Positions 1-64,000 of a stretch of 64,000 bases of DNA are shown piece after piece; the first letter of the stretch is position 1; every line of letters starts with the position of its first letter. The DNA is from Chaetoceros tenuissimus (taxonomy: Eukaryota > Bacillariophyta > Thalassiosirophyceae > Chaetocerotales > Chaetocerotaceae), in the NCBI GenBank assembly GCA_021927905.1, contig BLLK01000038.1:2356001-2420000 (forward strand), given 5' to 3'. Position numbers and translations under genes: made by a program. Below the pieces are notes generated by a model, which saw nothing but the letters and a program-made list of their open reading frames with translations, was not told the origin of the DNA and did not search any database.

Positions 1-45
1 ACTTTTCCTATCAATGTCTCATGTCAATAATAATATTCTGTACAG

Positions 46-1597
46 CCTGCAGCAGCTGCTTTCCGCAGTTCTTCATCAAAAGCTTTTGCTTCTTCGACTT
101 CCAGTAACTTCAACAGCAGCAACAGCAATAAGAATACTCAATTCGCATCTTTGGCAGCAGCAACCCTCGGAATCTCTTCCATGGCTGCACTTACACTCTG
201 CGACAACGCGGAACAAAAACCAAAAACTTCTGCTTTCGCAACTTCACCAGAACACTTGATCAACAAGGCATCATCTGACCTGACAGCAGAAGAAGAACGT
301 CTCGAAGCAGCAGCGACCAAAGCCAAGAAACACGGGGGAGGACTCAAACTCTTTTCAGGAAATGGAAACATGGGACTCAGTCTCGAAATAGCCAAAATTC
401 TAGGCATCAATCTTGGAAAAGCGACTGTGGGTCAATTTGCAGATGGAGAAGTCAATGTACAGATTCATGAAAATGTTAGAGGAAAAGATGTTTACATTAT
501 TCAGCCTACTTGTCCTCCTGTCAATAATAACTTGATGGAGCTTTTGTTGATGGTTTCTACTTTGAATAGAGCTAGTGCGAGGAGAATTACCGTTGTCATT
601 CCTTATTATGGTTATGCGAGACAGGATCGAAAGATGCAGGTGAGTACGATGGATTAAGTGAGGAGTAAGAGGAGCTTCAGATGTGAGCTTTAGCGAGCCG
701 CGAACGAAGCGTAGCGTAGTGAGCGCTGTAGCGAGCGTAAGCGAGCGTTGTCTTAATGCGAACGGAGCGTAGCGAAGTGAGCGCTGTATTAATACACAGT
801 ACTATACTACAGTGTCTTTCGGAGTGAGCTTCGAGTGTGTTCTTTCGTGAGACATACAGCACTACACGACACTGTCTTTTATTCACTTTACAATGCTCAA
901 TTCACTCACACACACACCATCACTCAAACAATCATAGGCTCGTGTACCAATTTCTGCAGCAGATGTTGCACGTCTTCTTGAAGCTATGGGAATTGACCGT
1001 GTCATTGCAGTCGATTTGCACTGTGGACAAATCCAAGGTTTCTTTGGACCACGTGTTCCAGTAGATAACCTTGATGGAGGAATTGTTGGAATTGATCACT
1101 TTGGATCTAAGGATCTTCATAACCCAGTCATTGTTTCACCTGATGCGGGTGGAGTATACCGTGCGAAAAAGTTCAAGGAGGGATTGAGTCATAAATATGA
1201 AATGAATGATATTGGACTTGCTATGATTATCAAACAGCGTGCTAGAGCTGGAACCGTTGATAAGATGGATCTTGTCGGAGATGTTGAGGATTGTGATTGT
1301 ATCCTTGTAGATGATATGATTGATACTGCTGGAACCATCTGTAAGGCAGCTGCTGTATTGAAGGAGAAGGGAGCTAGAAGAGTTTTCGCTTTTGCTTCCC
1401 ATGGTCTTTTGAGTGGTCCTGGTAATGAAAGAATTGCAAAGTCTGCTATGGAGGAGTGTGTCATTCTTAATACTATCCCATCAAGTCCTCAAAGAGAGGC
1501 AAACGAAAAGCTTGTAGTATTGAGTGTTGCACCACTTCTTGCTCAAACGATTTTCAACATTCATGCAAAGAAGAGTATCTCTGCTCTCTTCAAGTAA
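46..1597 (+). CDS. Ribose-phosphate pyrophosphokinase (PRPP synthetase), 5' partial
   Basis: Makes phosphoribosyl pyrophosphate from ribose-5-phosphate and ATP, the entry to nucleotide, His and Trp synthesis. Two exons: up to 639, then 938-1597. The intron at 640-937 (GTGAGT...ATAG) joins RQDRKMQ to [14 protein letters not shown], as class I enzymes require. Visible motifs are [18 protein letters not shown], the [13 protein letters not shown] metal/ATP region and the ribose-5-phosphate loop [14 protein letters not shown]; the C-terminus looks complete. The 5' end is unclear: the frame stays open back to about 46, after a plausible acceptor (TGTACAG, 40-45), giving a Ser/Ala/Asn-rich leader like an organelle presequence. 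The first exon is then probably outside the window. An ATG at 181 would give a shorter form. Confidence 0.93.
700..788 (+). repeat. Duplicated 31-bp GC-richer motif inside the PRPP synthetase intron
   Basis: Two copies of a 31-base unit, 700-730 and 758-788, match at 29 of 31 positions by eye. The unit is built from GCGAAC, AGCGTAGCG and GTGAGCGCTGTA words and stands out from the AT-rich surroundings. The bases between the copies carry related GCGAGCG words. Both copies lie within the 298-bp intron. Confidence 0.8.
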
Positions 1598-1768
1598 ATA
1601 TTATTCCATGCTAAGTATCTACAAAGAAACACATTTGAATCATTTGAATAAAGTAACAATGCATTTTACTTATGAATACATTGAGAAAGTGATTGGGGGA
1701 CTACAAGTATGCAAGTAGATATTCGATATAAAATGCTATAAGAGAAAGTGTTCAATTACTCAAAGAAT

Positions 1769-3790
1769 CTAAATCTTGCGCCTCTTCTTCTTAGACTTTT
1801 TCGTTTTCTTCTCGCGAGGTTCCTTTTTCCTTTTGTTGCTCTTGTTGGAGGTAGTTGATTGAACTGGAACGGCTTCATCTTTATCACTGTCTTCATCTTC
1901 TACATCTTGATCCGATTGTGAGTGTTCCGTAGTCTCTTTACCATCATTATGACTTCTTCTTTCTTCCAATTCTTGTGCATGCTGACTTGCAAACGCAGCT
2001 CTCACTTGGCTTTCGAATTCATTACCGGCGAAATCTTTTGCCTTTTTCCTCGCATCTTTACTTTGAAGGATAATAACACTGGTATCATATTGACTCTCTT
2101 TGAATCTGGTAGGTCTCATATGTTGCGCACCTTCAACATATCCATGCTGTCTCGCTCCCAATACAATATGTCTACTCATGAATCTACTTCTCAACATGGC
2201 ATTGAAACTAGTCCATGCAAACTGTTGTACAAGATTCTCTCGACTTTTACTGGAACACGAAGGAACTACAACTACAAACGTCAATGGACACTCTTTCCCT
2301 TTGGAACTCATGGCATCGGCAAACATCAAATGTTCCTCCATTTTTTCAATCATTTTCGTCATGAGTCCAGGTGAAAATGGCGGATTCGCTTCATGCACAC
2401 CACCTTTTCGAAAGTAATTGTATGGAATGGAAAAGAAATCCCCACATGATCCAAAATGCACATCTAAATCTTGATGAAATATCGAAAAGTATTGCGAATT
2501 GTACACATTGAGTGGTGATGCAAAGCACTCCATAATGTTTTCGTAACCTTGTTGTGCGATAGAGTCAAATACTTGCGAATGGATTGCACCTTGCATTCCT
2601 CCTCCTCGCAAATCCAACAATTGTTGTGCACCCGCCAATGAAGCATATCGAATCAGCATACAAAATACCAAATGATGAAAGATATGTGTCGCTGGTGAAT
2701 ATTGCTTCGGGTTGGTACCTATAGTAAGTGCAGGTGGTACATGTAATGGTCTGGTGGATTTGGTAGTATCATGCACATGATGAAACATGATTCTCAATTT
2801 TTCATAATGATCTGCATTGATTTTGACTACGAATGGCTTTGGCTTCTTTCCATCACCCTTTGCTTTTCTTGAATACACTAGTGAATACGTTTTGTTGTCT
2901 TTCTCGCTGTCATTTGACTTTTGAGTATCAACGCTACTATTGTTTGCAACCTCCAACACAATACGACTCGATGTAGTCGAATGAGACTTGTTACCAAAGT
3001 AATGATCGGAATGCACTTCTCCCAAATGCTGAGAAAGATTTTGCAAATGTCTACCAGCTTTACAAGCCATATCACACAATTCACGTACAATCTCTTGTGG
3101 ACTCATTCTCTCGTCCTTCTCATCATCATTATCAAATCCAGCCTTGATTTCCTGTTCCAATCTGTCTGAAGCATCATCTTCTACATCTGCCATGGTAGGT
3201 ATAACACAATCAAAATCAATCTGAACACGTAATCCCGACGAACTCAAATGTCGTTCCAAATTCGACTGCAAATCTTTTCTCTTTCTCTTCAATCGTTTGA
3301 TTTTCTTGTCTTGTTTTTTTTGATGAGATTCAACATTGGCCTGTTCTTGAATCAACATTCGTTTGGTCCGTTCTTCCATTTTAGAATCTAGTAGCCATCG
3401 TTCAAAAGATGGCATTCGTAAATGTTTTGCTTTGGATAGTAGATATTTCGAAAGGTCTGCTATATGTTTATGACGTGCCAGTTCGACTTGTATATTTGGT
3501 AATGAAAAATTATCAGCTGTATGACTTTTTGAGGAGGAGGAGGGTCCTTTCCATAACTTTGTGGTTGCTATAACACTAGAAGAAGCTTGAGACTCTTTCT
3601 TTGTAGTTTCAGTTGTACTCGTAGTTTCCAAAGATTGATCCATTAATGCGAGACAGTCATCGAGTTCATTATTTGTTGATGCAAAAGGATCCAATTCATC
3701 TTGGATACCGGATATGTTACAGAGAGAAGATATCGAAATCTTTTCATTTGATTTCTTTATATTTTTCTTTGATTTTTTAGTTTTTGGCAT
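1769..3790 (-). CDS. PCIF1/CAPAM-like cap-adjacent adenosine N6-methyltransferase
   Basis: 673 aa, single exon, stop TAG. The C-terminal half matches the PCIF1 family, which methylates N6 of 2'-O-methyladenosine next to the mRNA cap. The sequence shows ECFASPLNVYNSQYFSIF, then HFGSCGDFF, then HEANPPFSP at residues about 467-474. NPPF (469-472) is the catalytic signature of this amino-methyltransferase family. A cap-binding-like helical region (about 100-260, Lys/Arg-rich) precedes it. Both ends are low-complexity and strongly basic, probably nuclear localisation signals; I see no WW domain. The start is the first ATG, and only 296 bp separate it from divergent RPL27a. The catalytic motif makes the family call strong; substrate is inferred. 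Confidence 0.85.
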   Translation of the reverse strand: MPKTKKSKKNIKKSNEKISISSLCNISGIQDELDPFASTNNELDDCLALMDQSLETTSTTETTKKESQASSSVIATTKLWKGPSSSSKSHTADNFSLPNIQVELARHKHIADLSKYLLSKAKHLRMPSFERWLLDSKMEERTKRMLIQEQANVESHQKKQDKKIKRLKRKRKDLQSNLERHLSSSGLRVQIDFDCVIPTMADVEDDASDRLEQEIKAGFDNDDEKDERMSPQEIVRELCDMACKAGRHLQNLSQHLGEVHSDHYFGNKSHSTTSSRIVLEVANNSSVDTQKSNDSEKDNKTYSLVYSRKAKGDGKKPKPFVVKINADHYEKLRIMFHHVHDTTKSTRPLHVPPALTIGTNPKQYSPATHIFHHLVFCMLIRYASLAGAQQLLDLRGGGMQGAIHSQVFDSIAQQGYENIMECFASPLNVYNSQYFSIFHQDLDVHFGSCGDFFSIPYNYFRKGGVHEANPPFSPGLMTKMIEKMEEHLMFADAMSSKGKECPLTFVVVVPSCSSKSRENLVQQFAWTSFNAMLRSRFMSRHIVLGARQHGYVEGAQHMRPTRFKESQYDTSVIILQSKDARKKAKDFAGNEFESQVRAAFASQHAQELEERRSHNDGKETTEHSQSDQDVEDEDSDKDEAVPVQSTTSNKSNKRKKEPREKKTKKSKKKRRKI

Positions 3791-4086
3791 TTTAATAACA
3801 ATAAGCTTGAGTTAAAGGCGATTACTTCAATGGAATATATAGAAGATACATTCAAAATGTTATTTGAAGAGTAAAGAAAGATCGCAGCTATCTTTTCTGT
3901 TTTCATTTCAGTGGCTCTGAAGCGATCTCAAGTTTTATTCAGTCCCATCTTTTATTTTTGGCGCGAAACAAATCTCTAGGCCATTTCCTTTACCATCTAC
4001 TCCTTTACTAAAAAAAAACAAAAACGAAAAAGCTGCACCCCTAATTCACTACTCTCACTTTTCAAGTCAAACAAGCTACACTCAAG
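3791..4086. promoter_or_regulatory. Shared divergent promoter region of the PCIF1-like gene and RPL27a
   Basis: A 296-bp spacer between two start codons on opposite strands, so it must hold both promoters. It contains an A-rich tract around 4010-4030 just before the RPL27a start. I could not assign a specific TATA or factor site. Confidence 0.5.
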
Positions 4087-4527
4087 ATGCCTACCCGCCT
4101 TCACAAGAACAGAAAAAAGAGAGGACACGTATCCGCAGGTCACGGACGTATCGGAAAGCACCGTAAGCATCCCGGTGGACGCGGTAATGCGGGAGGACAG
4201 CACCATCACCGTACCTTGATGGACAAGTACCATCCAGGTTACTTCGGAAAGGTTGGTATGCGTCACTTCCATCTCCTCAAGAACAGAACCTTTTGCCCAG
4301 CAATCAACATTGACAAACTCTTCAATGTCGCAGGAGAGGGAGTTTACGAGGCTGCAAAGAATGGAGCTGGAAAGGCACCAGTGATCGACCTTGTTTCCAA
4401 GGGATACTTCAAGCTTCTTGGTAATGGACAGATCTCCGTTCCAGTTATTGTAAAGGCAAAGTTTGTTTCCAAGCTTGCTGAGCAAAAGATCAAGGCTGCT
4501 GGAGGAGCTGTTGTTCTTACTGCTTAA
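4087..4527 (+). CDS. RPL27A: 60S ribosomal protein L27a (uL15)
   Basis: 146 aa, uninterrupted, the usual length for the eukaryotic family. The N-terminus [20 protein letters not shown], the Gly/His-rich [13 protein letters not shown] loop and [16 protein letters not shown] are diagnostic of the uL15 protein of the large cytosolic subunit. Lys/Arg-rich with no targeting peptide. It starts at the first ATG after an A-rich leader and is divergent from the PCIF1-like gene. No anomaly seen. Confidence 0.97.
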
Positions 4528-5341
4528 TTACAGTAGTCATAAGGAAATAAAGAAATTCAGAAAGATGTGTGCGTCATCTTTTCTTTTTGAACCAGTGTCT
4601 CATCTCGAAAGAGTTGATGATGCGAATCGCACCCATGCAGTGTCTAGTTTCACTGTTGTATCTTTCTATTCGTGGAAACACGGATTGGAAGATATGATTG
4701 AGTGTATCTATAGATTGGCCTGGGAGCTTTATGTATGTAGTTTGCTTGTACTGAGGAATGTAGTAGAGATGTTGAGATCAAAGATGGATTGTCATCTTGA
4801 GTTCAACATTTACTTTTACATTCCGACTCGTTTCATGTTTGTTTTGCCTTTGATATAATCAACCTACCTTTGTAGTATTGAATGCAGCATAATTTGTATC
4901 GGTGGTTGGCTAGATACTCGACACATGCTTCTTCGGAAAGAACTTATTGAGTAGAGACATGGCATATCCCACCAATTAATGAAGAGTACATGTCGACAAG
5001 TACGTAAGATTAAATGGAGTGATTGTTATGAAATGAAGTCTAGTAGGTATTGTGATGTTGAGTTTAACATTTACTTTTACATTCTATTGATTATTACGTT
5101 CGACTTTGTCTCTCAACCTCCTCTATCTAAAAATGTTACCGAGTTGCAACAGACTAGACTCATGTAGATGGAAAAAGCAAGAGCATGCTGCATCTGTTAC
5201 TTACAATGTAGTGTAGAATACTGAATGATTATGAAAAAAAATTGTTTACATTTAAGGACGCAAGTATTTCTGATACATTGTCTTTTTATTCTCTTTTCCT
5301 ACCTTTCTTCTTCTTCAAAAATTATCAACTCTCTTTTGTTT
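4528..5341. other. Intergenic region with a short imperfect direct repeat
   Basis: No convincing gene. It separates the 3' ends of RPL27a and the HSF gene. A roughly 34-base motif appears at 4791-4824 and again, imperfectly, at 5052-5084 (core TTAACATTTACTTTTACATTC or TTCAACATTTACTTTTAC). The short ORFs here are low-complexity and look random. Confidence 0.5.
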
Positions 5342-6810
5342 TCAAAAATTATCAAGAGCTTTGAACGCGTCATTGATGACTCTACGATGCAACTCTCTTT
5401 GGTTTGCAAAGTTCGTTCCATTCATTGTATTGAATTGCTTCAAGAGCTCGTCATTGCTATAGTTGCTGCTTGTTTGCTGCATTATGTTCTCATGCTGATT
5501 GGTCATGCTAATCATGGTGTCATTGCCAAACAATGCTGAAGGCATTGACTGAGTACTACTACTTGGCACATTGGAATCGTCCATTACTCGAGGACCACCC
5601 ATCAAAGATTCAGTTTGAAGTTCCTGAATCATTTCCTCTCTTGTGAGGTTATTCAATCGAATTCGATTGATTTGACGTTGATATTGAGCGCGTGCGAGAA
5701 GATCTGAAATGTCTTCCTCCCCTTGTCTTGGATTGGGAGTAATATGCTTCTCGGACATGCCGATGCTGCTGCCATGGTTTCCATTCAAAGAAGAAGTTGG
5801 TCTCGAGATAACATGCAACGAAACATTTCCATGATCTTCGATGCGTTCATTCTTGAAGCCAGTGTTGAACATTGTATTGTTGTTGAGTGTTGGCATAGGC
5901 ATCATAGTAGCATTTACATTGCAAGATGTTGAGAACGAATTCATCATCATAAACATGTTGTTAGCTGCAGGAAAGGCACATGTCGATGCCATTGCAGGCA
6001 TGGTAGGCTGCTGCTGCTGCTGTTGCACTTTCTGATTGTTTTGACTGCTGGTTGCAATACGTTGCTTCTTGCTGCTAGGGTGGGAATCACTTTCCTTTTG
6101 TCTCTGCTCACGCTTCCGATGCTTTTGTGTTGATTTGCAAATCTCTACAGAAGTACCAGAGCAAGTCATTAGTGCAGCGGCGCTGTAATCTCCCATCCTA
6201 AAACAAGGATGAACATAAGATACAGAGTTAGGCGCTTTTCTCTTTTCAGCTTTACTTCTTCTAGACTTGATGAAGCCCCATCTGTATAGCTTTCGCTGGA
6301 AGGACTCATACTTGGCAAACTTGAAGAACACAGGCAATACTTGCTTAGTGAATTCATCAATGTTGTGTACGATGAAGTGATGTTCGTTGTGTTCCGTATC
6401 AATGTTCCAGTTGACGATATTTGTATATTTGCCACATTCCAGAACGTACATGAGCTATATAAGTCAACTGATGATGTTAGTAAGGTTCTTCTTAGCTCCT
6501 GACTATTGCAGAACATCTTATTGAACAAAAGATGCAAACTTACCCTGACTGGAAAGATAATGGAGCGTTCTTTAGAAGATCTTTCATTCTTGGTACGTCC
6601 AGTAAGGAAAGTAATCATTGTATCATATGGGTCTTCATCACTACTACTACTGATAACATCATGCTTGTTCTCTTGCTGTTTCTCAACAAAGGTGTTCTCT
6701 TCAGCATGTTGTTCCTGCTGATACTCGTCCATCGAATCATTACGAGAATTCTCACTGCTGGCAACTGCCGCTTCTTGGTTCATTTGTAGATCTTTAGATT
6801 CCTTCTTCAT
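5342..6810 (-). CDS. Heat shock factor (HSF)-type transcription factor
   Basis: Two exons: 6810-6544 and 6454-5342, with an 89-bp intron (GTAAGT...ATAG); 459 aa. The splice joins SIIFPVR to LMYVLEC and completes an HSF DNA-binding domain (about residues 82-175) with the helix/wing signature VLPVFFKFAKYESFQRKLYRWGF. A basic patch and a poly-Gln stretch (CAG-type repeat at about 6010-6030) follow. The rest is Asn/Met/Ser-rich and disordered, with a late HSF-like block LLARAQYQRQINRIRLNN and an ELQ-rich C-terminus. The N-terminal 80 residues are acidic and Glu/Gln-rich. HSFs are a greatly expanded family in diatoms; target genes cannot be inferred. The protein is probably nuclear. Confidence 0.92.
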
Positions 6811-8320
6811 TGTTTATATTTTCCTGGAAAAAGTATGTTGACAAGCGTTGTTATCACTTTTTATGAAGATGTAGGCTTGAACAAACAATAGTGATACTTT
6901 GAAAGAGGGAAGGAGGAAGGAGAGCCTTCCCATTATTGTGTTCTCGCTTGCTATTGTGGTCAAGAAGGCTTCTCATGAAATTGAAGAATCTTTACTTATG
7001 ATAAGTACCATACGTAGACAATATTTTCTCAGACGTTTTGACTCGTTCCGGGGAAGGCCTAAACAGCACGTATTCATACTTTCATTTTTGCTTCCCGCTT
7101 TCTGCATCTCTCTGACGAATTATTTGGTTGGAAGAACTCGAACCCTTTTGATCGAAGTAGAATAAAAATTGAAGAGTTGACACTAACTGATGAGCAGCTT
7201 TCGCTGGTTGAAAACTGATTCATCACTTTTAAGAAGATATGAATATGGAACCGTTTGTCATACTTTAAGGAGGAGCCTTCAAACCTTTCCATTTTACATT
7301 TTGGATTAGGAAAAGGCTTCTCTCTCTTGAAGCTCCCCCTGTTGTGCACTCGAGAAAAGGGCTTCTCTCTCTTCTTCAGGACGAAGAAGCAGATGGTTTC
7401 ATACCATATAAAATACGTACACATTATTAGATTCAGACTTATTGACTCTCGACTGAAGTCCTAGACAGCCCTACATCTGCTTTCTGCTTTTCGCTTCCCG
7501 CTTGTTTTCCCTTCCGATTGCTATAAATCAGCTGTTGGAAGAGCGAACCAAAGATCTTGGAATAAAATACATCATCATGTTGAATATCGAAGTAGAATTC
7601 AAATTAAAGAATTGCGCTTTCTGACAAGTTGCTATGCTGGTAAAAATGTATTCATCGCTTTTAAGAAGATATGTATGCGGAACCGTTTGTGATACTGGTT
7701 ATGCCTCTATCATCACCACAAGGAAAAGGAATGAAGGCCTGCATACTTGTTGAACTTGAACATCTTCAAAGAAAGTATTATTTCATACAATATTCAGTAT
7801 TGCTTGTACTTTGCATAAAGACAGGAGTCTGTATTTTGTATCCAGTTTCTTAATTTCCCTAATTGCGTTAGCTATAGAAGAGGTTGAAGCAGTATTCTTG
7901 AATCTATCGAAATTCATGTTGAGAATATCCAGACTCTTTTCATTTGTAGGTTTTCAACCCTCTCAAATTTTTTAGAAACATGGCAACGCTATCGCTTGAT
8001 GGGAGGGTTACTCCTATGTAACATTATCTGTTGAGTATTCATATTTTCTTTTCACATGATCTTGGACTGATAGATCAACCGATCAGATCGAACTGAGGAA
8101 TCAGAATTTGATCAATACTATACGGCCCTGAATAGAATCAAGATACATGGCATAATAAAGGCATTCCAGCATCGGACTCCAAGTTGCACCATTGCGCAGA
8201 ATCAAGCAATATGAAACTTTCATTATTTTATAATCAACAAACACACTCATTTAAAACTTCCCATATAAAATATCATCTCTTGGGACTCGACTCTGGAATG
8301 ACAACCAGTAAGCCACAAAC
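6811..8320. repeat. Gene-poor 1.5 kb with a diverged ~200-bp direct repeat
   Basis: No supported gene. Two related stretches, about 7091-7264 and 7494-7696, share an ordered series of words: CTTCCCGCTT, GTTGGAAGA, ATCGAAGTAGAAT, then a strong block with CTTTTAAGAAGATATG followed by GGAACCGTTTGT. Between them a smaller unit, AAAAGGCTTCTCTCTCTT, occurs twice near 7311 and 7356. This looks like an old duplication or a decayed mobile element. I saw no coding remnant or terminal repeat that names it. Confidence 0.5.
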
Positions 8321-9667
8321 TTAAGTCAAGCATAGACCACAGCTCTTGCTACATGCGGCAACCAATGCTCCTCCATCAAAATCTTCCTTACAATACTTAC
8401 TAATACGTTTACTCGCTTTCTTTGCATTTTTGGTCAGCCATGCACAGGTTTGAGTTGTCATCGAACCACCCAATAAAGTGAAGGAATAGGAGTCGTCATT
8501 AGTAGCACAAGTCTTTTGGCACAGTACCTGCACATTTCCACGTTGACAATGTTTAGCTTGTCTTTTTCTTGCTTTCTTTTTATTTTTTGGTGAGAGCCAT
8601 GCACACGTAACAGATTTATCATTCCATACCAAAAATGTATCGCTGTTGTCATCGGTACATGGGATGTAATCACCGTCAACATTGCATGCGGCATCGAATT
8701 GCTGGGAGTAATATTCATTTGACACAGCTGAGCAGCATTGTTCTGTTGGTTGGAAAATCCCATCGAAAGTAGACACAGCCCCGCAATTCGCACATCCAGC
8801 GTATGTGTTGCATTCGTTGTTAGGGACAATTACTTTTGTGAGGCTGTTCCCCTTACTTGCAAGTTGGAAACAAGATTGATCCTTGGTACAGCTCTTCGAT
8901 CCGATTTCAATTGCTTTAGTATTTTTGACAGGCTCTTCAAGACTATTCGCATATGCAAATAATTGGCAGCTATAAAGAGAAGAGCAACTTCCATCTCCAA
9001 TTCGAAGATACTGTAATGATGTGCTAAACAGTGCTACATAGGAACATGAATCACGATTCAAGCAACTGCCTTTGCCAATGGAAATATTTAGGATTGCTGA
9101 GCTCCAATATGCAATACTTGTACACGCATTGTCGCTCCCTACCGAATTGCAAGATCCTTCGCCAATGGATATTACTGACTTCGCTTTCGAATTGCTGGCA
9201 ATTCCATTGCATGTGGAATTTCCCTGACATGCATTTCTAGCAATGTCTACAGTAGTCCCAGCCAAACTATTAGTTGCAATACCATAACATGCGGCCATTC
9301 CATGACAAGATCCAGTGCAAAGCTTATAGGAAACAAGAGGATCTGTAGACCAATTTGCACATATATATGCCCGTGTCTCAGGACTATCCACCTCAGCTGG
9401 CAGATCTCCACCACAACAGTCATGACTCGCGCAATAATCAGTAAGGCTTTCTCCATCTTCAGCTGAGTAATTATCTGGTCCAGAAGTAACATTATGCTGC
9501 AATGGGGTTTCATTGAATGTAAAAGTTTTACAATCAGTATTCAGCTCTCTTTCAACATCAATAATATGCAAAGCAGCAGCTTCTGTAGTGTCAACTGTCT
9601 TTGACGAGCCAACGAGAGCGCTGAAGAAGAAGCAGACGAAGAAAGTTGCGATCTTGACGAGCTTCAT
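8321..9667 (-). CDS. Secreted cysteine-rich repeat protein
   Basis: 448 aa with a clear signal peptide (residues 1-22, VKIATFFVCFFFSALVG). Residues about 115-270 hold a ladder of about 25-30-residue repeats with the consensus I-G-x-G-S-C-x4-5-C-x3-A, for example ISIGEGSC, ISIGKGSC and LRIGDGSC. This is the kind of short periodicity expected for a solenoid stabilised by Cys pairs. The C-terminus holds two copies of a motif C-A-W-L-x-K-x-K-K-A-x-K-R-x-x-K-x-C followed by C-x-K-T/S-C, at about 350-395 and 410-447. That Cys-rich tail module recurs in diatom secreted proteins in my recollection. N-glycosylation sequons are present. Function unknown; I expect a surface or extracellular location. 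The start codon is the only one that gives the signal peptide. Confidence 0.85.
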   Translation of the reverse strand: MKLVKIATFFVCFFFSALVGSSKTVDTTEAAALHIIDVERELNTDCKTFTFNETPLQHNVTSGPDNYSAEDGESLTDYCASHDCCGGDLPAEVDSPETRAYICANWSTDPLVSYKLCTGSCHGMAACYGIATNSLAGTTVDIARNACQGNSTCNGIASNSKAKSVISIGEGSCNSVGSDNACTSIAYWSSAILNISIGKGSCLNRDSCSYVALFSTSLQYLRIGDGSCSSLYSCQLFAYANSLEEPVKNTKAIEIGSKSCTKDQSCFQLASKGNSLTKVIVPNNECNTYAGCANCGAVSTFDGIFQPTEQCCSAVSNEYYSQQFDAACNVDGDYIPCTDDNSDTFLVWNDKSVTCAWLSPKNKKKARKRQAKHCQRGNVQVLCQKTCATNDDSYSFTLLGGSMTTQTCAWLTKNAKKASKRISKYCKEDFDGGALVAACSKSCGLCLT

Positions 9668-10858
9668 GCCTGTAAAAGAAGTTTGAATGTTAGAAATGAA
9701 TAGAATGCACCAGCAACAAGAACAGGAACTTTTGCAAGAAGTAAAAATATGTCACGCAAATCACCCTTACATCATTTCTTTTGAAAGCATCATAGCAATG
9801 AAAAATTTACCTTTCATTTGTTAGTTTTTACTCATAGGTTACTTGTAAAGAATTAAGATCAAAAAATGTGAAGAATAGAGTAATATATTTGCCGACACTC
9901 CTCATAAATAATGAAAGGGCCCGAGAATCCATGTTCCTCTTTGAGCATTACTTATTGGCAATCCATCACAAAACAATGCATGAAGGGATTTGATCTACTA
10001 TGACTCCTCCTTTGACCGGTCATACAAAAACGCGAAGCCTAATAATAAGTACATGATACATACATTTTTTCCTGCATTTCTACATTTCCTGCATTACAAA
10101 AGGTTCAAAAGTTCTTGTAGACCTTCACCATTTACTTATAGCGAAACAAATGACTTTACAATTCGACGGGACATCACATTTTGCATCTAAACCTAAAGTG
10201 ACTGGTACAACTTGAACTTGGAACCTACAATTCACTTTCAAAACTGAAGTATCTTTGTTGCAAATCCACATTGACTGCAACAATATTCCTCTCCCATTCG
10301 TATAACGTATCCATCATATCTGCCTCCACCAATATTCTACCAGGTAAGGATGTGGGATCGCAATGACATTATTGCATCATTGCTTGAATGTATCGATCTT
10401 GCTTCTACTACAAGAATGAAAATATTTGCGTAATTTTCCTGTTGTAATACCTTTCTTCCTTTTTGTGTTGTGTCAAGATAGCACACTTGATGAAATAAAG
10501 AACAGTTTGAACTTTGACTCGTCATTTTTTCAACTTTTACTTCTCCATTGGAACTAAAGTCTAGCAATCAGTCCTTTCATTTGTTTGCCCGTGTGTACTA
10601 AAGTTGAATATAAAAATCATGGCAATTATTAATTTGCGAGCTCGTTGTCTATTTCCAGCGACATTATAAAGTGAGCTCTGCGTAGCTCGTTATGAACTAA
10701 CTTCGTAGCAGCAATTAGTCTAAATGAAAATGTATAACATAGACATAAAATACAAATAGAGAGCATAGAGCTATCTATCTCACAAGGTGAAGGCAATCGT
10801 CACCATTCATTCACTTTCATTTATTCACCATTGCATCATCTTTCAACGCCTTCTTCGT
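9668..10858. other. Intergenic region, no gene recognised
   Basis: AT-rich, with only short ORFs lacking recognisable sequence. It contains the promoter of the secreted Cys-rich protein at its left edge. Confidence 0.4.
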
Positions 10859-11080
10859 TCAAATTTTGAGAAGTTCAGAACTCAATTGACTAAATTGCTC
10901 TAACATATCTCTAGATACGACTAAATCATATGAATCTAAACATATCATCTCTACCAACGTCACATATTCCTCATGAGATGTGAAAAAAAGTCTGAATTGG
11001 CACGGAAGAAACTCATCTAATTGTTGACCTAGTGCAGCCATCGTTGTTGCTGTTGGTATAGAATATAAGTCAAGAGGCAT
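10859..11080 (-). CDS. Small hypothetical protein, 73 aa
   Basis: An ATG-to-TGA frame divergent from the coiled-coil gene at 11336. The peptide has ordinary globular composition: an LGQQLDEFLPCQFRLFF segment, then an acidic helix-like tail ending ELLKI. No family recognised. It could be the last exon of a longer gene, but I found no convincing upstream exon, and a chance frame is possible. Confidence 0.3.
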   Translation of the reverse strand: MPLDLYSIPTATTMAALGQQLDEFLPCQFRLFFTSHEEYVTLVEMICLDSYDLVVSRDMLEQFSQLSSELLKI

Positions 11081-11335
11081 AAGAGGAAGAACGAGTTGAG
11101 TGAGAAAGGTTCTGATTCGTGCTGTGTAGAAGTGGAATAAGAATTAAAGAGAGAATTGATTGAGCTGATAAGAAGAACGAGATTCATTTTGATTCATAAT
11201 ATCACTTTTTTTATTGAAAGAATCTCTCGTTCATTAACTATTGAAAGGAAATAAAAGAGAAGAAGAAGCAGCAATAAGAGAACAAATTCTATTCAGTCAG
11301 TCATTTCCTATAAATAAAAAGTAACGAGTGAATCA

Positions 11336-13476
11336 ATGGCATCGGTTCAGATGGAGCAGCCAATGGTTCGACCTGTTCGACCTCAATCATCGCCATCATC
11401 TGGAACTCGATCAACTGCAGTCACTGAAACTCTATCAAAACTACCATCGACAACAGAACATACGACACCCATAACTAACACCAGTAATCCATCATCTTCG
11501 GCATCGTCAAGACCGACATCGGCACCCGCAGATGAATTGGAAATACGAAATAAAAACTTTCGTTCCGCTCGATATTTAAGTATGCAGTGGGCATCACGTA
11601 AAACTCAATGGTCTGCTACATCCAGTATGTCACAACGATCCTTGAGATCCAGTCAACAAAAGTCGAAAGCATCATTGCCGCCTACTAGATTGGATGATTC
11701 TGATAGTGATTCAGTCAATAGTTTAGAAGATCAGAGTGTACATTCTACAGTGAGTGAAGCGAAAAAGGTATTGGAGGCTTGGAAACATCGGAGTAGTCTT
11801 AGTTTTGACAGTATGAGTATTGAAGAACATGAAGAAGAAGAGGGATATGATAGTGATGTTATAGAAGAAGAACAAGAAGAATTTCAAATGAAGGATAATT
11901 TTGCATTTGCATTTGCACAGGATCCACCACAAGAAACTAGTATCGTGGAAGAAGAAGAAGATGCGACACTTGTTTCAAATGCTTCTGCTACTATTGAATA
12001 TAATAAACTTGACAATGGTTTTAATTCGGAACGAACGGTAAAGACCAAAGGAGGAAGAACTACTGTAGTTCCAAGTCCAGCACGGTCGGTGGATAGTTCA
12101 CCACGAACGGTATCCGCTGCCATTGATACAGAAGAAAGACCCATGTCGGGATATAAACTTTTAATAGAGAGTCAATTGCAACAACAGAATGCTTTGGAAC
12201 AGCAACGGTTGAAATTGCAACAACAGCAATTACTTTTAGAGAAGCAACAGCAACAAGCTGCTGAATCGAGAAGAATGGCAGAACAGGAATTGCATAGGAC
12301 ATTGGAAGCGGAACAAGAACTTTTAAAGAGGGAAACGGAAGAAGCGAAACAAAAGGCGGAACAGGAATTGAAATTGAGGTTAGAGACACAATCAGAAGCC
12401 ATGAAATTGAAGCAAGAGGAAGAATCACATCTCAACTCAGAATTACAACTTGCAAATGACAAAGCCACAAAAGCGGAACAACAAAGATTGCAAGCGGAAC
12501 AAGAAGCAGCTAGACTCAAAGAATCGATGCAAGCAACTACAATCTCCAAAGAATTACAATGGAAACAAGAATCGACACAACAAGCTATGAAATTAAAAGC
12601 GGAACAGGAAGAAATACTCAAACTCAAGACGGAATTGGAAGCTGCCAAATCCAAAGCAGAACAAGAAACAAGGTTGAGGGAAGAAGCTCAACAAGAAACT
12701 GCAAGAATTTCTGCAGCGGATAGTCAACGGAGGAAAATACTTGTCGAACAGGAAGAATTGCGTTTGCAGCAAGAACGTGACTTATTGAGAAAGCAAGTGG
12801 AAGATCAAGTGGCTCGTATGCAAGCTTTGGAAGAAGAACGTCGTATTGCCTATGAAGCAAAAATGAGAAAGCAACAAGAAAAGCAACTCAAACAAAAACA
12901 ACAAAAACAACGCAAACTACAAAAACCAACACCGGAAACCAAACTCCCAAAACAAAAAATCACATGGGACATTTTCGAATTCATGTTTTCCTTTAGTTTA
13001 CTAACAAGTATAGAAAAGGCACCACCATTAGGAGACTATATCCCCGATGAAGAAGCATCCTCTTATAAAAACAAATTGAAAATCAGGAGTCCATTATTGC
13101 ATGATGTCATTTTGGCATTTGCAAATGGTTTACGTCAGATTCGTAGTTTGAGCAATGAGAATGGAAAATTTATGATGATTACTCCTGATTGTGCTCCAGT
13201 TGTTAAACATGTCAAGAGGGACAGTAAGTATTGTTTTGTGTAATTATTGTATTTCTCTTGAAATGAGTATATAATACTGACACTGATCTTTCAATATATA
13301 TAGAATCATACAAACCAAGCAAAGACCGACAAGATACCGTTCGTTCATTGGTTCGATTAGCCGTACCAATTTTTGTCCCTCGTGATGATGCTTCTGCAAG
13401 AGAAGCAGCCAAGAATGTAGTTCGAGGTAACTTTGCGAAAGCAATCAGTGAAGGTAATTTCGATGAGTTTTTGTAG
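11336..13476 (+). CDS. Large coiled-coil protein
   Basis: Two exons: 11336-13223 and 13304-13476, with an 80-bp intron (GTAAGT...ATAG); 686 aa. Residues 1-130 are Ser/Thr/Pro-rich and disordered, followed by an acidic stretch. About 265-540 is an unbroken Gln/Glu/Lys/Leu heptad-type coiled coil with recurring AEQE and LKLE words. The last about 145 residues are a folded-looking tail (WDIFEFMFSFSLL, IRSPLLHDVILAFANGLRQIR, SLVRLAVPIFVPRDDA, EGNFDEFL). Without the second exon the frame would stop after KYCFV, an intron read-through artefact. The tail recalls proteins with C-terminal helical domains, but I cannot name it. Function unknown; a cytoskeletal or scaffold role would fit but is a guess. 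Confidence 0.85.
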
Positions 13477-13728
13477 GTTCATGTATAGTTGTAGTAGCTA
13501 ATAGCTAGGTTAAAGCTTAAAGTTTTGAGTTATATATATATGAAATCGTTCCACTATACTGTATCTATAGTTTCCAAGAATTTCCAGTCAAACTTCAAGA
13601 TTTAATCTCAAACTAGCTACTTAGTTCCCCTGCATCGAATTGAGTAAAGATCAGCTACTCGAACTGCCTACTGGTACATCCTTAGTACTAATAGCCAGCC
13701 AGTCATGCCATAGTATCAAGCCATCTTT

Positions 13729-14175
13729 TTACTTGATCAAGCTAACGGCATATTTAGCAGCACAAACGAGGTTGACCATCAGTCCAAGCATCAAAATCGG
13801 TCCTCCCTTCTTAAGTCTCGCAGTCTTGACATCCAATTTATTATCAGAATATCCCATCATGTAAAGATAACTTCCCGCACAATAAAGAACACCACTCACA
13901 GCACACGTCACAGGATGCATCATTCCACCGATAAAACTCACAAAACGGAAATCAGACAAATTTTCAAGCATGTGCTGATGACCTCTCTGTACTCTGTTGA
14001 ATTCATCCGCGTTCTTGTGATAGCCTGGGACTGCGTATAGATTTGGATATTTGACGTCGTACTGTTTACGGGCTGCCATTACCTTTCCTGATAAAAGAAA
14101 GTTTGTCACTGCTGGAAGAACTCCGGCGGTGAGGACGACATATCCATATGAATCGGGCACTTCAATTGCTACCAT
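13729..14175 (-). CDS. Microsomal glutathione S-transferase 3-like (MAPEG family)
   Basis: 148 aa, the usual MAPEG length, with four hydrophobic segments (about 9-29, 70-92, 95-108 and 126-146). It shows the MGST3-type signature FNRVQRGHQHMLENLSDF, equivalent to FNCIQRAHQNTLE in animals, which contributes glutathione-binding Arg and Asn/His residues. KARKQYDVKYPNLY-type sequence comes before it. These are ER or organelle membrane enzymes that conjugate or reduce lipid hydroperoxides with glutathione, or act in leukotriene-type chemistry in animals. Substrate here is unknown. The start is the first ATG, and the gene is intronless. Confidence 0.92.
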   Translation of the reverse strand: MVAIEVPDSYGYVVLTAGVLPAVTNFLLSGKVMAARKQYDVKYPNLYAVPGYHKNADEFNRVQRGHQHMLENLSDFRFVSFIGGMMHPVTCAVSGVLYCAGSYLYMMGYSDNKLDVKTARLKKGGPILMLGLMVNLVCAAKYAVSLIK

Positions 14176-15148
14176 CTTTGTTAGTTTAGGTTAGTTTTTA
14201 TGAGAGTTCTTTTGTAAAGAATGGACTGATTGATTGAAAGTACCATGAAAAAGATATCTTCTTTCATCTTTCTAAACACATCACACATTCCAAGTTCTTT
14301 TCGAAAAGGCCTATTGAGTGTCTCCACAGGATGTCAATAGGTAGGTTCAAATCATACTTGGTAGGATCCGAATAATTTGACTTTCCATTTGAAACTAAAA
14401 AAATATTATTGGCCATCATTTCATTTTCAGATGCTTAGTATCTATGCTTAAAATAGGTTTTGGTTCACATGTACCATTATTATTATAATATAAAGTTATG
14501 GGAAAGCTTTATCGATTTCATTGGAGGTTGTCACAAAATTTAAAAATGTCTATTTCTCATGGTGTATCTCGTCATATACGAACTTTATCCGTTTTCAAAT
14601 GGAGAATGATTGGTGTATGCATATATCTAAATTGTACATGGAAGAATTGTGACATTCCATCATTTAGTTTATATACTACCAAAGTGGCGAGTTTCGTTCT
14701 CCATTCGCAATCATAATGCGAAGTCCAATATCATCTAGCTTAGTACCTTTCTTTTGAAACAAGACAGGAACGAATACATTCGAAGTATCTTGATTTGGAC
14801 TGTATATAATGTGAGGCTGTCATTATACAATAGAGTTTGTGAAATGAGCTTTGCATTTTGATAAACTAGTTGTATTCTTTCACATAGCATACTTATTCTC
14901 ATAATGAAAAACAATTCTTCCGTACCTTAGTCCATTCAAACTTTTCCTTGGACATTATGTATCAAAAATATGGATTCGTTTGAAATATATTTATAGATTT
15001 TAGGATCTGGTAATGTATAAAATATGAAAATGTACGTAAAATTTACTCCTATTTTCTCTCTCCTAAAAGAGTGCGATCCGCCGCTTTTCTTTCATATCCA
15101 GGCTTCTCCTTTCTTGATTTCTGAGAACTCCAAAAATGGGACTCACTG
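14176..15148. other. Intergenic region, no gene recognised
   Basis: A nearly 1-kb AT-rich spacer between the MGST-like start and the 3' end of the giant P-S-rich gene. The ORFs in it are short and lack coding character. Confidence 0.4.
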
Positions 15149-18100
15149 CTATGTATCTGTAGTAGATGGGGCATCAGATGGACTCGAACTTGCCTTTGAA
15201 GATGGAAGCTCGGTGTTAACAGCACTAGGTGGAGATGAAGATTGCTCAGTAGGTAATTCTGAAGAAAGATCCGTAGGTCCATGAGATGGTAATGAAGAAG
15301 GACTAAATGAGACTTTTACGCTTGGTTTATAAGAAGGTTGCGATGAAGGTGAAACCGTTGGTTTGCTTGTTGACGGCGTAGTTGTCGGAAAAGAAGACGG
15401 AAAGCCAGTTGGAAGCATGGATGGTTTGCCACTTGGGCTCAGAGATGGTAATGGAATCGGATTGCTGGAAGGACTTTGGGTCAAACTAATGGTTGGTGAT
15501 TCAGAAGGGCTAGACGAAGCAGCTTTGCTTGGTCCACTTGAAGGTTTCAAAGATGGTAAATGTGTAGGAGTGATCGTCGGCAATGAGGAAGGTGAAGTAA
15601 CTGGATGGATAGATGGACTCGCGGAAGGTCTAGAACTCGGTTGATGAGAAGGTTTCGAGGACGGGAAATCGCTCAAAACTTTGCTTGGTCCACTTGAAGG
15701 TTTCAAAGACGGCGATTGCGTTACAGTAATCGTCGGTAGTGACGAAGGTGAAGCAACTGGATGGATAGATGGACTCGCAGAAGGTCTAGAACTCAGTTGA
15801 AAAGAAGGTTTTGAAGAAGGTAAATTGCTTAGATTTTTTGTTGGAGAAATGGATGGTGTGGAGGATAGACCGTCGCTTGGACTAACTGAATGTTGCAAGG
15901 AAGGCGAAGAAGAAGGCGCTTCTGTTAATTTCACAGTAGGTTCAACTGAAGGGAATGAGCTTGATTCAAGTGATGGAATGTTTGAAGGTAAAGCGAACGG
16001 ACTACTCGATGGTGTTTGAGAAGGTCTACTTGTTGCAGATAATGAGGGTCCAGAAGACGGAAGTCCACTCAGTTCAAAAGAAGGAGCAACAGTTGGACTA
16101 TCTGTAACGGCTCGAGAAGGAATATTCGTTGGCTGGTTCGAAGGTGTTGATGATTGTGCTTTCGAAGGACTATTCGATGGTACAGTAGTTACTGTTTCTG
16201 TCGGTGCTTCAGAAATATCTTTACTTGGACTGCTTGAGTGTGACAATGAAGGTTTGAGAGTTTCACTTTCAGATGGCTTTAAAGTTGGTAATGCTGAGGG
16301 GTTAGCAGATGCATATATTGATGGTAGCTCTGAAGGCTTCATACTGGGACTATTTGTCGAAGGTAGAACAGTTGGATTTGATGAGGAGCTAGCAGAAGGG
16401 TTTTCGGTAACGGCTCGAGAAGGAATATTCGTAGGCTCAGTCGAAGGTGTAGATGAATGTACTTCAGAAGGACTATTCGATGGTACACCAGTTCTTGTTT
16501 CTGTCGGTGCTTCAGAATCATCTTTGCTTGGACTGCTTGAATGGGACAATGAAGGTTTGAGGGTTTCACTTTCAGATGGCTTTAAACTTGGTAATGCTGA
16601 GGGGTTAGCAGATGCATGTATTGATGGTAGTTCTGAAGGCTTCATACTGGGACTATTTGTCGAAGGTAGAACGGTTGGATTTGATGAGGAGCTAACGGAA
16701 GGCTTCTCGGTTCTCAATACACTGGGCATAGATGATGGCTCAAAAGTTGAGGATGTCAATGGAGATTTAGTTGGACTAATAGTAGAAGGCAGAACAGAGG
16801 GAATCAAAGACGGATTCATAGAGTCTTGATCTGAGGGAGCATTTGATGATGCCAAAGTCGGTGGGCTTGATTTTGATTTACTTGGAGCATTTGATTCATC
16901 AACTGATGGTCGTCCAGTTTCTTGTACCGATGGTGATGAAGAAGGGATCTCAGATTTGAACTCCGTAGGAGAAGAAGAAGTCGCTTTCGAAGGATTCTCC
17001 GATTTTAGTAAGCTTGGTTTCATCGACGGTAGTATTGTCGGTGACATAGTTACATCCTCAGTAGGATCAGCAGATATTCTCTTTGAAGGCGATTGAGAAG
17101 GACCCAGTGACTGCGCATCCGTAGGCTTCTCGCTACTAGATGTAGGATTATTTGAATTCGCAGTCGATGGATTGGAGGTAAAAGATGCCACAGGGGATCT
17201 ACTCGGACTATCCGTTGATGGAACATTAGAAGGGCTTGATGAGTGGGTGTTTGATGGATTATCACTACTCATAGTAGGTGCATTTGAATGGAAAGTCGAT
17301 GGACTTGAAGTAAGAGCTGCTACTGGAGCTCTGCTCGGACCATCAGTCGAAGGATGATGAGAAGGACTCGAAGAATTAGTCTCTGTAGGATTCTGACTAC
17401 TTTTCATAGTCGGTGCATTTGACCTTATTACTGATGGCTCTGAAGTCAACGACGCTACTGGTGATTTACTTGGACTATCTGTTGATGGAATAGTAGAAGG
17501 ACTAGAAGAATTAGTCTCTGTAGGATTCTGGCTACTACTCGAGGAAGGTGCATCCGACTTCATAGCCGATGGTTCGAAGGTAACAGAAGCTACTGGTGAT
17601 TTACTTGGACTATTAGTCGAAGGCTGCTGGGATGGACTGGAAGAAATTGAATCTGTAGGATTGTGGCTACTACTCGAGGTAGGTGCATTAGACTTCAAAG
17701 CTGATGGAGCCGAAGTTACCGTGGCAGCTGGAGCTGTACTTGGACTATCAGTCGAAGGCTTTTCAGATGGACTATAAGTTACAACCGCTGTAGGAATTTG
17801 ACTTCTACTCGAGGTAGGTGTATTTGAATGCAAAGTAGACGGTTTTGAAGTGACAGAATCTACCGGAGCTTTACTTGGATTATCTGTCGAAGGCTTTTCA
17901 GATGGACTTGAAGAATTAGCATCTGTAGGATTCTGGCTGCTATTCATAGTAGGTGCATCAGACTTGCTACCAGACGGATTTGAAGTAACAGCTGCTACTG
18001 GTGATTTACTTGGACTATCCGTCGAAGGATGCTGAGAAGGAATAAACGTGATAGACTCTGTAGGATTATGACTACTGCTCGAGGAAGGTGCATTTGACTT

Positions 18101-20403
18101 CGTAGCGGATGGAGCTGAAGTATTTGAAAGTACCGGAGCTCTACTTGGACTATCAGTCGAGGGCTGCTGAGAAGGACTCGAAGAAATAGCCTCTGAAGGA
18201 TTCTGACTACTTATCAGGGTAGGTGAATGTGACTTCAAAGCTGATGGTTCTGAAGTGATTGAAGCTACTGGTGCTTTACTTGGACTATCAGTTGAAGGCT
18301 TTTCGGATGGACCAGAAGACTTACTGCTATTGGAAGGGGCATCTGACTTAAAAGTAGATGGACTAGAAGTAAGAGCTACTATTGGTGCTCGGCTTGGAGT
18401 ATCAGTAGAAGGCTCTTCAGAAGGACCAGAAGACTTCGTCTCTGTAGGATATTGACTACTGCTTGAGGTAGGTGCATTCGATTTCAAAGCTGATGGTTCT
18501 GCAGTAATTGAAGCTACCGGAGCTCTACTTGGACTATCTGTCGAAGGTTGCTGGGAAGGACTAGAAGTAAAAGTCTCTGTAGGATTCTGACTATTTAACT
18601 GGGTAGGTGCATTCGATTGAATAGCAGATGGTAATGAAGTGATAGAAGCTACCGGAGCTTTGCTTGGACTATCCGTCGAAGGCTGCAGAGAAGGTTGAGA
18701 AGAATACGTTTCCGTCGGATTTTGACTTCTACTCATAGAAGGTGAGTTTGACTTTGTAGATGATGGAGATGAAGTGATAAAAGCTACAGGAGCTTTACTT
18801 GGACTGTCAGTCGAAGGTTTCTGAGAAGGACTCGTTGAATTGCTCTTCGAAGGCTTCTCTGTGATTAGAGTCGGTTCATTAGACTGAACAGACGATGGTG
18901 TTGAGCTTGGACTGTTGCTTGGACTATGAGTCGAAGGTAATGAAGAAGGACTTGAAGATAGTTGCTCTGAAGGACTATTTGAATCGGCATTTGTTGGATT
19001 TGCAGAATTTTCTTTTGAAGGGGAAAATGTAGGCAATAGACTCGGAAAGGCCGATGAGGTTGTCGTAGGTTTCATACTTTGGCTTGCTGTTGGAGTATCA
19101 GATGGCTGACTTGATTCCTTTTTGGATGGATATATACTTTCAAAGACTGATGGCATTCCAGTTTCAGTTTTACTTGGATGTTCAGTTGGCAATGAACTCG
19201 GTTCCAATGACCGTGTACTGGTAGGACTGACTGAAGGCAAAGCAAAAGGTGACGAGGAAGGTAATAATGTAGGCAATTGTGTATTCACTTGTTCAATTTT
19301 CCATACATCAGGTGTTATTAGACTAGATCTTTGGTACAATCGAAGTGCTGCAAATCTTCTATCCTCTTCCACCCCGATGAAAACGTGTGTGCTTGAAGTC
19401 TTTCTTACTATAGCTCCATTTTCAAATCCAAAGAATAATGTGCTTGAGTCTCCATTACAAAGCCCTAGCGTGAGTCGACGATACATTGCTTTCATACACA
19501 GTGGTGATTGATTTGAAGAAGCCCCAGAAAGTTTTATTTCACCATTGTCAGTGAAGATCCAAGTTTGTTTGTAGAGTGCATTAGTTTTGCACGGCCGAAT
19601 ATGAATATCTGATCCAAGATGCCTTTCATAAGCAGTTAGACACCATTCTTCATTTGGAGAATAGAAAGCAAGAGATGATTTTATGAATACATCTTGGTTC
19701 AGCGGAGCAGTTGTTGACAATTCCCTTTCCAAATTATCCAATGACGATGCATTGACAGGTGTCTCTTCTAGACTCCTGTCATCTCTTTTCGCTCCAAAAA
19801 CCTTGTTCTGTGATAATAATGAGGCGGAAGGAGGGAGAGTGAGATTGATGAAATAATTTTTTATTCCGTTTGAGAGTTTAAGAATAATATCATGATACAA
19901 GTTCGCAGACCTCTCTACTTATTCCTTCCTGTTTTTATTTTTTCAAAAAGTCTTACCTGCTGAGAGTCTATTATTTCTTGATGAGATGTCTGCGAGGTAA
20001 TTACATGTCTAGAAGTCGAGGTCTCCTCTTTAGAGGAAATAATCTCGTTACTTATAGTGCTCCTCTCCCCTTCCTCTGTATTTTTCTCCAATACAGAAAC
20101 GAATGTTTCTTTTGTTTCTTTTGCTGCTTCTTCCGCTTTGAAAACACTATCTTTTCTCGGGTCTTCAATTCTCGGTGACCGATCTATTCCATAGTAGTTC
20201 GTGAATGAATATGCAACAAGTGAAGGAATGAGAAGCATCCATGGCAGTATCCTTCTTCTTCTATGCTCTGCACTTTGATTATCTCCATTCAGATTGGAGG
20301 AAGATGTATCAATAGGAGGATCAACATGTGTTGTTGGGTCTAGAAACAATCCTTCTTGATCGTGATCTAAATGGAATGGGTGATCGCTGTTGTAGTCCAA
20401 CAT
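15149..20403 (-). CDS. Giant type II membrane protein: ricin-B-like lectin domain plus P-S-rich repeat stalk
   Basis: Two exons, 20403-19957 and 19807-15149, with a 149-bp intron (GTAAGA ... strong pyrimidine tract, ATCACAG), phase 0; about 1,701 aa. Residues 1-51 are cytosolic (ends RRRRI), followed by one membrane span (about 52-69, LPWMLLIPSLVAYSF). An acidic linker leads to a beta-trefoil/ricin-B-like module (about residues 195-320; WCLTAYERH, YKQTWIF, LCMKAMYRRLTLGLC, WKIEQ). The remaining about 1,380 residues are P-S-rich pentad-like sequence (PSxxPS) ending near ASSSPSDAPS. It includes 13 tandem units of about 45 aa. Proteins of this style are typical of diatoms and thought to be wall- or secretory-pathway-associated. 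An in-frame ATG at 19900 lies inside the intron and is not the start. Confidence 0.85.
17090..18840 (-). repeat. Array of about 13 tandem ~135-bp (45-aa) repeats
   Basis: Each unit encodes roughly T-D-S-P-S-[KR]-[AS]-P-V-A, then TSxPS, xKSxAPT, SSQNPTE and SSSPSxxPS. One unit near 18330 is shortened by about 7 residues. Unit-to-unit divergence is moderate, so the array is not brand new. Two further internal duplications lie outside it: about 300 bp (the pair around 16120-16730) and about 175 bp (the pair around 15500-15830). Confidence 0.85.
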
Positions 20404-21265
20404 CTTGTAGCTAGTGGCTGGTAAACGATAGCGAGCTGAGTTATATATCTATGTCTATTGATGCATATAATATGTTATCCCAATAGTCGATAAGTAATGA
20501 AACGAAATTGAGAAGGTGCCTATTCCAGTTGTTGTACATGTTCGTGGAGAGGAAAGGAAGAATAGCAGAATAGCATCCATAAGTAAAGCGAAAATGAGCA
20601 CGTGCCATCTTTCGTTGATGTCTTACATCATTTTTGCCTGACATTTAGCTATATTTAGCTCAGTCAAATATTAAAAACGACTTGTTTCTATGAAAAGGAG
20701 AAATTTTATTTACGCGGAAGATCTTTTTTATCTTTACATACGTTCTTCCATTTACACTGACGTTTGCATGAAGTGTTGTGTGAATATTCCTCAACATCAA
20801 CATTTGATTGAAGCAAACGATCAGGCGAAAGATAAAGCACATCTTGTATTTTAATAAATTACAACATTACTGAATATTTTCTTATGCGGAGCTTGAATAT
20901 TCTTGAGTAATGCTTGTAAGAAGCAAAGATGAACAGATGAATTGATGAACTGCTGATGGTTATGACATTAGTAGTTCACGGAGAATTGCAAATTACGATA
21001 TCAAACTATCCACAGAGTTCTTGAGTATGTACACTTTTCTCGCAATCGTCATAGTCATTTCTAAACTGACAATATGATTTGTTGAATACAAATGATTGTT
21101 GAAAACCATACTAGAAAAGATTCGCGACTAGACATTTGAAAGTAACCTCTCTTTGGAACAAAAAGTTGTTCCATCATCTCAGACTACAACTGCTGGAACA
21201 TCTCGGAAGGTTCTTCTCTCATCTTTCCAATTCAAATCTCCATTGTGCTCATAAAAAAAGAAAAC
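20404..21265. other. Divergent intergenic region, no gene recognised
   Basis: Lies between the start codons of the giant P-S-rich gene (minus strand) and the RapZ-C-domain gene (plus strand), so it carries both promoters. Only short, AT-biased ORFs are present. Confidence 0.4.
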
Positions 21266-21847
21266 ATGGAAACTCAAACATTCAAACCGCAACAGCCTAC
21301 GCCAACTACAAAGACTGATAAGGATGATTCTTCATCCATGCAAAAATCATCTTCCGTGCCACAATTAATCATCATTACAATCACAACATTTGGAACGGAA
21401 ACTGGCGCCAGACCAGATAGACAAACATTAGACTATGAAACATTTAAATGTCATTGGATACCCAATCCATCTTCCAAGTCTCGAAAAGGTACCACTGGTG
21501 AAAGTAAAAAGCTTCGAGATGAAATATTATCTTGTCCGAAAGTTCAAGAATTTGTTTCAAATTGTGTTGCTACTATAAAAGATGTTATATTACAAATTGC
21601 GGAAGAATCAAATGAAGAAGAACAAGAGTCTCGACAGTATCATTTTGCATTTAGTTGTGCAAGAGGCAAGCATAGGTCTGTATCGGTTGCAATTGCTGCA
21701 TCGGAGTGTCTATTAAAACTATTTCCAAACGTACGCATAGAATTTCAGCATCTGGGTTTGCAAGAAATGACATGTCGAAAAAGCAAGAAAAGTAAAACAA
21801 GGAGTAAACGAAGAGACAATAGAATAGATGAATATAATCAATACTAA
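21266..21847 (+). CDS. RapZ C-terminal-domain-like protein
   Basis: 193 aa from ATG 21266, the first ATG of the frame. The body resembles the C-terminal domain of the bacterial RNase adapter RapZ/YvcJ family. It has an ITTFGTETGARPDRQTLDYE start, then HWIPNPSS, and the signature FSCARGKHRSVSVAIAASE, equivalent to the G-C-T-G-G-x-H-R-S-V loop. The N-terminal P-loop kinase half of bacterial RapZ is absent, and the last 25 residues are basic. Stand-alone versions occur in some eukaryotes. In RapZ this domain binds RNA or a nucleotide-sugar; the role here is not known. Confidence 0.75.
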   Translation: METQTFKPQQPTPTTKTDKDDSSSMQKSSSVPQLIIITITTFGTETGARPDRQTLDYETFKCHWIPNPSSKSRKGTTGESKKLRDEILSCPKVQEFVSNCVATIKDVILQIAEESNEEEQESRQYHFAFSCARGKHRSVSVAIAASECLLKLFPNVRIEFQHLGLQEMTCRKSKKSKTRSKRRDNRIDEYNQY

Positions 21848-21870
21848 TCGTCTAATATTCTGATTCCTAA

Positions 21871-22176
21871 TCATCGTTTACTAGAATTACTCGTAAAAGA
21901 ACTATTTTCCGGTAATAAATTAGCAGGTAGAAACATATTTGCCCTCCTCAAGAAACAATTACATTCTTCTCCATTTTGATGTGTAGTGACGTGCTGCTGT
22001 CCCTCATTCAAAGTAGAATCAATGTTTATTTCTTGATTTATGCTGTCTTCTTGATCTTTCTTTTTCTCTTTTGATGTGTCATTGCTACTAGTACTACTAG
22101 TAGTAGTAGTACTAGTAGCATTTGTTTTCTTCTTTTTCTTTTGCCTCTTTTGCAAGGCAACAGTTTTACGAGCCAT
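21871..22176 (-). CDS. Hypothetical basic, low-complexity protein, 101 aa
   Basis: ATG-to-stop frame beginning MARKTVALQKRQKKKKK, followed by a Ser/Thr run encoded by an ACT/AGT microsatellite (about 22085-22125). The tail contains ECNCFLRRANMFLP. Its ATG lies only 42 bp downstream of the stop of the neighbouring small membrane-protein gene on the same strand. That is very tight for two separate nuclear genes, so it may be a chance frame or part of one transcript. Confidence 0.35.
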   Translation of the reverse strand: MARKTVALQKRQKKKKKTNATSTTTTSSTSSNDTSKEKKKDQEDSINQEINIDSTLNEGQQHVTTHQNGEECNCFLRRANMFLPANLLPENSSFTSNSSKR

Positions 22177-22218
22177 TTGAATTTACTCTCTGCTTTACTA
22201 ATAGCCTCCTTGATCTTA

Positions 22219-22473
22219 TTACGATTCCTTCTTCTTGCTAGACTCTTTTACACTTTCCGTCTTTTCACTAGTTTCAACAGGAGCAGGAGTATCAACGTAT
22301 TTCGCCTTGAGTTTATTCAATAGATAAATGACAGCCATACCAATCAAAGAAGCGATTCTAGATTGAGGTGGAAATGGATCGTTGACAAATGTGATTGCGA
22401 AAAAAATGAGAGATGCTTGTGCAATGACTTCGAATTGAACGCTTGCTACAATTGCAATAATGACTCCAATCAT
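22219..22473 (-). CDS. Small two-span membrane protein, 84 aa
   Basis: Residues about 2-26 (IGVIIAIVASVQFEVIAQASLIFFA) and about 37-52 (SRIASLIGMAVIYLL) are hydrophobic, separated by TFVNDPFPPQ. A hydrophilic Glu/Lys tail ends KKKES. Family not recognised. It looks like a small subunit or accessory protein of a membrane complex, with the Lys-rich tail in the cytosol; that is inference. It is divergent from the MRT4 gene, 360 bp away. Confidence 0.6.
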   Translation of the reverse strand: MIGVIIAIVASVQFEVIAQASLIFFAITFVNDPFPPQSRIASLIGMAVIYLLNKLKAKYVDTPAPVETSEKTESVKESSKKKES

Positions 22474-22832
22474 ACTGATAGTAGATGCGTGCTTCGAGAT
22501 AGAGATACTCTAGTATGACTTGCAATTGAAAGCCTTTGAAGAGAGATGATGATACATTTCAAGTGAAATAGAGATTCAAGAGGAAACGAGAAACGGAAAA
22601 ATGAACGTTATTTACACATGTAGGTCTGTCTGTCGCTCCTGAAATGTCGTAGAAACATATAAATAGCCTTGATCCTCTGGAGCCATTCAAACTCTTTTTT
22701 TCTGCTCACATTTTCATTTGGCATCGACGTCTTTCTTTCTTCCATAGTTGACTCTATTCCATTTTCATAATTACAGTAATAAACTGCTTTCACTTCTATT
22801 CACCCATACTTACTTACTAGCAACAGTACATC
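22474..22832. promoter_or_regulatory. Divergent promoter region of the small membrane protein and MRT4
   Basis: 359 bp between two opposed start codons. No specific site is identifiable, and no ORF in it looks coding. Confidence 0.4.
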
Positions 22833-23647
22833 ATGCCTCGTTCCAGAAGATCTCAGTTAGGTAGGTTCAGAAATGACTGACCAAAGACCCTAGCATTAAC
22901 GTTCCATAAAATATTATAATTAACAATCATAAGACAAGAAGCTAACAGTTCTTCACTTTCATCATCTCTCTTGTATCAGTCGCACTTACACAAACCTCGA
23001 AAAAGACTCGCGAACACAAGGCGGGAATCATTCAAGATGTCAGATCACACCTTGACGAACACGATAACCTTTACGTATTCAGTTATGAAAACATGCGTTC
23101 GAATAAATTCAAAAAGATCCGAATGCAATTCCGTCAGCCTGACATGGAAGGAAGAAGATCTAGAATCTTTTTAGGGAAAAATAAATTGATGCAGATTGCA
23201 CTTGGGCGTACCCCTGAAGATGAATACTCTGAGAACTTGAGACATGTTTCCAAACTCATTACTGGGAATGTTGGTCTGTTAATGACTTCCAAACCTACAC
23301 AGGAAGTGGAAGAATTCTTTGATAACTTTGTAGAAGAGGACTTTGCAAGAGCTGGAGCAGTTGCTACGAGAGATGTATCCGTGGATAATGATGATCTTTA
23401 CAAGTTTCCTACTTCCATGGTGGACCAATTTCGTAAAATGGGTTTGCCTGTTGATGTCGATAATGGAAAACTTGTTTTGATTGGAAAGAAGCAAGAACAT
23501 GTCATTTGTAAAGAAGGTGATGAGCTTAGTGCTGAAGACTGTAAGCTATTGACTCAATTTGGGATCAAATTGACTGAATTCAAAGTGAAGCTTGTATGTC
23601 GTTGGAATGCAGAAGATGGAGCTTTTGAGCAGTATAACAATGAGTAA
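22833..23647 (+). CDS. MRT4: Ribosome assembly factor MRT4 (P0-like)
   Basis: Two exons: 22833-22860 (28 nt, MPRSRRSQL) and 22980-23647, with a 119-bp intron (GTAGGT...TCAG); 231 aa. The tiny first exon restores the family start M-P-[KR]-S-R-R followed by VALTQTSKKTREHK. The core FLGKNKLMQIALGRTPEDEY, NVGLLMTSKP and the G-P-V-D-like region match MRT4/MRTO4, a paralogue of ribosomal stalk protein P0. MRT4 occupies the P0 site on nuclear pre-60S particles before exchange. An open frame starting at 23093 is a fragment that lacks the N-terminus. Confidence 0.93.
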
Positions 23648-23731
23648 ATTGATAATACGAAATTTATGTATACTTTGCTATATGTACTCTAAAGTTGTGG
23701 GAAAAATGTGGAGGATAGTTCTCAAGCCATG

Positions 23732-23971
23732 TTATGCACTCCTCTTCACGACGTGTAGTGAATCTTCTTGTTCGAAACTTTCATGTGCAGTCAGGTCAAT
23801 ATCTATTTCGTTAATGATCTTGAGACTATTTTGTGACGATTCAAACGTATTATCAGAGTCGTCACTCTCTTCAAGAGTCTCCAGTATAATTGGTTCATTC
23901 GCTGCTTCTTTAATGATTTGAAGACTCATTTCTGAAGAATCAAGAAATGAGTTAAGCATGGTATCTTTATC
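23732..23971 (-). other. In-frame acidic open extension beyond the stop of the 7TM gene
   Basis: Directly after the TAG at 23974-23972 the same frame stays open for about 79 codons (starting D-K-D-T-M-L-N-S-F-L) to a second stop. The composition is acidic and Ser/Leu/Ile-rich, with repeated words SLQIIKE and SLKIINE. The third 7TM paralogue has a similarly acidic, S-L-rich tail before its stop. This could be a read-through product, an alternative exon, or the remains of a longer C-terminus. A GTAGGA...TTCTTCAG pair flanks the stop but would not keep frame. Confidence 0.35.
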
Positions 23972-25928
23972 CTACTTGCATGAGGAGTCATCAGAAGCGC
24001 TTGATTCATCAGAATCGCTACTGCTAGATGATTCGTTCTCCATATCAGCCTTAGCTTGTTGTGCTGCCAATATTGCTCTCTTTGCAATCGCATCTGTGGA
24101 TAGACCTACAGAAGTGCGTCTATAACTCGCACGAATCTTTTCTTGTCTTTTAGTCCTTTCATCTTCTGTCAAACGTGGAACATCGATACCTGATGGATCA
24201 TTATTCACAAACAATGCTTCGGCATTTCGTGTTGATCCTGTCCCTGCTACACCATCGTCATCTCCACCAGAACGAAGCAATACTATAAAGAATGCTTTGA
24301 TTCTTGACAGACTAGGATCTTGCTTACATAAATCATTTGCATAAGGTCTCGAGTACATTAGAATGAACAAAAAACCATAAAGAGGAAAGAAGATCTTGGA
24401 TAGGAGCTCGATCACAAAGATCTCATGATCCAAACGTGCACCAATAATGGGAAAAATGTAGCAAAGTATGAAACTTCCTAGATAACAGATGGAGTGAGAA
24501 GCCACGATGCTGTCTTCTTCCTTCGAATCCTCGTCATTGTCTTCTTCTTTAGGTACAGAACTTGGACGACTTCGGAGAGAGGAAGACACAGGTAGTACTT
24601 CTTGGCTCTCGATATCAATAGCACCACTGACTGCTGACTTTGCTGAAATTGAACTTCTTAAAACTGACTTCTTCATTTCATCGTGGCTATAGGACTCTCT
24701 ACGAATCTGATCCCTCACCTTGTGAAGGTTGAAAGAAAGAGGATCGTTGCTTGTTCCAGATCTACTCTTTGTAGAGAACTGGTTGTTATTCGTTTGAATG
24801 AACTGATCTACTATTGTTTTGTTGTTTTTCTTCCCAGGCTTCTTATTCATACTATTCAAAGAGGAATGATTACTCGCAAGCTTGTGAGTAAAAAGAGTAA
24901 ATCTGCCATTGGAACCGTGTTGAGTATCTTGCCGTGGCAGAGACGAACGACGCATTCGCCATCGATCACTCTTCTTCTTTTGCAATCGCACTTTGCATGT
25001 AACAAGAATCATATTGTTGAACGTTGCAACGTAACTTATAGAGAATGGCACCATAGCAAATAAGACTTGATATTGGTCGGCATCCTTTCCTCCACGTTGA
25101 CATTCTACATCGTCGTCTGTCAAACACTCGGCAGGCGACGCATTGATCCAACACCCATACTTCACTACGTTGAAATATTGATGGGCAAGTAGAAAGATCC
25201 CAGTAGACAATGCGTAGCCACAAATGATAACATGACACGCAATTTCTACTTTCTTTGCAAATTCGTGATCTTTCATGTTGAGGATGACTACTGCAACGTA
25301 AAATATGGACAATGCAAGGGTATATAGGAACGAGCCAGTGGAGCCAATGTAGTTGAAAAGTCTGTATATAGTGAAGAAGATAATTTTTGTGAGTGTAAAA
25401 TTCATCACGACAATGAAAGTTTTCATGAGAAGCCTACTGTTAGAAGCCGGTGTTATGGTTCATGGTACTGGAGGCAAAAATAATACAAAGGCAATAGTTC
25501 TCTTAAACCTACTATTGGCCTGTCGACTGGATGCTGGTATACACACTCACCCTTGAATATCACATGAGGTCTGATTTCCTATTGCGTATAATGACGAATC
25601 TAATAAAAATAACAAGAGTTAGATGATGAGATCATATGTTTAGCGTAGATTCTTGCTCTAGCGAAAGATGCATATCATAAAATTTCTCTGTTTCTTTTAC
25701 CTTACCTTGCGGAGATGCAAAACTACTGCTGAGTAGAGCCAACGAAAGCATCATGTTGAAGCAGCAAAACCCGAATAGGATTCTTCTCTTTGGACTTTTG
25801 AGCTTGAGATTTGATACAAAGAGTATGGAATAAATAAGTGCACTCGATGATAAAAACGACAGTGAACCTGTGAAAACAGGCGTAAGGACCAAGATTTGAT
25901 CCTGTATGCTTGTTGGAACGTTACCCAT
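23972..25928 (-). CDS. Seven-transmembrane (GPCR-like) receptor, paralogue 1
   Basis: Three exons fitted against the paralogue at 57844-59783: 25928-25706, 25599-25551 and 25361-23972; introns 106 and 189 bp; 553 aa. The junctions produce FASPQ-DSSLYAIGNQTSCDIQ-GLFNYIGSTGSFLY, which matches the paralogue residue for residue in spacing. Seven hydrophobic segments flank the family features K-x-x-x-RRILFGF after TM1, a Cys-rich second extracellular loop (C-W-I-N-A-x4-C-x6-E-C-Q-R-G) and I/L-M-Y-S-R-P-Y after TM7. Intracellular loop 3 is long, basic and Ser-rich. The layout recalls cAMP-receptor-like GPCRs, but the ligand is unknown. An upstream in-frame ATG at 26042 would add 38 residues not seen in the paralogues. 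Confidence 0.82.
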
Positions 25929-26303
25929 GATGACGATATGAGTAGAAAGTGGTGTATAAGATTGTTTGAAACTTTCAAATGATACAATAGTTTTGATTTC
26001 AATAATGGAATCAAGAAGTGCTATACTTATATTCCAACTCAAAACAGAAGAAGCTTCGACTAGCTATGGCTTCTCAGCCTGGAGAAGAAGTGCATCAACT
26101 TTCTCTCAATTGACAAAATTTCTCTATTTCTGAGTAGAACATAAAACATACATGATCATACTTCAACATGTGCGTGGTAAACAGATCATGACCTCACTCA
26201 ACGAACCCCTTTTTCCCAAGTTGGCACGGATACAATAGCTAGCTGACTGTTTAGGAAGAATGAAGAAAAAGGGCATTTCCATCATTTAATTTATTACCAA
26301 AAG
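25929..26303. promoter_or_regulatory. Divergent promoter region (7TM gene / START-like gene)
   Basis: 375 bp between opposed start codons. It includes the possible 38-codon upstream extension of the 7TM gene. No distinct regulatory motif recognised. Confidence 0.35.
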
Positions 26304-27056
26304 ATGCAATTTGCAATGTTATTATTAGCCCTTGGTATTCTTTTCATCTCCGATACAAATGGCTTTGCTCACTCTGCGACAGTGTCATTCAAGGGTCCAA
26401 TTTCCTTGAACAAAAAGGGTTCTTTTCCATTCTTTCTTGCATCATCATCTAAAAATGAGGACGATACATATGATAATTTAGCCATTACTATAAATGAAGA
26501 ACAAGAAGAAGATTATTCTTTATCGAATAGAGAACTTGAAGTATCTGCCAGTATCGTGTTACCTTTTGAAGCTGATACTGCATTTTCTGCCTTTACTGAT
26601 CTACAGCGGCAGCCGACATGGAGTACGTGGTTACATTCAGTGACTTATATCGAAGATGGACTGAATCAAAAGACTGAATGCGGGATACCTTTGAAAGAAA
26701 CGAAATGGACAATGCAGTGGAAAAAAGCATTTCGATTCAGTTGGAAGTCGAAAATGACGCAATTACAGCGGCCTAGTCTGATAAAATGGGAAAGTACATC
26801 AGGATTGAAAAACTATGGCCAGATTGAGTTCAATAGTTTATCCGAACAAGATACAGAAATGAAACTTACTATGAAATTTATTGCGCCTAGAATTGTAGCA
26901 AGTATGATGAGAAGATCTGACAAAATTAAACACTTTATGGAGGAAAATATGTTGAATCCTACTCTAGTCAATTTTCGAAGAATTGTATTGGAGCAAGACC
27001 TAGGTATCCAGAATGCGGATGAAATATTAAAAGATTTCGATAGCGTAGATAAGTAA
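26304..27056 (+). CDS. Plastid-targeted START-like (SRPBCC/polyketide cyclase) protein
   Basis: 250 aa, intronless. The N-terminus has a signal peptide (residues 2-20, FAMLLLALGILFISDTNG) followed directly by FAHSATVSF. A Phe after the cleavage site and a Ser-rich, basic stretch behind it are the hallmark of bipartite import into secondary red plastids. Residues about 80-235 fit a START-type fold of the coenzyme-Q-binding/cyclase group: SASIVLPFEADTAFSAFTDLQRQPTWSTW, then WKSKMTQLQRPSLIKWES and a long C-terminal helix. Such domains bind hydrophobic ligands. Ligand and pathway unknown; plastid location inferred. Confidence 0.8.
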   Translation: MQFAMLLLALGILFISDTNGFAHSATVSFKGPISLNKKGSFPFFLASSSKNEDDTYDNLAITINEEQEEDYSLSNRELEVSASIVLPFEADTAFSAFTDLQRQPTWSTWLHSVTYIEDGLNQKTECGIPLKETKWTMQWKKAFRFSWKSKMTQLQRPSLIKWESTSGLKNYGQIEFNSLSEQDTEMKLTMKFIAPRIVASMMRRSDKIKHFMEENMLNPTLVNFRRIVLEQDLGIQNADEILKDFDSVDK

Positions 27057-27154
27057 TAAAAGATATAAATAAACTTTTGAATTTAAATTTTATGGAATTA
27101 ATAACATATTGTATATTATTCAAGGACACATCTTCACTGTTTCATGTAAAAAAA

Positions 27155-28750
27155 TTAAGAAATGATACAAGTCTCGGTTGCAGTTGTGACACAGTCTTGA
27201 ACAAAATTGGACTCTTTCGGATCAACCGCAACCTCCTTCAAATGCGGATACCATTCCTTGACATAACTTGCCAAGTCATTGGCGGCAATTGCCAAGTTGC
27301 CATTTACTAAATATTTGTCAAAGTTACCAGGTTCCTTTCCAAACTTGATTTCGCCAGCTGCATTGGCCAAACGCTTTTGGATATCTTCTTCCTTTTCTGT
27401 TCCTCTGCCGCGTAATCTTGCTTCCAAATCTTCCATGGAAGGTGGGGCAATGAAGATGTAATATGGCTTCAAGGATGATTTCTTGACATTGCGGACTCCT
27501 TGTACATCAATGTCTAAAATGCATACTTTACCCTGTTCTTGTACAGATTTGACTGCATCAACAGATGTTCCGTAATAGTTTCCATGGACTTCTGCATATT
27601 CAATGAATTTGCCAGCGTCAATTTCTGCCTTGATGGATTCTACACTTGTGAAATTGTAATGTACACCATTGACTTCACCCTCGCGTGGCTTACGAGTTGT
27701 ATGCGATACTGAGAAACCGAATTGATCATTTGGAAATCTTTTCATGAGACCTTCAATCAAAGTTCCTTTACCGGCTCCCGAAGGTCCCGCAATGACAATT
27801 GGACGGATCAAGTTACTGTCTTGTGCTGCTGTTGGAGCTTCCTCTTGTTGTTCCTCCGTTGCGGCGGATGATGCTGCTACAGCACCGACTGCTACTGTTG
27901 CAACTCCTGCGCTTGCAACGACCGCTGGGTCAATATTAATACTTTTATCCACAGCTTGCGCTAATTCTTCTGCCTCTGCATTAAGCTTCGCGTCTTGTTC
28001 AGTTTCTTCAAGTGCTTCTTCCAAGTCCTTGGATTCAACAGATGGGATTACCTCTTCTTCAACTGGCTCTTGGGCACATTCATCTCCAATGATATCTACA
28101 GGTGCCTCTGGAACTGGTTCAGGTGCTTCATCTGCAGTTTCTTGTTCGATTGGAACATCTTGTTCGATTGGAACATCTTCCATCGGTGTCTCCTCTACCT
28201 CCTCTACCGTAGCTTCAGCTTCTTCAATAGCAACATCTTCCATAGGTGACTCCTCTTCCTCTACCGCTTTATCTTCAATCACAGGTTCAGATTCAACTTC
28301 ATCGACAGCAACTTCTTCTGTAGGAGTGTCATCTGCTTGATTTCCATTCTCAGTCTCTTCACCAAGTAAATCTACTTCAGTTGCTGGACTAATCTCATCT
28401 ACTGCTTCTTCTAGTTGTTCTTCTTGAGTGTCTACTTCTGTAGCAACATTCGATTCCTCAATGGCATCCGAGTCATTCTCGATTCCAAGAAGATCGACAT
28501 CCTTTGCATCATTTTCGTTTACAGTTTCTTCCACTTGAACTTCTTCTTCTTCTGGTCCATTTTGATTCTCATCCACTGGTTCTTCGTTCATATCTTCATC
28601 CATTCCGAGTAAATCAACATTTGCAGTTTCTTCCTTTTCTACAGGAGTATCTTCCTTTCTAAGAGTATCTTTTGGTTCTTCCGAAGAAATGACCGGTGTC
28701 TCCTCTACAGTCGTTGGTTCTTGCACTGCAATCTCTGGTTCGTCAGACAT
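27155..28750 (-). CDS. Guanylate kinase with long acidic N-terminal extension
   Basis: 531 aa, single exon. Residues about 315-510 are a complete guanylate kinase (ATP + GMP to ADP + GDP): P-loop GPSGAGKGT at 322-330, [19 protein letters not shown] (GMP binding), [26 protein letters not shown] and the lid [16 protein letters not shown]. Canonical enzymes are about 200 residues, so the about 310-residue N-terminus is unusual. It is very acidic (Glu/Asp/Val repeats) and has an Ala/Val-rich hydrophobic stretch at about 276-297. It carries V-D-L-L-G-x-[DE] three times (near residues 45, 85 and 126) and a related VDIIGDE near 218. The kinase is probably active; the extension suggests tethering or a binding role. 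Confidence 0.93.
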
Positions 28751-29497
28751 TTATTTTTATAAATTATATGCTGCGAGATAAATATAATGTGAATTTGATA
28801 CTCTCACTAGAGAATGAATCAAATAAGTGTCAACATGATGAAAAATGCAATCATTCCTTCTTTCATTATTGGTCAGTTTTGTGTTCCCAACGCTTCTCAG
28901 ACTTTTTTTGCAAATTCAAATCTAGTAGGCCCTTATTGACAATGACAGTGTATGTGTGGCTGTGGAAAGTCGAGATACGTTAGCAGCCATGAAAACTAAG
29001 GAGATATATACTTATTACCTAATTCATACTTAGGCAGATTTTGAGCATCAATTTGAATTTGAAGGGGGGGCTGAAGAACAAAGATACCACCCACATACGG
29101 AATGCTGACTTCATTGACACTTGATTGACATTATAAAAGTGCAACTTGGGGCTATAGTAAAGAACTAAATTTATGTAAATACACGACTGTTTGCGAAGGG
29201 TAATCTGTAACAACTCATCACATCTTTTTTTGCGAACAGATGTGAAAGAAGACTGCATGAACTATTCCTCTCCGTCATACCGAACTCCATTACTAGAGTA
29301 CCATATTCTCGACTACTGACTGTCTTACAATATTGTTATTGAATCAATATATTAACTAACACGTGAAGAAGAGATCTGACGGACTACTTTTTTAAAAATC
29401 TTTCTTGGGATCCATCATTCATAAAGTTTCTCCAATTTCTGCAACAGATACTCCAAGCATCATTCCTATTTCTTCCATCAACTCTATTATTACCATC
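28751..29497. promoter_or_regulatory. Divergent intergenic region (guanylate kinase / cold-shock gene)
   Basis: 747 bp between opposed start codons. No gene supported. The frame upstream of 29498 is open but lacks an ATG. Confidence 0.4.
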
Positions 29498-30328
29498 ATG
29501 TCTTCCTCTGAACCTCGCATGCAAGCAACTGTCAAATGGTTTTCCAGCAAGAAAGGATACGGATTCCTCATCCCCGATGCATCTACAGCACCGCCTGATT
29601 TAGATTTACCAGAAGATATTTTCGTTCATCAATCTGTTATTTCTTCGGAAGGATACAGAACTCTTTATGAAGACTGGAGAGTTGAGTTTACTCTTTCACA
29701 TGACGAACATGGTAAACCAACAGCCGAACAAGTGACTTCTGTGGGAGGAGGATTTGTATCTGGTCCGAAACCAAAGAAAAGATCCAAAAAAGAGCAAGAA
29801 GCTAGTGAAGAGGAAACTACTGGAGAAGATACTTCTCTAAATGCTTCTCGGAATACTACTTCTGGAAAAAAGACACCGCAGGCAATTTGGCATGACTCAC
29901 TACATGATTCCGTCAAGGTGAAATTGGATGAATTGGAAATTCCAAGAACATCAGGCACGCTTGATATTTCACTAGGAGATGCAAGAATTAAACTTGGTTC
30001 ACTCGGTTATGCTTCTCTTGCCGATGCTAATAAAAATATAGCGGAAGGGACTTTTGAATCTACAGGTTCCGGAAACATTACACTTCATTGGACCAAGCAT
30101 ATTCAATTCAATGATGCAGAAGGGGTTTGGGAAAAGGTTGATTTTATTGAAGGTCTAGTCTCGAATCTTGATTTGATGGATGAGAATATCAAGAAAGTGG
30201 AAGCACATGAAACTATGGCAACTCTCATGGGGGAAGATTTGCCGAATCCGAAATCGACCCTGGAAGCTGCTGGATTTCTTATGCGTCGTGTTTTGCTTGT
30301 CACCAAGAAACGTCGTGGTAGAAAGTAA
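29498..30328 (+). CDS. Cold-shock-domain protein with unknown C-terminal domain
   Basis: 276 aa from ATG 29498. Residues about 8-75 are a cold-shock domain with RNP1-like KKGYGFLIP and RNP2 DIFVHQSVI, preceded by MQATVKWFSS. These bind single-stranded nucleic acid, usually RNA. A Lys-rich nuclear-type stretch (KPKKRSKK) and an acidic linker follow. The last about 145 residues look folded (PQAIWHDSLHDSVKVKLDEL, LDISLGDARIKLGSLGYASL, HWTKHIQFNDAEGVWEKV), but I cannot name them. The C-terminus is very basic (KKRRGRK). It is probably an RNA chaperone or translation/stability regulator. Confidence 0.85.
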   Translation: MSSSEPRMQATVKWFSSKKGYGFLIPDASTAPPDLDLPEDIFVHQSVISSEGYRTLYEDWRVEFTLSHDEHGKPTAEQVTSVGGGFVSGPKPKKRSKKEQEASEEETTGEDTSLNASRNTTSGKKTPQAIWHDSLHDSVKVKLDELEIPRTSGTLDISLGDARIKLGSLGYASLADANKNIAEGTFESTGSGNITLHWTKHIQFNDAEGVWEKVDFIEGLVSNLDLMDENIKKVEAHETMATLMGEDLPNPKSTLEAAGFLMRRVLLVTKKRRGRK

Positions 30329-30493
30329 CACTTTGCAAACCAAACAGGAGTTGCGATTCTTTGGGAAATACACCATGCTGTATGGATGTTTATACTCATA
30401 CATTTTTAAACATATATGTTTATAATGTATAGCAAAATTTTCGAATATTCTATATTGCATCTACAATAACAATATACATTAGTTTTATTGCTT

Positions 30494-33478
30494 CTACTGT
30501 GGTCGATCGGTTTCATGAAACTCAAACGATCGGAATAATCTCTTGAAATCTTCAAAACTCAAATTGCCATCGTCATCGACATCGATAAACTTCATTAATT
30601 CCTTGATTTCTTGGTCGGGAATGGTAGGATCCATGAAATGCATTACTCTCTTGACTTCGTCGTAATCTAATACACCATTGCCATCGGTATCGGCTAATTC
30701 AAATGCTCGGACTAAATCTTTATTGGTGAATCCACGATTGTGTTCCAATGAATACTTTTTCACTGCCTTTTTGAATAATCGTTTGCGGCACATGTTGAGT
30801 AATGTGTTTTTGGTTTCGGGACTCTTTTCTAAAAAGGCAAGGAAATCTACTCCAAGCATTTCGTGTAATTGACACCGATCCGAAGCACATGTTACCGTTG
30901 ATCTAGTTGATAGAAGTAGTAAGTAAGGTATGGTGAGAATCATGCAATTGCAGGAGCAATTCATGAGGCAAAGCATCAAAGTATTTACTTACGATCTCTT
31001 CTTTTGCAATAGCAAGGATGACTCTCCAAAACTTTCTCCAGCGGTTAATTCATGCACCTTGACTCCATTGTGAGTAACATCAAGAGTACCTCCCTTGTCT
31101 TCGTCTACAAAATACATGGAATTACCATGATCTCCTTCTTTGTAAACTATATCTCCCTTATTTAATACTAATCTCTTGAGGTTTGTTTGTAGACGAATAA
31201 ATGCTTTTGCATCGGCTAGTGTTCGAGCTTTCCATCGGAAGAATAGATTGTCTCTTGCCGATTTTGAACTTTCAATGTATCTAATAATAAAAAATAACGA
31301 TAAGGATGAGAAACAGATATCGCAAAATGTAAACGGACAATAACATTCACCACCTACCTCTTGAATTCGGATCGCTTAATCTTGATCAAATCTACCGGTG
31401 TGGCACATCGAGCGGTAGAGAATCGTGTATTGTCTTCTTCTAATAGACTACCTTCACCAAAGAAATCTCCATGCCGCAAAATATGAACAAGTTGTCCCTT
31501 TTTGGTTTGAATTTCAACTTTGCCACTATTGATGAAATACATGGCATCTCCTTCTTCACCAGCATGAAAGATAATGTGTCCACGTGGATAATGTTTATGC
31601 TTCAAACCTGCGGCAACTTTCGAAAAACTCGATAACGATAATCCAAGACTACCCGCTGCATCTGTATTGTATGGGTTAATCATTTCATCCTTTTCTTTCT
31701 CGGAAAGTTCTTGCCCAGATGACTGTTTCGCCAATCTTCCTAAATCATCATGGGAAATGTATCCCTTGTTACCATCATCAATGGCTTCAAAAGCCCTTTT
31801 CAAAATGGAAGAAGCTGGAGGTCTCGTCTTTTTATTCTTACCACCATGTTTATCATCTTTATAAACCATGCGTGGAGTATATTCACTCATAATCATATCT
31901 CTCGATCCTTTTTCCACCAAGATACTAAAAATACCCGCTTCAATAATGGCTCTCAAATCCCGAAATTTGGTCAATTTTTCAGCTGAATCTTGAATGACAT
32001 CAGTACTTGCTTCATCTCCTGCAATCCAAGGATGTTCCAACATTTCATCCGCCGTCAATCTATCCACAGGATTAGGATCCATAAGCATTTGAATCAAATC
32101 AATCGCCGCTGGTGATAGATGCGAAGTCAAGGAGGGTGTAATTGGCGGAGAAGGATCTTTTTGAATTTGTTCTGCAATTTCTGCATCGGTTGCAACTCCT
32201 GTCAAATCAAATGGGTGTACTCCTGTTAACATGATGAATAAAATCACTCCCACTGCCCACATGTCGGATGCATAATCTGGACTTTTGGATTTATCAAATC
32301 GTTCCGGTGGCCTAGGTAGGTCGAGTGGGTAGGTAGTAGATGGTTGATGAGGTCAAATATGTTATGGCATACTGAACTATTCAAAGAAACCCAATATAGA
32401 ATACTCACCAATACGCAGTAGTCCCAGTCGATTCGACTTCATGTTCCATGCTTGATCCAATTTCATTATTCTTTTGATTCAAAGTTTCAATCCAAGATTT
32501 CAAAGTTTGATGCAAGTCGGAAGTCTTTTTTTGAGTAGCAGTCGAATGTTTGCCATGATGTTGCATCTTGTCACCATCATCAAGATGATCCTCATCACTC
32601 CCATCATCATCATCATCTTCATCTTCCAAGTACTCCAAATCATTCTTTTCCACGACCGCACACCCAAAATCAATCATTTTAATGGTCCCATCTACCCTCT
32701 TTTTACTACACAACAACAAATTCTCAGGTTTCAAATCAGCATGTGCCACACCTACCCCATGCAAAAACGCAAGAGCCGAAGCAACTTCCCTCATGAGTCT
32801 CGCAGCATCTGCTTCCGAATAAGCTCCATATTCAATCAAATGATCAAACATTTCACCACCACTCACTAAATCCATGACTAGATAATAATAATCATGATCT
32901 TCGTACATGTCTCGTAAACCTGATATATTGGGATGACCACCATTGTTGTAAATTCTCAATAAGGCATCCGTCTCTCTGCAAAAACTACTAGTATCAGTGT
33001 ATCGTTTGGTTATTTTTTTCAAAGCAACTTTTTCACCGGTAGCTTTTAATCGAGCGGGATGGACGGATCCATAAGCTCCTTCTCCGAGTACTTGTTTCCA
33101 ATTGACTGTATATTTATCCGAGAGAGATCGACCTCGTAGTGATCGCAGTCTTGAGAGCATTACATTTTTAGGTCCCTTTTTGAGAGAGGGTTTGAATTGA
33201 ATCGAAGATTTACTGGAGTTATTTGGTAGAGTTGACGTTTCACATTCTGTTGTTGTGATGGTAAAGAGAGTCACTGCTGCTGCTGTCGTGGCTGCAAGTG
33301 AGAAATTATGGAATCGAGAATTCGTTTCTTTGTTTTTAAATGTCGATAAGGAAGCTGCTGCTGCTGTTCGAGTATGAATAGAAGAAGTACAGCTGGACAT
33401 CACGACAGACTTTTGTATTCTCAAAGAACATCTGTTGACTTTGAAACCGGCTTTTCGAAATTTGACAACTGAATTCAT
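30494..33478 (-). CDS. Protein kinase with two cyclic-nucleotide-binding domains and EF-hands
   Basis: Four exons: 33478-32409, 32311-31358, 31280-30993 and 30902-30494; introns 97, 77 and 90 bp; 906 aa. Residues 1-60 are basic and Ser/Ala-rich, then comes a hydrophobic stretch (58-77), so an organelle presequence with a membrane anchor is possible. CaMK/CDPK-type kinase: GEGAYGSV 132-139, Lys154, HADLKPEN 246-253 (non-RD), DFG 270-272, then a roughly 75-residue acidic insert in the activation segment before TTAYWPPERF. A degenerate EF-hand region and two cNMP-binding folds follow (HIIFHAGEEGDAMYFINSGK...FFGEGSLLEEDNTRFST; IVYKEGDHGNSMYFVDE...SFGESSLLLQKRRSST). Two good C-terminal EF-hands (DTDGNGVLDYDE, DVDDDGNLSFED) finish it. 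Likely integrates Ca2+ and cyclic nucleotide signals. Confidence 0.9.
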
Positions 33479-34162
33479 TTTTATAAGTGAGTGAGTTCTT
33501 CTTATCGTCTCTCTTAATTAGGTCCTGTCCAATAAAAAGGCTTTTTCAAATTCAATAAAAGAAGAGAAGCTCCTTGGGTTCCTTCTACCGGATCTAATTT
33601 TAGCTGCCTGATACTTGTAATAGATATACTCGTAATCAGTACTCAAAATAAATTTCAGTTTCTATTTTTGGATAGAATTAAAATAGAATTGCAGTTCCTG
33701 TCGGGGATTCTTTTCCCTTTGGCGTGAACTATTGGACTTCTTTCACTTCTTCCCGAAGAGTGCCGATAGATGATGTGTGCCATCAACACAAGAACAATGT
33801 CTTTTCATTATTGAGTAGAGTATCTTCTCAACGGATGTCATTGATGAATTGACAGGCTAAATAGACTGTAAACAAGATGTCATTGAATCTATACTAGAGT
33901 ACGTATATGTATACTACAACAATGACGACGCATTAGATCATGGATTTGGATGTTTCCATGATGGAGATGCTATCTAATGGCTAATAATCAAACAACAGCT
34001 ACTAGAATACTTGCTATTCAAGAATCTGTTTATAAAAATAAAGTACCATATGTCTTCCAATATACATACGAGGAGTACACTTTTAACACACACAACCTTC
34101 ATCTGAATTTCAATTGAATCAAATCGTATGAAGAATCACTCCACTTTTTTCCACATTGAGGT
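33479..34162. other. Intergenic region with copy 1 of a ~95-bp dispersed repeat
   Basis: Contains the kinase promoter. At 33836-33929 it carries a sequence repeated at 38200-38295 in the same orientation, with roughly 10 mismatches. No gene found. Confidence 0.55.
33836..33929 (+). repeat. ~95-bp direct repeat, copy 1
   Basis: Shares most bases with 38200-38295, including AACAAGATGTCATTGAATCT and ACTACAACAATGACGAC. Each copy lies downstream of the 3' end of a minus-strand gene (the LRR gene and the second 7TM gene). Confidence 0.8.
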
Positions 34163-37100
34163 TTAATCAGTGCTATCCTCCAATACGACGCGAACAACAT
34201 AAACGTCCTCTATAGATTTTGATGCTCTTTCCTTCAATTCATTCTCTTGTTCTCTTGACAATGTTCCATCGGGAAAGGTTGTTCCATCCCAGTAGATCTC
34301 GCCTTTAACTCTACTACTAGGTACATCAATGGATGTATTTGGGAGCTCAGACTCTTCAACATCCTCCACATAACTGGCCATTCCACCAAACTGTACGTCT
34401 TTCAAAGATTGATTTTTCTCCAAACATTCAATCCAAGTATCAACATTTCTTGATCCAACAAGGTCAGTATTACACAATTTTAGCCATTCAATCTTACAAT
34501 CATCTTGAGCGAGAAACTTTGCAAGTCGTTCACCGCATTCTTTACCACCAACTTCTCCACCTATGCATGTCCCAAATATATAAAGTGTCTTGAGATTGGT
34601 TGATGTATTCTCAAGCCAATCAAGTAATGCATCCATTGCAACTCTTCCATGAGGACATTCGTATACATTGAGTTCCTCCAATCCAATTGGTAAGTGATGA
34701 AGCACATCAGAAACATCTTCTGCTTTGAAATCGCTCAAGTAATCAATTTCCATACTCTTTGTGGCGGAATACTTCATAGATTCATTCCATTGGTCCTTAT
34801 TTTCATTCAGAAAACATGTAATAGCAAATGAATCCATAGATTTTGATACTCTTTCTTTCAATGTCTCCGTTTTTCCTGTTGACAATGTTCCATCAGGAAA
34901 TGTTGTTCCATCCCAGTAGATCTTGCCTTTAACATCAGAATGAAGTATTTCACTGATATCAAGTTCATCCTCATCAGGATCAGGTACATCAATAGATGAA
35001 TTCGGGAGCTCTCTAAACATCTTTACATAAATATTCATTCCAATCAAGGTTACATCTTTCAAAGATTGATTTTTCTCCAAACATTCAATCCAAGTATCAA
35101 CATTTCTTGATCCAACAAGGTCAGTAGCACACAATTTTAGCCATTCAATCTTACAATCATCTTGAGCGAGAAACTTTGCAAGTCGTTCACCGCATTCTTT
35201 ACCACCAACTTCTCCACCTATGCATGTCCCAAATATATAAAGTGTCTTGAGATTGGTTGATGTATTCTCAAGCCAATCAAGTAATGCATCCATTGCAACT
35301 CTTCCATGAGGACACTTCCATATCCTAAGTTCCTCCAATCCAATTGGTAAGTAATGAAGCACATCAGAAACATCTTCTGCTTTGAAATCGCTCAAGTAGT
35401 AATCTCTTATTTCCATACTCTTTGTGGCGGAATACTTCATAGATTCATTCCATTGGTCCATATTTTCATTCAGAAAACATGTAATAGCAAATGAATCCAT
35501 AGATTTTGATACTCTTTCTTTCAATGTCTCCGTTTTTCCTGTTGACAATGTTCCATCAGGAAATGTTGTTCCATCCCAGTAGATCTTGCCTTTAACATCA
35601 GAATGAAGTATTTCAGTGATATCAAGTTCATCCTCATCAGGATCAGGTACATCAATAGATGAATTCGGGAGCTCTCTAACCCTCTTTACATAAATATTCA
35701 TTCCAATGAAGGTTACATCTTTCAAAGATTGATTTTTCTCCAAACATTCAATCCAAGTATCAACATTTCTTGATCCAACAAGATCAGTTTGACGCAATTC
35801 AAGTTCTTCGATCTTACAATCATCTCGAGCGAGAAACTTTGCAAGTCTTTTACCGCATTCTTTACCGCCAACTTCTCCACCTATGCATGTATAAGATATA
35901 TCAAGTTTCTTGAGATTGGTTGATGTATTTTCAAGCCAGTCAAGCAATGCATCCATTGCAACTCTACCATGAGGACATTTCTCTATCTTGAGTTCCTCCA
36001 ATCCAATTGGTAAGTGATGAAATATATCAGCAACATCTTGTGCTTTGAAATAGCTCAAGTGATCAAAATCCATACTTTTCGTGACTGAATGTTTCAATGC
36101 ATGCAAAGTCTCATTCCAGTTGTCTTTATTTTCATCATCATAAGCAAATTTGAGACATGCTTTTGTAGATGCAAATACACCACGTACATTATTGTTCAAT
36201 TCCTCATACATTTCATGATTTTCATGGTTCTTCAGAGGTTCAAGTTCCATAGCATTACCACTTCGACCGACTACTGCATTAAGAATATTTTTGCGGTCGT
36301 CTTCTCTAGAAGCTTTTGCATTTTGAATCGAAACGGACAATGATTTGAACAAGCGTTCTCTTGGAAAATGTGTCAAAGACTCTTTGTAACCACTCGCATA
36401 ATTTGTAGGGCCACCTTCAACAAAACCAACTACAGACTTATGAATAGTTTTACCCCGAAAATCTTTGAATTCATGCTCATGATAAGTATAGACTGCAAGC
36501 ACACCATCCATGCCTTTCTGCTTTGATAAGATCAAAGTCAAGTACAACTCGTACATGCACCACAATCGACTATACACTTGATTTTTTACATCTAGAATGG
36601 AAATGACACGGAAATTTGCAATATTCATGGCTTTGGCAAAGGCCGAATCAGCTGGATTGGATGTAATCTCAGATTGGAGATCATGTTGGTTGTTTGCAAA
36701 TGCACATATCCAAATAGGCGTATCTTCAGTCATTCCGCCACCACTTGCATCTGGATCAAAATCATCTGCAGAATCATTATAAACCATTTCACCACCTCTT
36801 GCCCTAACCCTACTAACATTGTGGTTATAATCAGGATCATTAATTTCAAAATCCTTCACCATCTGCTCCAAACATGCCAATGTATGTAGAAACGTTTCAC
36901 CCCAATAGTGACTAACGAAATGTAAGCAAAGAAAGTCAGTCATAACGTATTTTTCATAGGATATATTCATTCAATTTGCAGAGAAAAACTTACCTTACAA
37001 ACCAACGAGGTGGCTGAGTACCTTTTGTGGATGGCAATGTTTCGACAAAAGACTTTTTTGAATGTTCAGTAAATGGTTTGGTGATGTAATCGTTGACATC

Positions 37101-37598
37101 ATACAATGTAGCATTTTCAAGAGTGATTGCTTCTTCTTCTCCAGTTTCCTTCCCATCTTTATAGATTTTGCGAGTCCATTTTTCTTCCTCGCATCTGCGT
37201 TTGATCAAAGGGATGATGGCTCTAAGTTGTCGAAGGGTAATGCCTCTGACTTCAGTATCCATGGATCGGTAACGAGACGGATCAAAAGAATCGACAAATT
37301 CATGTTTGGCTTTTGAAGTAAGCTTCACACCTTCTCCAAGTCTTTCGATTTCTACAGTGTCTAATCCTGTATGTTCATTGAATACTCGTGAGTTTGATAC
37401 ATAGGACGCATCTCTTGGTTGACTCATGTCCACGAATTCACCCTCATAATTCTCATAACCTTCAATCAATTCTTTGAAGTCTTTGTGAAATTTATGTACA
37501 TTAGCACATTTCCGGCTTTCTTCTTGGGAAGAATGGTCTGAAGTGTCTTTGACCTGCGGTTCCCAAAATGTATTCTCGAAGCAGCAAAGGATTGTCAT
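34163..37598 (-). CDS. TIR-like domain plus leucine-rich-repeat protein
   Basis: Two exons, 37598-36994 and 36911-34163; 82-bp intron (GTAAGT...GTTAG); 1,117 aa. The splice gives RWFV-SHYWGETF, a motif common to a large algal family. Residues about 197-345 look like a divergent TIR-type fold: strand FVSHYWGE, then PIWICAFANNQHDL, then RVISILDVKNQVYSRLWCMYEL. There S-x-x-W-C-x-x-E (S316 to E323) resembles the alpha-D/catalytic Glu motif of plant TIRs. From about 480 to the end are LRR blocks of about 220 aa, three in all, the third shorter. Each holds strands such as LPIGLEEL, STNLKxL and CKIExL and an acidic loop. No nucleotide-binding (NB-ARC) domain was seen. The N-terminal 195 residues are unassigned. 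Candidate intracellular sensor; function inferred. Confidence 0.8.
34190..36080 (-). repeat. Three near-identical ~660-bp LRR blocks
   Basis: The same word CCATACTCTTTGTGGCGGAA recurs with a spacing of 663 bp (34750, 35413), and the related start at 36070 is 657 bp further. Blocks 2 and 3 are almost identical over hundreds of bases; block 1 is slightly more diverged. The period is a multiple of three, so the frame is preserved. Confidence 0.9.
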
Positions 37599-38317
37599 GA
37601 TATGCAGCTGCTGTCACGAGTACGACACTAGAGATGGAAATTCTACTGTAGAGTTCAGTTGAAGATATGAGAAATAGCTCTGACTTGAAATCTCAGAGAA
37701 ATGGATGGAAGTGAAAATAATGATATGTACTTAGGCCTTGTCCAAACACAAGGAAAAAAGTAATAGTTTGTACGAGCGAACAGCTAGAAACCATACGTGC
37801 TGAGGAATGTGCGGCAAAAGAGGGAGGCAGTGCAGTAGAGGAAGATGATACTTCCAGCAACAACGAAGAAGAAGGTGAGGAAGATTATTCGATTCTTCCA
37901 GCGACGAGCGAGGAAGAAGAGGAAGATGATAAAGAAATTATCTCTTCTACTGTCATTTATAACTTCTTTTTAACCTTCTTTCATCTATCTTAGGAATCAA
38001 CATAATGGGAAATCTTGATGTGGCTGCCTCAAGGACAGCATTGAAATAGAGTAATGGATGCATTAGATGTGAAACTTGACGAGAAGTCACAAGAATACAG
38101 GTATCAGGTGGCAAAGAAAAAGATTCCCATTTATTACAAGTACTGCGTGTCTGAGATTCTTGATGTCATTGACTTTGATTTTCTGTTCCTTGTCGACATT
38201 GTCATTGATGAAATGACAGGCTAAATAGACTATAAACAAGATGTCATTGAATCTATACTACTGTATGTACATAGATATACTACAACAATGACGACTTACT
38301 TAGATTTAAATGTATGA
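37599..38317. other. Intergenic region with an acidic open stretch and copy 2 of the ~95-bp repeat
   Basis: On the plus strand 37724-37993 is open without an ATG and reads like an acidic coding fragment (TSEQLETIRAEECAAKEGG, then Glu/Asp runs). This may be a relic exon. The repeat copy is at 38200-38295. The region also contains the LRR gene promoter. Confidence 0.4.
38200..38295 (+). repeat. ~95-bp direct repeat, copy 2
   Basis: Partner of 33836-33929 in the same orientation. It differs mainly around the TATACTA...TATAC section. Confidence 0.8.
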
Positions 38318-39887
38318 TTACATTGCTTCAAATTCTCTCATAGCTCGTTCCACTTTACTATCAAATTCATCACTTGAATCATAACTGAGTAAATCACCCC
38401 AACCAAGACGTTCAATCCAGCTCGCTATACTATCCCTCTTTTTCTTCTTCTTTCGGTGGTTATTTTCTTCAAATGCTTCATCCTCTTCTTGACGACAAGG
38501 TTCATCCTCTTGTTGCATAGGATCAGCATTGGGTGTAGAAGATAATAAATCTGCAACACTTGGAACCTCACCACCATGCAATACTACCAAAATAAAACAT
38601 ATAAATATTGGTAACTCAGGAATCAACTTTTTCAATGCTTGTACTTTTGGCTGGACGGGTATAAATAGTCATGTTTAACAATCCACCAATGGGATAGAAT
38701 AGTGATGTGATCCAAAAGGATATTTCATTGCGTGATATTTTGGCAACGGCAATGGCTAATTCTATAATGGGACCAGTGTATACTAGGAGAAATGCACATA
38801 CGTAGAGTATAGATTGTTTGGCAGCTTCCTTTGTGAGTTTCATTTTGATGGTTTCTTCTTCTTGTTTGGGTGGTTGAGCTTGTGGTGCTTGAGATTCTTG
38901 AGGTCGAGCTTGAAGTTCTTGAGGTTCATCTTGCTGAGAAAGTGAAGACAGGTTTGGTTCACGATGCACATTGCCATTTTCAAGTTTATTCACTTGATCA
39001 GCATCATCATTGTGAAAGCTATGCTCTTGACTGACTTTACTACTTTCTGTTTCTTTTCTAGTTTTCAATACCATTTCCAATCTCTTTGCATTTAATGGAT
39101 CAATAGCGATTGGTTTGACTGATTCATATCGTTTCCTTGTCGGTGGTGCAGCATTATTATCATTGTTTGGATTGTCATTTCCTTTACCTTTACCTTGTTC
39201 GATAGGAGTCAATTGCGATTCCGTCACATAGACATGACGAGTCAAGGAACTCAATATATAGACCAACAATGTAAAACAAATGGCATATGGAATAATTTGT
39301 GCAAACAATACAGTCATGTCTGCATATTTTCCACGTGTACATTCTTCTCGATCTTGAGCGATACAGTCAAATGGTCGAGGTGCAATCGCACACATGCTTC
39401 CATAAGGTGCAGCGTTATAATCTCCTCTTATAAAGACTACAATCGCAATCACAATCGCAACCACCATGATGAATCTTCTTATATATCGTTCTTCTCGTTT
39501 GGCAAAGTCTTGAGGTGTCACCTTGTACTTGACTCTTTTTAAAAAGTAATACGTCAAAAAGAGTGTATAATAGGGAACCATGAATCCACCAATATACAGA
39601 AACAAGCCGGTAACTTCACAGGAACGAACATTGCCAATGGAAAAGACTTTATCAATGTTGTCACTTGGAGAAGCAAAGGGTGATATAAGTACAGCAAGAG
39701 AATTGATGATATCTCCTATCAAGAGACCGAATATGATTCTGGAATAGGGAGACTGCAGTCCAGTTTCAGAGTTCCAAATCATGAGAGCTAGAATGGATGA
39801 AGCTACACATGATACAGATGCTGTCACGCATCGGACTATTTGTGAGGCTACAATGCTTGGAGTTGGCAATGGAATAGAAGATGACAT
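38318..39887 (-). pseudogene. Seven-transmembrane (GPCR-like) receptor, paralogue 2, with a one-base frameshift
   Basis: Two overlapping frames, 39887-38616 and 38635-38318, together encode one receptor. TM segments, the S-x-x-x-RIIFG motif after TM1, F-A-S-P-S-D, the extracellular loop C-A-I-A-x4-D-C-x6-E-C-T-R-G and I-Y-T-R-P after TM7 match the other two 7TM genes. Paralogues continue R-P-x-V-R-S-L...GG-D; here V-Q-A-L-K-K-L...HGGE continues only in the next frame. A single extra base, probably in the four-base run at 38645-38648, explains it; removing one base makes the length a multiple of three (523 codons). Without correction the protein ends KVDS. It may be a real lesion, an assembly error, or a short isoform. 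No introns. A retrotransposon sits 25 bp upstream of the ATG. Confidence 0.75.
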
Positions 39888-39912
39888 AACTATTGGTGTA
39901 TATGATGAATGA

Positions 39913-40201
39913 ACGTTGAAATACCTCTCCTTTGGTAGCTACTTGCCCTTAAGCTATGTAGTATATAATACTCTGTAGCTAGATGAAGTACTTGGTCTTC
40001 TATAGTTTTAGTTTACTCGATACAGAAACGGATGGTTTCTATTTAATGAGATGATGCTGCCGTTACGTGCTGCTTCATCTCCTCCACACATTCTTCATTC
40101 TGAGCCTTTACTGCCTCCGCGTACGTTTTCTTTTGGCGTTCTACAATTTTAGCATGATTGCTACTACCGTCATTGGTTGCCTTCCTTTTATTATTTCCAA
40201 C
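39913..40201 (-). repeat. 3' LTR of the copia element
   Basis: 289 bp; no mismatch to 45631-45919 found by eye. It includes the last about 53 codons of the pol ORF (stop at 40043). It abuts the upstream region of the second 7TM gene. Confidence 0.92.
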
Positions 40202-43200
40202 GCGCTCCTTTGGGTGAGTGTACCCTGTATATGATACGCTTATATGGTCCCATCCCATTATTGCTCTTCTAAAGTTCGTAAAGCCCTTACCCATCAATGG
40301 CTTCGTGTTGTAATCGGCAATCATTTCGTCAGTCGGACAATATACAACTTCAATATTTCCATTCTTGATTCTATCCGTTGACCAGAATTGTTTAATTGCT
40401 ACATGCTTCATATTCGACGTACACGAATCCCGACCATTCTTCAAGATCTTAATTTCTGACTCATTATCCTTTGCCAACACATTACTCTCAAGTTTGTATC
40501 CTTGTTCTTCCATGAACATTTCGAAATAAATGTTCTTCGGCAATCCCTCACTTGTTCCCACTAATTCGCAATCAGTCGAACTACGTGTATTCATCTTTTG
40601 TTTGGATGCTTTCTGATCTAGTACACCTGTACCCATCGTGATTATTTGCCCTGTATGTCCTCTCATATCATTGTGGACAGCATGAGCCGAATCCGTCATG
40701 GTTAGCATGTGCAACAAGTCATCAGCCCCTACGGTCCTGAGATCGTCTTGAGTAGTCTTTATCCAGCTCATCATTCGCATAAACTTGTGCCAATCTTCCC
40801 TATTCGGTTCATGCACCCTAGTCATCAAGAAAGTGTTAGTGAACTCCAAGTCTACTCTACTCCTTTTCATAGCCCACGCTACTTTCATTATGTATTTCAA
40901 AAATATGTCGGCTTTCTCTCTATTCAGCTTTGGTGATTTCTTGTTCACTTTGAATAACCACTTCGCATGTGGTGTCGTGTACTTTCTATTTAGTACCATA
41001 CCTAATTCCTCCTCAAGATCCTTGATCATTTGCTTGATATACGGCACCGTACCGACGTCTACTTTTCCATCTCCTCTAAAGTAAAAATCTATGCCCAGGA
41101 ATTCAAGCTTCTTCCCTCGTTGTATTGTCAGTCCTGGGAATCGTTTGTTGATCTTGTCGATGAGGTCGGTGACTGCCTTAGTTTGTCCACCAACAATGTT
41201 ATCATCCACATACCACCCAATTGTGAGTTGTTTCCCGTCTACAGTTTTATTCGCTACACACTTGTCTATCTTGTTTATTTTGAACCCTTCTTGCATCAGC
41301 ACATCAGCAAACATGTTATACCACAATAATGCCGACTCAATCATACCATAGAGAGCCTTCAAGATCCTACAGTATAACACCTTCTTCCCTTTCTCGTATC
41401 TTACGCTTTCAGCAAAATCTGGATTAACTTCCACCATGATATCTACAAATTGTCCTTCGAATTTCAACAGTGCAAACTTGTCATCCGGTAAGTCGGCATG
41501 TAAGTAAGCACCTGGAACATCGAATACCGCCACATCTCTTTTCTCGAACGCAAAAATGGTTACTAATGCTATCAGTGATTCGACTGACATGGTTGATGAT
41601 GATGCTTCTTCTCTGGGAACAAACTTCCTTTGTCCACTTCCATCACTGCAACACCTACCCTTGATTTTTCCATCTCTTTTCTCTTTAATTAAATTTATCG
41701 CTCTCAATGCCTTTGCCTTCTGTTCCGCAGTCAAAGAGTCGTAGTCAATTACTCCCAGTACACACATGTCGTTCAGCTGCTTGTATTCCTTTATCAAAGC
41801 CGCGACTGCTCGCTCCTGAAATATCTTAATTCCTTCAGTTGCTGTCATCTGGTTGAACATGTAGTCTACTGCCCTTGAATACAATTGTCTTGTAGTAGTA
41901 TGGTTGAGGTTCTCAGCTAAGTTTGAGAAGTTGAACTCCTCTGTCTGCATGTAGCTTTTTCCATCAGTACTGCCTATGTTGTTCAAAGGATCTTGCGGTG
42001 GTCTCCTAGCCCTTTGGGATCTCTGCGGTCTTTCTTTTGCACCATTACTATCTGTAGTTTCATTGCTATCTTCTCCTTCGTATTCTGATCCGGTATCCTC
42101 GTCACTTGACTCTACGCTATTATCTTCTACATCCGCATCGTCTTCGCTCCTTGGTTCAACTTCCTCGCTCCTTGGTTCAACATCCTCGCTCCTTGGTTCA
42201 ACATCCTCGCTCCTTGATCCTTCATGCTCATCACTAGTATCTTCGCTCCTTTCTTCTTCCTCCGAAACATCTACTTCTGAATCTTCAGATAGTGATTCAT
42301 CATCATCTACGTCCGAAGCATGGTAGGAGCTGTCATCAGGTCCGTCTGGTTCTTCTTCACTGCTAGTGGATGATACTGTGACATCATCATACACGTAAAC
42401 ACTACCATCATCTGAATCTTCCTCATCTATGTCAGTATCATCAATAGTCATGTTGTGTCCAGGTGACAAGCCAAGTTTAGGGATTCCATCCTCATCTAAG
42501 AAATCCGCTTTCTCTTTCGCAGCTAGCTCGTGTACTCTGTCAATTACCTCATCAGTGATTGCTAATTCATCCCATTGATGGCCATGTATTCTCTTTCCGG
42601 TGTTCAAAGACATAAAGTAGTACCCTCCTTGGGAATTGGAAGGTCGTAGTGCTATTCCGCGTATGGATCTTGGTTGTCTATTATTCTTCGACTCTCTGTA
42701 CACCAAACAATATGCTCCGAAAGTAACTTCGAGGTTACCAGCATCATGTGGGCCTCGACCTTCTATTACAGCTCCAGGGCTTATGTCTTTTGCAATGCTT
42801 CCTTCTCTTAGATGTTGATTGATCCAGTAGAATACATCGATGATGTTTTCGTCTACCATGATCTTTGGAACTTGTTTATATGGTAGCTTGTCCCAGTAAC
42901 ATCTCTGTCTGTCTTTTACAAATCTGATTTCTCTCTCAGCAAAAGGATTATGTTCGTTTGCAGCACAAGTTTCAACTGTTGCATTCACCTTCCCTTTAAT
43001 TCTCTCAAACTCATTATCTCCATTCACTAGTTCGACGGTAAAGCCTCTATTGTTGTGTAATGCTATTGCGTCGTTTAATGCCTTCACTATTTCATCTGTT
43101 GGTCTGTAGTATGTTATTCTTCCTGTTGCACTTATTTTTCGTTTGTTAAATGTGACTCCAATGATGAAGAGGATATTTCTGCCCCTTATGATGAGGTATG

Positions 43201-43234
43201 GGGCATAGTCACTATAGAAAAAGTCTATGTCCAA
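40043..43234 (-). CDS. Retrotransposon pol: integrase (part), reverse transcriptase, RNase H
   Basis: 1,063 codons from the first ATG; the frame is open upstream to 43312 and overlaps gag. It starts in the integrase core region and continues with an acidic Ser/Glu/Asp-rich linker holding the repeated word SEDVEPR. The reverse transcriptase follows, with VFDVPGAYLHADLPDD and the active-site box WYVDDNIVGG. RNase H is typical of diatom copia elements: TDSAHAVHND, NTRSSTDCELVG, KDNESEIKILKNGR, KHVAIKQFW and YCPTDEMIADYNTKPL. The C-terminus runs through the start of the 3' LTR. Catalytic residues look intact, so it may be active. It lies +1 relative to the gag frame. Confidence 0.9.
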   Translation of the reverse strand: MDIDFFYSDYAPYLIIRGRNILFIIGVTFNKRKISATGRITYYRPTDEIVKALNDAIALHNNRGFTVELVNGDNEFERIKGKVNATVETCAANEHNPFAEREIRFVKDRQRCYWDKLPYKQVPKIMVDENIIDVFYWINQHLREGSIAKDISPGAVIEGRGPHDAGNLEVTFGAYCLVYRESKNNRQPRSIRGIALRPSNSQGGYYFMSLNTGKRIHGHQWDELAITDEVIDRVHELAAKEKADFLDEDGIPKLGLSPGHNMTIDDTDIDEEDSDDGSVYVYDDVTVSSTSSEEEPDGPDDSSYHASDVDDDESLSEDSEVDVSEEEERSEDTSDEHEGSRSEDVEPRSEDVEPRSEEVEPRSEDDADVEDNSVESSDEDTGSEYEGEDSNETTDSNGAKERPQRSQRARRPPQDPLNNIGSTDGKSYMQTEEFNFSNLAENLNHTTTRQLYSRAVDYMFNQMTATEGIKIFQERAVAALIKEYKQLNDMCVLGVIDYDSLTAEQKAKALRAINLIKEKRDGKIKGRCCSDGSGQRKFVPREEASSSTMSVESLIALVTIFAFEKRDVAVFDVPGAYLHADLPDDKFALLKFEGQFVDIMVEVNPDFAESVRYEKGKKVLYCRILKALYGMIESALLWYNMFADVLMQEGFKINKIDKCVANKTVDGKQLTIGWYVDDNIVGGQTKAVTDLIDKINKRFPGLTIQRGKKLEFLGIDFYFRGDGKVDVGTVPYIKQMIKDLEEELGMVLNRKYTTPHAKWLFKVNKKSPKLNREKADIFLKYIMKVAWAMKRSRVDLEFTNTFLMTRVHEPNREDWHKFMRMMSWIKTTQDDLRTVGADDLLHMLTMTDSAHAVHNDMRGHTGQIITMGTGVLDQKASKQKMNTRSSTDCELVGTSEGLPKNIYFEMFMEEQGYKLESNVLAKDNESEIKILKNGRDSCTSNMKHVAIKQFWSTDRIKNGNIEVVYCPTDEMIADYNTKPLMGKGFTNFRRAIMGWDHISVSYTGYTHPKERVGNNKRKATNDGSSNHAKIVERQKKTYAEAVKAQNEECVEEMKQHVTAASSH

Positions 43235-45239
43235 TATCTCTGTAGGATGGTGGCGTACTAATTCTGATGGTAAAGCAGTTCTGAGTATCTTGTTCTTTGT
43301 TCGCTCGCTTTCTTACTGTTTTGCCTACGATGAGTTGCTCGGCCGATCCCCCATAAATTGCTCTTGCTCTAGTAACGTCCTCTGCTGTTACGGGGGCATT
43401 AATAATACTGTTGCCTTGTCCACTTAAAATGCGCTTAAATTCTGCATCAGAAGGCCAACCCATCCTTCCTTGAAGTATTCTCGCCTTCTCCGCTCCTTCC
43501 ACTTCAGCGTTGGAGAAGAATCTCTTGTTAGCTTTAACAGTTGAAAAGAAGAGGTGATGGAAGGAAGTAGATGTGTGAATCCTGTTTAGGTTACTACTAC
43601 TGTTGACATCGAAACCGTAGAGACCATTGCTTAATTGTTTGAATTCCAAGATGTAATCGTCGGAGATAAAAACAAAGAAGCTGCTGGAATGTTGGGAGTC
43701 TTTGAAAACTCTGTAATACCGCTCCAGATCAGCCATACTAAGGATATTAGCCAGAGACTTGCTATTGAAGTAAGCAGTCAAAGCTGGTAACAACTTAATA
43801 TGACCTCTCTTGTCATAGTCCATAAATCCTCCATTCGTATGTCCTCGGATTGGCAAACACACACCTACTCCTACCATCAACCCCCTGTTAAAGAAAGAAG
43901 AGAAAGTTGAGCCGGTATCGACAATGATAAGCGACTCAGGGAGTCGTGGTTGCGACTGGACAAAAATGTAGCCAAATTGTGAGAGAATGATATAATTACC
44001 TGTGGTGCCATTCTCATTCGGACAATCATTTGCATAATGTCCAGGTGTGTTGCACCTGTAGCAGGTAATGTCAGGGCGTAGCGGTCCTGTTCTACCTGCT
44101 ACCGCCTGACATGTCGTTGCACCTCCGCTCTGTGCAAATTGCATACCGTTGCGTCCTGCTCCTCTGTTCCTCTGCTGATTATTACTTCTATCGCCATTGT
44201 TGTTGTTTCCACTCTTCCAATTTGTCATCATGTGGATTGCTGCAGCCATTGTCGTAGGATAATTGTCCTGTCCTTGCAATAGACTATTGTGTAGATGATC
44301 CCAAAGTCCTCCAAATCTTTTCACATCTGCATTCATGAGGAATGCCATCGCCGCATACTTCTGTCTTACATCTTCATCTGTGATGGTTGGGTCCTTAGCT
44401 TTCTCTTTCTTCAATAGGTCTTCATGGTCGACAATATCAACACCTGCTTGAGCCACCAATTCCTGTGCATTCTCAAAATCCGCTTGGTAATCCTCCAGAG
44501 GCTTACCCATCTGCTTGGTCTTATAGAAATCTCTGGTTGCTGTGAAAGCTGTGTGAATAGGGTTCGAGGATGTTGTCACGCCATGCACAACTCTTTTGAT
44601 GCTCTTCAATAGCCAAATAGCGTTGTAGTTGTTTTGCTGTATCTCAAAATCATGCTCTGCTCTCAAGTTCTCGACGAGGGCTTTGGTACACTGGCCTAGG
44701 ATTATGCCCCATAACTTAGCCATGTTCTCTTGCAACAGGCTCTTCTTCTTAGAAAATTGGTTCATCTCCTGTGCGTATAGAGCATTCGCAGGCGCCATTG
44801 CCATGCTGTTCTGCTGTACTCTAAGGGTCCTCTCGGCTTCGGTCTCGTTCTCTCCTGGTTCAGTTTGCACAATCTGCAAGTAAGCTACAATCTTACTAAT
44901 GTCTGGCAGCTCATTCCTGAGGAGAACCAGCGGGTCCTCTAGCTCTGACACCGCTCTAGATAGCACGCTTGGGCTCTTGAAGTTTACCAGAATATACGCA
45001 GCAAATTTCTTGATGAAGTTTGCCGTGTTTTGGTTGCTGCTCTCTGCCTTTGTTCCCATGACCGGTAACTCTTGGATCTGTCCTTTGAAGTTCCTGAATG
45101 CATTGCCTCCGCCAAATCTGTTGTTGTTTCTCTGTCTACCATCGATACCTGGGCCATTCACGTTCCCAGACTGGTCTTGTTGCTGCTGATTCTCTGCAGC
45201 CGGTTGCTGCTGCTGCTGCTGATTTCCACTTTCACTCAT
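43212..45239 (-). CDS. Retrotransposon gag and aspartic protease
   Basis: 675 aa. A Gln/Asn-rich N-terminus and a long helical capsid-like region are followed by a zinc knuckle CYRCNTPGHYANDCP and the retropepsin motif LIIVDTGSTFSSFFN. A pre-integrase zone ends near RMGWPSDAEFKRIL. The frame stops at 43212 after overlapping the pol frame by about 100 bases. The next domain, EILDIDFFYSDYAPYL, is in the +1 frame, so a frameshift is needed to make the whole polyprotein. Confidence 0.88.
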   Translation of the reverse strand: MSESGNQQQQQQPAAENQQQQDQSGNVNGPGIDGRQRNNNRFGGGNAFRNFKGQIQELPVMGTKAESSNQNTANFIKKFAAYILVNFKSPSVLSRAVSELEDPLVLLRNELPDISKIVAYLQIVQTEPGENETEAERTLRVQQNSMAMAPANALYAQEMNQFSKKKSLLQENMAKLWGIILGQCTKALVENLRAEHDFEIQQNNYNAIWLLKSIKRVVHGVTTSSNPIHTAFTATRDFYKTKQMGKPLEDYQADFENAQELVAQAGVDIVDHEDLLKKEKAKDPTITDEDVRQKYAAMAFLMNADVKRFGGLWDHLHNSLLQGQDNYPTTMAAAIHMMTNWKSGNNNNGDRSNNQQRNRGAGRNGMQFAQSGGATTCQAVAGRTGPLRPDITCYRCNTPGHYANDCPNENGTTGNYIILSQFGYIFVQSQPRLPESLIIVDTGSTFSSFFNRGLMVGVGVCLPIRGHTNGGFMDYDKRGHIKLLPALTAYFNSKSLANILSMADLERYYRVFKDSQHSSSFFVFISDDYILEFKQLSNGLYGFDVNSSSNLNRIHTSTSFHHLFFSTVKANKRFFSNAEVEGAEKARILQGRMGWPSDAEFKRILSGQGNSIINAPVTAEDVTRARAIYGGSAEQLIVGKTVRKRANKEQDTQNCFTIRISTPPSYRDIGHRLFL

Positions 45240-45246
45240 CTTGCTT

Positions 45247-45561
45247 TTACACTAGCTTTAAATTCTCTGGTAGCCTGGTTGTCGTCCTTCCACTTGACTC
45301 CAGTTTTATAGACACGAACACTTTCCTGATATGTGTCACTATAGCGAAGTCTCCGTGCTTCCCGTACTTGGCTTTGGTTTGCACTCTCACACGTGCTCCA
45401 ACCACTAGTTTCTTCTCCGAGTTGCTAGGGAGCTTCTCCTTATTTTCACTCTCTTTCTCTAACTTTAAGTCACTTAACTGCTTCGAAAGCGATTCCACGG
45501 TGGCTTTCAGTAGTCTAATCTCTTCTAAAAGGTCGTCGTTGCTCACCTGACTGATGGTCAT
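45247..45561 (-). CDS. Small retrotransposon ORF: coiled coil plus KOW/SH3-like domain
   Basis: 104 aa between the 5' LTR and gag, ending 7 bases before the gag ATG. Residues about 8-38 form a leucine-zipper-like coil (LLEEIRLLKATVESLSKQL). Residues about 52-104 look like a small SH3/KOW-type barrel (VGARVRVQTKAKYGKHG, then AIVTHIRKVFVSIKLES). It is not a standard copia gene. It may be a nucleic-acid- or chromatin-binding accessory protein; that is inference. Confidence 0.7.
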   Translation of the reverse strand: MTISQVSNDDLLEEIRLLKATVESLSKQLSDLKLEKESENKEKLPSNSEKKLVVGARVRVQTKAKYGKHGDFAIVTHIRKVFVSIKLESSGRTTTRLPENLKLV

Positions 45562-45630
45562 AAACCGCTGCAGTTCTTAGGTTGTGCAAAATTTCGGCGA
45601 TTTTTGGGTTATCCTTTTTAAATAGAAACC

Positions 45631-45919
45631 ACGTTGAAATACCTCTCCTTTGGTAGCTACTTGCCCTTAAGCTATGTAGTATATAATACTCTGTAGCTAG
45701 ATGAAGTACTTGGTCTTCTATAGTTTTAGTTTACTCGATACAGAAACGGATGGTTTCTATTTAATGAGATGATGCTGCCGTTACGTGCTGCTTCATCTCC
45801 TCCACACATTCTTCATTCTGAGCCTTTACTGCCTCCGCGTACGTTTTCTTTTGGCGTTCTACAATTTTAGCATGATTGCTACTACCGTCATTGGTTGCCT
45901 TCCTTTTATTATTTCCAAC
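45631..45919 (-). repeat. 5' LTR of the copia element
   Basis: 289 bp, matching 39913-40201 without visible difference. On the minus strand it should carry the element's promoter. It also carries a copy of the last codons of pol, which here have no function. Confidence 0.92.
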
Positions 45920-45928
45920 GATGAATGA

Positions 45929-46378
45929 TGCAGTTCTTGAATGATTTTATTGGTACCGTATCACCGTAACTGTGATGTTCAATCCGAAATCCTATTGATT
46001 GCTGGCAATATGAAAATACATGAAACGACGAGAAGAAGTCAAGAATGTGAGAATGCAGCTTTTGAGCAGATGTGAGAGAAGCACGAGAAGGGAGAATGCA
46101 AATGAAAATCCAAAATGGATTCCCGCTTTTCTGCAAGTACTAGTACGAGTAAGTACGTACCAAATAGAAAAGTGAACTTGAAATGTCATTTTGTCTGAGA
46201 ACCATTATGATGTCATTGATATGTCGAAGATAGGCTATTCATGTGTTTTCTGTTTCTCGTGACATTGTTTTGAAATATAAATAGAAAAGCGGTTCATAAT
46301 ATATAAAAATAGGTGTAGCTTATAAGCATACAAAAACTACTTGACTACTTTCATTCAATAAACTTTCAATAAAGTATC
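45929..46378. other. Former upstream region of the second 7TM gene and promoter of EEP gene A
   Basis: Before the transposon inserted, this stretch was contiguous with the 7TM start codon. From about 46180 it is similar to 49880-50097, the corresponding promoter of EEP gene C (shared words such as TCATTATGATGTCA and AAGATAGGCT). Confidence 0.5.
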
Positions 46379-47388
46379 ATGAAGGATGACATCAGTGTTC
46401 TGAATTTCAACTTCAAAGTACCGAACCCAAACGATGGAAAGAATCATTGGAAGTTGGAAGTAAGTTTCTTACTGGCTGCCTTGTTCTATTTTCCTTTGCT
46501 TGTTGCTGCTTTCCATATCATTATTCTTATTCTTGCTCTGCTTCTTCTTACTCATTCTTCTGTACATATAGCTATCGCAAAGAAAAAGTCATTGAATATG
46601 TCAACAGCATTCAACCGACCATCATTGGAACGCAAGAAGGAGTCCAATCAGTCCTAGAAATATTTCACAAAGGCATTGGACAACTCAAATACGGTAGCTT
46701 TGGAGTTGCAAGAGATGCAAAGAGTTTCTTCTCGACGAAACCCAATGAACACAATCAAATCTTTTATGATACATCCAAGCTTGAGTTTATAACAGGAGAT
46801 ACATTTTGGTTAGCTGAAGATATTTCCAAACCACCGAAAACTCCAGGGTTCTGTGGCAAACATAATCGTATCGTTACATGGGCGAAATTTCAATTGATTT
46901 CTTCCAAGCAAATCTTGTTTGTATTCAATACACATTTGGATAATAAAGATATTGAAGATTTGCTATGTGAGACGAGAGCAAAGGCTATGGACTTGTTGAT
47001 TGCACAAATGAAGATTATTACTCAACAAGAGGACGATGCTTCTGCTGCTGCTACATCGATTATTGTCATGGGAGACTTTAATTCGAAAAGAGATGCGTAT
47101 CCTTATCAAACTTTGATTGAAAAGAATGGATTCTCAGATGCATGGATTACAGCGGAAACAAGAGAAGGAGATGTTGCATACTCGTTTCATGATTGGTTGG
47201 GCGTCAAGAATCCACTTGAAAATGAAGATGGACTTGAACCTGGAAGTAAGCAGATTGACTTTATCACCTACTATCCAAAGTCGATCCAAGTTCAAAAGAC
47301 AGCTGTAGTGACTGAAAAGTGGGAAAGTCATGGGGAAGATCGATATTTGTCAGATCACTTTCCAATACTTTCCTACTTGAGTATTTAA
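46379..47388 (+). CDS. Endonuclease/exonuclease/phosphatase-family protein, gene A (no signal peptide)
   Basis: Exon 1 46379-46452 and exon 2 46572-47388; 296 aa if the donor GTTGGA at 46453 is used. DNase-I-like fold: VLNFNFKVPNPNDGKNHW, GTQEG (metal-binding Glu), FNTHLDNKD, VMGDFNSKRDAYPYQTL, DFITYYP and SDHFPILSY (catalytic Asp-His). The protein starts directly at the catalytic domain, so it should be cytosolic. Compared with gene C it has 7 extra bases at the donor, which puts the good GTAAGT (46460) out of phase with exon 2 and predicts an early stop if used. Expression of full-length product is therefore doubtful. Convergent with gene B. Substrate unknown. Confidence 0.8.
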
Positions 47389-47604
47389 AAACATTAAGTA
47401 ATGCTAGAGCTAGCTAGGATCTAAAAATATAAGCTGACATCTTATTGATTTGACTTTGCATTGCAAAATCTTGTAGAATTATGAATTATGTATTGGCCGT
47501 TCGACACTGACGCCGAGTCTAAATGGCCTTTTCACGTCAAATGTGAATGAAAATGATACATGGTAACTTTCTGAATTCAAAATCCCTCCCAATGATATCG
47601 GTAT

Positions 47605-49000
47605 TTATAAAGTTAAATAGGATAAAATTGGAAAGTGATCTGAATAATATCGATCTTCGCCATAGCGTTCCCATTTTTCTGTAATGACTGATGTTTTTCG
47701 AACAGAGATAGAGCTTGGATAATATGTAATGAAATCAATCTGTTCACTGCCAGGATCCGAATTCATACAATGTAGCTCTAGAGGATTTGCTACTCCTAGC
47801 CAATTGTGAAAACTATATGCAACTTCTCCTTCTTGACTTTCTGCTTCGGTCCAAGCATCCCTGAAACCGTTCTTCTCAATCAAGGCTTTGTGTGGATACG
47901 CATCTCGTTTCGAATTGAAATCTCCCATCACAATGACAGGAGTATCAGGACATTGTGATGTAATACTCTTCATTTCTTTGATTAACAAGTCTATGCCTTT
48001 GACTCTTGCTTCACTATTACCATTCTCGATATCTTTATTATCCAAATGTGTATTGAATACAAAGAACTCTTGACCTGTACTTTTTAGTTTGAATTTTGCC
48101 CATGTAACTATTCGTCGATGATTTCCATGGAACCCAGCAGATTTACCAGGTTCGTTTGGATTCTCTGATAACCAAAAGTTATTACCAATCATGAATTCTA
48201 CTTTTGATTTATCATAAAAGATTTGATTGTGTTCATTGGGTTGTAGTGCAATCAGTCGCTTTGGATCTCTTGCAGCACCTATAAAGTGAATGCAACAAAG
48301 ATTAGAGTTGGATTTCTCATTTGTACAAAAAGCATTCTTTTTTCATTTATAGATAGGTTTTTAAATCAACATTTCTTACTACTCACCAAATCGACCGTAG
48401 TGATGTTCACCTATTCCTTCTTGTAGCTGCTCCAAAACAAAACTGACACCTTCCTGCGTCCCCAGAATGGTTGGTTGAATCTTTTGAATCAATTCAATCA
48501 CTTTTCCTTTTCGATATCTACAAGAAAATAAGCATATTCTGCATATTGTTGCACACAACAAACATTACAAATGAATTGACTTACTTCCATGCGTTCTTTC
48601 CGTCTGTAAAGTAAGAGGGAACTTTTAAATTAAAAGTCAATACTTTGATTTCATCATCTGATAAAGTAGAGTTCTCATATCCATTCAAAGAGCTAGTAGA
48701 TTGTGAGTCCATTTGTTTGTACAATTCCGTTTCCGATTCATCATGTAAATGCAGTATTTCATCAAATGCCGATAGATCGCTAGTGGATACTGCATGCAGT
48801 TTCCTTGTTGTTCCTCTCAGATGCGATGTCTATGTGAAGAATGTAAGTTAGCATGTTACCCGAATGCAAAAGATTTCATACAGCAATACGAATGAAAGAC
48901 GTGACTAGGGACGACATACCTGTTTGGATTCTATTTTCTCTCCGTTTGTGAATGTAGTCACCAGTTGTAGAGTTGTGAGGATGAATAAAAGTAATTTCAT
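47605..49000 (-). CDS. Secreted endonuclease/exonuclease/phosphatase-family protein, gene B
   Basis: Four exons: 49000-48920, 48829-48585, 48517-48387 and 48278-47605; 376 aa. Exon 1 encodes a signal peptide (MKLLLFILTTLQLVTTFTNG) and ends phase 0 at GTATGT. Exon 2 holds a Ser/Glu-rich propeptide-like stretch and the domain start IKVLTFNLKVPSYFTDGKN. Exons 3-4 hold PTILGTQEG, the short FG-AARDPKR junction, FVFNTHLDNKDIE, VIVMGDFNSKRDAYPH, AYSFHNWLG, QIDFITYYP and SDHFPILSY. All catalytic positions of the fold appear present. Probably an extracellular or secretory nuclease or phosphatase. Near-identical to gene D. Confidence 0.88.
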
Positions 49001-50097
49001 CGTTTTGAAACAATTTTCAATATGTATTGGGTTTTGTTACTGATCTTCTAATTGAATTCTCTTTTGTATAGCTTCGTATAAGTTTGTAAAAGTGTTCGGC
49101 TATAACTGATTCGTGGAGGAATAATAAATAATGAGACTTCCTAGAATGAGAAGGCAAAGAAAATGTGCATCAAGGAGATGTGACAAGAAATTGACAGGTC
49201 TTGTGATGATGTAAATCTAATGAAATGATCAAGAGAATTGAACTAAAATTTTTATATTTTGATGGACGGGTGATGAATGTGAATGAGTACAATCAATTTA
49301 TTCTTTCGAATATTCAGGGAATCTTTTGAATCTAAACGTAGAATTAGATTTGTGAGATGGTTCGAATATGTATTTTTGAGGCCATTTATCATCTGCCACG
49401 TGTCTATTGGCATACCTACGAAGCATCGTACTTTCATCCATTACATATCTTTCTCATGTTGAGCGCCGCGCATCGCAATACACAATATCACAATACAGCT
49501 ACAATACAGTATTTCTTACACGTCAACTGGTGTCAATAGGACAATTTGACATTTTCGCATTTACAAATTTAGATTCCATTTGATTTGCAATAAATCTACT
49601 CCGGATACTCTACGAGAGCGCTAGTCTAGTCTTATTAAATACAGACACACGAGAAATCATTAAAAAAGACTAGTTCCAATCTTACAACTATTTAATAAAA
49701 TTTAGAATTGATGCGGACAAATAGATTTGTGCAGAATCAAATTAGAAAACTCAGGTTTCATTGTTGGCTTGTAGGTGGACCCAATTTTTGATATAGAATA
49801 AGCATAAGGGGTACTTTTGTTATCCATTTTCTGTGATTGAAGAGAAGGGTACAACTACCAGTAAGTAGTACGCACTGTGAACTGTGAACAAGAAATGTTT
49901 TTGTCTGAGAATCATTATGATGTCACTGATATGTCAAAGATAGGCTCTTCTGTTTCTTCTCGCGACATTGTATTTCAAGCGGTTGCATGTATGTTTTATG
50001 TTTTGTACGAGTGTTAAAAAATATGACATAGGTGAAGCTAATAATCATACGAATACTACTTGACTACTTTTATTCAATAAACTGCCAATAAAGTATC
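49001..50097. other. Intergenic region between EEP genes B and C (unit junction)
   Basis: About 1.1 kb with no gene seen. It contains the promoters of both divergent genes, the end of duplication unit 1 and about 400 bp not shared between units. Confidence 0.45.
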
Positions 50098-51126
50098 ATG
50101 AAGGATGACATCAGTATTCTGAATTTCAATTTTAAAGTACCGAACCAAAATGATGGAAACAATCATTGGAAGTAAGTGCGTTAGTACTGGCTGGCTGCGT
50201 TCTTGTTCTATTTTCCTTGCTTGTTGCTACCCATTATTCTTGCTTGTAGCAAATTCTTCTTATTCTTATTCTTATTCTTATTCTTGTTCTGCTTCTTCTG
50301 TACCTACAGCTATCGCAAAGAAAAAGTCATTGAATATGTCAACAGCATTCAACCGACCATCATTGGAACACAAGAAGGAGTCCAATCAGTCCTAGAAATA
50401 TTTCACAAAGGCATTGGAGAACACAAATACGGTAGTTTTGGTGTAGCTAGAGATGCAAAGAGTTTCTTCTCTACAAAACCCAATGAACACAATCAAATCT
50501 TTTATGATAAATCCAAGCTTGAGTTTATAACAGGAGATACATTTTGGTTAGCTGAAGATATTTCCAAACCACCGAAAACTCCAGGGTTCTGTGGCAAACA
50601 TAATCGTATCGTTACATGGGCGAAATTTCAATTCCTTAAAAGCAAGAAAATCTTGTTTGTATTCAATACACATTTGGATAATAAAGATATTGATGACTTG
50701 TTATGTGAGACGAGAGCAAAGGCTATGGACTTGTTGATTGCACAAATGAAGATTATTACTCAACAAGAGGACGATGCTTCTGCTGCTGCTACATCGATTA
50801 TTGTCATGGGAGACTTTAATTCGAAAAGAGATGCGTATCCTTATCAAACTTTGATTGAAAAGAATGGATTCTCAGATGCATGGACTACAGCGGAAACAAG
50901 AGAAGGAGATGTTGCTTACTCGTTTCATGATTGGTTGGGTGTCAAGAATCCATTTGAAAATGAAGATGGACTTGAACCAGGATGTAAGCAGATTGACTTT
51001 ATCACCTACTATCCAAAGTCGATCCAAGTTCAAAAGACAGCTGTAGTAACTGAAAAGTGGACAAGTCATGGCGAAGATCGATATCTGTCAGATCACTTTC
51101 CAATACTATCTTACATGAGTATTTGA
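50098..51126 (+). CDS. Endonuclease/exonuclease/phosphatase-family protein, gene C (no signal peptide)
   Basis: Exon 1 50098-50171 with a clean GTAAGT donor and exon 2 50310-51126 after CCTACAG; 296 aa. It has the same DNase-I-like motifs as gene A (GTQEG, FNTHLDNKD, VMGDFNSKRD, SDHFPILSY) and about 10-15 substitutions relative to it, for example Gln-Leu to Glu-His before KYG. No N-terminal targeting signal. The intron contains a TTCTTA microsatellite at about 50254-50285. Intact form of the A/C type; convergent with gene D. Confidence 0.88.
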
Positions 51127-51328
51127 GAAGATAAAGTAATGCTAGAGCTAGCTAGGATCTAAAAATATAAGCTGACATCTTACTTCAGGTTGCATCGCAA
51201 ACTTTTAAAATTATGAATTACGTAATGACCGTTCGGCACCAAATCGAAAAGGCCTCTTCACACGTCAAATATGTGAATATGAAAATGTAACTCCCCAAAT
51301 TCAAAATCCCTCCCAATGATATCGGTAT

Positions 51329-52730
51329 TTATAAAGTTAAATAGGATAAAATTGGAAAGTGATCTGAATAATATCGATCTTCGCCATAGCGTTCCCATTT
51401 TTCTGTAATGGCAGATGTTTTTCGAACAGAGATAGAGCTTGGATAATATGTAATGAAATCAATCTGTTCACTGCCAGGATCCGAATTCATACAATGTAGC
51501 TCTAGAGGATTTGCTACTCCTAGCCAATTGTGAAAACTATATGCAACTTCTCCTTCTTGACTTTCTGCTTCGGTCCAAGCATCCCTGAAACCGTTCTTCT
51601 CAATCAAGGCTTTGTGTGGATACGCATCTCGTTTCGAATTGAAATCTCCCATCACAATGACAGGAGTATCAAGACATTGTGATGTAATACTCTTCATTTC
51701 TTTGATTAACAAGTCTATGCCTTTGACTCTTGCTTCACTATTACCATTCTCGATATCTTTATTATCCAAATGTGTATTGAATACAAAGAACTCTTGACCT
51801 GTACTTTTTAGTTTGAATTTTGCCCATGTAACTATTCGTCGATGATTTCCATGAAACCCAGCAGATTTACCAGGTTCGTTTGGATTCTCTGATAACCAAA
51901 AGTTATTGCCAATCATGAATTCTACTTTTGATTTATCATAAAAGATTTGATTGTGTTCATTGGGTTGTAGTGCAATTAGTCGCTTTGGATCTCTTGCAGC
52001 ACCTATAAAGTGAATGCAACAAAGATTAGAGTTGGATTTCTCATTTGTACAAAAAGCATTCTTTTTTCTTTTATAGATGGTTTTCATATAAACTTTTCTT
52101 ACTACTCACCAAATCGACCATAGTGACGTTCATCTATGCCTTCTTGTAGTTGCTCCAAAACAAAACTGACACCTTCCTGTGTCCCTAGAATAGTTGGTTG
52201 AATCTTTTGAATCAATTCAATCACTTTTCCTTTTCGATATCTTCAAGATTTCATATCTAAATGAGTATATTCTGCATATTACTGCACACAACAAACATTA
52301 CAAATGAATTGACTCACTTCCATGCGTTCTTGCCATCAGTGAAGTAAGAAGGAACTTTTAAATTAAAAGTCAATACTTTGATTTCATCATCTGATAAAGT
52401 AGAGTTCTCATATCCATTCAAAGAGCTAGTAGATTGTGAGTCCATTTGTTTGTACAATTCCGTTTCCGATTCATCATGTAAATGCAGTATTTCATCAAAT
52501 GCCGATAGATCGCTAGTGGATACTGCATGCAGTTTCCTTGTTGTTCCTCTCAGATGCGATGTCTATGTGAAGAATGTAAGTTAGCATGTTACCCGAATGC
52601 AAAAGATTTCATACAGCAATACGAATGAAAGACGTGACTAGGGACGACATACCTGTTTGGATTCTATTTTCTCTCCGTTTGTGAATGTAGTCACCAGTTG
52701 TAGAGTTGTGATGAATAAAAGTAAATTCAT
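51329..52730 (-). CDS. Secreted endonuclease/exonuclease/phosphatase-family protein, gene D
   Basis: Four exons: 52730-52653, 52562-52318, 52240-52110 and 52002-51329; 375 aa. Each intron position equals that of gene B. The signal peptide is one residue shorter (MNLLLFITTLQLVTTFTNG). The donor of exon 2 is GTGAGT instead of GTAAGT, and the exon 3 acceptor is GAAG instead of GTAG; both are usable. In the last exon I see only about two residue changes from gene B (C-P-D to C-L-D, T-S-V to T-S-A), far fewer than between A and C. Confidence 0.88.
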
Positions 52731-53404
52731 CGTTTTGAAATAATATTCTATATGTATTGTGTTGTGTTACTGATCTTCTAATTGGATTCTCTTTTTATAA
52801 GCTTCGTATGTGTTTAAAAAAGTGTTCGGCTATCTGTTCGCTAATGATTGATTCGTGGAGGAATAATAAATATGAGACTTCCTAAAATGAGAAGGCAAAG
52901 AAAATGTGCATCAAGGAGATGTGACAAGAAATTGACAGGTCTTGTGAGTGATGAGTGTTGATGTAAATCTGAAATATAAAACAATCAATATAGATTTTTT
53001 GCATTTTATGGTAAAGTGAGTACAATCCATTTATTCTGTAATATTCAGGAATCTCTTGAATCTAAAACGTAGAATTAGAATTGTGAGATTGGACCGTCAA
53101 TGGATGGCCATCGATCCAAGTTTTTCTGGACAGGCCATTTAATATCATGACGTCATTGAACACCCCGTGTCTATTCACATACCTACGACGTATCGTACTT
53201 TCATTCATGACATATCTTTCTCATGTTTGCTGCGTTGAAGAACAATTGTAGTAAGAACATTCCACATTCCTATTATTACTCGGGCCTTTTACTTTCATTG
53301 ATCAAGGTGCACCTATAATTTTTCGAGTAGATACAATAGAAATCATATTCATATCTCTAATCAAAGAAACAAAGAAAAACATTTCATCCATCACTGTTTC
53401 AGAA
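52731..53404. promoter_or_regulatory. Divergent region between EEP gene D and the FG-GAP gene
   Basis: 674 bp between opposed starts. The end of duplication unit 2 falls near 53232. No gene seen. Confidence 0.4.
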
Positions 53405-54928
53405 ATGATTCGTCTAAAAATGAATCTCTTGTTTACAATTCTACTTTTATGTTCTTTCCGATCAAGCTTCTCTGCAACTGTCAAAACCTATGGATGGAAA
53501 TTAAATCACATCATTACTCCTTATGCATTGGACTATAGCAACAGTGAGCCTCTGCAGGGTACAATTCACAGTTCAGGATTTCAACTAGCACTAAGTCATG
53601 ATGGGACTACTTTAGCAATTGCTTCGAAATTGCAACAAGGTGATACTACAAGTGGCGGTATCGTACAAATCTTTACTTCTATTGCAATTCATGATGCTGT
53701 AGAATGGGTATTGAGTCATACCATTAACGTATCTACATTTGGAGATTGGTACGGATCGAAATTATTAGCTTTGAATAATGATGGAACCATTTTGGCCATT
53801 GGATCAAGATTACATTCCAACAATAAAGGCAGTGTTCAGATTTTAGAATTGATTAATAATTCGTGGAAATTAAAAGGTGAACCACTTTATGGTGAACAGG
53901 AAGGAAGTGTCGGTGAACACTTTGGTGCTTCTGTAGACATTAGTTTAGATGGTAATACTCTCATTGTTGGATCACCTTTTTATAATTTTGATTTGATTCC
54001 TGGTGTGCTTGATTCATCGGAACAAGTAGGTAAAGTGACGATATTTCAATACGATACCATTTTGGAAGAATGGGAAGTGGATACTGTCTTGTATGGTGAA
54101 TCGGAATCGGATGAATTTGGAACTTCTGTAGCTTTAGCAGGTGATGCACGTCTAGCTGTAGTTGGAGCTCAAAAGAACAATGTCGATCAAACGAAATTCA
54201 ATGGTGGACATGTCAGAGTGTATGCTTATGATCAAGTATTGGGTTGGAGCAGACTTGGGAGTGACATTAATGGGGAACAGGCATTGGATTTCTTTGGAAG
54301 TAATGTTGTCATGGCCAAGGAAATTCCAGGTTCAAACATTTATAACAGAATTGCTGCATCCGCAGGTGGAAATGATGGCACTACCGAAGATCCAAGCTTT
54401 TTTGAAAACATTGGTCATACACGTGCTTTCGATTATAATACAGATGCCAATGAATGGCTATTGACTGGACAGGATATTGAAGGGGAACGTAAGAATGATC
54501 AATCTGGTGATTCACTTGCCATGGATAAATATGGTACAAGAATTGCGATTGGAGCCATTGAAAATGATGATGCACATAGTCAAGCGGGTCATGTAAGAGT
54601 TTATGAATTATCAAGTGATGGTAGTACATGGAACAAGATTGGAAAGGACATTGATGGTGAACAATCTCGAAGTTATTTGGGAAGTTCTGTGGCAATGGAT
54701 GCTTCTGGTGAAATGTTGGTTGTATCTGCGCCAGGAATGGATATCGCGACGGGCCTTGATGCTAGTGATAGGCAAGACGATGCGGGTATCATTTATATTT
54801 ATAAATTGAATATAGAGGAAGTGGAAGTAGAAGAGGAAACCACCAATGGCGCTAGCAACTGTAACAGTGGAATTAGAATGATGAGCATAGTTTTGACAGT
54901 TGCAGCTATGCTTTTGTCAGTTGTGTAG
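53405..54928 (+). CDS. Secreted/GPI-type FG-GAP beta-propeller protein
   Basis: 507 aa, intronless. Signal peptide (residues about 6-24, MNLLFTILLLCSFRSSFSA) and a C-terminal hydrophobic tail (about 485-507, MSIVLTVAAMLLSVV) after a small-residue NGASN site, as in GPI-anchored proteins. Between them are about seven repeats of 45-60 residues with the pattern G-x-S-[VL]-A-[LM]-[DS]-x-x-G-x-x-[LI]-[AV]-[IV]-G-A, followed by G-x-V-x-[VI]-[YF]. Examples are FGASVDISLDGNTLIVGSP and FGTSVALAGDARLAVVGA. This is the FG-GAP/integrin-alpha-like propeller, abundant in stramenopiles. It is probably a cell-surface binding protein; ligand unknown. Confidence 0.88.
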   Translation: MIRLKMNLLFTILLLCSFRSSFSATVKTYGWKLNHIITPYALDYSNSEPLQGTIHSSGFQLALSHDGTTLAIASKLQQGDTTSGGIVQIFTSIAIHDAVEWVLSHTINVSTFGDWYGSKLLALNNDGTILAIGSRLHSNNKGSVQILELINNSWKLKGEPLYGEQEGSVGEHFGASVDISLDGNTLIVGSPFYNFDLIPGVLDSSEQVGKVTIFQYDTILEEWEVDTVLYGESESDEFGTSVALAGDARLAVVGAQKNNVDQTKFNGGHVRVYAYDQVLGWSRLGSDINGEQALDFFGSNVVMAKEIPGSNIYNRIAASAGGNDGTTEDPSFFENIGHTRAFDYNTDANEWLLTGQDIEGERKNDQSGDSLAMDKYGTRIAIGAIENDDAHSQAGHVRVYELSSDGSTWNKIGKDIDGEQSRSYLGSSVAMDASGEMLVVSAPGMDIATGLDASDRQDDAGIIYIYKLNIEEVEVEEETTNGASNCNSGIRMMSIVLTVAAMLLSVV

Positions 54929-55336
54929 ACACAAAGTGTTTTTCATTAATTATAATACATATTTATATAATATTCATTAGTATAAGAAACATGGAAGCTA
55001 TGGTACTCTGTTTTATGTTTTCTCTTGGTTGTCATTGTTTCATTTTTTCTTAAAAAAGATAGGGACGAACATGTCTCCACTTCTCTATCCCTATCTTCTT
55101 GGTAATTAATGAGAACATTGAAGCAGTTGAAGCCACTCATCTGTTTTCCAACTTATTTAGCCAAGTTATCCCTTTCAAGTAAGGACAGACATCAATCAGA
55201 TCCTAGGATCGGCAGGCGAAGTGAACAACTGGCAATTAGAGAACACATCAAAATGAACATTACCACCGAGCAGTACTTTCCATTGCTCATAAAATCTTTG
55301 AAATCTTTAGAAGAATCTTTATATATCTTCTTAAAA
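54929..55336. other. Intergenic region, promoter of the CP12-like gene
   Basis: 408 bp. The CP12 frame is open upstream to 55109 but its natural ATG is at 55337, because only that start gives a signal peptide. No other gene seen. Confidence 0.45.
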
Positions 55337-56132
55337 ATGAAACTCTCTCTCACTCTCGCTGTTGCATGTGTTGCATCTTCTCAGGCATTCATGTCTAACC
55401 CATTGAGAAGATCCTCTGGAACGACTCTCATGGCTTCCAAAGATTCAGACTCGAGTGCTGTGAAAGAAGCACTCGAGGCTTCCAGAAAATTTGGACCTTC
55501 TTCCAAAGAAGCCAGAGTTGCCTGGGATATCGTTGAAGAGATTCGTGCTTCCGATAACAGGTGAGCAAGTTTTGCATATACATATCTTGATTCACTTATA
55601 ACAAAAGATGTGTCAAATTGAAATATGCGAACTCTATTCAAACTAACTCTGACCGTTTCTTTTATTTTATTTCAGTGTGGCATACTCTGCAAACGACCAC
55701 GATGCACTAGCAGACTCATCCAAGAACAAGGAAATGTATGAAAAGTTTCTCGAACTTCAGCGTCTTGGAGAACTTCAACGTGATCACCTCGACTCTGTCA
55801 AACACATTACCGAACAGATTCAACAAATCAAACTCACCGATCCAGTCAAGGCCTCTACAAAGGATAGACTTCATAACCCGATCCTTGATCAGGCGTTGAC
55901 TGAAGCAAAACACATGACTGACAAGCATGGTGTTGCTTCTCCACAGGCTAAATTGGCATGGGAGGCTGTCGAAGACATTGCTTCTGATGACCTTTCCGAA
56001 GCTATGAAAAAGGGTATTGACGAAGATGAAGAGTGCTTGGTCGAAATGATTCAGGCTTGTGAAGCTATGGAAGAGTTGAACAGAGCTTTGTTTCTTGATG
56101 AGAAGAAGGCACATGGAAGATACCATGGATAA
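55337..56132 (+). CDS. CP12-domain-like plastid protein
   Basis: Two exons, 55337-55560 and 55676-56132; 115-bp intron (GTGAGC...TTCAG); 226 aa. The signal peptide ends SSQ-AFMS, with a Phe near the cleavage site, suggesting a bipartite plastid presequence. Two related segments, EASRKFGPSSKEARVAWDIVEE and KHMTDKHGVASPQAKLAWEAVED, carry the CP12 A-W-[DE]-x-V-E-E signature; each is followed by an A-S-D-[ND] word. A helical middle (LQRLGELQRDHLDSVKHI) and a tail DEDEECLVEMIQACEAMEEL follow. CP12 is a redox switch that binds GAPDH and phosphoribulokinase. The usual two Cys pairs are not visible (only a few Cys in all), so redox regulation would differ. Confidence 0.75.
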
Positions 56133-56851
56133 ATGAGTAGAATATGGTACTGTGATGAAGAAAGACGTATATCTGGATTAGGATGAGATGATGATCTATT
56201 CTTGTTCATGCCGAATTTCTCATTATAGCTTTAGTTTTCTTGAATTTCTTATCTCGAGTAGAAGCAATAGATAATGATACAATTATTTCTAGAATAGTTA
56301 TTTATTCTGTAGACTTTACTTTATCTTGCTTCTGGAATTAGATTATATTGGTATACGATATGGAAGATGAAGCTAGAAAAAAGTATACTGTATTTGAAAA
56401 CTATGAAAAAGGATTACAAATACGCACGGTCAATCATTAGAGAAATCATCGCAATGACATTCTTTTTTCCCCGCTCGCAAATTGAAAATACTCTTATTTA
56501 CTCAAAATCTTCATCGCTGTGCAAATTCTTTCAGTCATGCTTAGCTCAAGCATTAGAGCTTTCTTTTTAAATGTATCTTCTGGTGCTGTAACTTTTGATA
56601 GACAATCATTTCTTTTGTTGTCTACAATGCAGAATACATAGCCTCTAAAAATATTGAGGACATAGGAAGGTGTTTAGACTTTGTGGGAGTGTATCCTATG
56701 TAATTTGCATTTACATTCCTAAGGAATGATTAAATTGTCTTGCTTAGAACGGTAACAATTCATTTATTCCGATGAAATTAAAATGATCAATTTTGAACGG
56801 CACGTACTGTAAGTACAATATCTTCAACTTACAATTGCACCCTGATGTGGT
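56133..56851. other. Intergenic region, no gene recognised
   Basis: AT-rich spacer between the CP12-like gene and the 7TM relic. No coding sequence supported. Confidence 0.4.
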
Positions 56852-56894
56852 GTGGTTCAATTAGAAGGAATGATATTTCAGTATGGAAGTAAGT

Positions 56895-57595
56895 ACACAA
56901 GCTTTCTTCTGTGCTATAGCTTTACAATTACATCTCGTATCTATGGAATCATTGGCCGCCCTGCTCCGTTTCCAGTCCTATTGCTGTCCAGATGTTTCTT
57001 ACCGCAAGGATTATTTTTCGTTCTAATTTACTCCAGACCTCATATGAGGTCTATTCGTTGCAATGACCAAGGCTTGACATGGTTTCAAGCATTCATGATT
57101 GTCAAGGGAGGAGGTGACAATGACAGCGGTGGCTGGTCAAACATACACAAATGCAAGGCTAGTCATTGATCCAGAAGGCATTGATGCCCCTCGTCTACCA
57201 GAAGAAGAACGTAAAAGAAGACAAGAGGAGATTATTCGACAAGCATACTTGAGAAGGAGTAGCACACGCAGTAGCTATCATAGGCAACGAAGTATTGACG
57301 AGTCCATGTTTAGAGTTAGAGACAGTGTCCCCAAGCAAGCATTATCATCGACAAAGTAGCCTTCCAGGGTCGATACTAGAGACTTCGACTGTAATTACTG
57401 ATGAGGAACACAGTAGTAAAAAAAGTGTTGTTCTTTCTTCACAAGACAGTGACGCCGACAAAAAGAATGACGCAGGAAGTAGATAAGACTTTTGATGACT
57501 TACGAAATCTATATAGATTGCATCAGTCACGGACTGATAGGCAACTGACGTCAGAAAGTAGAAGTTTGAAGATGTTGAATGAATTGCCTCTTTAA
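56895..57595 (+). pseudogene. 3' remnant of a seven-transmembrane receptor gene
   Basis: Only the end of a 7TM gene survives: a last membrane segment (CYSFTITSRIYGIIG, then PFPVLLLSR), FFVLIYSRPHMRSIR and GLTWFQAFMIVKGGGDNDSGG. The frame is then broken; the tail RLVIDPEGIDAPRLPEEERKRRQE continues from 57120 in another frame, and further tail-like sequence follows in a third. All matches are to the intact gene about 250 bp downstream. No 5' part (TM1-6) is present. I interpret it as a truncated tandem duplicate. Confidence 0.8.
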
Positions 57596-57843
57596 CAATT
57601 TTCACTACGAATATATACGAACGCACGTAAGTACTTACATATACATGTTTCAGTCACGGATTCTTCTTCCGATCGTTTCTGACGGCAAGTTCCAGTAAAA
57701 GTGATATTTACCAGCAGCAAACAGCAAAAGTGATATTTCCAACACATTGACCACATCCTCAACAATTTCTTGTTGAAAAATTTGTAACACTGCAAATAAA
57801 TAGTATCACCTCAGACACCTCCTCGTAACTATCATCTAATATC

Positions 57844-59783
57844 ATGTTTTCTACAGCACAATTCTTGGCCGCTATCACTGCTTCAATTATCGCGGGATCA
57901 ATTTCATGTGCTTCATCAGCTGCTCTCATCTTTTGCATTTTGGTCTACTCGCAGTTGAAACTCAAAAGTGTTATTCGCAGAATTTTGTTTGGGTTCTGCA
58001 TATATGATTTAGTCTTTTCCTTTAGCACGGTAAGTTTTCAAGTGGATAGAGCTTTCTGAGTTTGCAATGTTCTCTCGCTTACTTAGCCATCACAATGATG
58101 TGCTCTTCATTCTTTAGGTTCTGTCTGTGTCAATGTTACCAAAGGAGGTTAATAAATATGCAGCTGGAAATCTATTCACTTGCGATGTTCAAGGGTAAGA
58201 ATAATAGCATCACGCTTTTATTTTTTCTCATGTTCATTTCTAATGTATACTTTTCTATCATGTAGTTTCATGCAACAAGTTGGTGCAGTAGGTTCTATAT
58301 TGTACAATGGAGCTCTTTCTGTATATTATCTTGCAGTTGTCACATTTAACATGAAGGAAAAAGAAATTGCAAGAAAGCTTGAGCCTTGGCTTCACTTGAT
58401 TGCAAATGGATTTGCAATTGGCTCAGGCATATTCCTTGCATTCAAGCGTCAATTTGCGCCACTTGGTAACCAGATAAAGTGTTGGGTTGCAACCTATCCT
58501 ATGTTTTGTGGTAGGGACAATCCAGATGAATGTGTACGAGGAAGTCCATATACAAGACTTTATGCAAATTGTCTTGCTCTTTTACCATCAGTTATCACTT
58601 TGTCATAGCATGTGTTGTAACGATGCTAATGCTGTATTCAATTGTGAAGCAACAAAGGAAAGCTGATCGGTGGCGAATGAAGGAACAGGAAGAATCAAAG
58701 AGTTGTACTGAAAATATATATGCTTGCTTTCGTTTGAAATGTGAAAGACAGAAGAGTGAAATCGAGTTAGAGAAGAAATCAGCTTCATCCACGCCAAAAC
58801 TTTCAATGACCCCGACGAAAGCTAGTAAGTTTGCCAAGATGGCGAAAAGTTTGGAGCATACTTCTAGTCCAAAGTCATCCCTGTATACTTCTACTGCAGG
58901 TAACGCAGGTTTGAGCAGATCGGGAACAAAGCAAGGTATGACATCTATACTTATTCTCAATTGTTGCTTATTAATGGATTCGTTCAAACTAACTGTTGTA
59001 CGCATAGACCCACTTGCATTTGATGTTCACAAGGTCAGGAAGAAAATTAGAAGAGAGTCCGAATTGGCTAGCAATGAACCTATTGTCCTTAGTAACAGCA
59101 CAAATCCAAAATCGGAAAAGAGGTTGAGCACAAACACAGTATCAAGTCAAGCTCCTTCTGCTCAAGAAAACGTGAACTCTGATGTTGCTGCTGCGAGACG
59201 CCAATGTTTGTTATACCTCAGTAGCTTCTTTCTATGTTGGATCTTCACCGCAATATGCGTTATTTGGGGTATAGCCGTGTCTCCCCCTCCATTTCCTTTA
59301 GTACTCTTATCTCAAATCTTCAACCCTCTACAAGGATTGTTCTTCATTTTAGTCTACTCGAGACCACATGTACGCTCTCTTCGGGTGCAAAATCCAGAGC
59401 TAAGTTGGTTCCAAGCTTTCAAGATTGCGTTTAAAGCAGGTGGTGACAATGATAGTGGTGGTCAATCAAATAAATCAAGGCTGGTCATTGACGAAAATGG
59501 TATTGATGCACCTCGTCTACCAGACGCAGAACGTCAGAGAAGACAAGAGATTGTGCGTCAACAATATCGAAAACGAAATAGCTCTGACTTGATCAAAAGA
59601 CGTACCAGTAATGATATAGAAGCTCTACAGGACGAAGATAGCATTGACAAATGCTCTGAATTGAGTTTCGAAGTAGAGTCTGAACTGGTTGAAATTAGTC
59701 TCAGCAACGATGAAAAAGCTGTGCAAGATGAAGATAGCATTCATAACTGCTGTGACTTGAGTTTGGATGAGGCACATGAATGA
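57844..59783 (+). CDS. Seven-transmembrane (GPCR-like) receptor, paralogue 3, with a one-base frame break
   Basis: Exons 57844-58029, 58118-58194, 58266-58935 and 59008-59783. The last intron (72 bp) is in frame, but comparison with paralogue 1 (SRSGT...DPL-F---HKV) shows it should be removed. TM1 ends K-x-x-x-RRILFGF; V-Q-G-F-M-Q-Q-V-G leads TM3; loop C-W-V-A-x3-M-F-C-x5-D-E-C-V-R-G; YSRPHVRSL after TM7. In TM5 the frame breaks: LALLPSVITLS stops, while TISYHFVIACVVTMLML continues in the other frame. One missing base, perhaps in the T-run at 58580-58583, restores 570 codons. It may be an assembly error or a genuine lesion. The long loop 3 and acidic tail are as in paralogue 1. Ligand unknown. 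Confidence 0.78.
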
Positions 59784-59912
59784 AAATGGTCTCAATGACG
59801 GGCTGGAATCTGTGATGCACTGTGTATTATCGATAAAGTTATAATATATAAAAACATTATTATGTGTCATTATATTCTGATAAAAAGCGGACAAATAGAA
59901 TATTGGTTTTTC

Positions 59913-61784
59913 CTATGTCAAATCAGTCGATCGCTTCTCCTCATCGCTCAGATAATCAGATGAAGTACATTGCCACAATGGTCGCCCGTTCAAGCTTTGG
60001 ATTGGTCTAGCTACACTTTCTTGCCAGTTGTAACTTGATGGTTGGCAATCTTCATCTAGCTGTTGAAATAGGATTTCTTTCAACTGAGTAAGTTGTTCGC
60101 TCGAAATTTGCATTGGAGTGTCCAAAACTCTCCAATGAATCCATTCGGAACATGGTGGCTCTGTCAATGATCCAGTGTAACCATAGAAATAAATTGAATT
60201 CACAATCCGTGGTTCGAAAGGATTCCATCTTATCTTTGCACGTGCAGTAGATTTCTTGGTAGCTGAAGTTGGTTTATTTGTGAAGCTTGGACTGTTGCTG
60301 AGTGCCACCACTGGAGTTGGGGAGGTGCTAGCTATTTTCGAATTGGTTGGAGTGGTGCTAGGACTATGGCTCAACGGTCCCATACTTGGAGCAATTGTTG
60401 AGATGTTACCATCTGTAAAGTTACTTTCATTGAGTCGACGAGAGGCAATATGGTGCGTCCATTGTCTTTCCTCCTCGATATCTTCTTCTTCGTCTTGTTC
60501 CGTCAGACTGTCATCACTCATAGTATCATTCAAACAATGCAGGTACCTAGAGTCACTCAATCGTTGCCATTCATCAATAGCCTTTTGAAAATGCAAGTGA
60601 GATCTATTCTGTGGATGTACTTCAATCAAAATACTCTGTACAATAGGCTGTCTTCGAAGTGGATGATAAAAATAAATTTGATACTCTCCATCATATCTCT
60701 TTCCACAAATAGTATGCTCCGATGGAATCTTGATATCAATATGAGTGGCTTGAATATATCCATTCCAATTATGAGGAAAATCACCATTTGGAGGTCGCAA
60801 TTTTGTTTCATTCAATATTGCATTCTCACGAGAGTATTCAATTCTTAATTTCGATGGAAGAATCTTCATAGTCACCTGTTCGTCTGTCAGATTGTAATCT
60901 CCACCCTAAATGAAATATTTTATTTAAAACGTTAGTTGATAAGTATAGAACACAGGTTGATAGTAGCATTCACTTACCCTATTCCTAATCTGATGGTGTT
61001 CATAACATTTATAATTGACTTGACTTGGACACAAATCAATTGGACTTTGCTTTCTGACTGGATCACTACCACATCGATTGTCTAAAGTTCTATTCAAAGG
61101 AAAGGTACTCCAATAATCCCGTTCCAATGAGTTTTTGACAGATGTCCAAGCATTTCCTTCGTATTCTGTATAATGTATTGTTTTATTTTGAACAATCGTC
61201 CATGGACCTGATGAAATGACTTCGCTAAAGGTGTAATTTTTCAGTCTAGCTTTTCCAGGACCATGATTGATATCTCTAGGATTGTAGCTGAAATAGTAAG
61301 AAGGTTTTGGTGGAACTATGGCATGGATAAATTGTGTTGACGGTACATTTGAAGGTTCTGATGATGAGGATGGAGATAAAGAAGGAATCATAGATGTCGA
61401 GGGGACGTTCGATGGCCGAGTTGAAATGGATGGAAACAATGAAGGCTGGTTGGAAATTGAGGGCAAAGAAGAAGGTAACTTTGATGGATTGAGAGTTGGC
61501 TGACTACTAGGACTTGATGAAGGCATGGAAGAAGGAGTCTTTGTTGGATATGTAGTAGTGGAAGGAAAGAGGGAAGGCAAAGAAGAAGGCTGATTAGTGA
61601 ATTCAAATACAGCTCGAGGTTGAACCACAATCTGCTTCATTGGATCTTGAAACGATGCATATGTTTCCAGCTGTGTGCGTCTTTCGTGGATGGATGTAGT
61701 GGATGCATGAGTGAATGGAAACAGGGCAGCGAGGAGGAGGAGTGCATTTAAAGAAATGTAATCAAAGCCTCTTTTCTTTAGCAT
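59913..61784 (-). CDS. Secreted alpha-carbonic-anhydrase-like protein with P-S-rich linkers
   Basis: Two exons, 61784-60978 and 60905-59913; 72-bp intron (GTAAGT...TTTAG); 599 aa. Signal peptide (about 10-27), then a P-S-rich region (residues about 65-150) of the same type as the giant lectin-like protein. The alpha-CA fold is recognisable from WSTFPLNRTLDNRCGS and RKQSPIDLCPSQ, through IPSEHTICGKRYDGEYQIYF, to YGYTGSLTEPPCSEWIHWRVLDTPMQIS. A second Ser/Thr/Pro-rich and acidic insertion of about 100 residues splits the domain. At the places of the three zinc-binding His (H-x-H ... E-x-H) I read H-I-D or T-H-I, and E-Y-Q, so the usual ligand set is incomplete and activity is doubtful. N-glycosylation sequons are numerous. 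It is probably wall- or surface-located. Confidence 0.85.
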
Positions 61785-62783
61785 AGTAATGAAATTCTCA
61801 GCATAACTTTATGGTGTTGTTGGCTCTCCTAGCTTCTGCACATAAATGAGCCGTTGCTTTTGTTTGAGTACTGGCGACTGTTTGCTTTGTTCTTTTTCAT
61901 TCTTCAAAATCTGTCGGAATTGATCTCATCGTGTTGTGAATTTCCACGGTGCAGTGGTGAAGTGAAAAAAGATTTTCATTTTGTGACAGGCCAATGAAGA
62001 ATAGAGCCTAGCTAGTAGAGTGAATCAGTCGTACCATTCCCACTTCAAGTTAATGATGATTCTTCGTTGAAGTCTCATTCCAGTCATTTTGTGACTTTTC
62101 CGTAGAAAGTTATTCTTCCTTCCAACAATCAGTTCCATCCATTCTTTTGTTTTGGTAAATCGAACAGTTTTTCTTTTACAAATTATTTCTATTCCTATTT
62201 TTTCATATGCTTTAGTGTTATTTCACCATAGAGAAGCAAAACAAAAGTGAAACGAATTCCCAATTTATTTCACAGTTTCTAAAAGAAGGAAGCATAAAGT
62301 GACAATTTCGGCTTGCCGTCGATCGTACCAGATATTGACATTTTACCCTTCCCGCATCATGATCAGAAACACTGAAAAAAAAACGATTGAAATTGATTGA
62401 AAACTTATTTCTCGTGTTCTCATAATGTTTTAGGGCTTGAGCTACCCTATTCATAGACATGGAAACGCGACAAACATGAGAAGCAAGTCCAACCTCACTT
62501 TGCAAACCTCAAACGAAAAACGATTGAAAGTGAAGCCTAAGCCCGAAGACGAGTTTCAAGGGAAGAACTCTCACCCACTGTAGAACCTGTAGAAACTTAA
62601 GATGTTCATGCGTTCTCCTCGACATCTAAATGAGAATATGCAAAACGTCCAACCTATGCCAAGTGGTATTGCAATGGAAATTCTAAAAATAATAACAGTA
62701 CCATAGAACAAATGATAGTAATTAAAGAATGTTCCTTATATAAAATTAGAAAAATGTGTATAACTTTCAAGCAGTGATACAAA
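61785..62783. other. Intergenic region, no gene recognised
   Basis: About 1 kb. The 95-codon minus-strand frame at 62218-62505 has no recognisable features. The word AAACGATTGAAA occurs twice (about 62380 and 62518). The left part carries the promoter of the carbonic-anhydrase-like gene. Confidence 0.4.
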
Positions 62784-63923
62784 TTACAATCGTCTTCTTT
62801 TCACCAAACAATGTCTATCCATTGCCATACCTCTACTACTATTAGTACTCTCCATGGCATCATGAACTCTTATATTTCTTCTGAGTGCAAAAGTGGCTGT
62901 TCGTTTCATATTCCCACTGGAATGTCTTTGTCTGAAGCTTCCTTGTTGTCTCAAAATAGGTTTAGGTGGAGAACTCGTCAAATTCATACCACTGAGACTC
63001 ATTTCGCTCAAACTGGAGATTGGCTGCTGTGTCTGTCCTTGTGGTGGTGAAAAGTATGGATTGACAGGTTGCTTCTTGTTGGTCTCTAGTGCTGCCGTAG
63101 GTTGTTTGAGCATATCCAAAAACATGTTTCGTTTTGGTTGCTGTAGAGTGCTGCTTGCAAATTTGAAGCTCGAGTTGGCTTGCATGGACATGTCAGCATT
63201 ACCATTTGTGAAACTCCTAAATCTTATTGATCGTAGTGAGTTTGTCGTGTTTGCTCCATAATGGTGGTTCATAGGTCGCTCGTCTTTATGTTTCATAAAC
63301 ATGAGTTCTTGACCTGCAGATCTAGTTTTACGAGTAACGCCCAGCATATGCGATTCCTTCAACATTTGGGAGAGACGCCTTGCATCTGATAGATCACTAG
63401 CGGTATTAGACTCGCCTTTTTTCTCTGTGGACATGTCGGATGATGAACTGGAAGTAGAGGATACATTTTGGGAAGCAGAGGTAAAGGGGGCATCAGCATT
63501 CATGTTTAGCATGTGATCTGTACTTCTGATTCTGTTTAAATCGCTTGTACTGCTTCCTAGGAGCGATACTTGATGTAACAAAGAAGGTCTCTGCATCATA
63601 GTGGTGGTCGTATTATTTGTACTACTAGGTGCTACACTAGTGTAATGTATGTCATGGTTTGAAGATTGCATATCAGCATCGTCTTCCTGTATCATGGAAG
63701 AATCAAAGAACACATTGGACTGATGGTGAGAGGAAGCCATCCCAGACGAGTCATTTCTTTTCAAGGAAGAAGGTACAAGAGATTCATGTACTCCTTTGTT
63801 GGTGTTATTCGGAGAAAAATGAATCTGCTCGTCAGGATGTGTCATGATAGCTGACATTCGATGCAAACCATTCATACTTGAAATCGATTTGATTGCGCTC
63901 TGTTGCTGTCTCTGCATATTCAT
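62784..63923 (-). CDS. Hypothetical disordered Ser/Asn/Met-rich protein
   Basis: 379 aa, single open frame with an ATG start. It is almost entirely low-complexity (Ser, Thr, Asn, Gln, Met, His) with a few conserved-looking short motifs: SDARRLSQMLKESHMLG, PKRNMFLDMLKQP, NPYFSPPQG and PPKPILRQQGSF. The end is basic (DRHCLVKRRRL) and could be a nuclear signal. I cannot assign a family. The length and base-composition contrast with flanking DNA favour a real gene, perhaps regulatory. Confidence 0.6.
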   Translation of the reverse strand: MNMQRQQQSAIKSISSMNGLHRMSAIMTHPDEQIHFSPNNTNKGVHESLVPSSLKRNDSSGMASSHHQSNVFFDSSMIQEDDADMQSSNHDIHYTSVAPSSTNNTTTTMMQRPSLLHQVSLLGSSTSDLNRIRSTDHMLNMNADAPFTSASQNVSSTSSSSSDMSTEKKGESNTASDLSDARRLSQMLKESHMLGVTRKTRSAGQELMFMKHKDERPMNHHYGANTTNSLRSIRFRSFTNGNADMSMQANSSFKFASSTLQQPKRNMFLDMLKQPTAALETNKKQPVNPYFSPPQGQTQQPISSLSEMSLSGMNLTSSPPKPILRQQGSFRQRHSSGNMKRTATFALRRNIRVHDAMESTNSSRGMAMDRHCLVKRRRL

Positions 63924-64000
63924 TCTAGACGAAAGATGTGTAGAGATTGCAACTAGGAAAACTATGTAATATATATATCTTTTGTCAATATCGTAGGGAA

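Follow-up and report, generated by a model that had tools for sequence, protein, structure and literature searches.

TIR domains, TIR-LRR receptors and hypervariable LRRs of algae are each already known. In plants, TNL proteins such as RPP1, RUN1 and RPV1 have a TIR domain, an NB-ARC domain and a C-terminus made of LRRs, the surface of which evolves fast. The Glu of plant TIR domains sits in a WCxxE context, as it does in the protein described here. SARM1 also has the TIR fold, combined with ARM and SAM domains and no LRRs. DUF4062, found in bacterial Swarozyc and human TEP1, lies outside the TIR models, but PMC13174449 presents it as TIR-like, with NADase activity and a Glu that is conserved. 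The ROCO-LRR proteins of brown algae are stramenopile LRR proteins that contain a ROC-COR GTPase and whose LRR exons are shuffled. They have positively selected sites on their concave face and are read as candidate immune receptors in PMC11378527.

Here, we analysed a gene of the diatom Chaetoceros tenuissimus that lies in a window of 64 kb (the whole stretch of DNA under analysis). Its product resembles the plant TNLs in having a TIR-like domain and an LRR C-terminus, and TIR structures of TNLs are among the top structural matches of this domain and of that of a cousin, L027. It differs from the TNLs in that it has no match to NB-ARC, its LRRs match ribonuclease-inhibitor-like and NLRP proteins, and its TIR is too diverged for Pfam. 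With SARM1-like proteins it has the predicted TIR fold in common. The DUF4062 NADases are a precedent for its family, in which no member scanned matched DUF4062 (PF13271). Like the brown-algal proteins described in PMC11378527 it is a stramenopile LRR protein, but it has a TIR-like domain, and its LRR part lies within one exon. In the literature searched, we found no Pfam-invisible TIR-like family that has expanded in a diatom and is joined to hypervariable LRRs with no NB-ARC between.

Gene structure and gene family

The gene is located on the minus strand, at positions 34163-37598 of the window, and gives a 1,117-residue open frame once an 82-nt GT-AG intron (36912-36993) is spliced out. Exon 1 consists of positions 36994-37598 and exon 2 of positions 34163-36911, including the stop. 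The intron adjoins the SHYWGE codons and is readable, by eye, at the same place in the paralogue L002. The original prediction had read a series of motifs and a key glutamate after splicing, and all of them could be read again in the spliced frame: HYWGE, IWICAFANNQ, ISILDVK and LWCMYEL are present, and residue 323 is a Glu. The N-terminal region, residues 1-190 (37029-37598), starts with MTILCCF, and no domain was found in it. The TIR-like domain, together with a C-terminal conserved stretch, comprises residues 191-424 (36245-37028) and is split by the intron. It includes the WICAFANNQ motif (36686-36712), of which the W and the Q are nearly invariant among 29 aligned members, and the RLWCMYE motif, residues 317-323 (36548-36568), which holds the candidate catalytic Glu, E323 (codon 36548-36550).

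The remainder of the protein has three LRR modules, which correspond to residues 465-682 (35471-36124), 687-903 (34808-35458) and 908-1117 (34166-34795). An LRR array without NB-ARC behind the TIR-like domain, as had been proposed, is borne out by the LRR_6 and LRR-profile matches described below and by the lack of a Pfam match to NB-ARC in the protein. Pfam likewise gave no match to a kinase domain or to a ROC-COR GTPase in the protein. Matches to PHL and Slx4 were below the curated cut-offs and were taken as chance. The protein has no transmembrane-like stretch, the best 19-residue hydropathy mean being 1.09, and Rfam gave no match within the 64-kb window.

The genome searched comprises 41.0 Mb in 68 contigs. 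It contains dozens of members of the family, and the window gene is not a lone gene. With the domain as query, 25 matches were obtained, which correspond to 17 places of the window gene's own group, referred to as the LRR group, and one TPR-type place. An extra copy beside L001 brings the LRR group to 18 places. The LRR module was detected in 13 of these 18 and was not seen in L010, L012, L013, L014 and the first copy in L001. Five LRR-group copies are found on contig C14, at about 42-81 kb, where L001, L006 and L015 have frame breaks or stops. With a TPR-type relative as query, 69 matches were obtained, which correspond to about 31 domain places, the remainder being TPR-only or LRR-group matches. 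TPRs are certain for L016 (TPR_12, E 1.9e-86), and matches to the TPR part suggest that the other cousins carry them as well.

The family alignment has 29 rows. It leaves out L006, L013, L014, L015 and the second L001 copy, which are incomplete or degenerate, and the TPR-type members L022, L024, L026, L030 and L034, which are fragments or a near-duplicate. A separate alignment of TPR-type cousins has 17 rows and leaves out L022, L026, L030 and L034. Sequences were retrieved for 21 of the about 31 TPR-type places. Five columns of the 29-member alignment are nearly invariant: W71, Q79, R119, W121 and E125, the last of which is E323 of the window protein. The Glu of this column is kept in 27 of the 29 members and is replaced by D in L008 and L011. 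When L006 and L015 (both E), L013 (A) and L014 (Q) were added by eye, the count became 29 of 33, other fragments being left out. In L009, the RxWC context before the Glu is lost and the E itself is kept.

Relation of the domain to TIR domains

Standard searches did not place the domain. None of 14 family members matched the Pfam TIR-clan models, and among 27 members scanned none scored above the cut-off, one having a TIR_2 match at E 0.082. When the domain itself was searched against Pfam and the sequences of the PDB, no useful match was obtained. PADLOC, searched with four family members up to E 1, returned nothing for three of them and a single match (E 0.043), to an unrelated family, for L018, while the positive control, an ordinary TIR protein located at C18 in the same genome, matched 12 families. 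Because there is no Pfam TIR match, the domain is filed as TIR-like, outside the Pfam TIR families.

The reference set for the comparison of profiles was made of nine genuine TIR domains, eight bacterial and one from the same genome, in which the Glu is invariant. The profile of the 29-member family aligned to this set with Prob 55, P 1.2e-4 and a score of 34.4, and that of the 17 TPR-type cousins with Prob 80, P 1.5e-5 and a score of 39.8. For the family and the cousins, respectively, the maxima over 100 column permutations were 17.9 and 18.7, the reversed profiles scored 11.1 and 12.0, and the maxima over unrelated window ORFs were 19.2 and 17.7; this last control used 21 of the 22 other ORFs in the window, the repeat-rich one at 15149-19900 being omitted. 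Against a set of 16 TIRs, which took in 7 of 14 diatom TIR_2 loci, the scores were 34.4 and 41.3, with permutation maxima of 16.0 and 19.0. In the profile alignments of both the family and the cousins, the Glu of the family lines up with that of the TIR domains. The original prediction had assigned the domain to TIR by motif; profile homology now provides independent evidence for that reading, with E323 on the TIR glutamate.

This signal depends on the wider family. Six LRR-group members alone gave an unconvincing P of 0.036 against the nine TIRs and a P of 0.012 against the 16, with a score of 22.0 compared with 19.2 for permutations. The same six close members are homologous to the TPR-type cousins (Prob 99.0, P 3.6e-18), and it is the wider family that links the LRR group to TIR. 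When TIR sequences were compared one at a time, the scores were mostly in the same range as those of unrelated ORFs. The C18 TIR of the same genome stood out clearly and gave the highest scores of any single TIR with the family profiles (23.6 and 27.6, P 0.0042 and 9.3e-4).

The structure of the domain was predicted and searched for similar folds, as the original prediction had advised, and a TIR-like predicted fold was obtained for both the window domain and L027. The AlphaFold2 model of the window domain, made with 29 sequences, has a pLDDT of 75.9 and a pTM of 0.73. Residues 35-61 of the model are an insertion that is mostly poorly predicted. E323 is found in helix 120-135, which comes after strand 105-109. 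Foldseek gave nothing significant for this model (best E 0.63), with one TIR chain among the 50 matches listed, at rank 50. VIA-align was run on the Foldseek candidates (999 chains) and gave six entries above Z 5, all of them TIR: ThsB twice, RPV1, RPP1, RPPT and SPARTA, with Z of 5.1-5.9 and rmsd of 4.2-4.7 over 103-121 residues. After these, Z drops to 4.3.

The model of cousin L027 is better, with a pLDDT of 87.6 and a pTM of 0.82. Its best 15 Foldseek rows are all TIR-containing chains, with non-significant E-values of 0.054-0.21, query TM of 0.23-0.35 and rmsd of 6.4-16.4; lower rows are a mixture of TIR, deoxyribosyltransferases and unrelated folds. VIA-align superposed L027 onto the RUN1 TIR with Z 7.3 and rmsd 3.4 over 119 residues, and onto SARM1 with Z 7.2 and rmsd 4.5 over 122. 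Among the 50 VIA-align rows listed, 48 are TIR-containing proteins, in which we count the short-Argonaute entry 8fex, or nucleoside deoxyribosyltransferases, and the remaining two are the unnamed proteins 7m5h and 1t1j. The TIR rows have Z of 5.5-7.3, and the nucleoside deoxyribosyltransferases, which are of the same fold class, have Z of 5.6-6.4, below the best TIRs, with rmsd of 3.9-4.5 over 116-123 residues. All VIA-align Z values given here are below 8, a range in which, by the tool's own warning, a common arrangement may be enough. The presence of both groups in the L027 list fits the kinship of TIR and nucleoside deoxyribosyltransferases that is mentioned in PMC13174449. Taking fold and sequence signal jointly, as Z values below 8 alone are not decisive, the domain very likely belongs to the TIR superfamily.

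The LRR modules and their variable strands

LRR_6 gave one Pfam match in the window protein, at 23.6 bits compared with a cut-off of 23.4. The C-terminus is a single module in three tandem copies, spaced by 657 and 663 nt, which are 85-98% alike over the reported stretches. Other open frames of the family carry the LRR module once. No Pfam LRR match at E up to 0.01 was found in the paralogue frames scanned, and for nine of the ten frames Pfam returned no match of any kind. The PDB was searched with a profile built from 11 LRR modules, and the best match was LRRC34 (E 1.4e-4). Matches with E below 0.001 were LRRC34, LRRC16A and two NLRP9 sequences (NLRP9 E 4.7e-4), and ribonuclease inhibitor was found at E 0.0042. 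Up to E 1, the profile matched 21 PDB sequences: 18 LRR proteins, with tropomodulin and RanGAP counted as such, and three RlmN methyltransferases. By sequence profile, the LRRs appear to be of the ribonuclease-inhibitor-like class.

Variation between modules is concentrated on strand positions that are predicted to be exposed. A mask was defined as the five non-framework positions in each of four LxxLxLxx strand motifs, and five modules were compared, three from the window gene and one each from L002 and L048. Variable columns made up 16 of 20 masked positions compared with 23 of 97 others (Fisher p 3.4e-6, the mask having been written after the variation had been viewed). When the mask was moved through 16 shifts (-12 to +4), the best p was 0.025, and the chosen register beats all of them. 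In a held-out pair from L009, only 5 of 12 differences, counted by eye, fall on the mask, where about 2 are expected by area. An example of a hypervariable strand is found at 35975-36001 of module 1 (minus strand), which reads LEELKIEKC, the equivalents being LEELRIWKC in module 2 and LEELNVYEC in module 3. Modules 2 and 3 have 9 residue differences in the core, 6 of which are on the mask, and several codons differ by two or three bases.

At masked codons, pN was 0.426 and pS 0.38, compared with 0.055 and 0.189 elsewhere, over ten pooled pairs that are not independent. Since synonymous change is also raised at the masked codons, selection on the protein alone is insufficient as an explanation, and recombination or clustered mutation may contribute to the change. 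Modules 2 and 3 and the paralogue L002 have the codons of one strand in common. We do not claim gene conversion between modules, as a change in module 1 alone explains the shared codons equally well. A search for the strand-codon pattern found the five known copies and two places with two mismatches, with no clear donor.

Proposed function, distribution and related genes

We consider, with a probability of about one half, that the protein is an intracellular sensor in which a highly diverged TIR-superfamily domain and three ribonuclease-inhibitor-like LRR modules would couple a ligand to NAD+ cleavage in defence. The computation supports the gene structure, the TIR homology and fold, the conservation of the Glu, the identity of the LRRs, the hypervariable strands and the expansion of the family; from these we infer the steps of ligand binding, oligomerisation, NAD+ cleavage and defence. 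Most likely, the concave LRR faces would bind a variable ligand, either non-self or stress-derived. Binding would gather several molecules, with the LRR array replacing NB-ARC as the means of clustering; once assembled, the TIR-like domains would use E323 to cleave NAD+ or a related nucleotide. A product signal, or the depletion of NAD+, could make the infected cell shut down. According to PMC13174449, TIR activation needs an oligomerisation that builds the NAD+ binding site. The TIR-like/LRR protein is probably an NADase, and its role in immunity is that of a candidate immune-type sensor.

The domain could instead be a scaffold that assembles partners as adaptor TIRs do, its Glu being structural and no reaction being catalysed. 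Four paralogues with long open frames (L008, L011, L013 and L014) have changed this Glu, and the RxWC context is gone in L009, although the E remains. Yet the E is among only five nearly invariant columns, and the best structural matches include the NAD-cleaving TIR proteins SARM1, RUN1 and ThsB; a pure scaffold seems unlikely to us. An enzyme of another kind, a nucleoside-processing N-glycosidase nearer to the deoxyribosyltransferases than to TIR, with free nucleotides of metabolism or stress signalling as its substrates, would account for the deoxyribosyltransferases whose Z values for L027 lie inside the TIR range. We judge it quite unlikely, as TIR rows come first in both fold searches with L027, the Glu stays in register when the profile is aligned to TIR (the compared set being TIR sequences), and it would be strange for a metabolic enzyme to be fused to hypervariable LRRs. 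We know of no LRR or TPR partners of nucleoside deoxyribosyltransferases.

The two further alternatives concern the LRRs and the assignment itself. LRRs may diversify for mate or self-recognition, sexual or clonal, or serve a general role in protein interaction, rather than defence; two sex-regulated LRR receptor-like protein kinases with Ka/Ks above 1 are reported from Pseudo-nitzschia multistriata in PMC5485032. Those proteins are receptor-like kinases, whereas the window protein has a TIR-like domain and neither a kinase domain nor a transmembrane segment, and we judge this role to be quite unlikely. A chance resemblance, alternating beta/alpha folds being a large class, would agree with the non-significant Foldseek E-values, the Z values below 8 and the absence of a Pfam TIR match. 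It is hard to reconcile with a sequence-profile signal that far exceeds the permuted and unrelated controls and in which the Glu residues are aligned, and with the 48 of 50 listed VIA-align rows for L027 that are TIR-containing proteins or deoxyribosyltransferases, and is highly improbable.

More tentatively, and with the balance against it, diatoms may hold a large NLR-like repertoire that had gone unrecognised, in which dozens of genes combine a cryptic TIR NADase with hypervariable LRRs or TPRs and have no NB-ARC. On this reading, the binding surface of the LRR arm would diversify by module duplication together with concentrated codon change, and single-celled algae would have fast-evolving intracellular receptors whose response is to cleave NAD+ and bring about altruistic cell death. 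Much of marine photosynthesis is carried by diatoms, so a defence or death pathway in them would be relevant to blooms and to the viruses of these blooms. The results suggest that standard domain models undercount TIR-type genes of algae.

Similar proteins may also occur in other algae and in dinoflagellates. Searches for close relatives found 28 and 86 pattern-matching stretches in viral contigs, and 41 and 36 in bacterial and archaeal genomes, none of which passed (tblastn for the viral contigs); phages and plasmids gave no match. Literature searches on TIR domains, LRRs and diatoms returned no published description of the SHYWGE-type family, and the word diatom is absent from the main texts of PMC7075850 and PMC10732462. 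The family may be included in the unnamed eukaryotic clades of the preprint atlas PMC13142454, and the finding of a TIR-like domain with hypervariable LRRs in a diatom makes a question raised there testable in a tractable alga.

The same genome has other genes of related types. A single PF01582 match had suggested one ordinary TIR, which was overturned by PF13676, found at 16 places, 13 of them above the cut-off; none of the 16 coincides with the listed family places. NB-ARC was found at one place in the genome, elsewhere than the window gene, and DUF4062 at one separate place. In support of the diatom assignment, the silicon transporter model PF03842 has 11 matches in this genome, all above the cut-off, the best at 705.6 bits.

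Altered and additional motifs in the family

In some paralogues of the window gene, the active-site motif is changed or degenerate. The candidate catalytic glutamate, E323 of the RLWCMYE motif in the window protein, is replaced by alanine in L013 and by glutamine in L014, two paired paralogues located at C13:1184331-1199091 of the diatom genome. Paralogue L009 (C34:1933081-1936683), likewise a paired one, lacks the RxWC context. These three paralogues are possibly inactive partners of active receptors. Several members of the family carry a Cys-Cys-Phe motif close to the N-terminus, found at 37578-37598 in the window and in loci L003 (a further paralogue) and L009, with the variants MTILCCF, MYCCF, LFSCCF and LACCF among family members. 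This motif is perhaps a lipid-attachment site.

Other TIR, NB-ARC and DUF4062 places in the genome

A profile search of the whole genome placed TIR_2 at 16 positions, 13 of which were above the cut-off. Included in this count is an ordinary TIR protein on contig C18 (57259-57609; locus L017, 1691-3850), the open frame of which has 719 residues. By eye, its N-terminus has the look of helical repeats, a layout that resembles SARM1. The further TIR_2 proteins (loci L049-L062), several of which show the form FMSHxWxGxQD...SKNCRREF, are distinct from the TIR-like/LRR family. NB-ARC and DUF4062 were each found at one place in whole-genome searches, C21:884774-885427 and C38:39243-39527, respectively.

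Other frames in the window

The following frames were judged by eye only. Two adjacent frames on the minus strand (40043-45239), with zinc-knuckle and reverse-transcriptase-like features, resemble a copia-type retroelement. Three mutually similar frames at 46447-52087, two of which are almost identical, resemble hydrolases of the endonuclease/exonuclease/phosphatase type. A frame of 1,583 residues (15149-19900) consists chiefly of short Pro-Ser-rich repeats.
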